The notes under the pieces: generated by a model
What the model saw: the letters and a program-made list of their open reading frames with translations, nothing else
The model's database searches: none
Told to the model about the DNA's origin: nothing
Part shown: positions 1-64,000 of the stretch, piece after piece
Layout: every line of letters starts with the position of its first letter
Numbering within the stretch: position 1 is the stretch's first letter
Position numbers and translations under genes: made by a program
Assembly (NCBI GenBank): GCA_903844135.1
Contig: CAIMSN010000071.1
Coordinates: 1-64,000 of the forward strand
DNA length: 64,000 bases
Direction: 5' to 3'
Origin: an uncultured Rhodospirillales bacterium
GTDB lineage: Bacteria > Pseudomonadota > Alphaproteobacteria > Acetobacterales > Acetobacteraceae

Positions 1-161
1 CGGCCGGCACCGATGCGATCCTGCGCCCGGTCTATGGGCGGGAGACCGGCCTGTGGCTGCGACGCTGGCGGCTGTTCCTGCTGGCGACGGAAGGTCTGTT
101 CGGCCATGCCGGCGGCGAGGTATGGGGCGTGAGCCACTATCGGCTGTCGCCGGCGGGATGA
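1..161 (+). CDS. C-terminal end of a probable CFA-synthase-like SAM methyltransferase (partial)
   Basis: An open frame enters from the left edge (first full codon at base 3) and stops with TGA at 159-161, giving 52 residues. The tail is rich in Trp, Arg and Leu (WLRRWRLFLLATEGLF) and resembles the end of cyclopropane-fatty-acyl-phospholipid synthases. That family often sits beside DUF2177 genes, and the next gene here is DUF2177. The catalytic part is outside the window, so the family call rests on a short tail plus context. Confidence 0.4.
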   Translation, partial: AGTDAILRPVYGRETGLWLRRWRLFLLATEGLFGHAGGEVWGVSHYRLSPAG

Positions 162-177
162 CCGCCGGCGCGTCGTT

Positions 178-588
178 CTACCGCGAGAACAGCCGTGCGA
201 GAGCGGCGCCGGCATAGAGGCCGCCGGTCGCGGAGACGGCGCTGACGAAACTGCCCCAGATCAGGTCGGTCAGCACCAGGCGCAGGGTCCATGGTTTCAG
301 CGTCGCGTAGTTGGTGAAATCATAGGTTCCATAGGCAAAGAACCCGAACAGCGCGCCATAGAGCAGCGTGCGCGGCCAGGCCCCCTGCACCGCGGGCAGG
401 GAGACGAACAGCATCAGCGCGACGGGATACATCAGGTAGAACAGGATCGCCGGAGTGACGCGCATCTGTTCGAGCATGGTGTCGCCGAGCGTCTGCCTGA
501 ACAGCGGGCCGGCGATCTTGAGCAGGAAGGTCGCGTCCAGGACGAGAAGAATGACCAGGGTGCAGAGATAGATCAGTCCATAGCGCAT
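178..588 (-). CDS. DUF2177 family membrane protein
   Basis: A 136-residue protein with about four hydrophobic segments: an N-terminal helix near residues 5-25, then helices near 45-65, 72-90 and 105-130. The length and the GTYDFTNYATLK region match DUF2177 inner-membrane proteins, whose function is not known. It converges on the methyltransferase fragment to its left and lies downstream of nrdA on the same strand. Confidence 0.75.
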   Translation of the reverse strand: MRYGLIYLCTLVILLVLDATFLLKIAGPLFRQTLGDTMLEQMRVTPAILFYLMYPVALMLFVSLPAVQGAWPRTLLYGALFGFFAYGTYDFTNYATLKPWTLRLVLTDLIWGSFVSAVSATGGLYAGAALARLFSR

Positions 589-628
589 CGTATTTTCCCT
601 GGTCCGGTTTGCTCTGGCCTTTCCGCTC

Positions 629-2572
629 TTACTGGCAGGCGAGGCATTCCTCGTAGTCGGTGGTGCTCTTGGCCACCGGCGGCATCCTGGTCTCGTCCTC
701 GACCGCGCCCGGCTTGTTGAGCATGTCGCTGACCGTGTCGGCGCGCTGGATCGACAGGCTGCGGCAGTAATACAGGCTCTTCAGACCTCGCTTCCAGGCC
801 AGCAGATGGATCTGGTGCAGGTCGCGCTTGTGGATGTCGGCGGGCAGGAACAGGTTGACCGACTGGCTCTGGCAGATGAACGGCGTACGGTCGGCGGCAT
901 GCTCCACCACCCAGCGCTGATCCAGTTCGAAGGCGGTCTTGTAGACGTCCTTCTCCTGCTGGGTGAGGAAGTCGAGATGCTGCACGCTGCCCTTGGTCAG
1001 GGTGATGGAGGACCACACCTCGTCAGTGTCGAAGCCCTTCTGGGCCAGCAGCTTCTGCAGATGGCGGTTGCGCACGGTGAAGCTGCCGGACAGCGTCTTC
1101 TGCAGGAACACGTTGGCCGCGATCGGCTCGATGCCGGGGCTGGTGGCGCCGGTGATGATCGAGATCGAGGCGGTCGGCGCGATCGCCATCTTGTGCGAGA
1201 AGCGCTCCATGATTCCGTAATCGGCGGCGTCCGGGCAGGCACCCTTCTCCTCCGCCAGCATCTTCGAGGCGGCATCCGCCTGGGTGCGGATATGCTGGAA
1301 CATGCGACGGTTCCAGACCTTGGCGATCACGCTCTCGAACGGCACGTTCTGCGACTGCAGGAACGAGTGATAGCCCATCACGCCGAGACCGACCGAGCGC
1401 TCGCGCGCCGCGGCGTATTTCGCCTTGGCCATCTCGTCCGGCGCGCGATCGATGAAGTCCTGCAGCACGTTGTCGAGGAAGCGCATCACGTCCTCGATGA
1501 ACAGCGGATGGTCCTTCCACTCGAACCAGGTCTCGAGATTGAGCGAGGACAGGCAACACACCGCGGTGCGCTGCTGACCGTACTGGTCGATGCCGGTCGG
1601 CAACGTGATCTCCGCGCACAGGTTCGAGGTCTTCACCTCGAGCCCGGCCAGCTTGTGATGCTCAGGCCGCGCATTGTTCACGTGGTCGGAATAGATGATG
1701 TACGGCTCGCCCTGCTCCATGCGGGCGGTGAGCAGGCGGATCCACAGGCCACGCGCCGAGACCTTGCGGATATGCGCGCCGTCCTTGGGGCTGACCAGCG
1801 CCCATTCCTCGTCGGCCTCGACCGCGCGCATGAACGCGTCCGACACCAGGATGCCGTGATGCAGGTTGAGCGCCTTGCGGTTCGGGTCGCCGCCGGTCGG
1901 ACGGCGGATCTCGATGAACTCCTCCACCTCCGGGTGCCAGATCGGCAGATACACCGCAGCCGAGCCGCGTCGCAGCGAGCCCTGGCTGATCGCCAGCGTC
2001 AGGCTGTCCATGACGCGGATGAACGGGATCACGCCCGAGGTCTTGCCGTTGCGGCCGACATTCTCGCCGATCGAGCGCAGGTTGCCCCAGTACGAGCCGA
2101 TGCCGCCGCCCTTCGAGGCCAGCCAGACATTCTCGTTCCAGAGGCCGACGATGCCATCCAGGCTGTCGGAGGCCTCGTTCAGGAAGCAACTGATCGGCAG
2201 GCCGCGGGTGGTGCCGCCATTCGACAGCACCGGGGTGGCGGGCATGAACCAGTGCCGGGAGATGTAGTCGTACAGACGCTGCGCGTGCGCGGCGTCGTCG
2301 CCGTAGAAGCTGGCGACGCGGGCGAACAGGTCCTGGTAGCTCTCGCCCGGCAGCAGATAGCGGTTGTCGAGCGTCGCCTTGCCGAAATCGGTCAGCAGGT
2401 TGTCCCGGGCGCGGTCGACCCGGACCGGATGGCGCCCCTCCATCTGCACCACGTCCACCAGCGTGCCCTGCCCGTCCAGCTCCTGGCCGCCCGGTCCTTG
2501 GCTACCCGGTCCTTGGCCGGCCGCGCTCTCGCAGACGTCGGACACGCTTTCCTGGGTCTCGTGCAGCGTCAT
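629..2572 (-). CDS. nrdA: Ribonucleoside-diphosphate reductase class I, alpha subunit
   Basis: The large subunit of aerobic ribonucleotide reductase, which reduces NDPs to dNDPs together with the radical-bearing NrdB. The expected active-site blocks are visible: LPISCFLN holds the first redox Cys, SNLCAEI holds the Asn, thiyl-radical Cys and Glu triad, and AVCCLSSLNLE holds the second redox Cys. The tail YEECLACQ is the CxxC shuttle that re-reduces the site. At 647 residues it lacks an N-terminal ATP cone. I place the start at 2572 because AGGAGA lies 7 nt upstream; the frame is open for 27 more codons without a better site. nrdB is not in the window. Confidence 0.93.
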   Translation of the reverse strand: MTLHETQESVSDVCESAAGQGPGSQGPGGQELDGQGTLVDVVQMEGRHPVRVDRARDNLLTDFGKATLDNRYLLPGESYQDLFARVASFYGDDAAHAQRLYDYISRHWFMPATPVLSNGGTTRGLPISCFLNEASDSLDGIVGLWNENVWLASKGGGIGSYWGNLRSIGENVGRNGKTSGVIPFIRVMDSLTLAISQGSLRRGSAAVYLPIWHPEVEEFIEIRRPTGGDPNRKALNLHHGILVSDAFMRAVEADEEWALVSPKDGAHIRKVSARGLWIRLLTARMEQGEPYIIYSDHVNNARPEHHKLAGLEVKTSNLCAEITLPTGIDQYGQQRTAVCCLSSLNLETWFEWKDHPLFIEDVMRFLDNVLQDFIDRAPDEMAKAKYAAARERSVGLGVMGYHSFLQSQNVPFESVIAKVWNRRMFQHIRTQADAASKMLAEEKGACPDAADYGIMERFSHKMAIAPTASISIITGATSPGIEPIAANVFLQKTLSGSFTVRNRHLQKLLAQKGFDTDEVWSSITLTKGSVQHLDFLTQQEKDVYKTAFELDQRWVVEHAADRTPFICQSQSVNLFLPADIHKRDLHQIHLLAWKRGLKSLYYCRSLSIQRADTVSDMLNKPGAVEDETRMPPVAKSTTDYEECLACQ

Positions 2573-2654
2573 GCGGTCTCTCCTGGATGGGTCGCGCCGG
2601 TCGGTCCGGCGCCCGGCGCGGATCATGTCCGGCTCGGCGTGTGGTTCGCACACT

Positions 2655-2670
2655 ACGCTACATATTGGGT
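2655..2670 (-). promoter_or_regulatory. Candidate NrdR box upstream of nrdA
   Basis: ACGCTACATATTGGGT matches the NrdR-box consensus ACACWATATATWGTGT at 13 of 16 positions and lies about 82 bp upstream of the nrdA start. NrdR represses nrd genes, usually through two boxes about 31 bp apart. The second site here (around 2687-2702, core ACATTTATGT) is degenerate. Confidence 0.5.
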
Positions 2671-2845
2671 GCGATTTCCAGTCTTAACCCCACATTTATG
2701 TATGATCGGGCATTCCGGTCACAGGCCGGCGCCGTCGCGATCGGCTTTCGGTTCAAATCCCTAGACCCGTCCATGCCCATGATCCACAGGCGCCTCGACC
2801 GCGCCGCGACTCATCCGGCGCCGCGGCCGAATCGGGTGACCCAGG

Positions 2846-4114
2846 CTAGGATGTCGTGCCGGCCGCCTCGCGGTGGCGGACGATCCAGCGCCGGTAGGCC
2901 CTGGTGCGGCGGGCGTCGGCGATCTGCTGCGACAGCATCGACAGCACCGGCCGTGGCCGGCTCTGCGGCTGCCTGCCTTTGCCCATCCGCCCGAGCTGGG
3001 CCTTGGTCATCGCCATCTGCGCGACGCTGGACAGGGAAGGGCTGCTCCAGCCGACCGACGGCAGCGCCACGTCGCGCTCCCCGGTGCGCCAGTGGTTCGG
3101 CAGGTCCGGCGCATAGGCCAGCGCGCGGGCGAGGCCGACCAGGGCTATCGCCGTCCGGCCATCGGAGGGGACGAGCGCCGCCTCGGCCACCGCACGACGC
3201 CTGATCCCGCCGGTGACCATGATCGGCATGCTCGCCTCGGCGGCGATCTCCCGGGCGAACTCGACGAAATACGCCTCGCGGGCGATGGTGCTGGACGAGG
3301 CCTTGCCGGTCATGGCCGGGCTCTCGTAGCTGCCGCCGGACAGCTCGACCAGATCGACCGGAAGGGCGCCGAGCCAGCATACGATCTGCAGCGCATCCTG
3401 CTGCGCGAAGCCGCCACGCTGGAAATCCGCCGAGTTGAGCTTCACGCCGACGCCGAAGCCGGGCGAGACCCTGGCCCGCACCGCGCGGACCACGTCGAGC
3501 AGCAGGCGGGCACGATTCTCCAAACTGCCGCCCCATGCGTCGGTGCGCAGGTTCGACAGTGGCGAGAGGAACTGGCTCAGCAGGTAGCCATGCGCGGCAT
3601 GGATCTGCACGCCGGCGAAACCGGCCTGCTCGGCGCGCGACGCGGTGAGCGCGAACCGGGCGACGATGTCGGCGATCTCCTCGCCGGTGAGGGCGCGCGG
3701 CGGCGGGAACAGGCCGGAGAACCGCCCCATGCGCAGGCTGACCGCGGACGGCGCCACGGTCTCCTGGCGCATCGCCGCATAGACCTGGCGGCCGGGATGG
3801 TTGATCTGCATCCAGGCCAGGCCGCCGCCGGCGCCGATCGCCCGCGCCCAGGCCGCGAACGGCGCCAAAGGCTGGGCGTCGTCGAGCACCACCCCGCCCG
3901 GGCCGGTCAGCGCCCTGGCATCGATCATGACGTTGCCGGTCAGGATCAGCCCGGCGCCGCCGTCCGCCCAGCGGCTGTAAAGACGCAGCAGGGCCGGACC
4001 CGGCAGGTGCTCGGGGTCGGCCAGGTTTTCCTCCATGGCCGCCTTGGCGATGCGGTTCGGCACGACGAGTCCGTTCGGCAGGGTGAGCGGGACGAACAGA
4101 GGGGACGCGGACAT
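2846..4114 (-). CDS. NADH:flavin oxidoreductase / old-yellow-enzyme family protein
   Basis: A 422-residue FMN-dependent TIM-barrel oxidoreductase. It opens with LPNGLVVPNRIAKAAMEE, typical of the family, and carries the substrate-binding motif IHAAHGYLLSQFLSP and the downstream NLRTDAWGGSLENRARL signature shared with 2,4-dienoyl-CoA reductase-like enzymes. There is no C-terminal Fe-S/NAD domain, so it is the short form. The start at 4114 is preceded by AGAGG at a suitable distance. Its start lies just downstream of the dienelactone hydrolase stop on the same strand, so the two may be co-transcribed. The substrate cannot be read from the sequence. Confidence 0.85.
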   Translation of the reverse strand: MSASPLFVPLTLPNGLVVPNRIAKAAMEENLADPEHLPGPALLRLYSRWADGGAGLILTGNVMIDARALTGPGGVVLDDAQPLAPFAAWARAIGAGGGLAWMQINHPGRQVYAAMRQETVAPSAVSLRMGRFSGLFPPPRALTGEEIADIVARFALTASRAEQAGFAGVQIHAAHGYLLSQFLSPLSNLRTDAWGGSLENRARLLLDVVRAVRARVSPGFGVGVKLNSADFQRGGFAQQDALQIVCWLGALPVDLVELSGGSYESPAMTGKASSSTIAREAYFVEFAREIAAEASMPIMVTGGIRRRAVAEAALVPSDGRTAIALVGLARALAYAPDLPNHWRTGERDVALPSVGWSSPSLSSVAQMAMTKAQLGRMGKGRQPQSRPRPVLSMLSQQIADARRTRAYRRWIVRHREAAGTTS

Positions 4115-4200
4115 GGGAGACCTCTTTGGCGGAGCCGGGCGCGGCGCTGGACCATAGTGCGGGAGAGCGTCCGGGAGGCGCGCGGTCGGGCTGGCCGGCA

Positions 4201-4944
4201 TCACGCGCGGCTGCGCAGGGTCCGATCGAACAGCGCCAGCATCTGGCTCCAGCCATGCTCGGCGGCTTGCGGATCGTAGACAGGAAAATCCGGTTTCATC
4301 CAGCCATGCGCGGCAGGATAGGTTTCCGCGCTGTAGCGCACGCCGGCCTGCGTGAGCGCGGTTTCGAGACGCGCCGCCATCTCCGGCGGGTAGCTGCGGT
4401 CATGCTCCGCCGCGGCGACGTAGATCTCGGCCTTGAGCCTCGGCGCGCCCAGATGCGGGCTGGTCGGTGCATCGGTCGCGAGATTGCCGCCATGGAAGCT
4501 CGCGACCGACGCGAAGCGCTCCGGGTAGGCGGCGGCCGCGGCGAGGGCCATGCCGCCACCCATGCAGAACCCGACCGCGCCGACCGCACCGCCGGCGACA
4601 TCGTCGCGGGAGTCGAGATAGGCGAGCACGGCCTCGGTATCCTCGGCGGCCTTGTCGTTGCCGGTGGTGGCCATCAGCGGCCCCAGGATGGCGCGGAAAT
4701 CGCCGGCGAAGACCTCCTTCGGCACGAACGGGCCATAGGGTCCGTAGCGATAGAACAGGTCTGGCAGCAGCACGAGATAGCCCGCCGCGGCCAGACGACG
4801 CGCCATGTCGCGCACCGCCGGACGAATGCCGCCCGCATCCATGTAGAAGATCACCGCGGGAAACCACCCGGGGCCTGGCGGGACCGCGACGTGCAGGGGA
4901 CAGTCCCCGTCGCGGGTGCGGATGGTCACCAACTGGTCGGGCAT
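4201..4944 (-). CDS. Dienelactone hydrolase family protein
   Basis: A 247-residue alpha/beta hydrolase. The nucleophile elbow GFCMGGG carries Cys as in dienelactone hydrolases, followed by the acid in AAEHDRSYP and the catalytic His in PAAHGWMKPDF. The length fits the family, which hydrolyses dienelactones in chlorocatechol degradation or related esters. It is the last chromosomal gene before the att site, and its 5' region (4945-4990) would have lain just downstream of guaA before integration. Confidence 0.9.
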   Translation of the reverse strand: MPDQLVTIRTRDGDCPLHVAVPPGPGWFPAVIFYMDAGGIRPAVRDMARRLAAAGYLVLLPDLFYRYGPYGPFVPKEVFAGDFRAILGPLMATTGNDKAAEDTEAVLAYLDSRDDVAGGAVGAVGFCMGGGMALAAAAAYPERFASVASFHGGNLATDAPTSPHLGAPRLKAEIYVAAAEHDRSYPPEMAARLETALTQAGVRYSAETYPAAHGWMKPDFPVYDPQAAEHGWSQMLALFDRTLRSRA

Positions 4945-4990
4945 CCCGCGCTCCTCGTTAGAAAATTCTTCCGAATGCCGCGCTCTTGCA

Positions 4991-5008
4991 TCACTCCCAC
5001 TCGATGGT
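4991..5008 (-). other. Putative att site of the ICE (guaA 3'-end core)
   Basis: On the minus strand the 18 bp read ACCATCGAGTGGGAGTGA, which encodes T-I-E-W-E-stop, the conserved C-terminus of GMP synthase GuaA. No guaA frame precedes it: the sequence to its right is unrelated and AT-richer. This is what the distal att copy left by integration into the 3' end of guaA would look like. The chromosome would lie to the left and the ICE to the right, with intact guaA at the far end of the element. Confidence 0.75.
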
Positions 5009-5064
5009 CAACTGGTTTGAGTTCGCGTTGTAAATATTGGGTTTTCTGCTCATGCTTCGAACCC

Positions 5065-5083
5065 ATACCAACCGCGATACCAA
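5065..5083 (+). repeat. Direct repeats ATACCAA near the att site (possible integrase arm sites)
   Basis: ATACCAA occurs at 5065-5071 and again at 5077-5083, a 12-bp period, about 60 bp inside the putative ICE end. Tyrosine integrases often bind short direct repeats (arm sites) at this distance from the core. The role is inferred from position only. Confidence 0.35.
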
Positions 5084-5217
5084 CAGGTTCGCGGACCGCC
5101 ACAAGCACCTGTCGATCCGCGCCTTCGGAGGATTACCTCGTAATTCCGCCAAACACGAGTGCACGGTCCATTTGCAGGAAAGGAGAGCCGCCGGTCGCCA
5201 TCTCTTCGCACCGCTTG

Positions 5218-6627
5218 TCAGGTCTCGACGGCGTTGGCAGCAGGCCCTTCACCAGCGGAGCTGCCGGTTGTGATGTCGACTGGACAGAAGCCGAATTCGT
5301 AAACTCGCGATCCTCCGGCGCAGGCCTCTACGTCCCCGAAACATGTGACCGAGCCCGCGATCACCTCGTAGGACGCTCCCCCATTCAGGCGGCGCAAAAG
5401 TTCTGAGATCACTAGCGCTGCGGCCACTAGGCCGACGAACGGAACTCCGACGGTTCGTGACGCGAGCTGCGCGAGGCCGCATGCATCAACGCCCTTGTCC
5501 TTGAGGTTGGCGTAGGCCGGCATGTGCGATACGTCCGGCATTTCCACGGACAGCGTCGTCGGCCAAAGTTCGCTTGCTCGGCGAGGCCCGGGAAAGGTGT
5601 GCATGGCGAAATTGCGAAAGCTCTGCGGGCCAGCACCTAACCCAGACTCGACAATCAGGTCGAACCCCGCATCTTCCAGAGCGGCACGGGCGGTTGCGTT
5701 GTCCACCCCGCACAGCGCCACGGCGGGTTCATCGGCCTGACGCCGCGTCCAAGCGCCGAACCGGCGCTCTTCGAGATACGTCGTGAAACCCCGCGCCTCC
5801 AACCACTCCGCCACGCGTCGCGTCTTCATCCGGCCCAGAACATCAAGGTTGGTGAGAACGGAGGTGCTGTCATTGGAAAGAGCTAGGCGGTCGAAATCCT
5901 GCAACACCAGTTCCAGCCCGCCGGGCGGGTAAGGCAGGCAGGCCAGGAGCCAGGAATAGGCCTGACCGAGATTCCCCAGACCAATGAGCCACAACCGCGA
6001 GGGCAGGAACGCCAGAGCTGGCTCCGTTTCGTCAGCCTCGGTCCAATCGGCTCCCGGACGCCAGAGCGAGAGACCCGAAGCGCGCTTACCAGCCAGCGGG
6101 TGATCGCCGGCATGCAGTGCGAACACCTCGGCCGCGCAGACGGCCGACGCCAGGGCCGGCGCCAGCGGCATGACCGCGTCATCATTCATCGCCCAACCAT
6201 CTCGGACCGGGACGACGCCGGCGCGCCAGCCCTGCCAAGTCACGCGCCACGCGCGCGCCTGAGGCGTCTGCATCTCGACTGAACCAATGACCGCCACTGG
6301 CCAGCCGGATCGGGCATGCGCCGCAATACACCCGCCAAGATTCGACACCGCATCGGCCAGGCTGGTCTCTAGCGCGAGCCCGGTAAGGACCGGCGCATCG
6401 GCCAGCCCGACGATCTCGACTCCCGCCAGGAACGTGCGGCGCGCCAGGTTCACCAGGGTCAGGAGGGCAACCTGAGCCGCCGGGCTCTTCTGGATTTCGG
6501 GGCCGACAACGATGGTGAGACCGAAGGACTTCAGGAGATCCATGGCCTCCTCGGTCGTCTGCGCGCGCCCGCTATCCATGAAATACTTGGCGGTACGGTG
6601 CAGGGATGTGTGAAGCGGCTCGGTCAT
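5218..6627 (-). CDS. bilD: BilD-like E1 ubiquitin-activating enzyme homologue (ThiF family)
   Basis: A 469-residue ThiF/E1-fold adenylyltransferase, expected to adenylate the C-terminus of the ubiquitin-like protein and pass it to the E2. The nucleotide-binding glycine loop GLGNLG lies near residues 216-221, followed by LVLQDFDRL and the GVDNATARAAL segment. A late Cys in GVDACGLAQLA, near residue 390, precedes a helical C-terminus and is a candidate thioester Cys. The N-terminal 200 residues are a less conserved domain. I chose the start at 6627, with GGAG 6 nt upstream and one base after the JAB stop. It is the last gene of the operon. Confidence 0.85.
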   Translation of the reverse strand: MTEPLHTSLHRTAKYFMDSGRAQTTEEAMDLLKSFGLTIVVGPEIQKSPAAQVALLTLVNLARRTFLAGVEIVGLADAPVLTGLALETSLADAVSNLGGCIAAHARSGWPVAVIGSVEMQTPQARAWRVTWQGWRAGVVPVRDGWAMNDDAVMPLAPALASAVCAAEVFALHAGDHPLAGKRASGLSLWRPGADWTEADETEPALAFLPSRLWLIGLGNLGQAYSWLLACLPYPPGGLELVLQDFDRLALSNDSTSVLTNLDVLGRMKTRRVAEWLEARGFTTYLEERRFGAWTRRQADEPAVALCGVDNATARAALEDAGFDLIVESGLGAGPQSFRNFAMHTFPGPRRASELWPTTLSVEMPDVSHMPAYANLKDKGVDACGLAQLASRTVGVPFVGLVAAALVISELLRRLNGGASYEVIAGSVTCFGDVEACAGGSRVYEFGFCPVDITTGSSAGEGPAANAVET

Positions 6628-6628
6628 G

Positions 6629-7589
<961 letters not shown>

Positions 7590-8078
7590 CTAGCCCTCGA
7601 CGCGCTTTTCGGGGACAAGGTCGAAGCACACCGAGCAGACCGGGGCCTTAGTCAGCTCGTGTAGCGGCGTGTCGGTCGCCGGCCGGTCCGTCGAGTTGCA
7701 GAGCTGGAGCACATGCTCCGCGGCGTCGTGGTGGCTGAGCTTGAACGTCTCGACCGCCCAGGCCTTGACCTTCTTGACTCGCGTGCCCGGCGCGAAGGTG
7801 CGCTCCTCGGTCTTCTCGAGGTAGTGCACCGTCACCTTGATCTTGCGGCACTTGCTGACGTGGATGCGGCAGCCGCGCTTGATGGGCAGCAGGGGCTCGT
7901 GGTGCTTGTGCCCCAGCGGCTCCTCCTCCTCATCGATGAAGATGAAGGTGTCGTCGTCGAGTTCGATCCCGAGCGCGGCGATCACGCCGTGCAAATGCTC
8001 GTGGGTCGCGTCCTGCGGCAGTTCAGCCTCGATGAGGCCTTCCCGCTCGTGAACCTGGATGAAAACAATGGTGGTCAT
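7590..8078 (-). CDS. bilA: BilA-like double ubiquitin-like protein (multiubiquitin)
   Basis: A 162-residue protein of two beta-grasp-like units, roughly residues 3-72 and 74-158. Each opens with a hydrophobic strand (TIVFIQVHE and KIKVTVHYLE) and ends with a strand rich in His, Cys and Val. Tandem Ubl domains in one protein are the ISG15-like architecture that names the Bil system. The C-terminus is VPEKRVEG with a single terminal Gly, the expected conjugation end. First gene of the operon: AGGA lies 7 nt before the ATG, and a conserved upstream element is at 8120-8149. Confidence 0.85.
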   Translation of the reverse strand: MTTIVFIQVHEREGLIEAELPQDATHEHLHGVIAALGIELDDDTFIFIDEEEEPLGHKHHEPLLPIKRGCRIHVSKCRKIKVTVHYLEKTEERTFAPGTRVKKVKAWAVETFKLSHHDAAEHVLQLCNSTDRPATDTPLHELTKAPVCSVCFDLVPEKRVEG

Positions 8079-8119
8079 GGTCGATCCTTTCCGGCGCCTT
8101 GATGGCGTCCTGTGAAAGG

Positions 8120-8149
8120 AGCGAAGTCAGTGAGGAAAAACCGGAAGCG
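8120..8149 (-). promoter_or_regulatory. Shared 30-bp promoter-like element of the Bil operon
   Basis: The plus strand reads agcgaag, 15 nt of spacer-like sequence, then ccggaagcg. It matches 12833-12862 at 25 of 30 positions with no gaps, and both copies end exactly 41 nt from the start codon of the gene they precede. Read in the direction of transcription, it offers CTTCCGG followed by a T tract, then CTTCGCT about 15 bp later. This looks like a -35/-10 pair for an alternative sigma factor rather than for sigma-70. Confidence 0.65.
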
Positions 8150-8161
8150 GGGCTGGCGGGC

Positions 8162-11100
8162 TCACACGCCGCAGATGAAATAGCACTGGCAGTTCGGACA
8201 TTGCCGCGCTTCGGGGATCGCCGGGAACTCACCGCGCTCGATGGCGGTGATCGCCTCGGCATATTCCCGCAGCAGTTTATCGTCGTTCTTGGCCGCCATC
8301 GGAACGGATTCGTCCGTGGCTGGATAATAGGCTCCCACCGAGATGGAGCGACCTGGATAACGCTGAGCGGCGCCCTTTCGGATCAGCGCATAGACGCGGT
8401 TGTCCGGCTCGGACTTCGTCTTGCGGCCCGTGCGGATTCGCTGAACGCGCACCCGACCATCCGGCGCGATGACGACCCGGTCCGGCGTGTAGGTGATCGT
8501 CCTGCCGCCCACCTGCACCGACCACGGCTCCCGGTCATAGGTCCCTGTCTCGGAGGCGATCAGGCCGGCGATGGACACCACCATCGTCTCCGCCGCCGCG
8601 CGGTAGTAACCCTCGAACCCGTGACCGCCAGGGCCGTGCTCCGCCCATTGGCGAGCGAGTTCCTGCAATGCCTGGTCGGGGCTCGCCGGCTGGCCTTTCT
8701 CGGCTTGCTGTTCAAGCCAGCCCATCGTGCGGTGGACGCAGCGATGGAACCGCAGATAGGCAGACGAATCCCGTCCCCCGCGCAAACCATCCAGTACCTC
8801 ATAGCGATAGCGCGCCGGGCACCTCAGATAGACATCAAGTTCCCGTTCGTCATAACCGTCGCGCGGCGCAAGAGGCGACCAGACCTGCGCGGCCTTGAGC
8901 GCAGGCACCAGACCACTGAAACGCCTCACCTGAACATGACGAGAGACGGTGTCGAGAAACTTCGACGCGCTGGCATTGACTTGGGTGTAGCGCTCGGCCC
9001 GGGTAAGGCAAAGATGATCTCGCGCACGCGAGAGGCCTACGAAGAACAGGCATTCCTCTTCTGCGTCGTGATCCTCTTTCTGCATAGTGAGCTTGCCGAG
9101 TGTCACGGGCGGGGGGCAGCGTACCCATTGACGATTGGTCGGCATGTAGCGGGTGGCGAGCGCCGGCAGATGCACCCCGCGGAACTCCAACCCCTTGCTC
9201 CCATGGATTGTCATCACCCGCACCGCGTCGAAATCCGCAGCTTCGGAGACAACAGCCCGATACCGGCTGTCCTGGCTTAGCGCTTCAATGCGGCGGATGC
9301 GTTCGAGCAAGGCCTTGCGGCCCGGGTCGCGCAGATCAGCGTGTCCTTCGACATCGTGTTGCTCGCTGCACACCTTGAGGAGCTGATAGATCGCGATCAG
9401 CTTCTGCTGTGCCTGGGCGTCCGGAGCCTCCAGCAAGGGCCGAAGATAGTTACTGCGTTCGAACAGCCAGGTCGTTAGCAGCGCCCATGGCGAGGTGGTC
9501 GGACCCATGCCGGCAAGATGCTCCGCCAGCTTGCGCAGACCCGCGCGGCCGGTCTCGCTCAGGCCATCGATCTCGTCCAATCGAGCAAGGGCTTCATAGA
9601 CGGTATGGCCTTGGTCCTGAGACCAGCGAATGACCACAAGAGCGTCGTCCTTGGACGACGCATACTCTGGCAGCTGTGCGACACGGACCAACCCAATGCC
9701 GCCGAACTCCGCGTCGACGGCGACGAGGGAGAGTAGATCCCGGACATCGTCCCTTTCGAACAGGTCCCCAAGATAAAGGAGAGGAACGCCGAGCTGCTCC
9801 AGCACATCGGTGATGCGCGACAGCGTTAGGTGGCTGCGCGCGAGGATCGCCTGATCTCGGTAGGCAATGCCGCTCGCACGAAGGGCTTCGATCTGATCGC
9901 GGATGGCAGCAGCCTCTTCCGCGACCGTGCCCGCCACAGTGAGCGACACGTCGCCAAGTTCACCGCGGAACGCACCCCAGTTCGCCGCTGCGCCGGGGTC
10001 GGCCGCCATGTGGCGCGAGAACTCCGAAAACGCGCGCACCACCGGCCCGCCTGAGCGGTAGTTGCTGGTAAGCGATACCTTCGAACCGCTGAAATCCGTC
10101 TGGAAGCGCTCGACGTTGGCCGGCGACGCTCCACGGAATCGGTAGATTGACTGACGCTGATCGCCGACCACCCACACGTCCTGGCAGCCGCCGGCCAGCA
10201 ACTGCAGTAGCCGTGCGCTCGCGAAGTTCACATCCTGATATTCGTCGACCAGGATGTGCTGGAAGCGCTGCTGGAACTCCACGCGGATGTCTTCGTGTTC
10301 CGCCATCAACTGCGCGGGCAGCATCACGAGATCGCCGAAATCAACGGCGTCCGCCTCACGCAGTGCATCCTGATAGATTTTGTAGATCTCCCCGACCTCG
10401 ACCGCTTTTTCGGCAGCCTCGACTTCGTCAGGCGTCGCATTGGCAAGCGCGGCCCTCGCCTCGGTCAGATAGTCCTCCGGCGAGATCAGCTCATCCTTGC
10501 ATCGCGAGATTGCTTGCAGGACGTAGACCAGCTCGTAGGCGGGCTCGAACAGGTTCTGATAGTAGCGCAGCGGAAGGCGCGAGAGGTTCGCTTCGAGAAG
10601 CGCGAGCTGGGCAGTCTGATCGAGAATTTTGACGTCGGCCGTGCGTCCGAGACGGCCAGGCCATTTGGTGACCATCTCCAGGCCGAAGCCGTGGAATGTC
10701 CCGACCCACATCTCGATCGCCGCGTCCCGATGGGAGTCGGAAAGCCGCTCACGCATCTCCTCGGCAGCCTTTTTCGAAAAGGTGAGTGCTAGGATCGAAC
10801 CTGAAAGAGCGCCCTGGGCGAGGACATGCCCGATCCGGTGCACGAGAGTGCGAGTTTTGCCCGTCCCCGGTCCCGCATCAACGAGGAGAGGACCACCATC
10901 CCAGGTCGCCGCCTGCTTCTGGCTTTCATCAAGCTCGATCAGAACGGCCGGGCCGCGCTGGCCCGGTTCGCGAAGCGGCGGCAGCAACAGGGCGCGAATG
11001 GCCTGATTGAGGACGAGACCATAGGGAAGGCCCAACTCCTCGGCGACTTCCGAAGGGCGACGCGCCTTGTCCACAATTTCGGTGCGCAGCCAGTCGGCGG

Positions 11101-11521
11101 GGCACAGGAATTCGCCGGCGAAGATATCCGCCTGCATCTCCTTGCGCTCGCGCGGCGAATAGCCCTCCACCACACCCGCGCCGCTGTCGATGGGGTCCCC
11201 GCCAAGCTGCGCCTGGACGTTTCGTACCTCGTTGCTCGGATCGTGATGGAGTTCCGAGTGACCGATCTCGTGAGCGATCACGACCACCTCGTCCTTCGGG
11301 TCCTGGCCACTGACGACGTACACGAGCCCATCAGCACGTTCGAAAGACCCGTGCACGCCAACCCCGAACACTTCACCGGGCTGGCAATAACGCAACTCCA
11401 GATCGGCATCTTTCAGGGCGGCATCGACGAGAGCGCGACCGCGACGGTCACCCTGGGCGACACTCAATGCATTTAAATGGCAAACGCGGGCCTTCAGCCG
11501 AATGTCGCGCCAGGCGTCCAT
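8162..11521 (-). CDS. ImmA/IrrE protease - UvrD helicase - PD-(D/E)XK nuclease fusion
   Basis: A 1119-residue fusion. Residues 1-200 form an ImmA/IrrE-type zinc protease (HEIGH at 84-88, a third-ligand Glu in RKEMQAD near 128). Residues 200-850 form a UvrD/PcrA-type SF1 helicase: Walker A GPGTGKT at 217-223, VDEYQDV as motif II, GDQRQSIYRFRGA as motif III, and TIHGSKGLEF late. The C-terminal 250 residues look like an AddB/RecB-family PD-(D/E)XK nuclease with a predicted Fe-S cluster: one Cys in YLRCPARYRYE and three in the terminal CPNCQCYFICGV. It begins 2 bp after the 205-residue regulator stops. The fusion suggests DNA-end processing tied to proteolysis of a repressor; that link is inferred. 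Confidence 0.88.
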   Translation of the reverse strand: MDAWRDIRLKARVCHLNALSVAQGDRRGRALVDAALKDADLELRYCQPGEVFGVGVHGSFERADGLVYVVSGQDPKDEVVVIAHEIGHSELHHDPSNEVRNVQAQLGGDPIDSGAGVVEGYSPRERKEMQADIFAGEFLCPADWLRTEIVDKARRPSEVAEELGLPYGLVLNQAIRALLLPPLREPGQRGPAVLIELDESQKQAATWDGGPLLVDAGPGTGKTRTLVHRIGHVLAQGALSGSILALTFSKKAAEEMRERLSDSHRDAAIEMWVGTFHGFGLEMVTKWPGRLGRTADVKILDQTAQLALLEANLSRLPLRYYQNLFEPAYELVYVLQAISRCKDELISPEDYLTEARAALANATPDEVEAAEKAVEVGEIYKIYQDALREADAVDFGDLVMLPAQLMAEHEDIRVEFQQRFQHILVDEYQDVNFASARLLQLLAGGCQDVWVVGDQRQSIYRFRGASPANVERFQTDFSGSKVSLTSNYRSGGPVVRAFSEFSRHMAADPGAAANWGAFRGELGDVSLTVAGTVAEEAAAIRDQIEALRASGIAYRDQAILARSHLTLSRITDVLEQLGVPLLYLGDLFERDDVRDLLSLVAVDAEFGGIGLVRVAQLPEYASSKDDALVVIRWSQDQGHTVYEALARLDEIDGLSETGRAGLRKLAEHLAGMGPTTSPWALLTTWLFERSNYLRPLLEAPDAQAQQKLIAIYQLLKVCSEQHDVEGHADLRDPGRKALLERIRRIEALSQDSRYRAVVSEAADFDAVRVMTIHGSKGLEFRGVHLPALATRYMPTNRQWVRCPPPVTLGKLTMQKEDHDAEEECLFFVGLSRARDHLCLTRAERYTQVNASASKFLDTVSRHVQVRRFSGLVPALKAAQVWSPLAPRDGYDERELDVYLRCPARYRYEVLDGLRGGRDSSAYLRFHRCVHRTMGWLEQQAEKGQPASPDQALQELARQWAEHGPGGHGFEGYYRAAAETMVVSIAGLIASETGTYDREPWSVQVGGRTITYTPDRVVIAPDGRVRVQRIRTGRKTKSEPDNRVYALIRKGAAQRYPGRSISVGAYYPATDESVPMAAKNDDKLLREYAEAITAIERGEFPAIPEARQCPNCQCYFICGV

Positions 11522-11523
11522 GG

Positions 11524-12141
11524 CTAGTCCTCCTCAAGCCAGTAGGACTTGCGCTCCGGTGACATGCTGCTTCGTCGGACGCTCTCCTCATAGCTGCACT
11601 GTACGATCGTGGGCTGCTGCGACGCCTTCGCGTGGCCCATGGAAGGGTGGGCCTGCGAATAGGCAAGCGCACGGTCGAACTGCGCACGGGTCGCCTTAAG
11701 CTGGCCGAGCAACGCCTTTACCAATCGCGGCCCGATAGGGGGTGACATCCGCCCACGAAAAAGGTCCGACAGGACATCGCGGCCGACATCGATGGCGCGG
11801 CCGAGCTGCCGTGTATCCGATCCCGCACTGGACAGCAGTTGGTCGAACGTCGTCTCCGGCGCAGCTTGAGTGTTGTCCTGTTCGACTGCCTGAGCATTGT
11901 AGATGGCGTTGAGTACACGGCTGCGGGCACGGTTCATCATCAGTTCGTCGACCACTTCCTCCTCCGCTTCTTCGTCAGCGGCCCAATCACGCATGATCCC
12001 GGCATGCGCGCGGATGTCGTCAGCGAACTCAGGGTAACGCTGTGTCCAGTTGATGATCTGATCCAGCGTCGGGGTGGCGCATTCCCGGTGGAATGCGAAC
12101 AAGACCTCGTCCCGCCTCGTGGCTTTGGTTTGGTCCGTCAT
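11524..12141 (-). CDS. Helical/HTH-like regulator, candidate anti-sigma factor or repressor
   Basis: A 205-residue protein between the sigma-like gene (ATGA overlap at 12138-12141) and the protease-helicase fusion. Residues 1-50 are helical (LDQIINWTQRYPEFADDI), followed by an acidic stretch. Residues 95-145 (QLGRAIDVGRDVLSDLFRGR) look like a degenerate XRE-type helix-turn-helix. ImmA/IrrE proteases typically cleave XRE-type repressors encoded beside them, so this is the most likely protease substrate. It could equally be a sigma-binding protein. No close family is recognised. Confidence 0.6.
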   Translation of the reverse strand: MTDQTKATRRDEVLFAFHRECATPTLDQIINWTQRYPEFADDIRAHAGIMRDWAADEEAEEEVVDELMMNRARSRVLNAIYNAQAVEQDNTQAAPETTFDQLLSSAGSDTRQLGRAIDVGRDVLSDLFRGRMSPPIGPRLVKALLGQLKATRAQFDRALAYSQAHPSMGHAKASQQPTIVQCSYEESVRRSSMSPERKSYWLEED

Positions 12142-12791
12142 GACTTAGCTCCAAGAATGGTTCTGATCTCTTCCTCTGTCTCCTTGACCCAGGTCTCGGC
12201 GGTCTTCGCGCTCACGCCAAGCGCCGAAGCGATGGACTCGACCTTGGTGGAGTTGCGCGGCACGCCATCCATATGAAGACGGAAGGCGAGAACCTTCCGC
12301 GGATCGGAGATCCGCTTCAGCACACTCTCGACATGAGCGCGCTCCTCGTCTTCCGTCGCCAGGGCCTTATGTCCGTCCGGGCGTTGCTCTTCGTCCTCGG
12401 AATAGACGTACCGTTCTGAATGCAGTTGCTCACGGCGGATAGCGTCGGCGGCGCGGAGTTTGATCCGGGCAACAAACGCTGTCCGCATCCCAATGCCGTC
12501 TGCTGAGGTCGGCTTAAGGACCGCCTCGATCAGTTGGTGATGGACCGCTTCGATCATGTCCCACCCCTCGTTGCGATGGTTCTTGCCGATGTGCATGCGC
12601 AGGATGCGCATCATGCGTTCGGCAATTTCATTCATGAGGGGATTGATGACGCGTGGATCGCCAAACGCCCCGATCTGCTGAGCCGCAGCAACTAAGTGGC
12701 GGCCCTGAATCTTTCCAAGCGACTGGTTCTTGATGACCTGCCGCCAGGCGGCAATGTCGCCGGGATCGGGTCCTTCTTCGAGTTTGTCCAT
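12138..12791 (-). CDS. Sigma-factor-like regulator (ECF-like)
   Basis: A 217-residue protein. Residues 90-130 (FVARIKLRAADAIRREQ) resemble sigma region 2, and the C-terminal 65 residues resemble region 4, with the HTH KVESIASALGVSAKTAETWV. The N-terminal 80 residues are not recognised. It is the first gene of a three-gene operon with the 205-residue regulator and the protease-helicase-nuclease. The promoter-like element upstream (12833-12862) is shared with the Bil operon, so it probably controls both. The RBS is GGGGAAGG just before the ATG. Confidence 0.65.
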   Translation of the reverse strand: MDKLEEGPDPGDIAAWRQVIKNQSLGKIQGRHLVAAAQQIGAFGDPRVINPLMNEIAERMMRILRMHIGKNHRNEGWDMIEAVHHQLIEAVLKPTSADGIGMRTAFVARIKLRAADAIRREQLHSERYVYSEDEEQRPDGHKALATEDEERAHVESVLKRISDPRKVLAFRLHMDGVPRNSTKVESIASALGVSAKTAETWVKETEEEIRTILGAKS

Positions 12792-12832
12792 AGTCCTTCC
12801 CCAACAGCCCTGGCGACGCGGTCCGGAGGTGA

Positions 12833-12862
12833 AGCGAAGCCAGATTGAAAAAACCGGAAGCG
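12833..12862 (-). promoter_or_regulatory. Shared 30-bp promoter-like element of the sigma-factor operon
   Basis: Partner of 8120-8149: the same length, the same outer blocks agcgaag and ccggaagcg, a similar A tract, and the same 41-nt distance to the start codon (12791). The five mismatches cluster in the spacer (positions 8, 12-14 and 16). An autoregulated sigma gene plus one target operon is the simplest reading. Confidence 0.65.
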
Positions 12863-12884
12863 CTCCGCGGAAATTTTTTCGTCG

Positions 12885-13136
12885 TCAGGTTGTTATGCTC
12901 AAGCTAGATGAGAACAATATGTGAACACAGGAGATTCGCCCGTCAGTCGGGAGGCTAAGGTGAAAAGGACTTTGATGTTGGGATGGCGATCTCGCGCCTG
13001 TTGCGCGACGTCCTGCCCCGCTCATGTCCCCGGGCAGTACGACGTCCGTGAAGACGTGGTCAATCGGCCACTCATCCAGTTCGGCGATCCCCGACAGGCG
13101 GATGGGCTGATTGTCGCCTTCAGCTTGCTCGCCCAT
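12885..13136 (-). pseudogene. Possible remnant of a response-regulator receiver domain
   Basis: An 83-codon minus-strand frame directly following the AbiEii stop. Its middle, HVFTDVVLPGDMSG, matches the phospho-acceptor strand of receiver domains (FTDVVMPGGMSG in relatives). The sequence loses similarity on both sides and lacks the N-terminal acidic pair and the C-terminal Lys block. It is best read as a decayed fragment, and the call is weak. Confidence 0.3.
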
Positions 13137-14159
13137 CTACTTCCCTTTCCCGACGTCGTTTGCCCGCGCTTCAATGTCGGCACATCGCTCGATCAGCGCT
13201 TCGAAGGGCTCGACATCCTCCAGAAGCAGACCGTCGTCGACCATCTGGCCGTAGTCCTTGCTCAACGCCGCCAGCCCTACGCCGGCCGGGACAAGGCGTA
13301 GACCGCCGCGTACGGCTGCGTCGTAGTCGATCAGCGCACCGTCCGCCGCCTTCTCGGCGAAGAACATGCTTTTGTGACTGGCGACGGCACTGCCGAGCTG
13401 CCGATCCGCGAGGGCGGCGGCGGCGATTCCGGCCTCGTCGAGCCGAACGACATCGTGCCAGTGTCGCGCGAAGCGTTCGCCGCGAAGCCTCTCTTGCAGG
13501 CAGAAGACGTGGATGGCCGTGGCCTTCTCCCAGAACGTCCGCTCGGCGTGCATCACGCGGGGCCGAGCCGACGGAAAGTCGACCCCGTCGATCAATCCGG
13601 CGGCGTCGCAGGTTACGTCGCGCAGGCTTGCCGGCTCTCCTGTCGACCGGGCGCCGAATTCCAGCATCACGCTGGGAGCGACGTAGCCGGAGCCCGCCGA
13701 GGTGGCCTCGTAGTCGACGTAGAGCCGATCGCCTTCTGGTCTGAGGGTTGCCGCGAGCGACTGCGCGTCGAGCGCGCTGGCGACGAGAGGCTGGACCGTG
13801 CCGGCTATCCATTCGGGAAGGCGGCGGCGCACCGCCTTCGACCACCGCTTTTCCTCGCTGCGGTTTTTTGGCAGCGCTTCGCCGTCCTCGCCGACAAGGT
13901 CGGGCGCGATGGCGCGAATGTCATAGGTCAGGTCCACGTCCTCGGAAAAGCGCCGGATGACGCCATAAGCCTTGGACAGGGAGGTGCCGCCCTTGAACAC
14001 CAGGTGCGCGCCGATGTCCGATCCGAACAAGGTCGCCAGCGCCCAGACGACCCACACATCCTTTTCGAGGAGATGCGCCGGGCGGCCGGATCGATCGGCG
14101 GCGACGCGCAGGGCCTCACGGCGGTCCTCGACCGGCAGGGAGAGAAAGGCGTCAGCCAT
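13137..14159 (-). CDS. abiEii: AbiEii/AbiGii-family nucleotidyltransferase toxin
   Basis: A 340-residue nucleotidyltransferase-fold toxin of a type IV toxin-antitoxin pair. The defining motif GGTSLSKAYGVIRRFSEDVDL (residues about 58-78) contains the GSx/DxD-like catalytic block of AbiEii proteins. In characterised AbiE systems the toxin blocks growth during phage infection, and the antitoxin AbiEi represses the operon and counteracts it. It overlaps abiEi by 8 bp (14152-14159). Confidence 0.9.
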   Translation of the reverse strand: MADAFLSLPVEDRREALRVAADRSGRPAHLLEKDVWVVWALATLFGSDIGAHLVFKGGTSLSKAYGVIRRFSEDVDLTYDIRAIAPDLVGEDGEALPKNRSEEKRWSKAVRRRLPEWIAGTVQPLVASALDAQSLAATLRPEGDRLYVDYEATSAGSGYVAPSVMLEFGARSTGEPASLRDVTCDAAGLIDGVDFPSARPRVMHAERTFWEKATAIHVFCLQERLRGERFARHWHDVVRLDEAGIAAAALADRQLGSAVASHKSMFFAEKAADGALIDYDAAVRGGLRLVPAGVGLAALSKDYGQMVDDGLLLEDVEPFEALIERCADIEARANDVGKGK

Positions 14160-14745
14160 AGGCGGCCTTTCCCACGCTCCGCGCGAGCCACGTCGGAAGC
14201 TGCGGCGCGGCGGCCACCAGCTCGCCGAAGACGCCTGGCGGCATCTTCCGCTTCAGCGTCATGAGCGCTTCCTCGGCTTTGTCGGGACCTAACCACGCGA
14301 GGGCGCGCACGGCTTCGCCCGCCGGCCGACTGCCCAAGGTCAACTGCCAGCGCGGCGCATGGCGCAGCTCCACAACCTGCTTGCCGAGGCTCATCTTTCG
14401 GCTGCGGCCCGAAGTCAGATAGACCGACCGAACCGGCACCTGCGTCGTCAGGCCAAGGGCGTTAGCCGCAGCCGCCCCGTTCGAAACAATGACCTCGCCC
14501 CGCTGGGCGGCAAGCGCCTCCACAGCCTGTTCGACCGAAGGCGCGCGCGTGCCGAACCGGGACGTGATCGGGCGGAGGTAGACTCCCCGCCCGGCACGGA
14601 TGAGCTGCCCACGCTCGGCCAGACGCGACAAGGCCTGGTCCACTGCGGCGCGATTGCCGAGGTGGAGCAAGCTCTTAGCAGATATGGGCGCCCCTTCGGA
14701 CTGCCTCTCCGCATATGCCAGAATCTGTTCGCTCAGACGCGACAT
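14152..14745 (-). CDS. abiEi: AbiEi-family antitoxin (DUF6088-like)
   Basis: A 197-residue protein with an N-terminal winged HTH (LLHLGNRAAVDQALSRLAERG, residues about 25-45) followed by RAGRGVYLRP, a standard feature of AbiEi-type antitoxins. The C-terminal part should neutralise AbiEii. I chose 14745 because GGGAG lies 7 nt upstream; a second in-frame ATG two codons earlier sits too close to that site. Its own promoter is at 14765-14792. Confidence 0.85.
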   Translation of the reverse strand: MSRLSEQILAYAERQSEGAPISAKSLLHLGNRAAVDQALSRLAERGQLIRAGRGVYLRPITSRFGTRAPSVEQAVEALAAQRGEVIVSNGAAAANALGLTTQVPVRSVYLTSGRSRKMSLGKQVVELRHAPRWQLTLGSRPAGEAVRALAWLGPDKAEEALMTLKRKMPPGVFGELVAAAPQLPTWLARSVGKAAYG

Positions 14746-14764
14746 GGCCATTCTCCCGTTAGAA

Positions 14765-14792
14765 ATGTAAGCGGTTTTCTGACAGTTTGCAA
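14765..14792 (-). promoter_or_regulatory. Candidate promoter of the AbiE operon
   Basis: On the minus strand TTGCAA (14787-14792) and TTACAT (14765-14770) are separated by 16 bp, giving a sigma-70-like pair about 20 bp from the abiEi start. The leader would be short, as in many autoregulated antitoxin operons. Confidence 0.4.
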
Positions 14793-14964
14793 CCGAATGC
14801 CCAGGACACCGAAGGCTCCGGAAATTAGGAGTCATCGGGACCGGCCGCACCCTGGGGCCTGGGCAACTAGGATGAAGCTGTCTCAGATCCGAGGATTGCG
14901 CTATGATTGCAGGCCTCCTTCACCGAGTCTGGCGACGAGAAACGAGACAGGTGGAGGCCCGGAC

Positions 14965-15168
14965 ATGCCGACGATCACCCTCTCCGCCACGCCCAAAGGC
15001 AATGGCTTCCAAGCAACGCTGATCTTCCCGGGCGACGGCGTTTCGATCAGCTCGGCCGAAACCTATCCGACGATCGCCGAAGCATTGACCGCCGCTGCGC
15101 TCAAACTGCTCGACATGCCTGAACGCCTGGAGGCGATGGATCGCCCGGAGTCTCTGGTAGCTCGGTAA
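14965..15168 (+). CDS. Small hypothetical protein (67 aa)
   Basis: A 67-residue protein starting MPTITLSATPKGNGFQATL, with GGAGG 8 nt upstream. A TATGAT hexamer at 14902-14907 could be its -10 box. The sequence alternates beta-prone residues, then a helix (IAEALTAAALKLLDMPERL). No family is recognised. It lies alone between the divergent AbiE operon and the VapBC-defence operon. Confidence 0.5.
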   Translation: MPTITLSATPKGNGFQATLIFPGDGVSISSAETYPTIAEALTAAALKLLDMPERLEAMDRPESLVAR

Positions 15169-15271
15169 ATCGAGGCTGACCGCTCACGTGAAAGCCGAAA
15201 ACCCACCCATAGGCGCCGAAAGGGCGCTTCGCCTTCGTGCCGGTCGAATCCGCCTTCGCCGCCTTACGGCC

Positions 15272-15300
15272 TTGCTGATCTAAATCTCTCTGGTTATATT
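15272..15300 (+). promoter_or_regulatory. Candidate promoter of the VapBC-TrlF operon
   Basis: TTGCTG (15272-15277), a 17-bp spacer and TATATT (15295-15300) form a good sigma-70-like promoter. The adjacent TATA...TATA half-sites (around 15295-15310) could be an operator for the antitoxin. GGAG at 15315-15318 is the RBS of the first gene. Confidence 0.5.
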
Positions 15301-15325
15301 ACCGGCTATAGTCTGGAGAGCGCCA

Positions 15326-15628
15326 ATGAGCAAAAGTCCTCAGCGTCGAGCGATCGATAACTACCGCAACCGGTTGACTGAGCGGGGGATGGCCCGCTTT
15401 GAGGTGATCGGGCGCGATGATGATCGCGAGCTGATCCGCTCCGTGGCCAAGCGGTTGGCCGAAGGTGGCGCTGACGCCGATCGACTGAGAGCCGCCGTCA
15501 ACCAATCCATTTCCGGTGAGCCCCCCAAGAAGGGCGGCATCTTGAAGGCGCTGCTGGCTTCGCCCCTGATCGGCTCCGAACTCGACCTGACCCGTCCCCG
15601 TGAGGAAGGACGGAAGGTCGATCTTTGA
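15326..15628 (+). CDS. Probable type II antitoxin partner of VapC
   Basis: A 100-residue basic-then-acidic protein ending one base into the VapC start (TGATG). The N-terminus (RRAIDNYRNRLTERGMARFEV) and the middle (DRELIRSVAKRLAEGGADADRLR) are of the kind seen in short VapB/Phd-like antitoxins, with a C-terminal tail that would bind the toxin. It is the first gene of a long operon. The assignment rests mainly on position before a PIN-domain toxin. Confidence 0.7.
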   Translation: MSKSPQRRAIDNYRNRLTERGMARFEVIGRDDDRELIRSVAKRLAEGGADADRLRAAVNQSISGEPPKKGGILKALLASPLIGSELDLTRPREEGRKVDL

Positions 15629-16056
15629 TGCGCTATCTCCTCGACACCAACATCATCAGCAACTTCACCAAGCCAGCGCCTTCGGAATCACTCATCGCCT
15701 GGATGGCGGAACAGTCCGACGAGGACCTGTTCATCGCGTCCCTCACCGTGGCGGAAATCCGCCGCGGCGTCCTTGAGAAGCCGGCTGGAAAACGGCGGGA
15801 TCAGCTCGACGCATGGTTCAGCGGTCCTCAAGGGCCCCAAGCGCTCTTCGCCGGCCGCATCCTCCCCTTCGACGAGAAGGCCGGGCTCGCTTGGGCGGAG
15901 CTGATGGCGGCGGGGAGATTGAGCGGCCGTCCCCGCAGCGGCCTGGATACGATCATCGCGGCGATCGCTGCAGCCAATGACTGCGTCGTCGTGACGGACA
16001 ATGAGCGTGACTTCATAGGCATCGAGGTCGTCAACCCTATCCGGGGGGCGCGCTGA
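15628..16056 (+). CDS. vapC: VapC-family PIN-domain ribonuclease toxin
   Basis: A 142-residue PIN-domain RNase. The acidic residues are in place: Asp in YLLDTNIIS, Glu in TVAEIRRGV, Asp in GLDTIIAAIA and Asp in VTDNERDF. VapC toxins cleave tRNA or rRNA. The ATG at 15628 overlaps the antitoxin stop; a TTG one codon earlier is less likely. Its TGA overlaps the ATG of the next gene (16054-16058), so the toxin-antitoxin pair is physically part of the downstream defence operon. Confidence 0.9.
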   Translation: MRYLLDTNIISNFTKPAPSESLIAWMAEQSDEDLFIASLTVAEIRRGVLEKPAGKRRDQLDAWFSGPQGPQALFAGRILPFDEKAGLAWAELMAAGRLSGRPRSGLDTIIAAIAAANDCVVVTDNERDFIGIEVVNPIRGAR

Positions 16057-16871
16057 TGCGAGCGCAGCCCTTCACACGCCCGACCCTGATCGCCGCCGTT
16101 GAACTTCTCGAAGGCCATAGCCAGGCCCGCTTCAATCAGATGGTCCTGCGCCTGGGTCTGGAGGATGAAATCGGTTCGGGTACAGCGGTAAGCGTCGCCA
16201 AGAAGTGCGACATGCTCGGGCGCATCGTCGTCCAGCGATCCGATCAAGTCCTCGACACGCTCGATGGCAGCATGACACTCGGAGAAGCGGTGGTGCGTGA
16301 GGCCGTGCAGCTCCTCAGTGCCGAGCCCAGCTTTCCGAGGGAGACAGCGCTCAGTCGCGGTCTGGCCCGAGATGGCTATGTCGTGAGCTTCGACGATTAC
16401 GGCCGCAATCCGAAACTTCGGGCGGCCTTGCCTGGCGAGGTCCAGCTTCCTGAGACCGACGACGAGGTTCACCAGCTCCTCAAGTCGCTCCAGTTCATGA
16501 CGCCGCTTGGCCACCTTGATCAGGCGATCGAAGCCCATACGCGCGGCGATTGGGCGGCCTGCAACAGCCAACTGCGGACCTGTCTGGAGAGCTTGTTCGA
16601 CGACATCGCCCGGAACATCCGCCCCCAGGAGGCCGCCCAAAGACCTACCTACGAGAACCGCCGTGCGTTGCTGGCCGACATCGGTTTCCTTGCAGTCGAC
16701 CGGAACGAATGGACGGCCGACGGCAAGAATTACATCAATGGCCTGTTCAAGATGCTCCATACGGAGGGCTCGCACCCGGGCCTATCGGACGAGGATCACA
16801 GCACCTTCCGCCTGCACATCGTCCTCGTCACGGCCAGGACCTTCCTGCGCCGTCTCCACTATGGCCGTTGA
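16056..16871 (+). CDS. Hypothetical protein with Abi-C-like C-terminal domain
   Basis: A 271-residue protein. The N-terminal half contains a helical block (RFNQMVLRLGLEDEIGS). The C-terminal 120 residues (RGDWAACNSQLRTCLESLFDDI, then MLHTEGSHPGLSDEDHSTFR) resemble the abortive-infection C-terminal helical domain, a HEPN-like fold, although an RxxxxH motif is not evident. It is linked to vapC by TGATG and followed 2 bp later by the next gene. I infer a role in the same defence operon; the molecular function is not known. Confidence 0.55.
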   Translation: MRAQPFTRPTLIAAVELLEGHSQARFNQMVLRLGLEDEIGSGTAVSVAKKCDMLGRIVVQRSDQVLDTLDGSMTLGEAVVREAVQLLSAEPSFPRETALSRGLARDGYVVSFDDYGRNPKLRAALPGEVQLPETDDEVHQLLKSLQFMTPLGHLDQAIEAHTRGDWAACNSQLRTCLESLFDDIARNIRPQEAAQRPTYENRRALLADIGFLAVDRNEWTADGKNYINGLFKMLHTEGSHPGLSDEDHSTFRLHIVLVTARTFLRRLHYGR

Positions 16872-16873
16872 TC

Positions 16874-17899
16874 ATGTCGGAAAGCGCCACGAGCACAAAG
16901 TCCAAGCTCACCTTCCTGGAAACGGTCTATCCGCCGATTTCCAACCAGGAGGCCGTTTGGCTTGAAAATGACCCAGAGGTCGAGGAGCTGCTCCGGAAAA
17001 GCGACTTCTACATGATCGGCGGACGCGCAGAGGCCAAGTATGTCAACCTGGCCATCGATCCTGAGACCTATGTCGCGACGTTCGACTTCGCCGTCGGCGA
17101 CGACTTCCGCGACCCGGTGGAAATCCACATCCGCAACTTGCCGGCCGTCGCGGCCTCGAAAGCCGCCTCGTTCTGGATCGAGGGCGGCGAAAAGAACATC
17201 CGCGTCTGGGACGGCCCGATCGGCGAACCCGGCTCGAACGTGCTGGAATGGTTCACGACTGAGAAGCTGATCTGGGACCGATCTCGCGGCCGCACTGGCA
17301 TCGAGCGTTTTGACCGGCATCGCGAAGCCGCCACCTACGATCTCCTCTACGTTGGGATCGCCAAGGTCGGGGACAGCTTCGACCGTTTGATCAACAACGG
17401 CCACAAGGCCCGTATGCAAATCCTCGGGAACGAGCCGCAGCGCTATCCCGGTGCGCGCGTGACCGATGAGATCTACCTCTTCCTGTTCAACGTCCAACCG
17501 CTGATCATGACCACGTTCGAACCGGAGCATGCTTTCGAGGACGAGGATTTCAGCGGCGCCTTCGATGAGAAGCGGATCGTCGCGGACGCCGAGAAGGCTT
17601 TCGTCAGCCTCCTGAAGCCCGAATACAACGTGGTGAAGTTTGCCAGCTACCCGAAGGGGGCGGATGGCCTCTACGGCTCGGACTTCGTTCGCTACGGCTA
17701 CGTGATCTGCGAATCCATTTCCTTCAACACGGCGCATGGCCGGATTAGGGGAAGCCGGGACGCGGCCACCGGCTTCATCACCAATGGTGCCGACAGCATC
17801 TTCGTCGAAGGAGACGCCGTGAAGTTGTTCGTATCCGGCGTCGACTTCCCGGCGGAGCCCTCACCGGACCAGAAGGAAGAAGATCAGGGGGGCGTATGA
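16874..17899 (+). CDS. Hypothetical protein with GIY-YIG-like domain
   Basis: A 341-residue protein. YDLLYVGIAK (near residue 155), a following Arg/His-rich helix (FDRLINNGHKARMQIL) and a distal AEKAFVSLLKPEYNV (Glu, then KPxYN) are arranged as in GIY-YIG nucleases. The first strand lacks a canonical GIY, so activity is uncertain. The N-terminal 140 residues are beta-rich and unrecognised. The start at 16874 lies 2 bp after the previous stop. The end overlaps the TrlF-like gene by 4 bp. Confidence 0.55.
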   Translation: MSESATSTKSKLTFLETVYPPISNQEAVWLENDPEVEELLRKSDFYMIGGRAEAKYVNLAIDPETYVATFDFAVGDDFRDPVEIHIRNLPAVAASKAASFWIEGGEKNIRVWDGPIGEPGSNVLEWFTTEKLIWDRSRGRTGIERFDRHREAATYDLLYVGIAKVGDSFDRLINNGHKARMQILGNEPQRYPGARVTDEIYLFLFNVQPLIMTTFEPEHAFEDEDFSGAFDEKRIVADAEKAFVSLLKPEYNVVKFASYPKGADGLYGSDFVRYGYVICESISFNTAHGRIRGSRDAATGFITNGADSIFVEGDAVKLFVSGVDFPAEPSPDQKEEDQGGV

Positions 17900-20859
17900 T
17901 CAATCGCGGTTCGGAATGGCATCGTTGGGAGCCGCACATCCATGCGCCCGGCACTTTGTTCAACAACCAATTCAAAGGCCCGAGTGCCTGGAGCGACTAT
18001 TTCAGCAGCCTCGAAGAGGCGACGCCTGTGGTCCGCGCGATCGCGGTGACCGACTATTACTGTACCGACACCTATCAGCACGTCGTGCGGGAGATGAACG
18101 AAAACGGCCGCCTGCCGCAGGTCGCGCTCGTTTTCCCCAATGTCGAGTTGCGGCTCGACGTGGCGACCGTGAAAGAGCGTTGGACCAACATCCACCTTCT
18201 CGTCTGCCCCGATGATCCAAAACATGTGGCGGAGGTCGAGCGCTTTCTCAGCCGGCTGAGATTTGAAGCCTTCGGCGACAACTTTGCCTGCACCCGAGAA
18301 GACCTCGTCAAGCTGGGGCGAAAGTCCAAGCCGGAGCTGAGCGATGAGCGGGCCGCGTTCCGCCATGGGGCTTCGCAGTTCAAGGTCAACTTCGGAAAAC
18401 TGCGCGAGGAATACGGCAAGAGCGATTGGGCAAAAAAGAACATCCTAGTCGCTGTCGCAGGCGCCGAAACCGATGGCACGTCTGGCATCCGCGATGCCAA
18501 TGACGCAACCTTGCGTCAGGAAATCGAGAAGTTCGCGCACGTCATCTTTGCCAGCAGCCCAGCCCAACGCGATTTCTGGCTGGGGCGCAAAAGCGGCGTC
18601 GGCGAGGACGTGCTTCGCGAGCGCTACGACGGCTGCAAGCCATGCCTGCACGGCAGCGATGCGCATGAACAAGCGACCGTCGCCCAGCCCGATGGCAACC
18701 GCTATTCTTGGATTAAAGGCGCGCTCGAATTCGATGCGCTGCGCCAGGCCTATATAGATCCCGCCGGTCGGGCCTATGTCGGGCCCCATCCCCCTTTTCG
18801 GGCCACCCCCGCCCGCGTCATAGCGGAGATGGAATTGACGGGTGCGGACTGGGCGCAGACGCCTAGGCTCGCATTGAATCCCGGATTGGTCGCCATTATT
18901 GGCGCGCGGGGCTCTGGCAAGACCGCGCTCGCGGATGCGATCGCGGCGGGCTGCGACGCCACGGACGGTCGCTTGAGCAACGCGTCGTTTATCGTGCGGG
19001 CCCGTGAGCATCTCGGCGGCGCCGGCGTCCGGCTGACCTGGGAGACTGGGGATCCGTCGGTGCGCCCTTTGCTCGACGATGCCTTCGATCCGTCGCTCTA
19101 TCCGCGGGCGCGCTATCTTTCTCAGAAATTCGTTGAAGAGCTGTGCTCGGCTGACGGACTCAAAGACGAATTGCTGAGCGAGATCGAGCGGGTGATTTTC
19201 GAAGCACACAGGACGCTGGAACGCGACGATGCGACAGACTTCAGCGAGCTGCTGGAGCTTCGAACGACGGTGTTGCGCGATAACCGCTATCGAGACGAGG
19301 AGGCCATTGGCACCCTTTCCGATCAGGTCGGGCTCGAGCGCGAGAAGCAAAGCCAGATCGCCGGCCTGAAATCGCAAATCAGTCAGAAGGACGCGCTGAT
19401 CGCCGGCTATATCAAGAGCCGAGACAAGCTGGTGACCGCAGGCAGCGTGGAACGGATCGCGCGGCTGAACGCGCTGGCCGAAGCTGCCGATCATGTCCGT
19501 ACGCAGATTCGGTTGTGGTCGCAGGAATGCCAAGCTCTGCGGTCTCTACAGAATGACGTGTCGGATTTCCGAACCAATCGCGCGCCCATGGCGCTGCGCA
19601 CGAGCAAGCAGACCTTCGTCGGCGCGCATCTGGATGACAAGGCGTGGGAGGCGTTCCAGCAGACTTACGCCGGCAATGTCGACGGGACGTTGACCGAACG
19701 GATGGCAAGGGCCGATCGGCAGGCAGCCACATGGCGGGGTAAGGAGCACCCACGCAAGGCGAGCGATCAGGACCCCTACGTCGCGGATGACGCCGAGTTG
19801 AAGCGATTGTCGCTCGGCGAACTGGAGGCCGAGATCGGCCGCATTCAGCGCCTCATCAACATCGATACCGACACCGCCAATCGCCTGAAAACGATCACCA
19901 CCAAGATTGGAGATGAGAATGCCGCGCTGAAGCGCCTGAAGGATACGCTGGCCGATTGTGAAGGCGCCGCGGCGCGCACTACCCAGCTCCAAACAGATCG
20001 AGAACTGGCCTATTTGCGGGTCTTCGAGTCGATCGTTGCGGAAGAGCAAGTGCTGCATGCACTGTATCGCCCGCTCATGGATCGGCTCGCGCAGGCGTCG
20101 GGTACGCTGCGTAAATTGTCGTTCTCGGTGTCTCGCCATGCGGACGTACATCGCTGGGCGACGGAGGGCGAAGGCCTGTTCGACAAGCGACGCACCGGCC
20201 CCTTCAAAGGCGTCGGTACGTTGGAGGCCTGGGCCGCTGCGCTGCTGAAGCCAGCCTGGGAATCAGGGGATCCGAAAGCTGTTGCCGAGGCCATGGCGGG
20301 ATTTCGTCAGGCCCATCAGGCCGAGTTGCTCGATCTCTCGGAGGTGCCGCGGTCACAGCAAGCTGATTATCGTTCCTGGCTGAGACGGTTCGCCAAATGG
20401 CTTTATGGCACCAACCATATCGAGATCAGCTACAGCATCGACTACGAAGCCGTAGATATCCGGAAGCTCTCGCCGGGCACGCGCGGCATCGTCCTGCTGC
20501 TACTCTATCTCGCCCTGGACGACAGCGATGACCGCCCGCTGATCATTGACCAGCCGGAGGAGAACCTCGATCCGAAATCGATCTTCGACGAGCTGGTCGA
20601 GCTATTCATCGCCGCGAAGAATGTGCGTCAGGTCATTATGGTGACCCACAACGCGAATCTCGTCGTCAACACGGACGCCGATCAGGTCATCGTCGCGTTT
20701 TCCGGCACCCATACGCCCGGCAAGCTACCGCCCATCCGGTATCTGTCCGGTGGCCTCGAAAACGCGGAGATGCGGAAGCATGTGTGCGACATCCTCGAAG
20801 GTGGCGACCGCGCCTTCAAAGAGCGCGCGCGACGACTTCGTGTCCGCCTCGATCGATGA
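17896..20859 (+). CDS. TrlF-family PHP-domain / SMC-like AAA ATPase
   Basis: A 987-residue protein. Residues 1-300 form a PHP-type phosphoesterase domain (EPHIHAPG, FPNVELRLDV, HGSDAHEQ). Walker A IIGARGSGKTALADAI lies near 335. A coiled-coil region spans about 430-720. Then come the ABC signature LSPGTRGIVLLLLYLAL, Walker B PLIIDQPEENLDP and an H-loop VTHNANLVV. This PHP plus SMC/RecN-like plan is that of TrlF-family ATPases found in defence islands; a DNA-binding or DNA-cleaving sensor is the likely role. It overlaps both neighbours by ATGA. Confidence 0.85.
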   Translation: MINRGSEWHRWEPHIHAPGTLFNNQFKGPSAWSDYFSSLEEATPVVRAIAVTDYYCTDTYQHVVREMNENGRLPQVALVFPNVELRLDVATVKERWTNIHLLVCPDDPKHVAEVERFLSRLRFEAFGDNFACTREDLVKLGRKSKPELSDERAAFRHGASQFKVNFGKLREEYGKSDWAKKNILVAVAGAETDGTSGIRDANDATLRQEIEKFAHVIFASSPAQRDFWLGRKSGVGEDVLRERYDGCKPCLHGSDAHEQATVAQPDGNRYSWIKGALEFDALRQAYIDPAGRAYVGPHPPFRATPARVIAEMELTGADWAQTPRLALNPGLVAIIGARGSGKTALADAIAAGCDATDGRLSNASFIVRAREHLGGAGVRLTWETGDPSVRPLLDDAFDPSLYPRARYLSQKFVEELCSADGLKDELLSEIERVIFEAHRTLERDDATDFSELLELRTTVLRDNRYRDEEAIGTLSDQVGLEREKQSQIAGLKSQISQKDALIAGYIKSRDKLVTAGSVERIARLNALAEAADHVRTQIRLWSQECQALRSLQNDVSDFRTNRAPMALRTSKQTFVGAHLDDKAWEAFQQTYAGNVDGTLTERMARADRQAATWRGKEHPRKASDQDPYVADDAELKRLSLGELEAEIGRIQRLINIDTDTANRLKTITTKIGDENAALKRLKDTLADCEGAAARTTQLQTDRELAYLRVFESIVAEEQVLHALYRPLMDRLAQASGTLRKLSFSVSRHADVHRWATEGEGLFDKRRTGPFKGVGTLEAWAAALLKPAWESGDPKAVAEAMAGFRQAHQAELLDLSEVPRSQQADYRSWLRRFAKWLYGTNHIEISYSIDYEAVDIRKLSPGTRGIVLLLLYLALDDSDDRPLIIDQPEENLDPKSIFDELVELFIAAKNVRQVIMVTHNANLVVNTDADQVIVAFSGTHTPGKLPPIRYLSGGLENAEMRKHVCDILEGGDRAFKERARRLRVRLDR

Positions 20860-22457
20860 GGGCGCTCAACGAGGTGGAAAGCGACCTAGATCCCGATCGC
20901 ATTGGTCGCATCGGCGAACGCCACTTCGAGGTACTCTGCGAACGCGCTGGCCTCTATTGCAACAAAAGCGCTGTCGACGTGATGGGTTGGGATTTCATCG
21001 TAGAATTCCCGATGGCGCCGGCCGGCCAAGCCGTCCCTCTCGATCAACGCCCGACCAATGCCGCCCGGGTCCAGTTGAAGTCGACGCTCGGCCGCGCCGG
21101 AAATCGAATCCGCCTCAGCCTGTCCGCCATCGACCGCCTGGCCAAGGACCCGCGCCCCGCTCTGATCGTCGTGTTTCGCCTGCGGGCTGATGGTGAACTT
21201 CAGTCCGGTTATCTTGTCCACCTTATCGGCAGTGAGCTTGCCCGCGTTCTCAGGCGGTTGCGAGCAGCGGAGGCCCGCAAGGCCCACGACATCAACCACA
21301 CCGATATCAGCTACGACTATGAGAAAGTCGGGGTGCGCTTCGAGCCGACTCCCACCGGCTTATTGGCGGCCCTGAGTACAGCCTGCGGTGAAGACCCAGC
21401 CGCCTATACAATCGAGAAGCAACGGCAGCTTGTTGAACTTGGTTATGAGAACGGCCATTTTGAGGCCGAGGCCCTCATCCAGATCGAGGGCCCGGAGCAT
21501 TTCAGCAATCTGTTGCTTGGTCTCGCGCCCTTGAAGCCGCACCGGCTTCGGGTGTTCGACAGCAGGTTCGGCATACGTCTTCCCTACCAAGGCACGCTGT
21601 TCGACGACCTCGAGGAGTTACGTCTTACGCCACCTACACTGGGTTCATGCGAGATTTCGGTCCGTGGCCCGGGCTTCGGGCAAGCGGCGCGGTTCGACGG
21701 CGAAATGTTCATTGGCCCACCGATGGCCGAGCCGCACGGCGCAGAGCTTCTCATCCGCACTTCAGACTTCATCATCCGGCTGACACCGCCGGCGCTTAAA
21801 TTCGAAAGCGTCGGTTCGATCGATGACATGGAACATACCCTGGAAGAGTGGGCGGAGCTGCTTCGTGCGCTCACGCTCATGACAACCGGGCGAGCGACGC
21901 TGACGATCGCCGGGAACGACCGGATTCCAGCGGTTACCTTCCCCGTCGATCAATCCGTCACCGGACCGTACCTTGAGGAGTTGCCTGTTATCTCCGAGTT
22001 TGTGGATGGTTGGCTGCGCCTGCTTGCCAACGCAGGCATCCGCTCTACCGTCAGTTTCAAGTTCGATGCGTTCTGGCAGTCCAATGAAGCACGCATGGCC
22101 GTGGACATCCTGCTCAGGCCGAAATCGCTGGCCCGTTTCGAGTTCCAGAACCTTGAGATCGAAGACTCTTCGTCACTGCCTGTAGGGCTGTATTTCAACA
22201 GCACGTCGTTTGCCGACACGAGCATAACCTTTAGCACCAAGGTCTTCTTCGAGAAGACTGACGATCCCGAATGGGGATATCGGTCGACCGGCTTCGAAGC
22301 CCTCGACGTTCGACCCCAGGTGGCCGACCTTGAAGAATACGGAATGGACCAGGCGGCCGCTTGCGATCTAAAACTCCTCATCGACCCGAGGAACATCACA
22401 TTGACGCCGCAGGGAAACACCCCTGAGGCGTCCAATACATCCGAGGACGTAAAGTAA
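20856..22457 (+). CDS. Hypothetical protein with N-terminal PD-(D/E)XK-like domain
   Basis: A 533-residue protein starting at the ATG that overlaps the TrlF stop. Residues 10-110 contain the nuclease pattern: Glu in GRIGERHFEVL, Asp in VMGWDFIVEF and RVQLKSTLG (QxK), close to DUF4365/Mrr-like endonuclease domains. The rest has repeated beta-rich segments without a recognised family. Its position directly after a TrlF-like ATPase suggests a nuclease or target-binding subunit of the same system. Confidence 0.6.
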   Translation: MRALNEVESDLDPDRIGRIGERHFEVLCERAGLYCNKSAVDVMGWDFIVEFPMAPAGQAVPLDQRPTNAARVQLKSTLGRAGNRIRLSLSAIDRLAKDPRPALIVVFRLRADGELQSGYLVHLIGSELARVLRRLRAAEARKAHDINHTDISYDYEKVGVRFEPTPTGLLAALSTACGEDPAAYTIEKQRQLVELGYENGHFEAEALIQIEGPEHFSNLLLGLAPLKPHRLRVFDSRFGIRLPYQGTLFDDLEELRLTPPTLGSCEISVRGPGFGQAARFDGEMFIGPPMAEPHGAELLIRTSDFIIRLTPPALKFESVGSIDDMEHTLEEWAELLRALTLMTTGRATLTIAGNDRIPAVTFPVDQSVTGPYLEELPVISEFVDGWLRLLANAGIRSTVSFKFDAFWQSNEARMAVDILLRPKSLARFEFQNLEIEDSSSLPVGLYFNSTSFADTSITFSTKVFFEKTDDPEWGYRSTGFEALDVRPQVADLEEYGMDQAAACDLKLLIDPRNITLTPQGNTPEASNTSEDVK

Positions 22458-22459
22458 TT

Positions 22460-22475
22460 GGCGGCGGCCGCCGCC
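22460..22475 (+). repeat. 16-bp perfect palindrome between two defence genes
   Basis: GGCGGCGGCCGCCGCC is fully self-complementary and sits in the 33-bp gap before the HEPN gene. It could form an RNA hairpin that dampens read-through, or act as a site for a DNA-binding protein. There is no U tract, so it is not a classical terminator. Confidence 0.3.
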
Positions 22476-22490
22476 TAGGAGCGGCACCAA

Positions 22491-22991
22491 ATGAGCATGC
22501 CATGGCTATTGGCGAAGGCCCCAGGATTTCAGGCGCTGCCCGACGCAGATCGCGCAGCGATCTTCGATTTCACCTTCCTGTGGAGTCTCTTCGAGGCGCA
22601 GGTGATGGGCAACTTCGCGCGAGCGGACCTGATCTGCACAAAGGTCGACGAATGGCGTGACGCAGGCGCGCTTGATGCGGATGAGTACGCGGCAGAGTTG
22701 GCCTATTTCCGGGAGCGCTATTTCGCCAACGGCGCCCTCACCCACCACTTTGAGCATCTCCACCTGCGGCCCGCCGACCAGCCCGCTGTGGTCCAATCGG
22801 TGCTCGACGGCAGCAATGACGACCCGCGCGACCGGCTCGCGACGGTGCTGATGATTGTCTGGCGCTTCCGCAACAATCTCTTCCATGGCGCCAAATGGGC
22901 TTACCAGCTTCAGGGTCAGCGCTCGAACTTCACGCACGCGAATGCCGTTCTGATGCGGCTCCTTGAACGGCACGGACAGTTGGCCGCGTAA
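22491..22991 (+). CDS. HEPN-domain protein, candidate ribonuclease effector
   Basis: A 166-residue all-helical protein. WRFRNNLFHGAKW near residue 125 contains RNNLFH, an Rx4-6H motif of HEPN RNases. Earlier helices (FTFLWSLFEAQVMGNFARADLI) fit the rest of the fold. AGGAG lies 10 nt before the ATG. It ends the VapBC-TrlF operon, so it may be the effector, possibly held inactive by an upstream partner. The operon role is inferred. Confidence 0.65.
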   Translation: MSMPWLLAKAPGFQALPDADRAAIFDFTFLWSLFEAQVMGNFARADLICTKVDEWRDAGALDADEYAAELAYFRERYFANGALTHHFEHLHLRPADQPAVVQSVLDGSNDDPRDRLATVLMIVWRFRNNLFHGAKWAYQLQGQRSNFTHANAVLMRLLERHGQLAA

Positions 22992-23014
22992 CCCTTACCT
23001 ATATATTCCTTTGA

Positions 23015-23080
23015 GGGGAACGCCTTCCCCTGCGGCCGAGCCTTTGGTCTCAGCCGACCCCTTCTGCGGGAGACCCCGCA
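23015..23080 (+). other. Two short hairpins upstream of the DUF932 leader
   Basis: GGGGAA-CGCC-TTCCCC (23015-23030) and TGCGGG-AGAC-CCCGCA (23065-23080) can each form a 6-bp stem. They lie between the HEPN stop and the conserved 82-nt leader. The second is followed by ACGCCCCTTTT, so it may end transcription from the defence operon. Confidence 0.35.
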
Positions 23081-23091
23081 ACGCCCCTTTT

Positions 23092-23173
23092 AGAGTGAGA
23101 GGACGGACGGCTTCGCCATGACGGGTTGAAGACTGGAGGAGAGGCCTCCGGCGCCCGTCGTGGAGTTTGAGCT
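23092..23173 (+). promoter_or_regulatory. Conserved 82-nt leader, copy 1 (before the DUF932 gene)
   Basis: Starts agagtgagagg and runs to the ATG at 23174. It closely matches 24486-24567, which also ends exactly at a start codon. Shared blocks include agagtgagag, tgacg-gttga-g, gagaggc, cggcgc-cgtcg and ggagt. A small stem ggagg/cctcc lies in the middle. Candidate 5'-UTR regulatory RNA or shared translation-control element. Confidence 0.45.
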
Positions 23174-24370
23174 ATGACCCAAGTGGAAGTTCTCAGCGCC
23201 GATCGCGACCGGGCCGGCGGATACAGAGTAGACCTCGGCCGCGGCGAGCGGATCGGCCGCGTGTCCTCCGAATGGTTTTCGAGGCCCGCTGACGAGCGTT
23301 ACCTTTCCCTGTCCGACCTCTATGCCGCCGTGCATGGACGGACCGAGCGTAGCCGCACCCGAACCGTCGAGAGCGCGGCGATCCGGGTAGACGCCAGCCG
23401 CGACGATGCCGAGCGCCTGGCGCTGATGCTGCCCGGCTCGGATGCGCCGATCGCGCCGACCCACTGGAGCTTCGGCCAGCTCGCCGGCCTGGTCGGTGCG
23501 CCGGCGGCCTATCTGCGCCAGCTTCCGGCACCGCTGGCCGGCATCAACCTGCAATATGGGCTGACCTCCCATCGCGCCGAGCAGGTGAAGACGCTGGAGA
23601 TCGAAGATGGCCGCGTTGAGCTGCGCGCCGTCACCGGCCCCGACTATGGCCGCATCTTCGACCACGAGTTGGTCGCGGCCGTGCAGCGCATCGCCGGCAA
23701 CGGCACGGGCGATACCCGTTGGAAGGTGCCCGGCGTGCTCGACTGGTCGACCGGCATCTACAATCCGCGCGTCGACATCACCCAGGACACCACGACGCTC
23801 TACGCCTCGGACCGCGACGTATTCCTCTTCTTAGTCGACGACCTCAACCCCATCGAGGCCGGCCGGTTGCCCGATGGCTCGCCGGACCTTTATTTCCGCG
23901 GCTTCTACTGCTGGAATTCCGAGGTGGGCGCGAAGACGCTCGGCATGGCGAGCTTCTATCTCCGGGCGGTCTGCCAAAATCGGAATCTGTGGGGCGTCGA
24001 GGATTTCGAGGAGATCACCATCCGCCACTCGAAATACGCCGCTTCCCGCTTCGCGCATGAGGCGGCGCCGGCGCTGACCCGCTTCGCTAATTCCTCGCCG
24101 CTCCCCTTCGTCAATGGCATCAGAGCGGCCCGGGAAAAGATCGTCGCCCGCTCCGACGAGGACCGCAGCGACTTCCTGCGCAAGCGCGGCTTCTCCAAGG
24201 CCGAGACGGCGAAGATCATCGAGACCGTCTTGACCGAGGAAGGCCGCAAGCCCGAGAGCGTCTTCGACTTCGTGCAGGGCATCACCGCGGTCGCGCGGGA
24301 TAAGACTCAGCAGGACGCGCGGCTCGACCTGGAGGCGCGGGCCAAGAAGCTGCTCGACCGGGCGGCCTGA
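23174..24370 (+). CDS. DUF932 domain-containing protein
   Basis: A 398-residue protein of the DUF932 (phage/plasmid-like) family. Typical features are WSFGQLAGLVGAPAAYLRQLP near residue 100, the GPDYGRIFDHELV block, and a long middle region (YFRGFYCWNSEVGAKTLG). DUF932 proteins are common on ICEs and plasmids next to ParB-like and single-strand-annealing genes. Their role is unclear, perhaps in handling incoming DNA. It shares its leader with the following ParB gene. Confidence 0.85.
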   Translation: MTQVEVLSADRDRAGGYRVDLGRGERIGRVSSEWFSRPADERYLSLSDLYAAVHGRTERSRTRTVESAAIRVDASRDDAERLALMLPGSDAPIAPTHWSFGQLAGLVGAPAAYLRQLPAPLAGINLQYGLTSHRAEQVKTLEIEDGRVELRAVTGPDYGRIFDHELVAAVQRIAGNGTGDTRWKVPGVLDWSTGIYNPRVDITQDTTTLYASDRDVFLFLVDDLNPIEAGRLPDGSPDLYFRGFYCWNSEVGAKTLGMASFYLRAVCQNRNLWGVEDFEEITIRHSKYAASRFAHEAAPALTRFANSSPLPFVNGIRAAREKIVARSDEDRSDFLRKRGFSKAETAKIIETVLTEEGRKPESVFDFVQGITAVARDKTQQDARLDLEARAKKLLDRAA

Positions 24371-24485
24371 GTCCCGGAAAGCCGGAGATGCGGAAAGGCG
24401 TGTCTCCGGCTTTCAGCCGATGCCGGCGAATTGGGAGTCGAAGGTGCGCTAATTGGAAGTCGTCGGTTCTGCGGCGCTGCCCTCC

Positions 24486-24567
24486 AGAGTGAGAGGGCGG
24501 CGCTGCGCTTCGTGACGAGTTGATGCCGAGAGAGAGGCTTTCGGCGCTCGTCGCGGAGTACATCCCG
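24486..24567 (+). promoter_or_regulatory. Conserved 82-nt leader, copy 2 (before the large ParB gene)
   Basis: Same length as 23092-23173 and the same blocks, ending at the ATG at 24568. A possible stem is gccga/tcggc around the gagagagagg loop. The match up to 24568 supports this ATG rather than the upstream in-frame ATG at 24520, which lies inside the leader. Confidence 0.45.
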
Positions 24568-26658
24568 ATGGCTACCCCTGTTCAGAAGATCACCCTCTCG
24601 CCCTCGCGCGACATCCCCTTCAACAAGCTCTTGCTCTCCCAGTCGAACGTCCGGCGGGTGAAGGCTGGCGTCTCGGTCGAGGAGCTGGCCGACGACATCG
24701 CCCGCCGCGGCCTCTTGCAGGGCCTTAGCGTGCGCGCTGTCGTCGACCAGGCCGGCGTCGAGACCGGCATGTTCGAGATCCCGGCCGGCGGCCGGCGCTA
24801 CCGGGCGCTGGAGCTGCTGGTGAAGCAGAAGCGCCTCGCCAAGACGGCGCCGGTGCCGTGCATCATCCGCGACAGTGGCATCGCCGAGGAGGATTCGCTC
24901 GCCGAGAACGTCCAGCGAGCGCCGCTTCACCCGCTCGACCAGTTCCGGGGGTTCCTGGCGCTCCGCGAGAAGGGGCAGTCCGAGGAAGAGATCGCTGCCG
25001 CCTTCTTCGTCTCGGTCAACGTGGTGAAGCAGCGCCTGAAGCTTGCGTCGGTCTCGCCGGCCTTGCTCGATGTCTATGCCGAGGACGGCATGACGCTTGA
25101 CCAACTCATGGCCTTCACCGTCTCCGGTGACCCTGAGCGCCAGGAGCAGGTCTTCGAACGCCTTAAGGCCTCCTACGACAAGCAGCCCTACGTCATCCGC
25201 CGCATGCTGACCGAGGGTGCCGTCCGGGCCTCCGACAAGCGCGCACAGTTCATCGGCCTCGACGCCTATGTGGCGGCGGGCGGCACCGTGCTGCGCGACC
25301 TGTTCCAGGGCGATGATGGCGGCTGGCTGCAGGATGTCCCGCTCATCGACCAGATGGTGGCCGATAAGCTGAAGGCGGACGCCGAGGCGATCGCCGCCGA
25401 AGGCTGGAAGTGGATCAAGGTCGCGCCCGACTTCGCCTACGGCCATGCCTTCGGTCTGCGCCAGCTTCGTGGCGAGGCCGTGCCGCTGACCGCCGAGGAG
25501 GAGGCGAGCCGCGATGCGCTCCAGGCCGAGCTGGACCGCCTGTCGGACGAATATCAGGACGCGGACGAACTGCCGGACGAAGTGGACGAGCGCCTGTCGG
25601 AGCTGGAGACGCTGATCGAGGGCTTCGACGACCGACCCGTGGTGTTCGACGCGGCCGAGATCGCGTGCGCCGGCGCTTTCGTCAGCATCGGCGCCGAGGG
25701 CCAGCTTCGCGTCGAGCGCGGCTATGTCCGGCCGGAAGACGAGTTGCCGACTGAACCCGCGCCCGAGCTGCACGCGGACAGCGACGATGAACGCGTTATG
25801 GCCGCCAGCTACGAGGGCGACGATGCTGTTGTGACGGCGGAGCCCGACGCCGAACCGGAGGAGGACGAGGGTCTTTCGCCCATCTCCGACCGCCTGATGA
25901 CCGAGCTGACCTCGCACCGGACGCTTGGCCTGCGCCACGCGCTCGGCGAGCGTCCAGACGTCGCCTTCGTCGCGGCCCTGCACGTTCTAACGCTGAAGAC
26001 CTTCTACCACTACGGTTCGGATAGCTGCCTTGAGCTGGACCTGAAGAGCGTCAGCTTCGGGACGCAGGCGCCGGGGCTCAACGACAGCGCATCGGCCGAG
26101 GCGATCCGCGCGCGGCACGAGCGCTGGTCGAAGGCGCTTCCCAAGGAATCGGCCGATCTCTGGGACGCGCTGCAGGACTGGGACGGCGACAGCCGGGCGG
26201 CCCTTTTCGCCCACATCGTCAGCCTGTCGGTGAACGCGGTCTACGAGCCTTGGAACCGGCGGCCCCGCGCCGTGGCCCATGCCGATCGGCTGGCGCAAGC
26301 GGTTGATCTCGACATGGCGGCCGCCGGGTGGAAGCCGACCGTGGACAACTTCCTCGGCCGGGTCACCAAGGCCCGCATCCTTCAGGCGGTTTCCCAGGCA
26401 AAGAGCCACCGCGCCGCCGATCGAATCGAACACCTCAAGAAGGGTGACATGGCGGCCGAGGCGGAGACGCTCCTGGCCGACACAGGCTGGCTGCCCGAGC
26501 CGCTCCGCACACCGGCCAGCGCCGTTGAGGCAGAACCAGCCCCGGAATCTGCGGCCGAGGAAACCGCAGAGCAGTCCAGCGAAAAACTGCCGGACAACGA
26601 CGACGAGCCGGTCCCGCAGAATGACGACGCCGGCGAGCCGATGATTGCCGCCGAATAG
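24568..26658 (+). CDS. Large ParB/RepB/Spo0J-family protein
   Basis: A 696-residue protein. The N-terminal ParB domain (residues about 10-230) shows LLLSQSNVRR, GRRYRALELL and AENVQRAPLHPLDQF, the arginine-rich box that in ParB binds CTP. A HTH follows (EIAAAFFVSVNVVKQRLKL). The remaining 450 residues include acidic and coiled stretches and are typical of long ParB-like proteins on alphaproteobacterial ICEs, whose role is not settled. GGAG lies 10 nt upstream. It has no ParA beside it; the parA here is 8 kb downstream. Confidence 0.85.
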   Translation: MATPVQKITLSPSRDIPFNKLLLSQSNVRRVKAGVSVEELADDIARRGLLQGLSVRAVVDQAGVETGMFEIPAGGRRYRALELLVKQKRLAKTAPVPCIIRDSGIAEEDSLAENVQRAPLHPLDQFRGFLALREKGQSEEEIAAAFFVSVNVVKQRLKLASVSPALLDVYAEDGMTLDQLMAFTVSGDPERQEQVFERLKASYDKQPYVIRRMLTEGAVRASDKRAQFIGLDAYVAAGGTVLRDLFQGDDGGWLQDVPLIDQMVADKLKADAEAIAAEGWKWIKVAPDFAYGHAFGLRQLRGEAVPLTAEEEASRDALQAELDRLSDEYQDADELPDEVDERLSELETLIEGFDDRPVVFDAAEIACAGAFVSIGAEGQLRVERGYVRPEDELPTEPAPELHADSDDERVMAASYEGDDAVVTAEPDAEPEEDEGLSPISDRLMTELTSHRTLGLRHALGERPDVAFVAALHVLTLKTFYHYGSDSCLELDLKSVSFGTQAPGLNDSASAEAIRARHERWSKALPKESADLWDALQDWDGDSRAALFAHIVSLSVNAVYEPWNRRPRAVAHADRLAQAVDLDMAAAGWKPTVDNFLGRVTKARILQAVSQAKSHRAADRIEHLKKGDMAAEAETLLADTGWLPEPLRTPASAVEAEPAPESAAEETAEQSSEKLPDNDDEPVPQNDDAGEPMIAAE

Positions 26659-26674
26659 CTGCCGACTGCAACGA

Positions 26675-26739
26675 GGCCCGTCGCCCGGACCACTCCACGA
26701 AGCAGGCTTCGGGGACCTGGGCGGCGGGCCTTTTCTTTT
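26675..26739 (+). terminator. Terminator-like hairpin between parB-like and toprim genes
   Basis: GGCCCGTCGCCC (26675-26686) pairs with GGGCGGCGGGCC (26719-26730), 12 bp with one G-U pair, followed by TTTTCTTTT. The loop contains an inner stem CGAAG/CTTCG. The T tract ends just before the GAGGA RBS of the next gene, so it may act as an attenuator. Confidence 0.6.
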
Positions 26740-26750
26740 CGAGGACCATC

Positions 26751-27803
26751 ATGAGCAACACCGCACATGATCTCGCACAGCGACTAGGTCGGCAGGCCGA
26801 GGCTGTGTGCCGCCGTTACCTCTCCTCCGGCCGTCGTGAAGGCGGCTATTGGTTGGTCGGCGACGCCCGCAACGTCGCTGGCCGTTCGATGTTCGTGCGT
26901 CTCAAGGAGACGGCGAAAGGGCCGGCGGGCAAATGGAGCGACGCAGCCACCGGCGAACATGGCGACCTGCTCGACGTCATCCGCGAAAGCTGTGGTCTGG
27001 TCGATTTTAAAGACGTCGCCGACGAGGCGCGTTTGTTCCTCAGCCTCCCGCATCCTGAGCCCGAGCCCGATCAATCCCGAGCACGCGGACCCAGTGCCCC
27101 GACCGGATCACCGGAAGCGTCACGGCGACTGTTCGGCATGTCGCAGCCGATTTCCCGGACTCTCGTAGAAACGTATCTGCGTAATCGCGGCATTACGGCT
27201 TTGCACGGAACCGGAAGCCTCCGCTTCCATCCGCGTTGCTACTATCGACCCGACGACGATAGCCTGACCGAGACCTGGCCAGCGATGATCGCATCCGTCA
27301 CCGACCTCTCCGGCCATCTGACCGGCGCGCACCGCACCTGGCTCGATCCGGGCGGATTTTCAGAGGCGACGCTCGGCAAGGCGCCAATCGACACGCCGAG
27401 ACGGGCGATGGGCGACCTTCTCGGTCACGCCGTTCGGTTTGGCGTGGCGGGCGAAGTGATGGCTGCCGGTGAGGGCATCGAGACGATGCTTTCGCTCCGA
27501 TGCGTCTTGCCAACTATGCCGATGGTCGCCGCTCTCTCGGCAGCGCATCTCTCGGCCATCTTGTTCCCGGACACGCTGCGGCGGCTCTATATCGCTCGCG
27601 ACGATGATCCTGCCGGTGGTGGCGCAATGGCGACCCTGGTCGACCGTGCGCAGGAGGCCGGGATCGAGGCGATCGGGATGTTGCCACGGCTCGGCGACTT
27701 CAACGAGGATCTCCGATTGCTCGGGATTGATGCGCTTCGAGCGACCAGCCGGGTGCAGATCGCGGCGCAGGACGTCGCCCGCTTCATGGCGCTGGCGGCA
27801 TAG
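26751..27803 (+). CDS. Toprim-domain protein (phage/plasmid primase-like)
   Basis: A 350-residue protein. The N-terminal half contains GKWSDAATGEHGDLLDVIRE, found in DUF7146/primase-like N-termini. The C-terminal half is a Toprim domain: GEGIETMLSL gives the Glu and YIARDDDPAG the DxD pair. There is no zinc finger or helicase domain, so it may supply priming or nicking to the ICE replicon. RBS GAGGA lies 6 nt upstream. Confidence 0.85.
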   Translation: MSNTAHDLAQRLGRQAEAVCRRYLSSGRREGGYWLVGDARNVAGRSMFVRLKETAKGPAGKWSDAATGEHGDLLDVIRESCGLVDFKDVADEARLFLSLPHPEPEPDQSRARGPSAPTGSPEASRRLFGMSQPISRTLVETYLRNRGITALHGTGSLRFHPRCYYRPDDDSLTETWPAMIASVTDLSGHLTGAHRTWLDPGGFSEATLGKAPIDTPRRAMGDLLGHAVRFGVAGEVMAAGEGIETMLSLRCVLPTMPMVAALSAAHLSAILFPDTLRRLYIARDDDPAGGGAMATLVDRAQEAGIEAIGMLPRLGDFNEDLRLLGIDALRATSRVQIAAQDVARFMALAA

Positions 27804-28132
27804 CCGGAACGGGATGACGGGCGGCGCGGCAGCGCCGTCGCACGACAGCCGGCGGTCATGCTTCCCCCGATGTCGGAGAGGACCGCCCCACGGCCTTCTG
27901 AGAGGGCGATCGGGCGGCAAGCGGCCCGGACCGGCAATGGCTTCGGCCAACGATTTTCCGGCGCGGCCCCGAGGGGCCGCTTTCCATCGCGAAGCAAAAT
28001 CGCCGGCCTTCGCCATCCTTCGCTGTCGCTTCGGCCCTCCGCTGCGCTGCGGGTGCAGGTCCGGACCGCCTGCCGCCTTCGTCGCCATGAAGGCCGCGAT
28101 GGGCGCGGTCGATCCGACGAAGGACGCCTGCG
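27804..28132 (+). other. Intergenic region with one strong short hairpin
   Basis: About 330 bp without a supported gene. GCGGCCCC (27963-27970) and GGGGCCGC (27973-27980) form a perfect 8-bp stem with a 2-base loop, followed only by TTT. Apart from the RBS GAAGGA before the next gene, nothing else stands out. Confidence 0.4.
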
Positions 28133-29062
28133 ATGACCACCGACCACAACGACGATTTCGAGCCGCACCACAGCTCATCCCCGACCGACCAGGTCCTCCA
28201 CGAACTCCAGCTCTATGGCTACCGTCCCTTCCACGACGAGCCCGACCCCCGGCCGCTTCCCGAGGCGAACATCCTTGTCGGCAGCATCTCCGACATCTTC
28301 GACGCCCTGGTGGTGGCGTTGGCCGACACGCGCCTCGAACCCGACCTTGAGGACCTGCTCTGGTCGACGGTGAACGTCTTTCATCGCGCCATCGACCGGA
28401 TCGAACGCGAACTCGACGACAACGAGCTGGCGCAGCAACGCTCCCAGCGGGAACAGGATGGCAGCGAGGTCAAATCCGTCGAGTTGGAGCGCCTGACGGC
28501 GGAAGGCCAGACGCTGATCGAACGACGCAACGCCTTCGAGCTGATGCGCGACCAAGCCGCCGATCAATTCGAGCAACACACCCATTCAGCCTGGCGGCCA
28601 CGCAACGGGTCGAAGGTCAACCATCGCAACCTCACCTCGGCGATGATCGACAGCCGCGACTTCCTGGCGGCGAAGAAGCGCGCCGACAACCAGGTGCTCC
28701 TGCCGGCGGGTCCGAAGGTAGCGCTTACCGGCGGGCTCGATTTCAACGATCACCGGCTGATCTGGGCGAAACTCGATCAGGTCCACGCCAAGCACCCCAA
28801 CATGGTGCTGTTGCACGGTGGATCGCCAAAGGGCGCCGAGCTGATCGCCACCAAATGGGCCGACAATCGCAAGGTCCCACAGATCGCGTTCAAGCCCGAC
28901 TGGACGAAACACGCCAAGGCCGCGCCGTTCAAGCGCAACGATGCGATGGTGGAGACCCTGCCGATCGGCGTCCTGCACTTCCCGGGCACCGGCATCCAGG
29001 ACAACCTCGCCGACAAGGCGAAGAAGCTCGGCATCCCGGTCTGGAAGTTCGGCAACGCGTGA
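28133..29062 (+). CDS. DUF2493 (SLOG/YspA-like) domain-containing protein
   Basis: A 309-residue protein. Residues about 190-300 form the DUF2493 domain (VALTGGLDFNDHRLIW, MVLLHGGSPKGAELIATKWA, and a late HFPGTG), a Rossmann-like SLOG fold predicted to bind nucleotide-derived ligands. The N-terminal 180 residues are mostly charged coiled-coil (DRIERELDDNELAQQRSQRE). It is common on this ICE family next to DUF932, ParB and toprim genes. Confidence 0.85.
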   Translation: MTTDHNDDFEPHHSSSPTDQVLHELQLYGYRPFHDEPDPRPLPEANILVGSISDIFDALVVALADTRLEPDLEDLLWSTVNVFHRAIDRIERELDDNELAQQRSQREQDGSEVKSVELERLTAEGQTLIERRNAFELMRDQAADQFEQHTHSAWRPRNGSKVNHRNLTSAMIDSRDFLAAKKRADNQVLLPAGPKVALTGGLDFNDHRLIWAKLDQVHAKHPNMVLLHGGSPKGAELIATKWADNRKVPQIAFKPDWTKHAKAAPFKRNDAMVETLPIGVLHFPGTGIQDNLADKAKKLGIPVWKFGNA

Positions 29063-29081
29063 GCGCCGCCGAACCATCGGA

Positions 29082-29759
29082 TTAGCTCAGTTCTACTGGG
29101 TCCGGCAGCATTCCATTGGTAGCCTTCAATGGGGATGCCTGAGTAATCTGCCGCACCCCCTGTAATCCTTCGAGATAGGCCGCGTCCAACTTCACCTTTG
29201 TCTTCGGCGCTTGTACCCGGCCAGCAAGGTTACCGGCCAAGCCGATAATGGTTTCTGCGTTCTCCTCAACAAGCTCTACGGCGCGTGAGAAGAGTTTTGC
29301 ATCAAGTTCATCCAACTCACCCTGAATCTTAGCGTCATCGGAAACGTCGCTCTTAGGTGTGCTCGCATTGCGCAAGACGTGGATCAGTTCTCTTGCTTTC
29401 GCGTGATCCTGCTCCGCGCCTTGCCCGGGATTGCGGATAATTTTGACCGCTTCCTCGGCGTCGACTTTCTTTGTCGGCGAACCTTGGCCCGGAAGTGTCT
29501 CAGCGGCTCCCCCGGCGTAGAGCACAATCACTCGCCGCTCGAGGTAAGTACAAAGCTCCTCGATTGACCCGATCGGCTCTGGAAGCGTCACCGCAGCAGT
29601 GCCGTGATGCCCATCAATCGGACCGATGATTTCGATCGACACGTCGCCGGTGCGGAACCCCAGAGCACGCGCAACCACGTAGTGCCCCATCTCATGCTGT
29701 GCGACGCGTCTCGCGAGTCGCCGAAGGTGGTCGGGTAGGGTCATGCGCCACGGTATCAT
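29082..29759 (-). CDS. Stand-alone M41 (FtsH)-like zinc protease domain protein
   Basis: A 225-residue protein with HEMGHYVVARALGF near residues 22-35 (HExxH) and ERRVIVLYAGGAAE, which matches the segment after the zinc site in FtsH-type M41 peptidases. A later acidic residue (KVDAEEAVKI) could be the third ligand. There is no AAA ATPase domain and no membrane helix, so it would act alone or with a separate ATPase. The start is uncertain: ATG 29759, ATG 29744 or GTG 29834. It converges on the DUF2493 gene. Confidence 0.6.
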   Translation of the reverse strand: MIPWRMTLPDHLRRLARRVAQHEMGHYVVARALGFRTGDVSIEIIGPIDGHHGTAAVTLPEPIGSIEELCTYLERRVIVLYAGGAAETLPGQGSPTKKVDAEEAVKIIRNPGQGAEQDHAKARELIHVLRNASTPKSDVSDDAKIQGELDELDAKLFSRAVELVEENAETIIGLAGNLAGRVQAPKTKVKLDAAYLEGLQGVRQITQASPLKATNGMLPDPVELS

Positions 29760-30021
29760 AACCAATTGGGAATCCTGAGCCGATTTGTCGAGGTGGCCAG
29801 AAGCATCCTGCCGGCTTCCTGAACCGAACAGCACCCCGCGTCTATCAGCGCTGATCCTTGGTCCGGCCGAGGGCCTGACGCCATCAACCCGTAAAGGGTC
29901 GGCTTACGCGAAGCGTGCCGCCGCTGCGTCTTCGCCTTCGCGGTGATTGCGGCCCTCGGCCGAACACATCGGGCGCCTGTCGCGCGGGGATGGTCCCCGC
30001 CTCAGCACAGGAGCCGGATCA

Positions 30022-30188
30022 ATGTCTCAAGCCCTCGCATTCGCCAACGGCTGGAACCTCGCCATCACTCTCATGGTCTGCGTCGTCGTCTTTCATGCTG
30101 ACGCTGGCAACTTCGGCGTCATGCTGGCCGCCGAATATGACAGCGATCCCGCCGCGTCATCCACGAATTCGACCCCTTCCAGCGATGA
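30022..30188 (+). pseudogene. Frameshifted small ORF (VFHADAGNFGV-type protein)
   Basis: AGGAG precedes the ATG at 30022. The frame encodes a short hydrophobic start, then VVVFHADAGNFGVMLAAEYDSDPA. Around 30150-30160 the sequence gccgcgtcatcc would, with one extra base, continue as VIHEFDPFQR and stop at 30186-30188. As sequenced, the frame runs on into the next gene. I infer a one-base deletion in an ancestral protein of about 55 residues. Confidence 0.4.
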
Positions 30189-30336
30189 AGGGGTGCATCC
30201 CCACGCAAGCTGGACCGCACAGGGCCAGCGGGATTTCCGCTCCCGCTGGCGCCTGTTTGCGGCTATACTCACGGTCGCGCCGTGGTGGTGGTGGAAGGCG
30301 CGACCGTCAGACCTTTATCTCACGGAGTACACCGCC

Positions 30337-30777
30337 ATGATCATCTTCGGACCACTACTCGTCATCGTCGGCATCGGCCATATCTGCTGGTTGCTGTTCA
30401 CACTCGCTGTCTTCGCGCTGCCGTTTTTCGCCGGTCTGACGATCGGCATCTGGGCCTTTCACTCGGGCGCCGGCGTGCTCGGCGGCATCGTCGTGGGTCT
30501 TGCGGCCGGCGGCATAACCTTTGGCCTCGGCCAGCTCGCGCTCGCCGTTGTGCCCTGGGCGTGGGCTCGGCTCTTGATGATCCTGCTCTATGTCGCGCCC
30601 GCCACCGTCGCCGGTTATAGCGCCACGCATGGTATCGCGCAGATGGCGATGCCTTCATCCACCTGGCAGACGATCTTCGCCGTCATCGGCGCGATCGCCG
30701 TCACCGTCACGGCGTTCGTCCGCTTCACCGGAATGGCCGCGCCCGGACCAGCCGGACAGGGCTTGGCGCGGGGCTGA
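30337..30777 (+). CDS. Small multi-pass membrane protein
   Basis: A 146-residue protein from ATG 30337 (GGAG 9 nt upstream). It shows four to five hydrophobic segments: IIFGPLLVIVGIGHICWLL, AVFALPFFAGLTIGIWAF, a Gly-rich helix, and a last helix near WQTIFAVIGAIAVTVTAF. No family is named. Because of the frameshift upstream, the frame is open back to 30022, so a 251-residue fusion could also be made. Confidence 0.6.
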   Translation: MIIFGPLLVIVGIGHICWLLFTLAVFALPFFAGLTIGIWAFHSGAGVLGGIVVGLAAGGITFGLGQLALAVVPWAWARLLMILLYVAPATVAGYSATHGIAQMAMPSSTWQTIFAVIGAIAVTVTAFVRFTGMAAPGPAGQGLARG

Positions 30778-31368
30778 CACCAACACGTCGACAGGGCGGG
30801 GCTGGATCAGGCATTCCGTATGCCCGCCGTCCTCGGCGTCGAACACGGAGTGAGGGCGGTCTGGCGTCGAGGCTCACCCAATCATCGCAGAGTACCGGGC
30901 GTCGTGGCCGGGCGTTGAGGTGCTTGGCCGAGGTGGCGAGGTCTCACGCATACGGCCAACGAGGTGCATGGCAGCGCGTACAGCCGAAGCATGGCCTCGG
31001 AAACAGGACATCGGTCGGTTGCCCGGTCGGGTACACAACACCGTCGAATTTACTGGCCAGCCTCCGCAGTGACTCGAAAGTCGCCACGTTCCCCTTGATG
31101 TCAGCTCTGTCAGGCCGAGCGCACCGAACGGCCTCTTCGATGGATTGATCTGACCGAAGGCCGGCTAAAGCCTCGACCGCCTATGGCGCAACAGCGGCGT
31201 CAAAACTTTCTTCCCCTGCCGGCTACGCCGTCATTCCTCGCGAGACAAGAAAGCCTCTCCTTTGCTGTCGAGCCCCTTCGGGGTGCGCCGGCGATCGCCT
31301 CCGGCCCCTCGATCACCATCGAGGCCGCAATGGTGCGGGCTCGGAAACAGAGATCGAGGAGAACTACC
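30778..31368 (+). other. 590-bp region with one decayed minus-strand frame
   Basis: No intact gene is supported. It holds the open frame at 30944-31180 (listed separately). The last 120 bp carry paired blocks such as gagccccttcggggtgc upstream of the DUF736 gene, which could form hairpins in its leader. No terminator with a U tract was seen. Confidence 0.4.
30944..31180 (-). pseudogene. Remnant coding frame without start codon
   Basis: Minus-strand open frame of 78 codons between TAG (31181-31183) and TGA (30944-30946), with no usable start codon. Its composition is protein-like: VRCARPDRADIKGNVATFES, then a C-rich end CFGCTRCHAP. It probably represents the C-terminal end of a lost gene. No family is recognised. 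Confidence 0.35.
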
Positions 31369-31695
31369 ATGGCGACCATCGGCACCTTCAAGAAAACCGG
31401 CTCGAACGAATTCACCGGCGAAATCGTCACCCTCTCGGTCCAGGCTAAGAACGTCCGGATCGCCCCCGAAACGACCCGCTCCGGCGACAACAGCCCCAGC
31501 CACCGCGTCTATGTCGGCCGAGTCGAGATCGGCGCAGCCTGGGCCAAGCGCTCCAACGAGGGCCGCGACTATCTGGGCCTCAAGCTCGACGATCCGAGCT
31601 TCACCGCCCCGATCTTCGCCAACCTCTTCGACGACGAAGAGGGCGAAGGCTACAGCCTGATCTGGTCCCGCCCCAACGGCCGCCGGAGCGACTAA
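31369..31695 (+). CDS. DUF736 family protein (first copy)
   Basis: A 108-residue DUF736 protein: MATIGTFKKTGSNEFTGEIV at the start, then RVYVGRVEIGAAWAK and DYLGLKLDDPSF. DUF736 proteins are near-universal on this ICE/plasmid family, and their function is unknown. GAGGAGAA lies 7 nt before the ATG at 31369; upstream in-frame ATGs have no RBS. A second, more divergent copy is at 37127-37462. Confidence 0.88.
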   Translation: MATIGTFKKTGSNEFTGEIVTLSVQAKNVRIAPETTRSGDNSPSHRVYVGRVEIGAAWAKRSNEGRDYLGLKLDDPSFTAPIFANLFDDEEGEGYSLIWSRPNGRRSD

Positions 31696-31752
31696 CCACC
31701 GCCTACAATGCCCCGCCCGGCTGGTCCGGGCGGGGCATCGCCTTCTCCAAAG

Positions 31753-31896
31753 GCGCCCGTCGACCGTGCGGGCATCAATCGCAACTACGTTGGGATGCTC
31801 GAGCGCGAACAGCATTCCGCAACCGTCCATATGCTTGAAAAGCTCGCCGAGGTCCTTGGGGCGGACCCAGTCGAATTCTTCCGACGCGAGCCGTGA
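31753..31896 (+). pseudogene. Truncated XRE-type HTH regulator fragment
   Basis: The frame encodes AGINRNYVGMLEREQHSATV followed by LEKLAEVLGADPVEFFRRE, the second half of a Cro/C1-type HTH protein. The first helices are missing; upstream codons are unrelated (Pro/Gly/Ser-rich). It ends 11 bp before the convergent intact XRE gene. Confidence 0.45.
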
Positions 31897-31906
31897 GCGG
31901 CGGCCA

Positions 31907-32161
31907 TCACGGAACCTGAGGCTCGACACCCGCCTTTTTCCGAGCCTTCGCAGGCGCGGCACGCACCAGCTCGGTCGCTTCCACCTCGAGCGCCTCCGCG
32001 ATCCGGCCGAGCACGCTGACACTCGCCGAAACGTCGGCGCGTTCGATCCCTCCCACGTACCGGGCGCTCAACCCCGCTCGCTCGGCCAACTCCTCCTGCG
32101 TCATCTTTTTCGCATGACGCAATCGACGCAGATTGATCGCCATGACCTCCTTGAGATCCAT
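31907..32161 (-). CDS. XRE-family HTH regulator, QseC-like
   Basis: An 84-residue protein that is almost all Cro/C1 HTH: NLRRLRHAKKMTQEELAERA, then LSARYVGGIERADV. Size, orientation and position match QseC of ICEMlSymR7A, which is divergently transcribed from the antiactivator gene qseM and binds operators in the gap. Here a QseM-like gene lies divergent at 32390 and palindromes occupy the gap. The QseC equivalence is by synteny, not demonstrated. Confidence 0.75.
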   Translation of the reverse strand: MDLKEVMAINLRRLRHAKKMTQEELAERAGLSARYVGGIERADVSASVSVLGRIAEALEVEATELVRAAPAKARKKAGVEPQVP

Positions 32162-32188
32162 GGCGATGATGGAGCCGATACAGGAATT

Positions 32189-32205
32189 ATCGTTCCAGGA
32201 ACGAT
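32189..32205 (+). promoter_or_regulatory. 17-bp perfect palindrome, candidate QseC-like operator
   Basis: ATCGTTCCAGGAACGAT is a perfect inverted repeat centred on one A, 28 bp upstream of the XRE start. A third half-site GGTTCCGAT follows at 32206-32214. Position and symmetry fit an autoregulatory operator. Confidence 0.6.
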
Positions 32206-32296
32206 GGTTCCGATTCGTACATGGCGGTGCTATTCATCGACGCTGCGGAGGCCTCAGTTTACCATTTCCGCGAGCAACGTGATGCGCACCAAACAT

Positions 32297-32339
32297 CGCG
32301 AAGTAAGTATTTCGCGGCGCGAATCTTGCAAAAATTCGC
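32297..32339 (+). promoter_or_regulatory. Two inverted repeats upstream of the QseM-like gene
   Basis: CGCGAA-N8-TTCGCG at 32297-32316 and GCGAAT-N9-ATTCGC at 32319-32339. They lie 50-95 bp before the ATG at 32390 and differ from the 32189 palindrome, so a second regulator may bind here. Confidence 0.45.
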
Positions 32340-32389
32340 GGTAAATGAATGGCTAACATATTGCTTTGATCTCACGGGGGTAGATCGCA

Positions 32390-32653
32390 ATGACTCAGGC
32401 GCCTTTTCAGGACCGGCCGCCGCACACCGACCGCTTAAACGCCTATGACGAGCAGCATCTCGCGATCTATCTTCGGTTGCTTATGGCCGACGAAGAGGGC
32501 GCTGATTGGCGCGAAGTCGTCCAGGTGATCTTCGGCCTCAATCCGGCTCAGGAGCCCGCCCGTGCCAAAACGGTTCATGAAAGCCATCTGGCGCGGGCGC
32601 GCTGGATGACGGAGACGGGCTATCGGCACTTGCTTGAACCCCGGATGCAGTGA
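32390..32653 (+). CDS. QseM-like small antiactivator candidate
   Basis: An 87-residue protein. TKxVHESHLARARWMTETGY is the conserved end of small DUF2285-related proteins of ICEs. In ICEMlSymR7A, QseM binds and silences the activators TraR and FseA. The gene here is divergent from an XRE gene and directly upstream of the split FseA-like gene, as in that element. GGGGG at 32376-32380 is the RBS. The function is inferred from synteny and similarity by eye. Confidence 0.6.
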   Translation: MTQAPFQDRPPHTDRLNAYDEQHLAIYLRLLMADEEGADWREVVQVIFGLNPAQEPARAKTVHESHLARARWMTETGYRHLLEPRMQ

Positions 32654-32774
32654 ACCGACAGCCCAGACTTCCACGGCTCGCAGCCACACGCGATGCAACC
32701 TTAGGGACTACTTTTGCCGACGAGTTTTCCGGATCGTGGAAGCCCCCTGGAGGGACAAAACGAGAGGAAACGCC

Positions 32775-33561
32775 ATGCCCACGGAGTATTGGCGCTCGCC
32801 GGAGACGATCGATAGCCTGAAACGCCTCGAACGCCCCGGCTTCGCCGTCGAATTCCTGCGCCGCAACCTTGATTATCGCCGCGATTTCGCCCGGACACAG
32901 CGCCAGATCGCGCGCGCCTCCGTCGATGCCGAGACTGCTCGCGTCAGTCTCGCTCGGCGCTGGGGGTTGCGCTTTCGCCCATGACCCCGCGTCTCCGGTT
33001 GGGTCCGAACCCGTCATGTGGCTGCCGGAGATCGCTCCGGCGACATTGATGCTGGAAGCGATGCCTGACGGTTTCCAACCGGTCGCTACGCTCGATGCCG
33101 CCCAACTTGGAACTGTCGTTGCCGATCTCATTGACGGCAACGGACGCGAGATCGTCGTGGTGGACGGTGTAGACGAATTGCACATCCGCCTCCAGGCCGA
33201 GCACGCTTCGTCCCGGCCCGCGGTTCTCGTCCCCATTGATAGCGCGTCCCTGCTTCGGCTCGACGTCGCCTCGCGGTTTGTGCGCCGCCTATGCGGCCAG
33301 CGCGTCAAACTTCTCCCACCGGCCCTTCGGCTGACCGCGATGCAGAGGACCCGGCTGATCCGCCTGCTGCATGCGTTTGACGTTCATGAGGCCGGTGGCG
33401 GCGCTCGTGATGTCGCCGAGATCGTACTCCGATCCGATCAAGCAAGCTTCCCGTCCGTCGAATGGAAAGACTCGCACGCTCGTCGAGCTGCCAACCGCCT
33501 GCTTCACGACTCGATCGCTTTGGTCCAGCGCGGCTACCTGAAACTTCTGCGCGGCGGCTAG
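32775..33561 (+). CDS. FseA-like activator (DUF6499-DUF2285) split by a +1 frame change
   Basis: Frame 1 (32775-32984) encodes a 69-residue DUF6499 domain (MPTEYWRSPETIDSLKRLER, FAVEFLRRNLDYRRDF) and stops at TGA 32982. The +1 frame continues the protein from RRWGLR into FAHDPASPVG and through a DUF2285 C-terminus (MQRTRLIRLLHAFDVHEAGG, then RRAANRLLHDSIALV) to 33561. Together they give about 260 residues. In ICEMlSymR7A the activator FseA is made from two such frames by programmed +1 frameshifting. RBS AGAGGAA precedes 32775. Confidence 0.7.
32970..32984 (+). other. Candidate +1 programmed frameshift site
   Basis: Frame 1 reads CGC TTT CGC CCA TGA. Skipping one T (or slipping UUU to UUC) gives CGC TTC GCC CAT GAC and enters the long DUF2285 frame. 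UUU-C is a classical +1 slip context, and a stop follows within three codons. A one-base insertion that broke the gene is the alternative. Confidence 0.55.
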
Positions 33562-33769
33562 CTCGTCGGTTACACCAGACATCCTCGATCCCTACCGTGG
33601 CTGCGCTTCTTCCCTCGCGCAGATACGCTCACCTCCGCGCCGGGCACGCCAAGGGGGACACACCCCTTCGAAAATCTTCGTCCACCCCCAACGCCTGATC
33701 CCTCCGCCACCTTGACCCCGACATGCCGCGACTTGGCCGCGGCGCTTCGAGGCAAGACGGAGGCATCCC

Positions 33770-34021
33770 ATGCTCGACAAACCCGCGCAGCTCGCCACGC
33801 GCTACGTCCGAACCCATGAGGCCGCGCGCCTCCTCGGCATCTCACCGCGCACGTTGGAGAAATATCGCTGCCACGGCAGCGGCCCCACCTTCCGCAAACT
33901 CGGCGGGCGCGTGGTCTACGCCGTGGGCGATCTTGAGGCCTGGGCCGACCAAGCCGCGTGCAGCTCGACGTCCGATCCTCGCTATGTCGAGGCTCGCGCC
34001 GCCGGCCACGCGCATCGTTGA
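33770..34021 (+). CDS. Excisionase-like HTH protein, RdfS/AlpA-like
   Basis: An 83-residue MerR/excisionase-type HTH: YVRTHEAARLLGISPRTLEK, then GPTFRKLGGRVVYAVGDLEA. RdfS of ICEMlSymR7A is a protein of this type that promotes excision, lies downstream of fseA and is activated by it. Here the order is the same. RBS GGAGG lies a few bases before the ATG. Confidence 0.75.
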   Translation: MLDKPAQLATRYVRTHEAARLLGISPRTLEKYRCHGSGPTFRKLGGRVVYAVGDLEAWADQAACSSTSDPRYVEARAAGHAHR

Positions 34022-34034
34022 GCGAACCTCGCCG

Positions 34035-35147
34035 ATGTCGCGCCGCCTCATCACCGCCAGCGAACGGAGCAAGCTCGATCCGTTCATCGTCGCCACCGGC
34101 GACGCCAGCCCGCGCGATCAGCGCGACCTGATGGAGCGGCCGTTCTTCTCCCTCGCCAAAGCCAGGCGCACGGCACCGATCCTCTACGAAACTGCCGGCG
34201 TTCGGGTCGAGGTCTACGCCGTGCCCGAGCACGGTATGGCGACCATCTGGGACGCCGACGTGCTGATCTGGGCGGGGAGCCAGATCGTCGAGGCTGAGAA
34301 CCTCGGATTCAAGACCTCGCGCTTCCTCCGCTTCACGCCCTATCAGCTTCTGACAGCGATCGGGCGGCAAACAGGGGCCCGCGACTATAAGCTCCTGAAG
34401 GGCGCGCTCGCTCGCCTGCAGTCGACCGTCATCCGCACGACGATCCGCAACGGCGAACATTGGCGGCGCCACCAGTTCTCCTGGATCAACGAATGGGAGG
34501 AATGCACCACACGCGACGGCCGCGTCGAGGGCATGGAGTTTGTGCTGCCCGACTGGTTCTACCGCGGCGTCATCGACCGCTCGCTCGTCCTGGCCATCGA
34601 CCCGGCCTACTTCCGGCTAACCGGCGGCATCGAGCGCTGGCTCTATCGCGTCGCTCGCAAGCACGCCGGCCGCCAGCCCAAAGGCTGGCTGTTCGAGATC
34701 GCGCATCTCCACGAAAAGTCCGGAAGCCTGGTGCGCGTCTCGGATTTCGCGATCCAGATCCGGCGCGTCGCCGCGCGCCAGCCGCTGCCCGGCTATCGGC
34801 TGCGCATCGAGTGGCAGGGTCGCCGCGAGATGCTGCGCATCCTGCCGGCTCACTTATCCACAGCCCCTGTGGATGGCGCTGTGGAAACGCTCGGGACTTC
34901 GCACGCAACCGGTATCGGGATTTCGCACGCAGCCCTATCGGGACTTCGCACGCACGAACCGCAGCTAACGCTTTGGCCGGAAACCGCGATTCCGGGCCTT
35001 AACTTAGAATCTAACTCAGAATCTAACTCTTGTATTTGGCCCGCGCGATCTGCGGATAAGCGCGCCACCTCCGCTGCGCAGGCCTTCGAACCACCGGCGC
35101 GACAGCCGTCGCTGCCCTTCGGCCGCAAGCCGGGAGGGAAGAGATGA
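34035..35147 (+). CDS. repA: Replication initiator protein A (RPA family)
   Basis: A 370-residue protein of the replication-initiator-A family (DLMERPFFSLAKARRTAPIL near residue 30; TIWDADVLIWAGSQI; FKTSRFLRFTPYQLLTAIGR). It should start replication of the excised ICE circle or of a plasmid form. The 3' quarter of the gene also carries DnaA-box, iteron and AT-rich repeats, listed separately; the C-terminal residues they encode (about 275-335) look like linker. It overlaps parA by ATGA. Confidence 0.85.
   Translation: MSRRLITASERSKLDPFIVATGDASPRDQRDLMERPFFSLAKARRTAPILYETAGVRVEVYAVPEHGMATIWDADVLIWAGSQIVEAENLGFKTSRFLRFTPYQLLTAIGRQTGARDYKLLKGALARLQSTVIRTTIRNGEHWRRHQFSWINEWEECTTRDGRVEGMEFVLPDWFYRGVIDRSLVLAIDPAYFRLTGGIERWLYRVARKHAGRQPKGWLFEIAHLHEKSGSLVRVSDFAIQIRRVAARQPLPGYRLRIEWQGRREMLRILPAHLSTAPVDGAVETLGTSHATGIGISHAALSGLRTHEPQLTLWPETAIPGLNLESNSESNSCIWPARSADKRATSAAQAFEPPARQPSLPFGRKPGGKR
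34854..34876 (+). other. DnaA box and inverted partner (oriV part 1)
   Basis: TTATCCACA (34854-34862) is a perfect DnaA box. Five bases later TGTGGATGG (34868-34876) is an inverted box matching 7 of 9 positions. Both lie inside repA. Confidence 0.65.
34891..34954 (+). repeat. Three 17-bp iterons (oriV part 2)
   Basis: TCGGGAYTTCGCACGCA occurs at 34891-34907, 34915-34931 and 34938-34954, differing only at one C/T position. The periods are 24 and 23 bp, about two helical turns, as expected for initiator-binding iterons. They sit just after the DnaA boxes. Confidence 0.75.
35006..35029 (+). repeat. AT-rich tandem 12-mers (oriV part 3, candidate unwinding element)
   Basis: AGAATCTAACTC is repeated twice without a gap (35006-35017 and 35018-35029) and is followed by TTGTATTTGG. 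It is a local AT-rich patch in a GC-rich gene and lies 51 bp after the last iteron. Confidence 0.6.
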
Positions 35148-35782
35148 TCGTCGCTCTGCTCAACCAGAAGGGCGGCGTCGGCAAGACCACGCTTGCGCTT
35201 CATCTCGCCGGCGAGCTGGCCCTGCACGGCAAGCGTGTCACGCTGATCGATGCAGACCCGCAGGGCTCAGCGCTCGATTGGTCGCAGCAGCGGGCGCGGG
35301 AGAACGTCCCTCGGCTCTTCGGAGTCGTGGGGCTCGCGCGCGACACGCTCCATCGCGAAGCGCCGGAGATTGCGCGCACCGCCGATCATGTCGTGATCGA
35401 CGGACCGCCGCGCATCGCTGGCCTGATGCGCTCGGCGCTGCTCGCTGCCGATCTTGTGCTGATCCCGGTGCAGCCGTCACCGTTCGACGGCTGGGCCTCC
35501 GCCGAGATGCTGGGCTTGCTTCGCGAGGAGCGCATCTATCGTCCGCAACTCGCTGCGCGCTTCGTGTTGAACCGCTGCGCCGCGCGCACGGTGATCGCCC
35601 GCGAAACAGCGGAAACGCTCGCCGATCACGATCCGCCGGTGCTCTCCAGCACCATCGGCCAGCGCGTTGTCTTTGCCGACGCCGCACAGTCCGGCCGCCT
35701 CGTGTTCGAGCTGGCCGAGCAGAGCGCTGCCGTCCGCGAGATCGCCGCGCTCGCCGCTGAAGTCGCGAGGATCGCGCCATGA
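35144..35782 (+). CDS. parA: ParA-family partition ATPase
   Basis: A 212-residue ParA/MinD-type ATPase: deviant Walker A QKGGVGKTT at residues 8-16, Walker A' LIDADPQGSALDW, and Walker B HVVIDGPPR. The short form without an N-terminal HTH is typical of ParF-like plasmid and ICE partition ATPases. It is coupled to repA upstream and to the 84-residue protein downstream by ATGA overlaps. Confidence 0.92.
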   Translation: MIVALLNQKGGVGKTTLALHLAGELALHGKRVTLIDADPQGSALDWSQQRARENVPRLFGVVGLARDTLHREAPEIARTADHVVIDGPPRIAGLMRSALLAADLVLIPVQPSPFDGWASAEMLGLLREERIYRPQLAARFVLNRCAARTVIARETAETLADHDPPVLSSTIGQRVVFADAAQSGRLVFELAEQSAAVREIAALAAEVARIAP

Positions 35783-36033
35783 GCGAGCGCGCCACCCGAC
35801 GCGGCTTCGCCGCCCGGCCCGGCGACGCCGAGAGCTGGATCAAGACACCGGAAGGGCCAAGCCGGCCCGGCGATGAGCTCTCCGCCTTCACCGCCCGGTT
35901 GACGATCGACGTCACGCCGGCGCTGCGCGGCCGCATCAAGGTCGCCGCTTTCCGGCGTGGGATCACCGTGGCCGACATGCTGCGCGACCTCTTCGCGCGC
36001 GAATTCCCCGCCGATCGCGGAGAGAGCGCATGA
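35779..36033 (+). CDS. Small partition partner of ParA (RHH-like)
   Basis: An 84-residue protein. The C-terminal half (FTARLTIDVTPALRGRIKV, then AFRRGITVADMLRDLFAR) has the strand-helix-helix pattern of ribbon-helix-helix DNA-binding proteins. ParF-like ATPases pair with such small centromere-binding proteins (ParG-like). It overlaps parA and the DUF2840 gene by 4 bp each. Confidence 0.7.
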   Translation: MSERATRRGFAARPGDAESWIKTPEGPSRPGDELSAFTARLTIDVTPALRGRIKVAAFRRGITVADMLRDLFAREFPADRGESA

Positions 36034-36548
36034 ACGACAACGAGCCGTCGCCGCCGCGCGTCATGCCGTCATCGCATCAGCGCACCGTCGCACTCACCCA
36101 TGTCGAGCTGACCTGGATCGAGAAGAGGATCGAGCACTGGCTGCGCTTCGGCCGCCGCGCCGAGGAGAAGATCCTCGATCGCCGTCGCAGCATCTCCAGC
36201 TTCATGCCAGGCAGCATTTTCGCGTTCGTGCGCTGGGCGTCGAACGACTACGGCACCGTGGTTTCGCGCCTGGATATCGTCCGTGCGGTCGAGCCTGGCG
36301 CACCCTTCCAGACACTGCCCTTCGTGCGCCCTGGCGGCGAAATCCTGCTGCGCGTCGATAGCTGGCCGAAGGTCGAGCGCGTGCTGCAGGCGATCGACGC
36401 CGTTGAGGCGCTGGGCATCGATCCCGACGACGCCGCGCCGGAATACTGGCGCCACCTCCACAACCGTCTCGCCGCCGGCCATGAGCCGCGCCCCTACACG
36501 CGCGATCAGCACGCCGCCTGGCTCAAGCGCAGGAGCGTCACGCTATGA
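36030..36548 (+). CDS. DUF2840 family protein
   Basis: A 172-residue DUF2840 protein (LTHVELTWIEKRIEHWLRFG, then RRSISSFMPGSIFAFVRWAS). It is found next to traF-type peptidases in this ICE family, with unknown function. It overlaps both neighbours by ATGA. Confidence 0.85.
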   Translation: MNDNEPSPPRVMPSSHQRTVALTHVELTWIEKRIEHWLRFGRRAEEKILDRRRSISSFMPGSIFAFVRWASNDYGTVVSRLDIVRAVEPGAPFQTLPFVRPGGEILLRVDSWPKVERVLQAIDAVEALGIDPDDAAPEYWRHLHNRLAAGHEPRPYTRDQHAAWLKRRSVTL

Positions 36549-37090
36549 CCCGCTTCGGCTACGTCATGACGACGTATTTCGCGATGCTCCTCTTCATCGG
36601 CTTGGCTTTCGTCCATCCGGCGCCGCGCCTGATCTGGAACGCCACGGCGAGCACGCCGACCGGGCTCTATGCTCTCCGTCCGGCCGGACAGCTCCACGCG
36701 CTCGAACTGGTCGCCGTGCGCGCGCCCGAACCGATCGCCAGCTACCTTGCTGATGGCGGCTTCCTGCCCAAGGGCGTGCCGCTGCTGAAGCATGTGATGG
36801 CGCTGCCCGGGCAGACGGTGTGCCGCACAAGCGACGCAATCACCGTCGATCACATCGGCGTCGGCGCGGCGCGTGAACGCGATCACCTCGGCCGTCCGCT
36901 GCCGCGCTGGAGCGGCTGCCACACCCTCGGCCCCGGCGAAGTCTTCCTCATGAACCCGACCGTCCCGGACAGCCTGGACGGCCGCTATTTCGGCGCGCTT
37001 CCCACCACCGCGATCGTCGCCCGCGCGGTCCCGCTGTGGACCGACGAGACCGGTGACGGCCGGTTCGTGTGGCGTGCCGCCACCGATTGA
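36545..37090 (+). CDS. traF: TraF-type S26 signal peptidase
   Basis: A 181-residue membrane-anchored S26 protease: N-terminal helix (residues 8-27), catalytic Ser in NATASTPTGLYAL and general-base Lys in PLLKHVMALPGQTV. In RP4-like systems TraF processes and cyclises the TrbC pilin. The trbC substrate is encoded at 43953-44294. Confidence 0.9.
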   Translation: MTRFGYVMTTYFAMLLFIGLAFVHPAPRLIWNATASTPTGLYALRPAGQLHALELVAVRAPEPIASYLADGGFLPKGVPLLKHVMALPGQTVCRTSDAITVDHIGVGAARERDHLGRPLPRWSGCHTLGPGEVFLMNPTVPDSLDGRYFGALPTTAIVARAVPLWTDETGDGRFVWRAATD

Positions 37091-37126
37091 ACCGCTTCTT
37101 AGGCCCGCCAGCAACGGAGGTTTCCC

Positions 37127-37462
37127 ATGGTGCAGATCGGTCAATTCACCCGCGATAAGTCCGGCTTAACCGGGCGCATCCAGACGCTGTTCTTCACCCA
37201 AGACCTCTCCCTCGTTCCGGCCGAATCCTCGGATGCCGAGAACGCGCCTGACTATCGCATCCACATGGGCGACGCCGATGGTCCGGAGATCGGCGCGGGC
37301 TGGAAGCGCACCGGCGAGAAAGCCGGCGAATACGTTTCGCTAGTCATCGACGACCCCACCCTCGCGCAGCCGATCCGCGCCAACCTCTTCCAGTCGGGCG
37401 ACGACGAGTCCGCCTGGGTGCTGAACTGGAACCGCCCGCCGAAGCGCGGCGATCGGAGCTGA
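37127..37462 (+). CDS. DUF736 family protein (second copy)
   Basis: A 111-residue DUF736 protein: IGQFTRDKSGLTGRIQTL and DYRIHMGDADGPEIGAGWKR, then YVSLVIDDPTLAQPIRANLF. It diverges clearly from the copy at 31369, so the two are not a recent duplication. It lies between traF and the transglycosylase gene in the transfer operon. RBS GGAGG precedes the ATG. Confidence 0.88.
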   Translation: MVQIGQFTRDKSGLTGRIQTLFFTQDLSLVPAESSDAENAPDYRIHMGDADGPEIGAGWKRTGEKAGEYVSLVIDDPTLAQPIRANLFQSGDDESAWVLNWNRPPKRGDRS

Positions 37463-37466
37463 TCGC

Positions 37467-38183
37467 ATGCGGCGCGCGCTTCTTCTGCTCGCCACCGTGA
37501 CGGCGCTCGGTATGCCCGCCGTCGCCGTCCACGCTCAGGCGGCTCCCATAGCGCTGCAGGCTTCGAGCGACTCCTACGCCGCTCTCGTTGCCGAAGCCGC
37601 GCAACGCTTCGCCATCCCAGCTGCGTGGATTCGGGCGATCATGCGAATCGAGAGCCGTGGTGATCGGCGTGCCGTCTCACCCAAGGGCGCGATGGGCCTG
37701 ATGCAGCTCATGCCCGAAACCTGGGCTGCGCTGCGCGCTCGCTACGGCCTCGGGCGCGACGCGTTCGATCCGCACGACAACATCCTGGCGGGCGCGGCTT
37801 TCCTGCGCGAGATGCACGACCGCTACGGATCGCCGGGATTCCTCGCGGCATACAATGCCGGGCCCGGGCGATACGAAGATTATCGCGACCGCCATCGACC
37901 GCTGCCGCCGGAGACCGTCGCTTACGTGGCAGCACTTGTCCCTTTTGTCGGGGACGGCGCGACCGATGGGCCTGTCCTCGTGGCAACCTCCGGTCCGCCG
38001 TCCTGGACACAGGCGCCGCTCTTCATCATGCGATCGGCAAGCGCTGAACCGGCCGGTCGCGTGCAATCCAAAAAGCCGCCGAGCGACACACCGGCCGTTC
38101 TCGCCGTGCGGGACCTGTCGGCCATCGCGCCGCAATCCGACGATCTGTTCGTCCACGTTGCCTCAGCGGGGCCGAAGCCGTGA
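37467..38183 (+). CDS. Lytic transglycosylase (conjugal transfer)
   Basis: A 238-residue protein with a signal peptide (MRRALLLLATVTALGMPAVA, cleavage near VHAQA). The SLT domain has the catalytic Glu in RIESRGDRRAVSPKGAMGLM and the AYNAGPGRYEDYRD motif. It opens peptidoglycan for the mating channel. The last 70 residues are low-complexity. Confidence 0.9.
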   Translation: MRRALLLLATVTALGMPAVAVHAQAAPIALQASSDSYAALVAEAAQRFAIPAAWIRAIMRIESRGDRRAVSPKGAMGLMQLMPETWAALRARYGLGRDAFDPHDNILAGAAFLREMHDRYGSPGFLAAYNAGPGRYEDYRDRHRPLPPETVAYVAALVPFVGDGATDGPVLVATSGPPSWTQAPLFIMRSASAEPAGRVQSKKPPSDTPAVLAVRDLSAIAPQSDDLFVHVASAGPKP

Positions 38184-38369
38184 TCGCGCCGCTCTCCTGT
38201 CGATGTGCCGCTACATCGCGTCGGTCAGCTCGCGCTTTTCCTGTCGGCTCGGCGTCCTCCGACGTTTCCGGAGGCCACATCGCAGCTCTCGGGCGCGATT
38301 GGGTAGGCAGGCGCAGCACAGCGTTCTTCCGGGAAGAAGGAAGGGCGGACAGGGGAGAAGCACAGAAAC

Positions 38370-38429
38370 CAACCGACCGAGGGCCAGATAAAAGGCCGCA
38401 AGGTGCGGCTCGGTCGGTCGGTTGTTTTT
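38370..38429 (+). terminator. Rho-independent terminator after the transglycosylase gene
   Basis: CAACCGACCGAG (38370-38381) pairs with CTCGGT and CGGTTG (38409-38424, with a 4-base bulge) and is followed by TTTTT. An inner hairpin from ggcc...ggcc fills the loop. It separates the traF operon from the relaxase operon. Confidence 0.6.
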
Positions 38430-38451
38430 GCTTGGGTTTTTCGCTGATCTG

Positions 38452-38482
38452 GCAATGTGCGCCATCCATGCGCAATGTGCGC
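38452..38482 (+). other. Candidate oriT repeats upstream of the relaxase gene
   Basis: GCAATGTGCGC occurs at 38452-38462 and 38472-38482 (20-bp period). Between them TGCGC-N7-GCGCA (38458-38474) forms an inverted repeat. The position, directly upstream of the relaxase gene, is where oriT lies in related elements. The nick site is not identified. Confidence 0.5.
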
Positions 38483-38537
38483 TCGCGCTTCAACGCTCTG
38501 CTGGGCATAGCTTTTCCACACATTGTCGGGGCCGGCC

Positions 38538-40277
38538 ATGGCTGAGGAGAACGACTTCCAGCCGCGGCCAGGCCGCATCCGATCCTCGCGCAGCCAGCGC
38601 GCCAAGCCGTTCATCGCTCAGGCGCTCGCGGCCGCACAGCGCGCCGGCGGCGGCATCTCACGCCAGGGCCTCCTGAGGAGCGGGAGCCGCTCGACCTTCG
38701 GGCGCGGCCGCGTCGCCAGCGTGCGGGCGAACCACCTGCTGACCGGACGGTCCCGGCTGGTGACGGTGAAGGCCCGCGTCGTTCGCCACACCGCGCGCTC
38801 GGCGCCGCTCGGCGCCCATCTGAGCTACCTCCGGCGCGAGGGCGTCACCCGGGACGGGGAGAAGGCGCGGCTGTTCGGTCCCGAGACCGACGACGCCGAT
38901 CCCAAGGCCTTCGCCGAGCGGTGCGAAAAAGACCGCCACCATTTCCGCTTCATCGTCTCGCCCGAAGACGCGCCGGAGATGGCCGACCTCCAGGGCTTCA
39001 CCCGCGAGTTGGTCGGCCAGATGGAGAAGGATCTCGGCACCAAGCTCGACTGGGTCGCAGTCGATCACTGGAACACGCAGCACCCGCATGTCCACATCAT
39101 GGTGCGCGGCGTCGCCGAGGACGGCCAGGACCTGGTCATCTCACGCGACTACATCAAGGAGGGCATGCGCGCGCGCGCCCGGGACCTGGTCACGCAGGAG
39201 CTGGGGCTGCGCAGCGATCTCGATATTCGGCACGCGCTTGAGCGCCAAGTAAATGCCGAGCGCTGGACGCAGCTCGATCGGCAACTGGCTCGCGATGCCG
39301 ATCGGCACGGCGTTATCGACCTGGCCCCCGGCGCCGCTCAGCAGCCCGATGAATTCCATAGCCTAAAGGTCGGTCGCCTACGCCATCTCGAAAGTCTCGG
39401 CCTCGCCCATCAGATCGGGCCCGGCCAGTGGACCTTGGACGAGGCCGCCGAGACGACGCTGCGCGAACTCGGCGAGCGCGGTGACATCATCAAGCGCATC
39501 CATCGCAGCCTGACCGAACACGGCATCGAGCGTGCAACCGCGAGCTATGTTCTCGCTGGCGAGAGCCTCGATGTACCCGTCGTCGGTCGGCTCGTCGATC
39601 GCGGCCTCGACGACGAACTGAAGGGCACCGCATATGCCGTGGTCGACGGCGTCGACGGCCGCACCCACCACATCAAATTCCCCGATCTCGACGCGGCCGG
39701 TGACAGCGCCACAGGTTCCATCGTCGAGCTGCGCACGTTCGACGATACGCAAGGGCGCCGCCGCGTAGCGCTCGCCGTGCGATCCGATCTTTCGATCGAG
39801 AACCAAGTGGCTGCCGGCGGCGCGACCTGGCTTGATCGGCAGGCCATCGCGCGCGACCCCGTGGCGCTCGGCCAGTCCGGCTTCGGCGCCGAGGTTCGCG
39901 ACGCCATGCAACGGCGTGCCGAGCAACTCATCGAGCAGGGCCTTGCCGAACGCCAGGCGCGCGGCATCGTCTTCTCTCACGGCTTGATCGGAACGCTCCG
40001 GCGCCGGGAGGTCGAAGCCTTGGGCGAACGGCTTGCGACCGAGACGGGGCAGCCGTTCAACAAGGCTGCGGCCGGCGAGTATGTCGCTGGCGCCTACCGA
40101 CAGCGCTTCGCGCTCGCCTCGGGCCGCTTCGCCATGATCGACGACGGTCTTGGCTTCCAGCTCGTGCCCTGGACGCCGTCCCTCGAAAAGCAACTCGGCC
40201 GCCACGTCTCCGGCGTCACGCGCAGCGACGGCGGCATCGACTGGGGCTTCGGCAAAAATAGAGGACTCGGGCTATGA
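38538..40277 (+). CDS. rlxS: Relaxase (RlxS/VirD2-like, DUF3363 C-terminus)
   Basis: A 579-residue conjugative relaxase that nicks oriT and is transferred with the DNA. The metal-binding histidines lie in VDHWNTQHPHVHIMVRG, with a catalytic Tyr candidate in GAHLSYLRREG. The C-terminal half (ASYVLAGESLDVPVVGRLVD and beyond) matches DUF3363-type relaxase tails. I chose ATG 38538; TTG 38523 is possible. It overlaps traG by ATGA. Confidence 0.88.
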   Translation: MAEENDFQPRPGRIRSSRSQRAKPFIAQALAAAQRAGGGISRQGLLRSGSRSTFGRGRVASVRANHLLTGRSRLVTVKARVVRHTARSAPLGAHLSYLRREGVTRDGEKARLFGPETDDADPKAFAERCEKDRHHFRFIVSPEDAPEMADLQGFTRELVGQMEKDLGTKLDWVAVDHWNTQHPHVHIMVRGVAEDGQDLVISRDYIKEGMRARARDLVTQELGLRSDLDIRHALERQVNAERWTQLDRQLARDADRHGVIDLAPGAAQQPDEFHSLKVGRLRHLESLGLAHQIGPGQWTLDEAAETTLRELGERGDIIKRIHRSLTEHGIERATASYVLAGESLDVPVVGRLVDRGLDDELKGTAYAVVDGVDGRTHHIKFPDLDAAGDSATGSIVELRTFDDTQGRRRVALAVRSDLSIENQVAAGGATWLDRQAIARDPVALGQSGFGAEVRDAMQRRAEQLIEQGLAERQARGIVFSHGLIGTLRRREVEALGERLATETGQPFNKAAAGEYVAGAYRQRFALASGRFAMIDDGLGFQLVPWTPSLEKQLGRHVSGVTRSDGGIDWGFGKNRGLGL

Positions 40278-42301
40278 GCGATCCTTCGAACATCAGATCA
40301 CAAAACAGGCTCGCGGGCATGTCCGCGACAAAGATTCTTTGGGGTCAGATCATCACCGTCTTCGCGACCGTCCTGCTCGCGATCTGGACGGCGACCGAGT
40401 GGACCGCGTGGCGGCTCGGCTTCCAGCCGGAGCTTGGGCATCCGTGGTTCGAGCTATTCCATTTCCCATTCTATCTGCCGCCGGCCTTCTTCTGGTGGTG
40501 GTACGCCTACGACGCCTATGCGCCATCGATCTTCATCGAGGGCGCCTACATTGCGTCATCCGGTGGACTCATTGCCGCTGCTGTTTCGATCGGCATGTCC
40601 GTTTGGCGCGCCCGCGAAGCCAGGAACGCCGAAACTTACGGCTCCGCGCGATGGGCGCAGCCGAAGGAGATAGAGCAGGCCGGCCTGCTGGGGCCGGACG
40701 GCGTCGTGCTCGGCCGTCACCAGCGCAGCTATCTACGCCACGACGGTCCTGAGCATGTGCTGTGCTTCGCTCCGACCCGGAGCGGCAAAGGCGTGGGCCT
40801 CGTCATACCCTCGCTGCTCACATGGCCGGGCTCGGCGATCGTCCACGACATCAAGGGAGAGAACTGGCAGCTCACCGCCGGCTTTCGGGCGCAGTACGGC
40901 CGCGTCCTCCTATTCGATCCGACCAATGCGAAATCGTCGGCCTACAATCCGCTGATCGAGGTCCGGCGCGGCGAATGGGAAGTCCGCGATGTCCAGAACA
41001 TCGCCGACATTCTGGTCGACCCGGAAGGCAGCCTCGAAAAGCGGAACCACTGGGAGAAGACCAGCCACGCGCTGCTGGTCGGCGCAATCCTGCACGTCCT
41101 CTACGCCGAGGAGGACAAGACGCTCGCCGGCGTCGCCGCCTTCCTCTCCGATCCCAAGCGTCCCATCGAGTCGACGCTGTCCGCGATGATGCGCACCGCC
41201 CATCTCGGTGAAGCCGGCGTCCACCCCGTCGTTGCGTCGGCTGCCCGCGAGCTGCTGAACAAGTCGGGCAACGAGCGCTCCGGTGTCCTCAGCACGGCCA
41301 TGTCGTTTCTCGGGCTCTATCGCGATCCTGTTGTGGCCGAGGTGACGCGGCGGTGCGACTGGCGGATCGGCGACATCGTCGCCGGTGATCGGCCGACGAC
41401 CCTCTACCTCGTCGTGCCGCCGTCGGACATCAATCGCACCAAGCCGCTGATCCGCCTGATCCTCAATCAGATCGGGCGCCGGCTCACCGAAGACCTACAG
41501 GCCAAGGCCGGACGCCGTCGGCTTCTCCTGATGCTGGATGAATTCCCCGCGCTCGGCCGCCTGGACTTCTTCGAGTCGGCGCTCGCCTTCATGGCCGGCT
41601 ACGGGATCAAGAGCTTCCTGATCGCTCAGTCACTGAACCAGATCGAGAAGGCCTACGGTCCCAACAACTCGATCCTCGACAACTGCCATGTGCGCGTCAG
41701 CTTCGCCACCAACGACGAGCGGACGGCCAAGCGGGTGAGCGACGCGCTCGGCACAGCGACCGAGATGAAGGCGATGAAGAACTACGCCGGCAGTCGGTTG
41801 TCGCCCTGGCTCGGCCACTTGATGGTCTCCCGCTCGGAGACGGCACGGCCGCTCCTGACGCCCGGCGAAATCATGCAGCTCCCACCCGCCGACGAAATCG
41901 TCATGGTCTCGGGGTTGCATCCGATCCGCGCAAAGAAGGCGCGATACTATGAGGACGCCCGCTTCCAGGTACGCATCGTGCCGCCGCCCGCTCTGACGCG
42001 GCCGAAAGAGGGACGACCCGACGACTGGAGCACGCGACCGCTGCCGCCGCGCCCGCCGACGCCGGCGGCGCGGGATGGCGAGGTCGCGGAGGATGAAGAT
42101 CCGAAGAATGCCGATCGCCGCAAGCAGCCGGAGCTGAGTGAAGAGGCCGTCGAAAAAAAGGAGCCGATTGAGAACGAATTCGCGCTCGATCCCGCCGACG
42201 AGCTGGAGGAGGACGCGCCCCGGATCGGCCGGATGAACGACCTGATGCAGGGCATCGCCCGGCAGGCCTCGCTCGATCCTGGCGACGACCTCGGACTGTG
42301 A
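40274..42301 (+). CDS. traG: TraG/VirD4-family coupling protein
   Basis: A 675-residue type IV coupling ATPase that recruits the relaxase-DNA complex to the channel. Two N-terminal membrane helices (about 15-40 and 65-100), Walker A APTRSGKGVGLVIPSLL, and Walker B RLLLMLDEFPALGRLDF are present. The C-terminal 100 residues are acidic and proline-rich. Confidence 0.93.
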   Translation: MSDPSNIRSQNRLAGMSATKILWGQIITVFATVLLAIWTATEWTAWRLGFQPELGHPWFELFHFPFYLPPAFFWWWYAYDAYAPSIFIEGAYIASSGGLIAAAVSIGMSVWRAREARNAETYGSARWAQPKEIEQAGLLGPDGVVLGRHQRSYLRHDGPEHVLCFAPTRSGKGVGLVIPSLLTWPGSAIVHDIKGENWQLTAGFRAQYGRVLLFDPTNAKSSAYNPLIEVRRGEWEVRDVQNIADILVDPEGSLEKRNHWEKTSHALLVGAILHVLYAEEDKTLAGVAAFLSDPKRPIESTLSAMMRTAHLGEAGVHPVVASAARELLNKSGNERSGVLSTAMSFLGLYRDPVVAEVTRRCDWRIGDIVAGDRPTTLYLVVPPSDINRTKPLIRLILNQIGRRLTEDLQAKAGRRRLLLMLDEFPALGRLDFFESALAFMAGYGIKSFLIAQSLNQIEKAYGPNNSILDNCHVRVSFATNDERTAKRVSDALGTATEMKAMKNYAGSRLSPWLGHLMVSRSETARPLLTPGEIMQLPPADEIVMVSGLHPIRAKKARYYEDARFQVRIVPPPALTRPKEGRPDDWSTRPLPPRPPTPAARDGEVAEDEDPKNADRRKQPELSEEAVEKKEPIENEFALDPADELEEDAPRIGRMNDLMQGIARQASLDPGDDLGL

Positions 42302-42308
42302 GACCCGT

Positions 42309-42755
42309 ATGACCGCGCCGAAGAAAAAGGCCCAGATCTCCGTCTATCTCGACCCGGATGTCATGAAGGCGCTCTCCGCGTACGCGGCGCGCCGGGAGCA
42401 GTCGATGTCGCTTGTCGCCGAAGCGGCCATCGCGTCGTTCTTATCGCCCGATGCCGATGAGCGGCGTGAAGCGGCGATCGCCAAGCGGCTCGACCAGCAG
42501 GATCGACGTTTGGCGCGGCTCGAGCGCGACGTCTCGATCGGCGTTGAAACCCTCGCCTTGTTCATCCGCTTCTGGCTAAACACCACGCCACCGCTCCCCG
42601 AGCCGGCCGCCAAGGCCGCCCGTGCTCAAGCCGGCGCGCGCTATGACAACTTCATCGGCACGCTGGGCCGGCGGCTCAACGAGGGGCCGAAGCTTCGGCA
42701 AGAGATTCCGGAGGACGTTTCGGACACTTCCGCCGGCGGCACATCCGAGTCGTGA
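42309..42755 (+). CDS. CopG-like ribbon-helix-helix protein
   Basis: A 148-residue protein. The N-terminal 50 residues (AQISVYLDPDVMKALSAYAA) have the RHH strand and helix pattern; the rest is helical with a hydrophobic segment (VETLALFIRFWLNTTPPLP). It is usual between traG and trbB in this family and may regulate the trb operon or act as an accessory transfer factor. Seven bp separate it from traG. Confidence 0.75.
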   Translation: MTAPKKKAQISVYLDPDVMKALSAYAARREQSMSLVAEAAIASFLSPDADERREAAIAKRLDQQDRRLARLERDVSIGVETLALFIRFWLNTTPPLPEPAAKAARAQAGARYDNFIGTLGRRLNEGPKLRQEIPEDVSDTSAGGTSES

Positions 42756-42917
42756 TCATCAGATAAGAGTCGTTCCGCGAGTTCGCCGCCGACGACGAGC
42801 AAGAAAAAGCCTCACCGCACTCAGCAAGTATTTTTTCTCTGCTCTACGCTCGGCCCCTACGCCGACTGGATACTTGTTGAACCGCCCTATTTCTTGCCTC
42901 CTTTAATCATCCCCGTC

Positions 42918-42945
42918 GCCAATCGCGTGTTGCGGTTGGCCTTTT
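42918..42945 (+). terminator. Hairpin with T tract just upstream of trbB
   Basis: GCCAATCGC (42918-42926) pairs with GCGGTTGGC (42932-42940) over 9 bp, with loop gtgtt, followed by CTTTT. It ends 12 bp before the trbB start codon, so it either terminates traG transcripts or attenuates trb expression. Confidence 0.5.
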
Positions 42946-42957
42946 ACGGGGACGATC

Positions 42958-43956
42958 GTGGCCGCTGCTCCGCTCCATTCCGAGGCCTTCTCCCGCGGTG
43001 CGCGCATGCTGCGCACCGCGCTCGGTCCCGCCATCGCCACCTTCCTCGAAGACCCGTCGATCGTCGAGGTCATGCTCAATCCGGACGGCCGGCTGTGGAT
43101 CGACCGGCTGTCGGGCGGCCTCAAGGACACCGGGCGTACCCTCTCTGCGGCTGACGGCGAGCGGATCGTGCGCCTGGTGGCGCATCACGTCGGCGCAGAG
43201 GTCCATGCCGAGCGCCCGCGAGTCTCCGCCGAGCTGCCCGAGTCCGGGGAACGGTTCGAGGGGCTGCTGCCGCCGGTCGTCACCGCGCCGGCCTTCGCCA
43301 TCCGCAAGCCGGCTGTGGCCGTCTTCACCCTCGACGACTATGTCGCCGCGGGCACGATGACCGCTGGACAAGCGGCGGCGCTGCGCGCGGCCGTCGCGTC
43401 GCGCAAGAACATCCTCGTCGCCGGCGGGACCGGCACCGGCAAGACCACGCTCACCAACGCCCTGCTGGCCGAGATCGCCGGTACGAGCGATCGCGTGGTG
43501 CTGATCGAGGACACCCGCGAGCTGCAATGCCGCGCGCCGAACCTGGTCGCGATGCGGACCAAGGACGGCGTTGCCTCGCTCTCCGATCTCGTTCGCTCCT
43601 CCCTGCGCCTAAGGCCTGACCGCATCCCGATCGGGGAGGTGCGCGGCGCCGAGGCGCTCGACCTCTTGAAGGCCTGGGGCACCGGCCATCCGGGCGGGAT
43701 CGGCACCATCCACGCCGGTACGGCGCTCGGCGCCGTTCGGCGTCTTGAGCAGCTCATCCAGGAAGCCGTCGTCACGGTGCCCAAGGCGCTGATCGCCGAG
43801 ACCATCGACCTCGTCGCCGTCCTGCGCGGCCGCGGCTCTGAACGCCGCCTCTCCGAACTCGCCCTCATCGCCGGTCTCGATCCCGCCACCGGCGACTACC
43901 GCGTCCGGTCTGCCGAGGCGGGCGGCGACCCCTTGCCCCATGGAGACCTCTCATGA
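42958..43956 (+). CDS. trbB: TrbB conjugative transfer ATPase
   Basis: A 332-residue VirB11-type traffic ATPase: Walker [21 protein letters not shown], Asp box [10 protein letters not shown], and a His box in [13 protein letters not shown]. It starts at GTG 42958 with GGGG 8 nt upstream; ATG 43006 would remove the conserved first helix. It is the first gene of the trb operon and overlaps trbC by 4 bp. Confidence 0.93.
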
Positions 43957-44294
43957 TCCGCGTCCTCGCCACCGCCCGCCGTCTGCACCGGCGCGCCCTC
44001 GATGTTGCCACCTTCGCTGCGCTCTCTTTGGCGTTCGCACCGGCGGCTTATGCCTCCGGCTCCTCCATGCCGTGGGAGACACCCCTCAACTCCATTCTGG
44101 AGTCGGTGCAGGGGCCGGTCGCCAAGATCATCTCGGTCATCATCATCACGGTGACCGGCCTGACGCTCGCCTTCGGCGACACGTCGGGCGGCTTTCGCAG
44201 GCTGATCCAGATCGTCTTTGGTCTGTCGATCGCCTTCGCGGCGTCGAGCTTCTTCCTCACCTTCTTCAGCTTCTCTGGCGGGGCGCTGGTCTGA
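43953..44294 (+). CDS. trbC: TrbC pilin precursor
   Basis: A 113-residue VirB2-like prepilin: signal peptide to about residue 30 (AFAPAAYASGSSMP), then two hydrophobic helices (IISVIIITVTGLTLAF and IVFGLSIAFAASSFFLTFF). It is expected to be trimmed by TraF and to form the mating pilus. It overlaps trbD by one base. Confidence 0.9.
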   Translation: MIRVLATARRLHRRALDVATFAALSLAFAPAAYASGSSMPWETPLNSILESVQGPVAKIISVIIITVTGLTLAFGDTSGGFRRLIQIVFGLSIAFAASSFFLTFFSFSGGALV

Positions 44295-44569
44295 TGGCCG
44301 CGATCGCCGATCCCGATGTGCCCGGCTTCTTCGCGCCGGTTCACCGCGCTCTGACCGATCCCATTCTGATGGGCGGAGCGCCGCGGACGGTGGCGATCGC
44401 CAACGGCACGATCGCGGCGGCGATCGCGCTCGGCCTGCGCCTCTGGATTCCCGGCGCGCTCCTCTGGGCAGTCGGGCACGCGGCGGCGGTCTGGGCCGCC
44501 AAGCGCGATCCGCTGTTCGTCGACGTCGTCCGCCGGCACCTCCGCTATCCCGCACATCTGGGCGTGTGA
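44294..44569 (+). CDS. trbD: TrbD inner-membrane protein
   Basis: A 91-residue VirB3-like protein. The N-terminal PGFFAPVHRALTDPILMGGAP is diagnostic of the family, followed by two hydrophobic stretches. The start ATG overlaps the trbC TGA. Confidence 0.9.
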   Translation: MAAIADPDVPGFFAPVHRALTDPILMGGAPRTVAIANGTIAAAIALGLRLWIPGALLWAVGHAAAVWAAKRDPLFVDVVRRHLRYPAHLGV

Positions 44570-44576
44570 GGCCGCC

Positions 44577-47015
44577 ATGTTGAACCTCGCCGAATATCGC
44601 GCGCGTCCCTCCGCTCTCGCCGACTTCCTGCCCTGGGCAGCGCTGGTCGAAGAGGGCGTCGTCCTCAACAAGGATGGTTCATTCCAGCGCACGGCGCGCT
44701 TTCGCGGTCCGGACCTCGATAGCGCCACGCCCGCCGAGCTGGTCGCCGTCACGTCGCGGCTGAACAATGCGCTGCGCCGTCTCGGCTCCGGCTGGGCGAT
44801 CTTTGTCGAGGCGCAGCGGATCGCGGCGCAGACCTATCCGTACTCGACCTTTTCCGATCCCGCGTCGGCGCTGGTCGACCTCGAGCGGCAGGACGCCTTC
44901 GAGGAAGCGGGCGCGCATTTCGAGAGCCGCTACTTCCTGACCTTCGTCTGGCTGCCGCCCGCCGAAGACGCTTCACGCATCGAGAGCTGGCTCTACGAGG
45001 GCCGCGCGCAGAGCGGCGTCGATCCCCGGGAGCTGCTGCGCGGCTTTGTCGACCGGACGAACCGCGTTCTGCAACTGGTCGAGGGCTTCATGCCCGAGGT
45101 GTCGTGGCTCGGTGATGCCGACACGCTGACCTATCTGCATTCGACAATTTCGACCCGACAGCAACGTGTGCGCGTCCCCGAGACGCCGATGCACCTCGAT
45201 GCGCTCCTGGCCGACGAACCTTTGGCCGGTGGGCTGGAGCCTCGGCTCGGCTCGCATCATCTGCGGACGCTGACCGTCGTCGGGTTTCCGACCGCAACGC
45301 ACCCGGGCATCCTCGATGAGCTGAACCGGCTCGCCTTCCCGTATCGCTGGTCTACCCGCGCGGTCCTCCTCGACAAGACCGAGGCGGTGAAGCTGCTGAC
45401 CAAGATCCGGCGGCAGTGGTTCGCCAAGCGCAAGTCCATCGCCGCCATCGTCAAGGAGGTGATGACCAACGAGGCGTCGACCTTGGTCGACTCCGACGCC
45501 GCCAACAAAGCCGCCGACGCCGACATGGCGCTGCAGGAGCTGGGCACCGACGACGTCGGCCAGGCCTATGTCACCGCCACCGTTACCGTCTGGGATGAAG
45601 ACGCCGGTCTCGCCTCCGAGAAGCTTCGCCTCGTCGAGAAGGTGATCCAGGGCCGCGATTTCACCTGCATGCCGGAAGGAGTGAACGCGCTCGAGGCGTG
45701 GCTCGGGTCCATTCCCGGCCATGCCTATGCGAATGTCCGGCAGCCGCCCGTCTCGACCCTGAATCTCGCGCACATGATTCCGCTCTCGGCGGTCTGGGCA
45801 GGCCCAGCGCGAGACGAGCATTTCAAGGCGCCGCCGCTGCTATTCGGCAAGACCGAAGGCTCCACGCCGTTCCGCTTGAGCCTTCATGTGGGCGACGTCG
45901 GACACACGCTGATCGTCGGCCCGACCGGCGCCGGCAAGTCGGTGCTGCTGTCGCTGATTTCGATGCAGTTCCGCCGCTACCGCAACAATCAGATCTTCGC
46001 CTTCGACTTCGGCGGCTCGATCCGCACCGCCGCGCTCGCCATGGGCGGCGACTGGCACGATCTCGGCGGCAGCCTGTCCGCAGGCTCGGAGCACTCCGTC
46101 TATCTGCAACCGCTCGCGCGGATCGACGATCAGGCTGAGCGAGCCTGGGCGGCCGAGTGGGTGACGGCCATCCTCGCCAAGGAAGGCGTCACCATCGATC
46201 CGACCGCGAAGGAGCATGTGTGGTCGGCGCTGACGTCGCTCGCTTCCTCGCCAGTGGGTGAGCGCACCATCACGGGCCTCGCGGTCCTGCTCCAATCGAC
46301 AGCGCTGAAGCAAGCGCTCCAGCCCTATTGCGTGGGGGGACCTTCCGGCCGGCTGCTCGACGCAGAGGCCGAACAGCTCGGCTCCGCTCCGGTGCAGGCG
46401 TTCGAGACCGAAGGCCTCATCGGGGCCGGCGCGGCGCCCGCCGTCCTGACCTATCTGTTCCACCGCATCGAGGGGCGGCTCGATGGCCGTCCCACCTTGC
46501 TCATCATCGACGAGGGCTGGCTGGTCCTGGACGATCCGGCCTTCGCGCAGCAGCTTCGCGAGTGGCTGAAAACGCTGCGCAAGAAGAACGCCTCCGTTGT
46601 TTTCGCCACGCAGTCGCTGTCCGACATCGACGGCAGCAACATCGCGCCGGCGATCGTCGAAAGCTGCCCGACGCGCATCTTCCTGCCGAACGAACGCGCG
46701 ATCGAGCCGCAGATCACCGCGATCTATCGGCGCTTCGGACTCAACGACCGTCAGATCGAGATCCTCGCGCGCGCCACCCCCAAGCGCGACTACTACTGCC
46801 AATCTCGTCGTGGCAACCGTCTGTTCGAGCTGGGTCTCGGCCCGGTCGCGCTCGCGTTCTGTGCCGCCTCTTCGAAGGCCGACCACGCGGCGATCGAACG
46901 CGTCGTCGCCGAATACGGCCGCGATGCTTTTACGCCGGCCTGGCTGGCGGACCACGAACTCCTGTGGGCCGCCGATCTCATCCCCAATCTGACCAACCTG
47001 GAGACGCCATCATGA
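44577..47015 (+). CDS. trbE: TrbE conjugative ATPase
   Basis: An 812-residue VirB4-type ATPase that energises the secretion channel. The N-terminal CagE/TrbE/VirB domain spans residues 1-390. Then come Walker A LIVGPTGAGKSVLLSLISMQ and Walker B TLLIIDEGWLVLDDP, and the FATQSLSDIDGS segment. It overlaps trbJ by ATGA. Confidence 0.94.
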   Translation: MLNLAEYRARPSALADFLPWAALVEEGVVLNKDGSFQRTARFRGPDLDSATPAELVAVTSRLNNALRRLGSGWAIFVEAQRIAAQTYPYSTFSDPASALVDLERQDAFEEAGAHFESRYFLTFVWLPPAEDASRIESWLYEGRAQSGVDPRELLRGFVDRTNRVLQLVEGFMPEVSWLGDADTLTYLHSTISTRQQRVRVPETPMHLDALLADEPLAGGLEPRLGSHHLRTLTVVGFPTATHPGILDELNRLAFPYRWSTRAVLLDKTEAVKLLTKIRRQWFAKRKSIAAIVKEVMTNEASTLVDSDAANKAADADMALQELGTDDVGQAYVTATVTVWDEDAGLASEKLRLVEKVIQGRDFTCMPEGVNALEAWLGSIPGHAYANVRQPPVSTLNLAHMIPLSAVWAGPARDEHFKAPPLLFGKTEGSTPFRLSLHVGDVGHTLIVGPTGAGKSVLLSLISMQFRRYRNNQIFAFDFGGSIRTAALAMGGDWHDLGGSLSAGSEHSVYLQPLARIDDQAERAWAAEWVTAILAKEGVTIDPTAKEHVWSALTSLASSPVGERTITGLAVLLQSTALKQALQPYCVGGPSGRLLDAEAEQLGSAPVQAFETEGLIGAGAAPAVLTYLFHRIEGRLDGRPTLLIIDEGWLVLDDPAFAQQLREWLKTLRKKNASVVFATQSLSDIDGSNIAPAIVESCPTRIFLPNERAIEPQITAIYRRFGLNDRQIEILARATPKRDYYCQSRRGNRLFELGLGPVALAFCAASSKADHAAIERVVAEYGRDAFTPAWLADHELLWAADLIPNLTNLETPS

Positions 47016-47749
47016 TCAAGCTGCGCCATCTGGCGGCGGCGAGCGCCGTTGTGCTCACTCTGGCCGTCGCCGCGCCCCCCGCATCGGCGCAGTGGATCGT
47101 CTACGACGCGACCAACTTCAGCCAGAACGTGCTGACGGCTGCGCGTGAGCTGCAGCAGATCACCAACCAGATCACGATGCTGAACAACCAGGCCACGAGC
47201 CTGATCAATCAAGCGCGCAATCTCGCAAACCTGCCGATGTCGACGCTGACCCAGCTCCAGTCGTCGATCGCCCAGACCCAATCGCTGCTGAGCCAAGCGC
47301 AGAACATCTCGTTCAATGTCCAACGCGTCCAGACGGCCTACTCTACGAGCTACGGGACCGCGGCCGGAACGGGATCGACCGCCACCATGGTTGCTAACGC
47401 GCAGACCCGTTGGCAGAACTCCGTCGCCGCCTTCGAGGACAGCCTGAAAATACAGGCCGGCGTGGTCGGCAACATTCCGACCAACTCCAGCGCTATGACC
47501 TCGCTGGTCACCGCCAGCCAGAGCGCCACAGGCGCACTTCAGGCGGCGCAGGCCGGCAACCAGCTCCTGGCGCTGCAATCGCAGCAGCTCTCCGATCTGG
47601 TCGCGGTGCTCTCCGCGAAGAGCCGAGCCGACGCGCTAGAACAGGCGCGCACCGCCTCGGCGGAGGCGCAGGGCCAGCAGAACTACAAGACCTTCTCGGC
47701 GCGCACCGGCTACGTGCCGGGCAACGTCACCATGTTCAGCGGCAACTGA
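47012..47749 (+). CDS. trbJ: TrbJ (VirB5-like) transfer protein
   Basis: A 245-residue secreted protein: signal peptide ending near PPASAQWIV, then long Gln- and Asn-rich helices (ELQQITNQITMLNNQATSL) typical of TrbJ, thought to be a minor pilus component. Its coding frame is supported by the clear signal peptide. Confidence 0.9.
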   Translation: MIKLRHLAAASAVVLTLAVAAPPASAQWIVYDATNFSQNVLTAARELQQITNQITMLNNQATSLINQARNLANLPMSTLTQLQSSIAQTQSLLSQAQNISFNVQRVQTAYSTSYGTAAGTGSTATMVANAQTRWQNSVAAFEDSLKIQAGVVGNIPTNSSAMTSLVTASQSATGALQAAQAGNQLLALQSQQLSDLVAVLSAKSRADALEQARTASAEAQGQQNYKTFSARTGYVPGNVTMFSGN

Positions 47750-47758
47750 GGCGCCGCG

Positions 47759-48088
47759 ATGCTGGGCAGGTCGGACACCTTCCGCGTCGTCGCGATCATC
47801 GCTTTGATCGCCGTCGTGGTCGTGAGCCTGGTCGCGATCCACCGCGGACCCGCGCCGTCGGTCATCGAGATTCCCTCGACGGCCGCAAGCCCAGCATCCG
47901 ATGACCTCTCGGCCGAGCTGCGCCGCTGCAGCGCGCTCGGTCCGCAGGACGCCGAGGACGCGCGATGCGTGGCGGTGTGGGAGGAGAACCGCCGGCGCTT
48001 CTTCGGCAGGCCGGCGCGGCCAATGCCGCCACAAACGCCCCCGGGCGCGGCTGCGCCGGCCACCAATGCTGCGGGAGATGCGCGATGA
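47759..48088 (+). CDS. trbK: TrbK-like protein (trbK-alt)
   Basis: A 109-residue protein with one N-terminal membrane helix (VVAIIALIAVVVVSLVAIH) and two Cys (RRCSALGPQDAEDARCVAVW), the pattern of the short trbK-alt proteins. In RP4 TrbK mediates entry exclusion; this alternative form is not proven to do so. It overlaps trbL by 4 bp. Confidence 0.8.
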   Translation: MLGRSDTFRVVAIIALIAVVVVSLVAIHRGPAPSVIEIPSTAASPASDDLSAELRRCSALGPQDAEDARCVAVWEENRRRFFGRPARPMPPQTPPGAAAPATNAAGDAR

Positions 48089-49446
48089 ACAATGTCGGCG
48101 TCATCGACACCTTCCTCAACACCTTCACGACCTACATCGATTCCGGCTTCGGCCTGATCAAGGGCGAGGTCGGATACCTGTCCTCGACCCTGATCGTCAT
48201 CGACATCACGCTGGCGGGCCTGTTCTGGGCGTGGGGCGCGGACGAGGACATTCTCCAGCGCCTCGTGAAGAAGACCCTCTACATCGGCTTCTTCGCCTTC
48301 ATCATCACCAACTTCAACAACCTCTCGGCCATCGTCTTCAACAGCTTCGCAGGCATCGGTCTCAAGGCTGGCGGCTCCACGATCTCGACCGCCGATTTCC
48401 TTCGGCCAGGGCGGCTCGCTCAGACCGGCTTGGACGCCGCCCAGCCGCTGCTCGACGCGGCGAGTCAGATGATGGGCTTCACCAGCTTCTTCGCGAACTT
48501 CGTCCAGATCGCGGTGCTGATGGTGTCGTGGCTCCTGGTGCTGATCGCCTTCTTCATCCTGGCGGTGCAGCTCTTCGTCACGCTGATCGAATTCAAGCTG
48601 ACGACGCTCGCCGGCTTCATCCTCATTCCCTTCGCCCTTTTCAACAAGACCGCGTTCCTCGCCGAAAAGGTGCTCGGCAACATCGTGGCCTCCGGCGTGA
48701 AGGTCATGGTGCTCGCCGTCATCGTCGGGATCGGTTCGGGCCTGTTCTCGCAGTTCACCCAGACCTACGCCGGTGGCCAGCCGACGGTCGAACAAGCGCT
48801 CTCTGTCGTGCTCGCCGCGCTTGCTTTGCTTGGCCTCGGCATCTTCGGCCCAGGAATCGCGACTGGCCTGGTCTCCGGCGCGCCGCAGCTCGGCGCCGGC
48901 GCGGCGGTCGGGACCGGCCTCGCTGTCGCCGGCACGGCTATGGCCGGCGCAGGCGCACTGGGCCTGGCCGGAAGGGGAGCGATGGCCGCGGCGTCGGGCT
49001 CTGCCGCCGCGGTGCGCGGCGGCGCGGCGATGGCAGGCGGAGCATCCTCGGCCTACAGCCTCGCGTCGGCCGGCCGGTCCGGCGCATCTGGCGTCGCTGC
49101 CGGCCTTGGCGGCGTCGGGCGCGCCGCCGCCGCGAGCGCTGCGGCTCCCGTCCGGCGCGCCGCCAACCAAGCCGCCGGCTCTGTGAAGCAGAGCTTTGCG
49201 GCCGGCGCCAAATCGAGCTTCGCCGCCACGGGCGGCTCCTCAACCCAGGGCTCGGTCGCAGGAGGGCAGAGCGCCGCCGCCAGTCCCGCCGAGGCAAGCG
49301 CCGCGGACGCCGGCCCGCCGGCCTGGGCTCAGCGCATGCGGCGCAACCAGGCGATTCATCACGGCGCGACGGCCGCCGCAAATGCCCTCAGGTCCGGCGA
49401 CAGTCATGGCGGCGGCCATTCCGTCGATCTCTCGGGAGGAGAATGA
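48085..49446 (+). CDS. trbL: TrbL conjugal transfer membrane protein
   Basis: A 453-residue VirB6-like polytopic protein: an N-terminal FLNTFTTYIDSGFGLIKGEV block, several membrane helices between residues 30 and 260, and a long Ala/Gly/Ser-rich C-terminal tail (about 280-430) that is low-complexity. TrbL forms part of the inner-membrane channel. Confidence 0.9.
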   Translation: MNNVGVIDTFLNTFTTYIDSGFGLIKGEVGYLSSTLIVIDITLAGLFWAWGADEDILQRLVKKTLYIGFFAFIITNFNNLSAIVFNSFAGIGLKAGGSTISTADFLRPGRLAQTGLDAAQPLLDAASQMMGFTSFFANFVQIAVLMVSWLLVLIAFFILAVQLFVTLIEFKLTTLAGFILIPFALFNKTAFLAEKVLGNIVASGVKVMVLAVIVGIGSGLFSQFTQTYAGGQPTVEQALSVVLAALALLGLGIFGPGIATGLVSGAPQLGAGAAVGTGLAVAGTAMAGAGALGLAGRGAMAAASGSAAAVRGGAAMAGGASSAYSLASAGRSGASGVAAGLGGVGRAAAASAAAPVRRAANQAAGSVKQSFAAGAKSSFAATGGSSTQGSVAGGQSAAASPAEASAADAGPPAWAQRMRRNQAIHHGATAAANALRSGDSHGGGHSVDLSGGE

Positions 49447-49448
49447 GC

Positions 49449-50138
49449 ATGGCGATCTGCCGCCGCGCGTCGGTCCGCTATGGCCGCACACCTGAACCGG
49501 AAACCCCCTACCAGCGCGCCGCTCAGGCCTGGGACGAGCGCATCGGCTCGGCCCGCGTGCAGGCCAAGAACTGGCGGCTGATGGCCTTCGGGTCGCTTGC
49601 GCTTTCGATGGGACTGGCCGGCGGCCTCGTCTGGCAATCGACCCATGGCAGCATCGTCCCTTGGGTGGTGCAGGTCGACAAGCTCGGCCAGGCCCAGGCC
49701 GTGGCGGCCGCCGCGGCAGACTACACGCCGAGCGATCCGCAGATCGCCTGGTATCTCGCCCACTTCATCTCTCTGGTTCGCTCGCTACCGGCCGACCCCA
49801 TCATCGTGCGGCAGAACTGGCTCGACGCCTACGACTTCACCAGCACCTCGGGGTCTCAGGCGCTCAACGACCATGCCCGAGCCAACGACCCGTTCGCCAA
49901 GCTAGGCAAACAGCAGATCGCCATCGACGTCTCGAGCGTGATCCGCGCCTCGCCGTCGAGCTTCCGCGTCGAATGGGTGGAGCACCGCTATCAGGACGGC
50001 GCGCTCGCCGACACATCGCGCTGGACCGCGATCCTCACCGTCGCGATCCAGTCGCCAACCTCCGCCGACGTGCTCCGCAAGAACCCGCTCGGCATCTACG
50101 TCACTGCAATCAACTGGTCCAAGGAGCTGGGACAATGA
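49449..50138 (+). CDS. trbF: TrbF (VirB8-like) transfer protein
   Basis: A 229-residue protein: cytoplasmic start with the PYQRAAQAWDERIGSARVQA motif, one membrane helix (LMAFGSLALSMGLAGGLVW), and a periplasmic VirB8 domain. ATG 49449 has GGAGG 9 nt upstream; the ATG two codons earlier overlaps the trbL stop. It overlaps trbG by ATGA. Confidence 0.92.
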   Translation: MAICRRASVRYGRTPEPETPYQRAAQAWDERIGSARVQAKNWRLMAFGSLALSMGLAGGLVWQSTHGSIVPWVVQVDKLGQAQAVAAAAADYTPSDPQIAWYLAHFISLVRSLPADPIIVRQNWLDAYDFTSTSGSQALNDHARANDPFAKLGKQQIAIDVSSVIRASPSSFRVEWVEHRYQDGALADTSRWTAILTVAIQSPTSADVLRKNPLGIYVTAINWSKELGQ

Positions 50139-51208
50139 TCCTGCCGATTTCCATGGAAGCCGGCGGTCCGGCTTCACGCATCTCTGTAAATCCGCTGAGC
50201 CGGCAAGGAGGCAGTGCGGCTTTCCGTAAAGCCGGCTTTGCTGCTTTGCTGCTTTCCGTCACCACGCTCGGCGGCTGCGCGCATCCGTTCATCCCGCCGG
50301 ACATCAACTACGACAGCGCCGTGCCGGCGAAGCTCACCGCCGATCCGCCGGCGCCGATCAAGATCGTGGAATTGCCCAAGCCCTTGCCGCTGCCGGGGCA
50401 GCTGAAGCCTCTCGATGGCGGAAAGCCCACGCCGGAGGTCGCCGATCCGGCCATCCGCGTCAACCAGGCCAATGCGGCGGCGCGCGTGCAGCCGGTGCGC
50501 AACGGCTTCATCAACGCGGTGCAGGTCTATCCCTATTCGGCAGGCGCGCTCTATCAGGCCTACACCGCTCCGGGGGAGATCACCGACATCGCCTTGCAGG
50601 AGGGCGAGCAGCTCGCGGGCACGGGTCCGGTCGCCGCCGGCGACACCGTGCGCTGGATCATCGGCGATACTGAGAGCGGCGCGGGTCCGAGTAAGAAGGT
50701 CCACATTCTGGTCAAGCCGACCCGGCCCGAGCTGATGACGAACCTGGTCATCAACACTGATCGGCGCACCTACTTCCTCGAGCTTCGGTCGACTGAGAAG
50801 ACCTACATGGCGTCGGTCTCCTGGCAGTATCCGGAAGACCAGCTCATCGCCCTGCGACAGCAGAATCAGACCGCCGAGGCGGGCGCGCCGATCGCCACCG
50901 GGGTCGATCTGGCCGCGATCAACTTCCGCTACGCGATCCAAGGCGACACGCCGGCGTGGCGGCCGCTGCGCGCGTTCGACGACGGGCAGAAGGTTTACAT
51001 CGAATTCCCGTCCGGCATCCGCCAGGGCGAGATGCCGCCGCTCTTCGTCATCGGCCCGTCCGGCGGTTCGGAGCTGGTCAATTACCGGGTCAACCGCAAC
51101 TACTACGTTGTCGACCGGCTGTTCGCCGCCGCCGAGCTTCGCCTCGGCGACAAGGACAGCGAGCGGCGCGTCCGCATCGTCCGCACCGATGGAAGGCCGC
51201 GGTCATGA
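50135..51208 (+). CDS. trbG: TrbG (VirB9-like) outer-membrane transfer lipoprotein
   Basis: A 357-residue protein. A lipobox LGGC near residue 48 follows the hydrophobic AALLLSVTT; a Pro-rich linker and the VirB9 domain follow (VYPYSAGALYQAYTAPGEIT, TYFLELRSTEKTYMASVSW). The N-terminal 35 residues before the signal sequence are longer than usual, so an internal start is possible. It overlaps trbI by 4 bp. Confidence 0.92.
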   Translation: MILPISMEAGGPASRISVNPLSRQGGSAAFRKAGFAALLLSVTTLGGCAHPFIPPDINYDSAVPAKLTADPPAPIKIVELPKPLPLPGQLKPLDGGKPTPEVADPAIRVNQANAAARVQPVRNGFINAVQVYPYSAGALYQAYTAPGEITDIALQEGEQLAGTGPVAAGDTVRWIIGDTESGAGPSKKVHILVKPTRPELMTNLVINTDRRTYFLELRSTEKTYMASVSWQYPEDQLIALRQQNQTAEAGAPIATGVDLAAINFRYAIQGDTPAWRPLRAFDDGQKVYIEFPSGIRQGEMPPLFVIGPSGGSELVNYRVNRNYYVVDRLFAAAELRLGDKDSERRVRIVRTDGRPRS

Positions 51209-52419
51209 CGGTGGAAGGTCCTGAAGAGCAACCCGCGCCGCCTCCGCCGCCCGTCGCTGTGGCGCCCGATCTTCGGCTGAGAGGCGAGCGGCCGCACGTC
51301 ATGCGGCTCTCCCGCAAGGTCCTGATCACGCTAGGCGCGGTGTCAGCGCTCGCGATCGCGGGTGCGCTCGGCTACGCGCTCCAGACGCACAACAAATCGC
51401 AGTCCGGCGAGGAGCTGCTCAGCACCCAAAACCGGCCTTCGGCCGAGGGCCTGGCGGGATTGCCCAAGGACTACACCGGCCTCCCTCGACAGGCGCCCCC
51501 GCTTGGCCCACCGCTGCCTGGCGATCTCGGTAAGCCGATCTTGAACGCCGGCGCGGCGCCAAACACCGTCACCCCCAGTGCTACGCCCGACCCGGAAGCT
51601 CAGCGCAGAGCCCAAGAGCTTGAGGCCGCGCGGGTCAGTCGGCTCTTCACTCAAACCAACCAGCAATCGCCGGCAGCCGGGCAGGCTCTTCCCGGCTCAT
51701 CTTTCGGCACGACCACGGCTACCGCGGCGACGCCGCCAGTCGACGCCGGCTCTGCCCAGAACATGCAGGATCGTAAGACCGCCTTTCTCACCGCCTCGAC
51801 AGACAAGCGCACGGTGAGCGCCGATCGGCTCGAGACCAAGGCCTCGCCTTACGTCGTGCAGGCCGGCACTGTCATCCCGGCGGCACTCATCACTGGCATT
51901 CGTTCCGATTTGCCCGGCCAGATCACCGCCCAGGTGACGGAGGCGGTCTATGACAGTCCGACCGGCAAATATCTTCTGATTCCGCAGGGCGCGAAGCTGA
52001 TCGGCCAATACGACAGCTCCGTCGCTTTCGGGCAGTCGCGCGTCCTGCTGGTTTGGACCCGGATCATCATGCCGGATGGCGGCTCGATCGTGCTGGAGCG
52101 TCAGCCCGGCGCCGACACGCAGGGCTATGCCGGGCTCGAGGACGAGGTCGACAACCATTGGGGCATGCTGTTCAAGGCCGCTGTGCTCTCGACGCTGCTC
52201 AGCGTCGGCGCGGAAGCCGGCACGAGCCAGGACGAGAACAACCTTGTTCAGGCGATCCGCAGCGGCGCTTCCAACAGCATCAGCCAGACCGGCCAACAGA
52301 TCGTCCAGCGCCAGCTCAACATCCAGCCGACGCTGACCGTCCGGCCTGGATTCCCGGTCCGTGTGATTGTCTCGCGCGATCTGGTGTTGGCGCCTTACGA
52401 ACAGGGGGCGAGGCGATGA
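51205..52419 (+). CDS. trbI: TrbI (VirB10-like) transfer protein
   Basis: A 404-residue protein: cytoplasmic Pro-rich start (EEQPAPPPPPVAVAPDL), one membrane helix (VLITLGAVSALAIAGALGYA), a Pro/Gly-rich periplasmic linker and the conserved TrbI domain (VVQAGTVIPAALITGIRSDL; IPQGAKLIGQYDSSVAFGQ). It spans the periplasm and links the inner and outer channel parts. Confidence 0.94.
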   Translation: MTVEGPEEQPAPPPPPVAVAPDLRLRGERPHVMRLSRKVLITLGAVSALAIAGALGYALQTHNKSQSGEELLSTQNRPSAEGLAGLPKDYTGLPRQAPPLGPPLPGDLGKPILNAGAAPNTVTPSATPDPEAQRRAQELEAARVSRLFTQTNQQSPAAGQALPGSSFGTTTATAATPPVDAGSAQNMQDRKTAFLTASTDKRTVSADRLETKASPYVVQAGTVIPAALITGIRSDLPGQITAQVTEAVYDSPTGKYLLIPQGAKLIGQYDSSVAFGQSRVLLVWTRIIMPDGGSIVLERQPGADTQGYAGLEDEVDNHWGMLFKAAVLSTLLSVGAEAGTSQDENNLVQAIRSGASNSISQTGQQIVQRQLNIQPTLTVRPGFPVRVIVSRDLVLAPYEQGARR

Positions 52420-52667
52420 CGAAGCTCAAACTTGGGCCGCTCTCGGATGACAAGCCGGTTAAGGTCACGGTGGAAATACCCGCCGCCGTTCACCGCCATC
52501 TGGTCGCCTATGCCGAGGTGCTCAGCAGCTCAACCGGGCAGCCGGGCGTCGACCCCGCAAAACTTATCGCACCGATGATCGAGCGCTTCATGGCGACGGA
52601 TCGGGCATTCGCTAAGGCGCGAAAAAGCCGGGCTCACCTCTCAAGCGGGCCGGAAAGATCCGGATAG
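52416..52667 (+). CDS. DUF2274 domain-containing protein
   Basis: An 83-residue protein (KLGPLSDDKPVKVTVEIPAA; VDPAKLIAPMIERFMATDR) of the DUF2274 family, which closes the trb operon in this ICE lineage. The strand-helix pattern suggests a small RHH-like DNA-binding protein. It overlaps trbI by ATGA. Confidence 0.88.
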   Translation: MTKLKLGPLSDDKPVKVTVEIPAAVHRHLVAYAEVLSSSTGQPGVDPAKLIAPMIERFMATDRAFAKARKSRAHLSSGPERSG

Positions 52668-52864
52668 CGCTTGGTTAGAGCACCTCGGCATCTAGCCTGA
52701 AGCTCCGCAGCTCAGAAGCGGTGATCGTGCACTTCAGGCGTCGAAGCTCAAAGGTCAATTTACCCCCCCACCGCGCGTGGCCCGCCACGAGCATCGAACC
52801 GACTGATGGCTTTGGCACGAGAGTGCAAACTGAAATGATTAGGGTCATCCCGTATTCGCCGGCA

Positions 52865-54064
52865 TCAGGAGTAGTTCGGAAGGTTGAAATCCTTTTCGAC
52901 ACGCCACTCTTTCGTCGCGTCGCTCGGCCGCAGCAACTTTTGCACGATGTGACTTGCAAAGACCCGCTGGATCACCTGAGCGATCCCGACGCCACAACTC
53001 GTCTTTACGTGCATCAGACGAATGAGACGCGGATTCATCTTTCTTTGAGATGCCTCCGCGTACGGGCGCACGAGGGTCTCGTAAGCATGGAAAGCCGCGG
53101 CATGATCGGTGTTCCGCTTGATCTCGCCAGCGAGCACGTAGGCGCCGACCAACGCAAGAGCAGTGCCCTCGCCCGTGAAAGGCGTTGGGCTATATGCGGC
53201 ATCGCCAATCATCACGAAGCGACCTTTTGACCATACCGACGCGTGCACTTGGCTCATTGGCCCGAAGTAGAAGTCCTCGACCGAACCCAACGCCGCGATG
53301 ATACGATCAGCCACAGTGCCGCGCCCTTTTAACGCCTGCAGGAGCAACGCCTTTCGTGCCACCGGATCGTCGGCTGCGACGTCGCTTCGTTCGCGAAGGA
53401 ACGTCATGAGCACGGTCGTTTCCGTGGTGGTTCCCGGCCGAAGCGTGATGAACGTTCCACCTATGCCGTTAACCGTGTGGGCCCAATTGTCGTCCTCAGC
53501 GCGCCTAGGGATGTTGAAGAACGACATGTAGGCGCCGAAGTAGAGAAGACGGGTCTGGTCGGCCAGGACCATCCCGCGGGTCGAGGAATTGAGTCCTTCA
53601 GCGCAAATCACCAAATCGAAATCCTCGACCCTGCCGTCCTTGAAGGTGACAGTAATACGATCGTCCTTCTCGTCGAGGCCGGTGATGAACGTGTCGAACC
53701 GATATTCGCACTCGTCGCGGGTGGCCTCGAACAGAACCTGTGCGAAATCACCGCGCAGGATTTCGAAGTCTGCGGTCAGACCGCCGACGGAACCCTTGGG
53801 AAAGACGGCGACCACTCTGCCGTGCCGATCGAGATATTTCTGGCCTTGCTCCAAAGTGTTCTTGGCCAGGATTTGTTCGGTAAGCCCCATCTCATCGATG
53901 ACTTGCTGCCCCGCGCCCTTTATGTCGACGTTCTGGCCGCCGTCCCGCAATACATTCGCCCTCTCGGCGATAACGACGGGATAGCCGTATCGGCGAAGCC
54001 AATAGCCACAGGCGGGGCCGGCAATACCGCCGCCGCAAATCAGAATCTTTCTCTCAACCTTCAT
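52865..54064 (-). CDS. FAD-dependent monooxygenase (PHBH-like)
   Basis: A 399-residue flavoprotein: dinucleotide-binding GGGIAGPACGYWLRRYGYPV near residue 10, the DG-type motif DLVICAEGLNSSTRGMV, and the FAD-ribityl motif GRFVMIGDAAYSPTPFTGEG. This plan is shared by tetracycline- and aromatic-ring-hydroxylating group A monooxygenases; the substrate is unknown. The start at 54064 lies 222 bp from the divergent AraC-type regulator, its likely controller. Confidence 0.88.
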   Translation of the reverse strand: MKVERKILICGGGIAGPACGYWLRRYGYPVVIAERANVLRDGGQNVDIKGAGQQVIDEMGLTEQILAKNTLEQGQKYLDRHGRVVAVFPKGSVGGLTADFEILRGDFAQVLFEATRDECEYRFDTFITGLDEKDDRITVTFKDGRVEDFDLVICAEGLNSSTRGMVLADQTRLLYFGAYMSFFNIPRRAEDDNWAHTVNGIGGTFITLRPGTTTETTVLMTFLRERSDVAADDPVARKALLLQALKGRGTVADRIIAALGSVEDFYFGPMSQVHASVWSKGRFVMIGDAAYSPTPFTGEGTALALVGAYVLAGEIKRNTDHAAAFHAYETLVRPYAEASQRKMNPRLIRLMHVKTSCGVGIAQVIQRVFASHIVQKLLRPSDATKEWRVEKDFNLPNYS

Positions 54065-54286
54065 AAAAGCCACTTTCTGTGATGGATCCGCAGCGACGGG
54101 CGGCGAAACCCTAATTTCCACAGCTCGCCGACCGATCGCGTCGGGCTCCTCCCAATCAGTCCAGGCCAGGCTTGCCGCCGCTCCGACCGTCTCGACTGAT
54201 GCGGCGTAATGAATTACAGGATTGCAGGTCTGTCGTCATTTCGAAGGATCGACAGACTATTATTCGAAGCCGCCACAAGGCCGTCT

Positions 54287-55111
54287 ATGCCGCTCCTGAC
54301 TGATCACTCCGTCCAGTCCGATTGGGTTGAGCCAGACGATGTGCTGCGTGCAGCCGTCTTCTACGGTTTCGCGTCAGAAGCGCTCGGGGGTTTCGAGCTG
54401 GAGCTTCACCACCATAAAAAGAGCCAGTTCCTCCTAGTGCAGCGCGGAGCCCTGACTTGCGAAGTGGAGGGTGGAATTTGGATAGTACCGCCGCGCAGCG
54501 CGCTGTGGATACCCGGCGGCACGCGCCACTCAATCGTCATGACCGGTGCGTGCGAACGCTATGGCGCCTTCTTCGCCGCCGATCTCGATGTTCGGCTCGG
54601 CGATGCCTGTTGCGTAGTCTCGGTAACGCCGTTGCTCCGCGAACTGATGGTGCGCGCTGCCCAACTGCCATTCCTCTATGAAGAAGACGGCGCGAATGCT
54701 CGGATGGTATTGTTTCTGTTCGACGAACTCGGTGCGGCGAAGTCCGAAAACCTGCATCTGCCGATGCCAACGAGCCCGCAGCTGCGGCGGATCATCGACT
54801 TGATGATCTCAGCGCCATCCGTCCGTCGGACGCTCGGTTTCTGGGCCAGAGACATGGGCGCGAGCAAACGAACGTTCGAACGGCTGATGCAGCGCGAGAC
54901 GGGCATGGGCTTTGCTCGTTGGCGGCAGCAGTTGAGCGTGGTCCTCGCCGTCAAATGGATGGCGGGCGGCGCAACAATCCAACAGGTCGCCGCGGACCTC
55001 GGCTACGAAAGCGTGCCGAGCTTCGTAACGATGTTCAAGAGGGCGGTCGGCACATCACCCGGTAAGTATATGGCCGAACGGCACGCGACTCGGTCTGAAG
55101 CCCCTTTCTGA
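54287..55111 (+). CDS. AraC-family transcriptional regulator
   Basis: A 274-residue regulator: N-terminal cupin-like sensor (LELHHHKKSQFLLVQRGALT; VPPRSALWIPGGTRHSIVM) and two C-terminal HTHs (FWARDMGASKRTFERLMQRE; IQQVAADLGYESVPSFVTMF). ATG 54287 has AAGG 6 nt upstream; ATG 54209 in the same frame is an alternative. It is divergent from the monooxygenase gene. Confidence 0.88.
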   Translation: MPLLTDHSVQSDWVEPDDVLRAAVFYGFASEALGGFELELHHHKKSQFLLVQRGALTCEVEGGIWIVPPRSALWIPGGTRHSIVMTGACERYGAFFAADLDVRLGDACCVVSVTPLLRELMVRAAQLPFLYEEDGANARMVLFLFDELGAAKSENLHLPMPTSPQLRRIIDLMISAPSVRRTLGFWARDMGASKRTFERLMQRETGMGFARWRQQLSVVLAVKWMAGGATIQQVAADLGYESVPSFVTMFKRAVGTSPGKYMAERHATRSEAPF

Positions 55112-55142
55112 AAAAAGCACCGCTGCAGCGGGCCAGCGGTGC
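55111..55142 (-). terminator. Terminator of the minus-strand genes, behind araC
   Basis: GCACCGCTG (55117-55125) pairs with CAGCGGTGC (55134-55142) with an 8-base loop. On the minus strand it is followed by TTTTTT. It abuts the AraC stop and would end transcription arriving from the right. Confidence 0.7.
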
Positions 55143-55204
55143 GACGCCCGCTGAGTGTATCACCTGCAAGTCGCGTGCTTTTGTCATGACCGACGCTCGG
55201 CATA

Positions 55205-55362
55205 TCAGCGCCCATTATCGAGCGGGATTTCATTCTCGCCGACACGCAGCGTCGACGATTGCAGGCCGACAAAATCGCCATAAAGCGGCGAAGCACGCGG
55301 GTCACGGAATTTGCGCTGGCCCAAGTAACGCGCGCGGCCTGTGACGCGGCGGCGATGAGCAA
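55205..55362 (-). pseudogene. Remnant of an HSL-type alpha/beta hydrolase
   Basis: In one minus-strand frame the sequence reads RYLGQRKFRDPRASPLYGDF, then VGENEIPLDNGR and stop at 55205-55207. It matches RYLGQHDAHDPLASPLFGDL and VGEDEILLDDARR of the hydrolase at 56781-57734. The N-terminal two thirds and the catalytic His are gone and the upstream frame is broken. Confidence 0.6.
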
Positions 55363-55420
55363 CGTGTCACGGCCGGCCCGGCCGCCCGCCAGTTAGGGCC
55401 GCCACTCGCTCCTATTCGAG

Positions 55421-56272
55421 CTAGCTGACTGGCCGGGACCCACGCGGATCGGAACCCGGTTCCGAATAAACGTCGGCTATGGTCCAACCCACGCCCTTGG
55501 TCATCGGCATCATGTAGGGGCCGATGTCAGCGCCGTCCCGGAATGCCGACAGATCGGTCTCAATACTGGGCAGTCCGATCGCTGCCCGGCGGACGTCGGC
55601 GGCCTTCACATTGTCGATCAGGGGCGCATAGAGTTTGGCGCCGCCGGGCGTGTTGCCTGGCCCCATGATCGACCCGTAGATTTGCGGTTCGCCTGCGACA
55701 TCGGCAAGCCGGTCGTGCAGGTGGGCATACAGACGCGCTGCGACATGGTCCTCCCGGAACACGCGCTCGATGGTCGGTAGCTGGGTCAGCCGCCACGCAT
55801 TGGCGTCGTCCGCGTGGCCGAACAGAAAGAAGAAGCTGGCGGCCGCCTCGTCCCCCACCATGCGCCTTCCCGGCCAGCCGTGGAGTGCCACGATGGTCCG
55901 CAGTCGCGCATCAGTGTCTTGGCGAAACGCCACAGCGCGTCGGACGATCGCCGGAGCGGCCGGATCGCGCGCCCAAAGCGCGTAGAGCGCAGGGTCGCCA
56001 AAGTTACGAAACTGTCGCTTCGTCGACAACTGCTTGCGATTGAAGTTGAACCTCTCGTTAAAGGCCGGATCCTTCCTGGCCTTCGCAAGATCCGCCAACA
56101 GCGCTTGGTCCTGCCCATAAAGCTGAATGATCGTCCGGCCGAGCGCAACATCGGCAGGCGCTGCTGCCGCCGCGACCGAAGTCGTCGGTCCAGCCTCAGC
56201 CAACGCAAGACCAGAGATCGCAAGAACAAATATAGAACTTGTTGCCAGGAACTTTAGCTGTGGGAGCGGCAT
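55421..56272 (-). CDS. DUF6624-like secreted protein
   Basis: A 283-residue protein with a signal peptide (FLATSSIFVLAISGLALAEA). The ALHGWPGRRMVGDEAAASFF and LHDRLADVAGEPQIYGS segments match the DUF6624 pattern. The function is unknown. The terminator at 55111 would end its transcript. Confidence 0.65.
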   Translation of the reverse strand: MPLPQLKFLATSSIFVLAISGLALAEAGPTTSVAAAAAPADVALGRTIIQLYGQDQALLADLAKARKDPAFNERFNFNRKQLSTKRQFRNFGDPALYALWARDPAAPAIVRRAVAFRQDTDARLRTIVALHGWPGRRMVGDEAAASFFFLFGHADDANAWRLTQLPTIERVFREDHVAARLYAHLHDRLADVAGEPQIYGSIMGPGNTPGGAKLYAPLIDNVKAADVRRAAIGLPSIETDLSAFRDGADIGPYMMPMTKGVGWTIADVYSEPGSDPRGSRPVS

Positions 56273-56373
56273 GGGGTGTCCTTATCGCAAGCTTCGGCGA
56301 TGTCGAAGCATCGGCGCCGGACCTTCACGAGACCAGAACGAGCCGCCCGCCAAATGGACCGGGTTTGGGAGTT

Positions 56374-56760
56374 TCAGCCATCGTTGCCAAGCTGCCGTGC
56401 CGCGGCGTCGGCGGTGTCTTCCGGCTTAGTGTTGAATGCGATTGCTGCGCCGGGCGCAGCCTTGTGGACGATGTTCACGACCGACTCGAAGAGCGCCAAG
56501 CCTTTGGGCGGGAGCCTGAGGCCGCCGCCAATCACGACGCAGTCATACGCGGCGCCCTCCAATTGCCGTTGAAGCATCGCTTGGCCCGCGTCATCGGGCG
56601 TAATCATGCAGGTGTCTCCCTGCCAGCCGCGTTCGGAAATCTTTTCCACCGCGATGGCGATACCCGCGTTGATCTTCTCGGCGTTGAAGCCCGGCGGAAG
56701 AGACGGATCGGAGAAATCAACGGTTTCGGGCTTCTGCCCGACGAAAAGAATGCGGGTCAT
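56374..56760 (-). CDS. Hypothetical cytoplasmic protein (128 aa)
   Basis: A 128-residue protein: MTRILFVGQKPETVDFSDPS, then VEKISERGWQGDTCMITPDD and DCVVIGGGLRLPPKGLALFE. The alternating strands and helices suggest a small Rossmann-like fold similar to hypothetical proteins next to SDR clusters. There is no catalytic motif I can name. It lies downstream of the hydrolase-reductase run on the same strand. Confidence 0.55.
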   Translation of the reverse strand: MTRILFVGQKPETVDFSDPSLPPGFNAEKINAGIAIAVEKISERGWQGDTCMITPDDAGQAMLQRQLEGAAYDCVVIGGGLRLPPKGLALFESVVNIVHKAAPGAAIAFNTKPEDTADAAARQLGNDG

Positions 56761-56780
56761 GTCCTTGCTCCTTATAGCCC

Positions 56781-57734
56781 TTAGACGGGTGAGGTAGAAA
56801 TGGTGGCGTCGGTGAGGTGGCGGCGCAGAAAGGCGCCCACGCTATCGGTGGCCTCGCGCGCTGCACGCAGCAAGGCCAGGTTCGCTGGAAAGACATGCAC
56901 CATCCCTTGCCAAATATGCAGCTCGCCCACCGATCCTGCGGCGCCGAGCCGCTCGGCATAGCGCCGTGCGTCATCGAGCAGGATTTCGTCCTCCCCGACA
57001 TGGATCATCGTGGGCGGGAGGTCGGCAAGATCACCGAAGAGCGGTGAAGCGAGCGGGTCGTGGGCGTCGTGCTGGCCGAGATAACGCTGCCGAGCGGCCT
57101 GCAACGCGGCGACAGTGAGTAAAGGGTCGTGGCCGGCACGGGTCGAGAGGCTCTCGCCGGTCAGTGCGAGGTCTGTCCATGGCGACAGGGCGACCGTAGC
57201 GGCCGGCGGTGACGCTCCGTCTTCGCGCGCCGCCCGGGCCATGCCGGCGGCGACGACCAGCGCCAAGCCGCCACCAGCCGAATCTCCAACGATGGCGAGG
57301 CGAGCAGCGCCCCTCTCCGCGAGCGCGCGATACGCAGCTTCGGCATCCTCGACTGCGGCAGGGAAGGGCCGCTCCGGCGCGAGTCCGTAATCGGCCACGA
57401 ACATCGGCGCCCCCGCGCGAGCCGCGATCTGTCCGCCGAAATGACGATAGGCCTTCGCCGAGCCCACGACGTAGGCACCGCCATGAAGGTATAGGATCGC
57501 GGCTGCGGCTTCGACTCCGGTAGGCCGGCACCACCAGCCAGGAATGCCGCCCATAACCGCGGGTTCATACACCACGCCGTCCGCCGCGGGGGTCCTTTCC
57601 ATCAACTCATCGAAAGCCGGACGTCCATCCGGACCGAGATCGGCGTCGGGCTGCGAGGCGATCATCGCGCGCATCGCCAGCATCGCGGCGCGGTCGACCA
57701 GATGCTCTTCATGGTGAGTAGTGCTCGTCGCCAT
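56781..57734 (-). CDS. Alpha/beta hydrolase (HSL family)
   Basis: A 317-residue esterase of the hormone-sensitive-lipase family: oxyanion hole LYLHGGAYVVGS, nucleophile GDSAGGGLAL, the acid in HVGEDEILLDD and the catalytic His in WQGMVHVFP. The start at 57734 has GAGG 5 nt upstream. A broken relative lies at 55205-55362. The substrate is unknown. Confidence 0.9.
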   Translation of the reverse strand: MATSTTHHEEHLVDRAAMLAMRAMIASQPDADLGPDGRPAFDELMERTPAADGVVYEPAVMGGIPGWWCRPTGVEAAAAILYLHGGAYVVGSAKAYRHFGGQIAARAGAPMFVADYGLAPERPFPAAVEDAEAAYRALAERGAARLAIVGDSAGGGLALVVAAGMARAAREDGASPPAATVALSPWTDLALTGESLSTRAGHDPLLTVAALQAARQRYLGQHDAHDPLASPLFGDLADLPPTMIHVGEDEILLDDARRYAERLGAAGSVGELHIWQGMVHVFPANLALLRAAREATDSVGAFLRRHLTDATISTSPV

Positions 57735-57748
57735 TAGCGCCTCGATGT

Positions 57749-58702
57749 TCAAGTGGTTGTCTGGTGAACTGTCCGCGCAGCAACACGCGCGGCGAGCGCA
57801 CGGATATGGTCGATGACGAAGGCGGGCCGCTCTTCCGTCATGAAGTGGCCGCAACCGCTGAGGGTATGCGCCTCGACGTCCGATGCGACCATCGCGACCA
57901 TCTCGCCGACCTTGGAGCCAAGACCCTTTTCGCCGCCCAGGGCGACAACCGGAACCGTTACCTTATCGGCTATCAGCGGTTCAGTTTGCGCGATGCTGGC
58001 AAAGGCCGCGCGGTAGATGCCCATGCTGCCGAGCACGCCCTCGGCGCCGGCAAAGGTGCGCAGGTATTCGTCTATGGCTGCAGGTGTGATCGCGGCTTGG
58101 TTGACGACGTGCTCGCCGGCGAAAAACCAGTCGAGAAACGCACGTTCATTGCCGACAATCAGCGCCTCGGGCACGCCAGGGGCAAGCGGTAAAATCCACC
58201 ACCACATCGAGCCCTGGGCCATCGCTTCTGGCGTGTAGGAGAAGACCTGGCGCAGGACCGTCCCAAGCATCACCGGCGCCTCGATATAGACAAGGCCGGC
58301 GACCTCCTTTGGATGGTCCGCAGACCAGATCAAAGCCGGCAGCGCGCCCATGTCGTGCGCGGCGTGGATGAGAGGACGGCCATGCCCAAAGCCGATTGTG
58401 CCGACCAGCGCGCGACATTCGTCGGCGAGCGAGCGGGCGTCGTAGCCGTTATTGCCCGCAGGCTTGTCGCTGTCGCCGAAGCCGCGCATGTCCGGTACGA
58501 GCACTGACATCCCGGCATTCGCCAGAACCGGCGCGACCTCGCGCCAGGCGTAGCCTGTCGATAGGAACCCATGCCAGAGGACCACCGGCTGACCCGACGG
58601 GTCACCGCCGATCCAGTAATGCAATTGCACCCCGCCAACCTTGGCGAACGCACTTTGCAGTCCCTCCATCGGCGCTGGCTCTGTGGCCACGGGGACGGTC
58701 AT
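57749..58702 (-). CDS. Alpha/beta hydrolase (epoxide hydrolase / dehalogenase-like)
   Basis: A 317-residue enzyme: HGFLSTGYAWREV oxyanion region, nucleophile elbow HAAHDMGALPALIW with Asp, and the late SGCGHFMTEERPAFV with the catalytic His. An Asp nucleophile is typical of epoxide hydrolases and haloalkane or haloacetate dehalogenases. It overlaps the alkene reductase gene by 4 bp, so it belongs to the same operon. Confidence 0.85.
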   Translation of the reverse strand: MTVPVATEPAPMEGLQSAFAKVGGVQLHYWIGGDPSGQPVVLWHGFLSTGYAWREVAPVLANAGMSVLVPDMRGFGDSDKPAGNNGYDARSLADECRALVGTIGFGHGRPLIHAAHDMGALPALIWSADHPKEVAGLVYIEAPVMLGTVLRQVFSYTPEAMAQGSMWWWILPLAPGVPEALIVGNERAFLDWFFAGEHVVNQAAITPAAIDEYLRTFAGAEGVLGSMGIYRAAFASIAQTEPLIADKVTVPVVALGGEKGLGSKVGEMVAMVASDVEAHTLSGCGHFMTEERPAFVIDHIRALAARVAARTVHQTTT

Positions 58703-59790
58703 GCCGGTTGCGCCTCGGTCAGCGCCGGATAGTCGGTATAGCCTTTGGCGCCCTCGCCGTAGAAGGTCGACGGATCGGGCTTATTGAGCGGCGCGTCACG
58801 GCGCAGGCGCTCAACGAGATCCGGATTGGCGATGTACGGCACCCCGAACGCCACCGCATCGGCCTTGCCTTCGACGATGGCGGCATCGCCCTTCGCCTTG
58901 TCGAAACCGGTGTTGACGATCAGCGGCACGGTGACGCGAGACCGGAATGTCTCGGCGACATGGTCGATCTGGACGCCCTTCTCCGCGTCCTTTGCATTGG
59001 GCTCGAGCAAGGTGAGGTAGGCGATCCCCAATGCGTTCAGCTGGTCGATCACGGCGCCGAACGTTGCGCGCTTGTCACTGTCGTCGACTCCATAGAGATA
59101 GCTCGATGGCGACAAGCGCACGCCGCAATGCGCTGCGTCCCACGCATCGATCATCGCTCGCGTGGTTTCGACCATCAGCCGCACCCGATTTTCCGCCGAT
59201 CCGCCATAGGCATCGGTGCGTTTGTTCGATCCGTCCTGCAGGAATTGGTCGTGCAGATAGCCATTGGCACCGTGCAGCTCGACACCATCGAATTCGGCGG
59301 CACGGGCGTTGCGCGTTGCCTGGGCGAAATCCGCCACGATGCCCGACAGTTCCTCAATACCCAGTTCGCGCGGCACGGGAAAATCGACCCGGCCCGATGG
59401 CAGGAAGAAATCCCCCTTGGCCGGTATCGCCGAAGGCGCAACCGGTATCTCGCCATCTCGCATGTCGGGATGCGCCACGCGGCCACAATGCCAGATCTGG
59501 CAGAAGATGCGCCCGCCTGCGGCGTGAACCCGGTCGGTGACCCGACGCCAGCCGGCGATCTGGTCATCACGCCATATGCCCGGACCCCGGATCACGCCAC
59601 GCCCCTGCGGGGATACCGCTGTACAATCCGTGACGATCAGACCCGCGCCCGCCCGCTGCGCGAAATATTCCGCCATGAGTTCGGTCGGCACGTTGTCCGG
59701 GGTGGCGCGGGTCCGCGTCATCGCAGACATAAGGATACGGTTAGGCAGATCGAGGCGGCCGATGCGGAGCGGCGAGAACAGGTCGGTCAT
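58699..59790 (-). CDS. Alkene reductase (old-yellow-enzyme family)
   Basis: A 363-residue FMN-dependent ene-reductase of the NemA/OYE class: LFSPLRIGRLDLPNRILMSA at the start, the substrate-binding His/Asn in VELHGANGYLHDQFLQDGSN, RTDAYGGSAENRVRLM, and GVPYIANPDLVERLR at the end. The start at 59790 has AAAGG 9 nt upstream, unlike the ATG at 59799. It is unrelated in detail to the oxidoreductase at 2846-4114. Confidence 0.92.
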   Translation of the reverse strand: MTDLFSPLRIGRLDLPNRILMSAMTRTRATPDNVPTELMAEYFAQRAGAGLIVTDCTAVSPQGRGVIRGPGIWRDDQIAGWRRVTDRVHAAGGRIFCQIWHCGRVAHPDMRDGEIPVAPSAIPAKGDFFLPSGRVDFPVPRELGIEELSGIVADFAQATRNARAAEFDGVELHGANGYLHDQFLQDGSNKRTDAYGGSAENRVRLMVETTRAMIDAWDAAHCGVRLSPSSYLYGVDDSDKRATFGAVIDQLNALGIAYLTLLEPNAKDAEKGVQIDHVAETFRSRVTVPLIVNTGFDKAKGDAAIVEGKADAVAFGVPYIANPDLVERLRRDAPLNKPDPSTFYGEGAKGYTDYPALTEAQPA

Positions 59791-59807
59791 CGAAGCCATC
59801 CTTTCTT

Positions 59808-60545
59808 TCAGAGCATTTCGTTGCCGCCATCAACGATGATGGTCTGGCCAGTTATGAAATCGGCGTCAGGCGACGCGAGGAAAAATACCGTGCCGACAAG
59901 ATCCTCGGCGTGTTCCTCTCGGTTAAGGCACCGCACCTTGATTGCGGCGTCCTGAATTTCCTGAGGGAGCGCCTTCTTCGCTGATGGGGTGATCGTAACG
60001 CCTGGCGCGACGACGTTGACGGTGATGCCTTCGGAGCCGAATTCGCGCGCAAGGCTTCGCGACAGACCGATCGTCCCGGCCTTGGCCGCCACATAGTGCG
60101 CCTGGCCCTTCACCCCCGAGTAGATTGAGGCTGATCCGATGTTGACGATCCGCCCCCAGCCTCGGCCGATCATGGTGGGCAACACGGCCTTGCACATCAG
60201 CGCCGTGCCGGTGAGGTTGATGTCGATGATCTTGCGCCAGTCGGCGGCCGTCATCTCGATGAAGGGCTGGACGGGGAAGAAGCCGGCGACGTTAACGAGA
60301 ACATCCACCCGGCCACTCTGTTCGGCCGCAAACGCGGTCAGCGCTGTGGTGGCGCTTTCATCGGTGATGTCCGCACTTTGGACCCGAAGCAGCCGGCTGG
60401 CGAGCTTAGACGACAGCGCCCCCAGTGCCTCATCGCTCGTATCCGTCGCGACGACGGCGTCACCGTTGTCCAGAAAGCGCCGCACGAACTCCGCGCCCAT
60501 TCCGCCGGCGGCACCGGTGATCAACACTGTCCTACCAGTCTTCAT
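59808..60545 (-). CDS. Short-chain dehydrogenase/reductase
   Basis: A 245-residue SDR: cofactor loop TGAAGGMGAEF, NVAG motif, and catalytic Ser/Tyr/Lys in IGSASIYSGVKGQAHYVAAK. It ends with the usual VDGG-type motif (TIIVDGGNEML). It overlaps the NmrA-like gene by 4 bp; substrate unknown. Confidence 0.93.
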   Translation of the reverse strand: MKTGRTVLITGAAGGMGAEFVRRFLDNGDAVVATDTSDEALGALSSKLASRLLRVQSADITDESATTALTAFAAEQSGRVDVLVNVAGFFPVQPFIEMTAADWRKIIDINLTGTALMCKAVLPTMIGRGWGRIVNIGSASIYSGVKGQAHYVAAKAGTIGLSRSLAREFGSEGITVNVVAPGVTITPSAKKALPQEIQDAAIKVRCLNREEHAEDLVGTVFFLASPDADFITGQTIIVDGGNEML

Positions 60546-61408
60546 CGGGCGTCTCCCGAGCTTGTGGCGGCGGCCAGTTCCTCGAAATAAGCGCGCAGAG
60601 TGCGCGGCTCGCGGCCGAGGATGGCGGCGAGCGTCAGCGCGCTGCCGCGCAAGCCGATGCGATCATAGTAGTCGAACATCGGCCGCATCATCTGGGCGTC
60701 CTTGGGTAGGGCGTCCGGATCGAGCCGTTGGGGCGTAATCTTGCGGCCCAGCACCTCGGCGATCAGCGCCGCGACGTCATGCCGGTTCAACCAACCTTCG
60801 GCGCACAGCTCGAAAGTCCCATACAATAAGCGGTCTTCCGTCAGCGCGATCGCAGCCGCTTCGGCGACATCACGATAGTCTACCCGGCTAAAGCGTGTGT
60901 CGTTGGACCAAGGTTCGGCGACGACGCCGCTCTTCACGATTCCGTCCCAAGCGCCGGCGAAATTCTGGAACAGGACGGTTGGATGTAGGAACGTATATTC
61001 GAGGTCGGAATTCAACACCGCATCTTCGACCGGCGCCTTAAGGGCATGGTTGGGCAGGCCGCTCAGCACCGGATGAATGACCGAGGAGAAGACGAAGCGT
61101 CGGACCCCAGCACTGATGGCGGCCGCGACGAAGGCTTTGCCGACAGTCGCTTCGTCAGGAAGCGTAACGGGCGCGATGTAGAAGACGCGACCGACGCCCC
61201 GAAGCGCGGCGGCGACGATCGTGGGGTCAGTCAGGTCGCCGACCACCACATCCCGCGCGCCCTTTTCACGAACAGCCCCCTCGTCGCGGGCGTCATGGAT
61301 CATCGCACGGACATCAGCGCCTCGGTGCGCAAGTTCGGGAACTACCAATCCGGCAAATTTTCCGGCCGCTCCCACGACCAAGATTGTCTCACCCATTGAG
61401 TTAGTCAT
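60542..61408 (-). CDS. NmrA-like NAD(P)-binding protein
   Basis: A 288-residue atypical SDR: ILVVGAAGKFAGLVVPELAH nucleotide loop near residue 10, RRFVFSSVIHPVLSGL in place of the YxxxK motif, and LHPTVLFQNFAGAWDG. Such proteins are NAD(P)H-dependent reductases or redox sensors. It is the first gene of the leftward operon (60542 to about 56374) and divergent from the LysR gene. Confidence 0.85.
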   Translation of the reverse strand: MTNSMGETILVVGAAGKFAGLVVPELAHRGADVRAMIHDARDEGAVREKGARDVVVGDLTDPTIVAAALRGVGRVFYIAPVTLPDEATVGKAFVAAAISAGVRRFVFSSVIHPVLSGLPNHALKAPVEDAVLNSDLEYTFLHPTVLFQNFAGAWDGIVKSGVVAEPWSNDTRFSRVDYRDVAEAAAIALTEDRLLYGTFELCAEGWLNRHDVAALIAEVLGRKITPQRLDPDALPKDAQMMRPMFDYYDRIGLRGSALTLAAILGREPRTLRAYFEELAAATSSGDAR

Positions 61409-61515
61409 TGCGGTTCAGCCCTTTTCGGCCTGCTTTGGATATTAAAACCGTTGGACTGGGATTTCGTTCGTCGCTGATATTGGACAGACTGTGCCGAAAA
61501 GTGGGACAATATGAC

Positions 61516-62448
61516 GTGCTTGATATCGACTCACTCCGTATGTTTGAGAAGGTCGCGTCGCTGAAAAGCTTCACGGCGGCCGCCCGTGCGCTTGGCCTGC
61601 CGAAATCCAACGTCAGTCGCGCGATAGCCCGGCTCGAAGAGGAGCTTGGCACCCGCTTGTTCCAGCGCACGACGCGCGACGTCGTGCTGACCCTGACGGG
61701 GCAGGCGCTGCTCGAACGCAGCACCGACATCATCGCAAACCTCAGCGATGCGCTGGCTTATGTTCGCAGCCTCGCCGGCGAGCCGCGCGGACTGCTGAAG
61801 ATCAGCGCCGGCATAGGCTTCGGCGTGAATGTGCTGGCCGAGCAGTTGCCGGAATTCCTGCTGCTCTATCCAGACATTGAGATTGCGCTCGATCTCGAGA
61901 GCCGCTCCGCGGACCTCGTCGCCGAAGCGGTCGATGTCGCCGTCCGGCTTGGGCCGCTAGCCGAATCCGGGTTGGTGGCGGTGAAGCTCGGCGCGATGCG
62001 CCGCTACCTGTGCGCCGCACCCGCCTATCTTGAGCGAAAAGGGACGCCGAGTGCGATCGATGACATCGGCGGGCACGACACCATCGATATGCCCGGGCCG
62101 GATGGCAGGACGAGACGCTGGACCTTTTCCCGGGGCGGCGAAACGGTGCGCGTCGAAACCAAACCCCGGATTTCGGTCAACGAGGCGCTGACCATTCACC
62201 GCTTGGTTTCCAACGGTGCTGGACTGGGGATCTTGAGCGGCTACATCTGCGCGCCTCAGATCATGAAGGGCCGGCTTGTCCATCTTTTCCCAGACTGGTC
62301 ACCGCCTGCCGTCGAGGTCAGCCTGGTCTTCCCCAGCCGCCGCGAACTCTCGCCCGTCGTGCGCGCCTTTGTCGACTATATGAAAGAAGTAAGCCGTCCC
62401 GGAATTCTGTGGATGAAAGATCCACTGGCTATGGAAACAGCCGCTTAA
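61516..62448 (+). CDS. LysR-family transcriptional regulator
   Basis: A 310-residue LysR regulator: HTH SFTAAARALGLPKSNVSRAI at residues 17-36, and an effector domain from about residue 90. I chose GTG 61516 because LDIDSLRMFEKVASLKSF is a standard LysR beginning; ATG 61408 would add 36 unusual residues and overlap the divergent NmrA gene start. It probably controls the leftward reductase-hydrolase operon. Confidence 0.9.
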   Translation: MLDIDSLRMFEKVASLKSFTAAARALGLPKSNVSRAIARLEEELGTRLFQRTTRDVVLTLTGQALLERSTDIIANLSDALAYVRSLAGEPRGLLKISAGIGFGVNVLAEQLPEFLLLYPDIEIALDLESRSADLVAEAVDVAVRLGPLAESGLVAVKLGAMRRYLCAAPAYLERKGTPSAIDDIGGHDTIDMPGPDGRTRRWTFSRGGETVRVETKPRISVNEALTIHRLVSNGAGLGILSGYICAPQIMKGRLVHLFPDWSPPAVEVSLVFPSRRELSPVVRAFVDYMKEVSRPGILWMKDPLAMETAA

Positions 62449-62545
62449 TCAAGTCGAACGTCGGCACCAGCACCTAAATCCTGTCATCTACAGAACTCAC
62501 GCCGCCCATCCAACGGGCCTTTGCGGACGCGAAAGAATCCGGCTT

Positions 62546-63463
62546 TCAAGTAGTCGCTAGGGCGCCCGTTATATCCGGGTAACGCTCACGAAGCATATCG
62601 AGAAAAGGGCGCAGAGAAGGGTTGCCGTTCGCCTGGCGCCAGTGGGCACGAAAATTCAGCCGCGTCGGACCTTCGGCATCATGCACCTCACGAAAAATGA
62701 TGCCGAGGTAGGTGGCTCCCGTGGCGCCTTCCATTGCCAGCAAGACACCCCAGCCCGCGCTCACAAGGGTGAGAAGCCGGTCGAGCCCTACATCATGCCG
62801 ATGCAGTCGGTGAGGGTCAGCGTATCCGATTTTGCTGATAAGAAGCTTCAGGAATTCCGGTCCCGGGCCCCGTTGGGGCAACAAAAACACTTCGTGTTTA
62901 AGTTCGTTCCAGTGAACTGCATCACGACCAGACAGCGGATGGTTCTCGGGGAGAGCGACGACAACCCGTTCGCTCCAGACCGACAATGACCGATCATTCC
63001 ATCTCGGATTGCCCTCGGCCACAAAGGCGACGTCGATAGCGGAGTTGGCGAGATCGGAGATCAGATGGTCGCTCGATCCGTCGACCAAATGCATCTCGAC
63101 ATCGGGAAAGCGGTGCCGGTGATCTAGGAGCGTGGCCCGGAGATTGCCGGCAGAGATTGAGGCGTGAACGCCGATGGTCAATCGACCGCTCTCCCCACGA
63201 GAGCGAGACTTGAAGCGGGCAGTGATTGTTTCAGTCTGCTCTACTATGTGCCGGGCGTCGTCTAGAAACTCCTGGCCTTCTGTCGTCGCCCGGGTGCCAC
63301 CGTTGGTGCGCTCGAAGAGCGTTGCGCCCAATCTATGTTCGAGATCCCGCAAGCCTCGGCTGAGCGTCGACTGCCGAATATTAAGCGCCTCGGCCGCTTG
63401 CCGGAGACTTCGGTGCTGGGACGCGACGATCGCCCAGCGCAGATCGCGAAGTTCGACCGTCAT
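62546..63463 (-). CDS. LysR-family transcriptional regulator
   Basis: A 305-residue LysR regulator: HTH LRQAAEALNIRQSTLSRGL at residues 19-37, and effector domain GRLTIGVHASISAGNLRATL onward. It is unlike the LysR at 61516 and lies downstream of a second NmrA-like gene on the same strand, so it may regulate that gene. Confidence 0.92.
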   Translation of the reverse strand: MTVELRDLRWAIVASQHRSLRQAAEALNIRQSTLSRGLRDLEHRLGATLFERTNGGTRATTEGQEFLDDARHIVEQTETITARFKSRSRGESGRLTIGVHASISAGNLRATLLDHRHRFPDVEMHLVDGSSDHLISDLANSAIDVAFVAEGNPRWNDRSLSVWSERVVVALPENHPLSGRDAVHWNELKHEVFLLPQRGPGPEFLKLLISKIGYADPHRLHRHDVGLDRLLTLVSAGWGVLLAMEGATGATYLGIIFREVHDAEGPTRLNFRAHWRQANGNPSLRPFLDMLRERYPDITGALATT

Positions 63464-63534
63464 CGCCTTGGCTCATCATTGCTTGCCGCACACTTGGCGA
63501 AGCCGGCGGGCTGAGTTGCGGTTGACATCGGACC

Positions 63535-64000
63535 TTACCATGTGATCAGCGGCGCCTTGCCCAGCCACGTATCAGTGGTGAGCTGCTGCACGACGAAATC
63601 CGCGACATCGGCTCGGGCAATGGTCCCGCCATGGACGCCCGACAGATCGGTCAGCGCCTTGATGACACCGCGCGCCGGCTTGTCGTTGAGCACCGTCGGT
63701 CGGACGATGGTCCAGTCGAGCTTGCTGGCCCGAATGGCATCTTCCTGGCGATCCTTGTCTTCATAGACCTTGCGCAGCATCAGCGGCAGGAACAGCTGGT
63801 CGAAGAAGAAGCCGCCATGGCCGCGGCTGTCGCCGGCGCCAAGTCCGGTAATGCACACCAGCCGTCGGATGTTCTGCTCCGCCATGACGCCGACCAGCGC
63901 GCGCGTCGCCGTTGAGAGCAGGGTCACCTCGCGGAACGGGCTCATGGGGGTGCCCAGCGAACTGACGACGGCATCGCATCCTGCAACGGCGCGCGCCAGC
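63535..64000 (-). CDS. NAD(P)-binding NmrA-like protein (partial, N-terminus outside)
   Basis: The frame stays open to the right window edge and reads AGARAVAGCDAVVSSLGTP before the first ATG (63945), so the true start is outside. The visible part has LVCITGLGAGDSRGHGGFFF, then KLDWTIVRPTVLNDKPARG, typical of atypical SDRs of the YwnB/NmrA type. Same orientation as the LysR at 62546. Confidence 0.85.
   Translation of the reverse strand, partial: LARAVAGCDAVVSSLGTPMSPFREVTLLSTATRALVGVMAEQNIRRLVCITGLGAGDSRGHGGFFFDQLFLPLMLRKVYEDKDRQEDAIRASKLDWTIVRPTVLNDKPARGVIKALTDLSGVHGGTIARADVADFVVQQLTTDTWLGKAPLITW

Follow-up and report, generated by a model that had tools for sequence, protein, structure and literature searches.

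A Bil ubiquitin-like operon and the operon of a sigma-like protein carry a common candidate promoter within a predicted portable module

We propose that the Bil ubiquitin-like system in the window (the whole 64,000-nt stretch of contig CAIMSN010000071.1 that was analysed) is under its own sigma factor, which would act at two promoters, with the neighbouring protein X as anti-sigma factor, an IrrE-UvrD fusion as a DNA-responsive trigger, and the controlling genes forming a portable module. We put the probability of this reading at about 85%. Sequence comparison across loci established three parts of it: the sigma relationship of the first gene product, the pairing of the candidate promoters and their co-divergence.

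Both operons, bil and sigma-X-IrrE-UvrD, lie on the minus strand (Table 1). In the sigma-protease-helicase operon, protease and helicase are encoded by a single fused gene, so that the upstream operon consists of three genes. The X and sigma genes overlap by 4 nt. In the window BilB, the catalytic Cys (C113) and the Glu and His that follow it at +6 (E119) and +8 (H121) fit the CEHH motif (PMC11354881); the final His is found at +15, not +13. When 10 sequences were aligned, both partners had changed in five of the six consensus pairs of the bilA leader hairpin, although some cells were broken; folding of the sigma gene leader gave no hairpin (z +1.2).

Table 1. Coordinates of the locus features in the window
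Feature	Position	Strand	Details
P_sigma (predicted)	12833..12862	-	TTCCGG (-35-like) 12859-12854, 16-nt spacer, TCGCT (-10-like) 12837-12833
Predicted divergent ECF-like sigma factor, 217 aa	12138..12791	-	sigma2- and sigma4-like helices
X, 205 aa	11524..12141	-	N-terminal helices and XRE-type HTH (residues about 96-164)
IrrE/M78 protease-UvrD helicase-PDDEXK_1-like fusion, 1119 aa	8162..11521	-	
P_bil (predicted)	8120..8149	-	TTCCGG (-35-like) 8146-8141, 16-nt spacer, TCGCT (-10-like) 8124-8120
bilA leader hairpin	8085..8120	-	-18.2 kcal/mol, z -3.9; pairs with presumed ribosome-binding site
bilA, ubiquitin-like, C-terminal Gly	7590..8078	-	PADLOC BilA E=2.5e-55
bilB, E2-like	7104..7589	-	PADLOC BilB E=1.1e-64; Pfam DUF7665
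bilC, JAB peptidase	6629..7150	-	PADLOC BilC E=1e-67; Prok-JAB
bilD, E1-like	5218..6660	-	PADLOC BilD E=6.6e-174

The two 30-nt copies of the element proved to be as originally described: they align without gaps, differ at 5 positions (25/30 identical), and each lies 41 nt from its start codon (bilA, 8078; sigma-like gene, 12791). A search of the window with the consensus of both copies returned exactly these two sites, and 100 dinucleotide-shuffled versions gave none. Across the 3.78-Mb genome, a consensus matched these two sites only at up to 3 mismatches, and the two-block core at up to 2 mismatches matched the two perfect sites and a single 2-mismatch site, with one match for the reversed-pattern control. 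In minus-strand letters, the sequence is TTCCGG, T tract, TTCGCT, oriented toward both operons. The A tract, a T tract in the transcribed sense, does not belong to the element in general, as divergent relatives, L053 and L055 among them, have lost it. A scan for sigma70-type promoters between 7900 and 13200 gave no sites against a mean of 0.8 in shuffles and therefore says little. With two blocks at a fixed spacing that recur ahead of the genes to be controlled and are kept from species to species, the element is predicted to be a sigma-dependent promoter, and transcription from P_sigma is expected to start a few nucleotides 3' of its -10-like block.

The gene at the head of the upstream operon appears from sequence to encode a divergent ECF-like sigma factor, an assignment that holds mainly through its relatives. 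The window protein matched TIGR02937 (E=3.4e-7) with 30.1 bits, under the curated 42.9, and had no sigma match in the Pfam scan. A sequence search of the PDB returned no sigma factor for it, only HEAT/alphaRep proteins for the N-terminal part and one short RacA match. Among eight relatives scanned, four (L049, L053, L056 and L067) passed the Pfam Sigma70_r4_2 cut-off, L057 equalled it exactly and L055 fell below it, while no sigma model matched L051 or L071; L055 and L057 also matched the LuxR-type GerE model over its cut-off. The structure model, of medium confidence (pLDDT 70.7, pTM 0.45), resembles sigma factors, with weak Foldseek matches (best E 0.015). Its sigma4 part aligned with SigD region 4 over 61 residues at 1.3 A with Z 9.5, a value inside the range that the comparison tool calls common for helical folds, and the whole model aligned with sigmaE (1or7) over 148 residues with Z 9.3 but an rmsd of 12.6.

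The element was likewise found upstream of both operons in homologous loci, namely in 22 of the 23 sigma-bearing Bil loci examined. This count includes L009, the sigma-side copy of which has 2 mismatches; in L072, the element precedes bilA only. In the full set of 31 sigma-bearing loci, many of them close relatives, the two-block pattern, which also matches sites judged to be chance (for example, on the sigma side of L074 and at -100 in L012), was present on the cargo side in all 31 and on the sigma side in 23, where shuffles expect 5.6 and 4.4. The tight version was present in 24 and 18 (0.3 and 0.2 in shuffles). These patterns, as well as the anchors of the position weight matrix (PWM) and of the block comparison, were fixed after the motif had been seen. 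The element was not found ahead of sigma in eight of the 31 loci (L067 and L070-L076), and among the multiubiquitin loci, it precedes sigma in L068 only; thus, autoregulation would be common but not universal. In four of five relative genomes, the two locus sites were the only perfect matches, and the fifth has a sigma site with 2 mismatches. In a leave-one-out PWM test, at most 1 of 200 shuffles was as good for 14 of 20 cargo promoters, and the test failed for L015, L017, L049, L051, L056 and L071. For L076, the PWM test on the intergenic stretch found nothing because the -35 block is inside the 3' end of the helicase gene. Five Bil loci that do not carry the module had no element, scoring no better than shuffles; the upstream stretches scanned ranged in length from 56 to 400 nt, and for L065 the start of bilA is known approximately only.

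The two copies in a locus also change together. In 13 loci, one kept per set of near relatives, we compared each sigma upstream region with the cargo upstream regions without anchoring. The best 31-nt match averaged 21.5 to the own cargo and 18.0 to other loci, a result as high in 0 of 200,000 permutations. In 11 of the 13 loci, the top-scoring stretch coincided with the full element; in L053 it covered part of the element, and in L057 it lay at another site on the sigma side. Ranked among all cargo regions, the own one came first, alone or tied, for nine loci, second for three and seventh for one (L068). Anchored comparison of the same loci located this likeness in the blocks. The identity of the -10-like block was 0.88 within and 0.38 between loci (0 of 200,000 permutations) and that of the -35 block 0.85 and 0.64, while the spacer reached 0.45 and 0.34 (2,480 of 200,000 permutations) and the flanks 0.32 and 0.35 within as compared to 0.31 and 0.30 between loci. 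Paired copies in a locus thus have the same spacing and a locus-specific -10-like block, and such paired elements are what one sigma factor reading two promoters predicts. The core of the original prediction, one sigma-like protein for its own and the Bil operon, is therefore supported, and the sigma-like protein probably recognizes both promoters.

The module, consisting of sigma, X with its XRE-type HTH and the IrrE-UvrD fusion with a decayed nuclease, appears from gene order to be portable, as it heads either BilABCD or multiubiquitin/ThiF/DUF6527 operons. Further alpha-, beta- and gammaproteobacteria carry it as well, as does one cyanobacterium. The seven-gene order sigma-X-fusion-bilABCD was kept in 12 of 12 loci of one comparison set, and additional loci have sigma-X-UvrD ahead of genes of a Bil or multiubiquitin system; L059 has no helicase, the helicase frame is apparently split in L068 and in L071, and the element of L067 is followed by IS66 genes, with no cargo operon recognized. 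Four loci were kept outside the set of 31: L060, in which sigma is truncated at IS256 and the element was not found; L069, which is cut by the record start; and L058 and L063, in which sigma is gone but the element is kept. L007 and L011 are the same locus, as are L008 and L014. Of 385 genomes covered by the first sequence search in the window's class, 3 had sigma relatives, one being the window's own. Of 398 genomes searched for the BilD family, 179 were listed, but only four matches (the window, L064, L065 and L066) had E below 1e-100; the others look like generic ThiF matches. A tblastn search of L064-L066 with the window sigma gave no match, a weak test as the same query also misses the L059 sigma; a stronger indication is that none of the ORFs in the 4.5 kb upstream of bilA in these loci could accommodate the helicase fusion by length. 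None of 84 pattern-matching stretches in viral contigs had a sigma relative, and the phage records searched gave no BilB match. Inspection covered 18 of the 22 BilB plasmid records, the scores of the other four (H4, H13, H14 and H17) being the same as those of examined records, and 15 of the 46 sigma records.

The remaining two proteins of the module suggest how the sigma-like protein might be controlled. Residues 96-164 of X gave 3kxa as the best structural match (Z 8.8 over 69 residues) and aligned with DdrO (6jq1) over 60 residues at 2.3 A with Z 5.9; Foldseek gave no matches for X at E <= 0.001, and a PDB sequence search yielded nothing useful. By analogy, X is a putative anti-sigma factor and IrrE substrate. 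The fusion matched the M78 profile of Pfam (E=2.3e-9, 37.6 bits against a cut-off of 22), with HEIGH at residue 84. HExxH and four cysteines (901, 1108, 1111 and 1117 in the window) were kept in 25 of 25 helicases compared, and the cysteines may hold an Fe-S cluster. The fusion has kept the protease site and the helicase motifs but has lost the nuclease site, the D/E-x-K of which is absent.

In the mechanism that we propose, the sigma-like protein would bring RNA polymerase to a promoter ahead of its own operon and to another ahead of bilABCD. Both have TTCCG and CGCT separated by 17 to 18 nt; other loci have CGAT or similar letters in place of CGCT. With one of the two promoters serving the sigma operon itself, activation would be self-reinforcing. 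X, the gene of which overlaps that of sigma and which has an XRE fold as in known IrrE substrates, would keep sigma inactive. The IrrE-UvrD fusion would sense unusual or single-stranded DNA arising from phage replication or damage and cleave X, freeing sigma, as CapP does with CapH; this trigger is modelled on that pair. The arrangement fits a putative inducible defence regulon.

The most serious alternative, which we nevertheless consider unlikely, is that the element is an operator at which X represses both operons until IrrE cleaves it, as in CapH/CapP, with the sigma-like protein as an accessory. The XRE fold of X and the conserved IrrE-type protease site would suit such a scheme, and three more distant Bil loci use XRE and ImmA/IrrE pairs. 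However, the two blocks are unlike each other, their spacing is fixed and they are oriented toward both operons. Nor are the elements clearly palindromic: the mean score was 2.90, shuffles averaged 2.67 and were as high in 13 of 200 sets, and 3 of 26 elements beat 95% of their own shuffles. Furthermore, relatives of the first gene product are sigma-like, and the XRE and IrrE Bil loci L061 and L062 have no element.

Two other explanations seem very improbable. Both elements could be intrinsic terminators of upstream transcripts, with a GC-rich hairpin followed by a T tract, and one terminator-like site (12867-12855) does overlap P_sigma; yet such sites are not in excess (4 against a shuffle mean of 4.2), the T tract is missing from L053 and L055, where both blocks are kept, and the shared -10-like block would be left unexplained. 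The copies could instead be products of duplication or gene conversion with no common function, which would account for their greater likeness within loci. The slight spacer similarity may indeed reflect partial common descent, but in the 13 divergent loci the likeness is limited to the two blocks, with spacer and flanks near the between-locus level.

Control by a dedicated sigma factor would bear on how toxic or costly immune operons stay silent and then switch on. The controllers described in the texts searched (CapW, CapH/CapP and CapK/CapS) work via repressors; with a sigma factor, if confirmed, ubiquitin-like systems would instead rely on activation that amplifies itself. No sigma-controlled Bil system was described in the open-access texts searched, a set to which the three primary Bil papers do not belong. 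On balance, we lean toward a new portable class of controller, in which an ECF-like sigma factor, an XRE-type anti-sigma factor and a DNA-sensing IrrE-UvrD protein form a positive-feedback switch for Bil and multiubiquitin systems across alpha-, beta- and gammaproteobacteria and cyanobacteria, the -10 blocks co-evolving with sigma. The locus-specific -10 blocks predict swappable sigma-promoter pairs, and the make-up of the module hints at the DNA signal that switches on bacterial ubiquitin-like conjugation.

Among known systems, the cargo corresponds to BilABCD, the bacterial ISG15-like anti-phage system, with bilA-D in the usual order by PADLOC models; it differs in being preceded by the sigma, X and IrrE-UvrD genes and by a shared sigma-type promoter. 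As with CapH and CapP, and DdrO and PprI/IrrE of Deinococcus, an M78/IrrE protease with an XRE-fold partner is found beside an immune operon. According to the consulted parts of two reports, single-stranded DNA activates CapP and PprI, leading to cleavage of CapH and DdrO (PMC13373217, PMC10904395). In contrast to CapH/CapP, the protease here shares one polypeptide with a UvrD helicase, and the XRE protein is extended at its N terminus by additional helices. The output that we propose is an activator, a sigma factor. CapK with CapS and CapW/BrxR are DNA-damage-responsive controllers similarly placed ahead of immune operons. As far as the consulted part of PMC13373217 goes, CapK/CapS precede five Bil operons, and CapK resembles anti-sigma kinases, with no mention of a sigma factor under its control. 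Unlike the system proposed here, both of these controllers act via repressors.

The ECF pair sigmaE-RseA, which is governed by regulated proteolysis, offers a further parallel. The modelled protein may have an ECF-like fold, with 1or7 among its matches, and sigmaE likewise has an autoregulated promoter and an overlapping partner gene. Instead of a membrane anti-sigma factor, the module would use an XRE-type partner located in the cytoplasm, together with the IrrE-helicase protease, and its predicted promoters carry TTCCG as the -35 block in place of the GGAAC usual for ECF promoters.

The original prediction placed a common promoter element before the Bil operon and the operon of the sigma-like gene. 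We found the two 30-nt copies at the claimed sites, 25/30 identical and ungapped, each with the start codon 41 nt on. Shuffles of the window gave no match to the element, and the 3.78-Mb genome held no third copy with three or fewer mismatches. A whole-genome search with the two-block core found one further site, with two mismatches, and the reversed-pattern control also gave one.

Features of the Bil locus in the window
Feature	Position	Strand	Remark
Element copy	8120-8149	minus	sequence comparison
Element copy	12833-12862	minus	sequence comparison
Sigma-like gene	12138-12791	minus	first in order
X gene	11524-12141	minus	4-nt overlap with sigma-like gene
M78/IrrE-UvrD-PDDEXK_1 fusion ("helicase") gene	8162-11521	minus	third in order
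bilA, bilB, bilC, bilD		minus	after fusion gene, in that order

We surveyed the element in 31 loci with a sigma gene and readable flanks (L numbers denote loci or stretches from other genomes). All 31 carried a two-block match at the start of the cargo, the operon that follows the module of sigma, X and helicase genes. The element consists of a TTCC- or TACC-type block, followed at 22 or 23 nt by CGCT, CGAT, CGAC, or TTGTA; in L067, where IS66 genes replace the cargo, the distance is 21 nt. A sigma-side element was present in 23 loci (22 pattern matches and L009, with two mismatches) and missing in L067 and L070 to L076; a sigma-side pattern match in L074 was discounted as a chance occurrence. 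Shuffling the same stretches gave 5.6 cargo and 4.4 sigma matches, while a tight pattern (T[TA]CCG, 22-23) matched 24 cargo and 18 sigma sides against 0.3 and 0.2 expected. As predicted for homologous loci, the motif preceded both operons in 22 of the 23 sigma-bearing Bil loci, the other being Bradyrhizobium L072, which has the cargo copy only and where the module lies before a divergent Bil operon.

With a leave-one-out PWM, at most 1 of 200 shuffles scored as well as the real sequence for 14 of 20 cargo elements; for the other six (L015, L017, L049, L051, L056, and L071), 7 to 138 did. Five Bil loci lacking the module (L061, L062, L064, L065, and L066) did not stand out: 25 to 115 of 200 shuffles scored as well. 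In five relative genomes, perfect sites occurred only at the locus, where the L009 sigma site has two mismatches; other two-mismatch sites numbered 0 to 4 per genome and were not commoner than reversed controls (8 versus 9 in total).

The -10-like block varies among loci (CGCT, CGATTA, CGATCA, CGACT, TTGTA, or CGATT) and agrees inside a locus, and all 22 pattern-matched pairs have at least one common offset between the copies. In an unanchored test of 13 loci, the best window shared 21.5 of 31 matches within a locus versus 18.0 between loci, a value reached in 0 of 200,000 permutations, and the full element was this window in 11 loci. With anchors placed by eye, identity within and between loci was 0.88 versus 0.38 for the -10 block (0/200,000 permutations), 0.85 versus 0.64 for the -35 block, and 0.45 versus 0.34 for the spacer (2,480/200,000), while the flanks gave 0.32 and 0.35 versus 0.31 and 0.30. 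Such co-divergence is as predicted if one sigma uses two promoters, and is hard to obtain from terminators, duplication, or chance.

The window sigma-like protein matched TIGR02937 with E=3.4e-7, under that model's cut-off, and no Pfam sigma model. Among eight relatives scanned with Pfam, L049, L053, L056, and L067 passed the Sigma70_r4_2 cut-off, L057 equalled it, L055 fell below it, and L051 and L071 matched no sigma model; the LuxR-type GerE model, too, matched L055 and L057 above its cut-off. With NCBIfam, eight of nine relatives hit one or more sigma models at E <= 0.001; none of these hits reached its curated cut-off, and L071 had no hit. The AlphaFold model of the window protein (pLDDT 70.7, pTM 0.45) resembles sigma factors, aligning with SigD region 4 (Z 9.5, 61 residues, 1.3 A) and sigmaE (Z 9.3, 148 residues, rmsd 12.6). 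Its best 30 Foldseek matches were nearly all sigma or initiation-complex chains, none with E < 0.001. Comparison shows a sigma relationship and paired putative promoters.

A genome scan with the sigma alignment yielded 10 loci. All seven genes stood in the same order in 12/12 cases (these loci, an R. phaseoli plasmid, and the window). A BilB-started search matched 22 plasmid records, and among the 18 covered, sigma, X, and helicase preceded the Bil genes in 10. Four kept part of the module: Cupriavidus L059 retains sigma and X, in Sphingorhabdus L060 sigma is interrupted at an IS256, and in Sinorhizobium medicae L058 and L063 a helicase C-terminal stub is the sole remnant, beside a retained Bil operon and element. 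Because sigma is gone nearby, the Bil promoter of L058 and L063 may be orphaned. The remaining four have different regulators, XRE plus ImmA/IrrE (L061, L062, and L078) or an HTH gene (L077). In Paraburkholderia L062 (6094-7482), a GCTGATTAGC-type repeat seen by eye before both the XRE gene and bilA may be an operator shared in the CapH style. L066 has two genes before bilA (7930-9448), one with a weak HATPase_c match and the other with a weak MarR-type HTH match, both below cut-offs; with a STAS-like look by eye, this is perhaps a CapK/CapS-type Bil locus.

A search started from the L053 sigma matched 46 plasmid records; the 15 covered included multiubiquitin-ThiF-DUF6527 cassettes behind the module in Rhizobium, Agrobacterium, Acinetobacter, Sinorhizobium, Roseovarius, and the cyanobacterium Leptolyngbya (Pfam was run on the cargo of L068, L075, and L070), and also the divergent Bil operon of Bradyrhizobium L072. 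The helicase reading frame looks split in L068 and L071. An AbiEii/AbiEi toxin-antitoxin pair adjoins the window locus upstream (13137-14850), and AbiE-type pairs are also annotated next to the module in L073, L069, and L076.

The 3' end of guaA is copied at window 4991-5009 and recurs as a direct repeat with one mismatch at 78990-79008 of the contig (C71, L080). At this second site a frame for GMP synthase (GMP_synt_C, GATase) continues to its full length, next to an integrase gene of phage type. Relaxase, coupling protein (T4SS), and VirB8 genes lie between the repeats, and the Bil locus occupies one end of what appears to be a ~74-kb integrative conjugative element. A 987-aa protein (17896-20859) has Ppl as its top PADLOC match (E=6.1e-30); several ATPase defence models also matched it, less strongly.

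In the bilA leader, a hairpin (8085-8120, minus strand; -18.2 kcal/mol, z -3.9) covers the presumed ribosome-binding site, with a possible role in restricting translation or shielding the 5' end. Other bilA leaders gave z of -2.0 to -2.9 in four cases and about -0.6 in two, and across 10 sequences five of six consensus pairs changed on both sides. The sigma leader has no such hairpin (z +1.2).

Text searches and the passages drawn on from PMC13373217, PMC1779556, PMC11354881, and PMC12839542 revealed no sigma-controlled Bil or multiubiquitin system; the primary Bil/Bub papers lie beyond this set and may already mention the upstream genes.

X has a helical N terminus followed by an XRE fold (3kxa, Z 8.8; SaPI2 Stl, 7.2; DdrO, 5.9). 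All 25 fusion sequences retain HExxH and four cysteines, and none has D/E-x-K, which we take to be the nuclease motif expected at the aligned PDDEXK_1-like position. According to passages of PMC10904395 and PMC13373217, DdrO and CapH, respectively, are substrates of ssDNA-activated IrrE-type proteases. These precedents, the fold and gene overlap of X, the kept protease residues, and the lost nuclease motif led us to propose that the helicase part would sense DNA instead of destroying it, the protease part would cleave X, and sigma would then fire both promoters with positive feedback. The anti-sigma action of X and its cleavage are suggested by analogy, and the DNA signal is likewise an inference. 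X shares the XRE fold of DdrO and CapH, known substrates of IrrE-type proteases, and differs from them in its additional helical N terminus.
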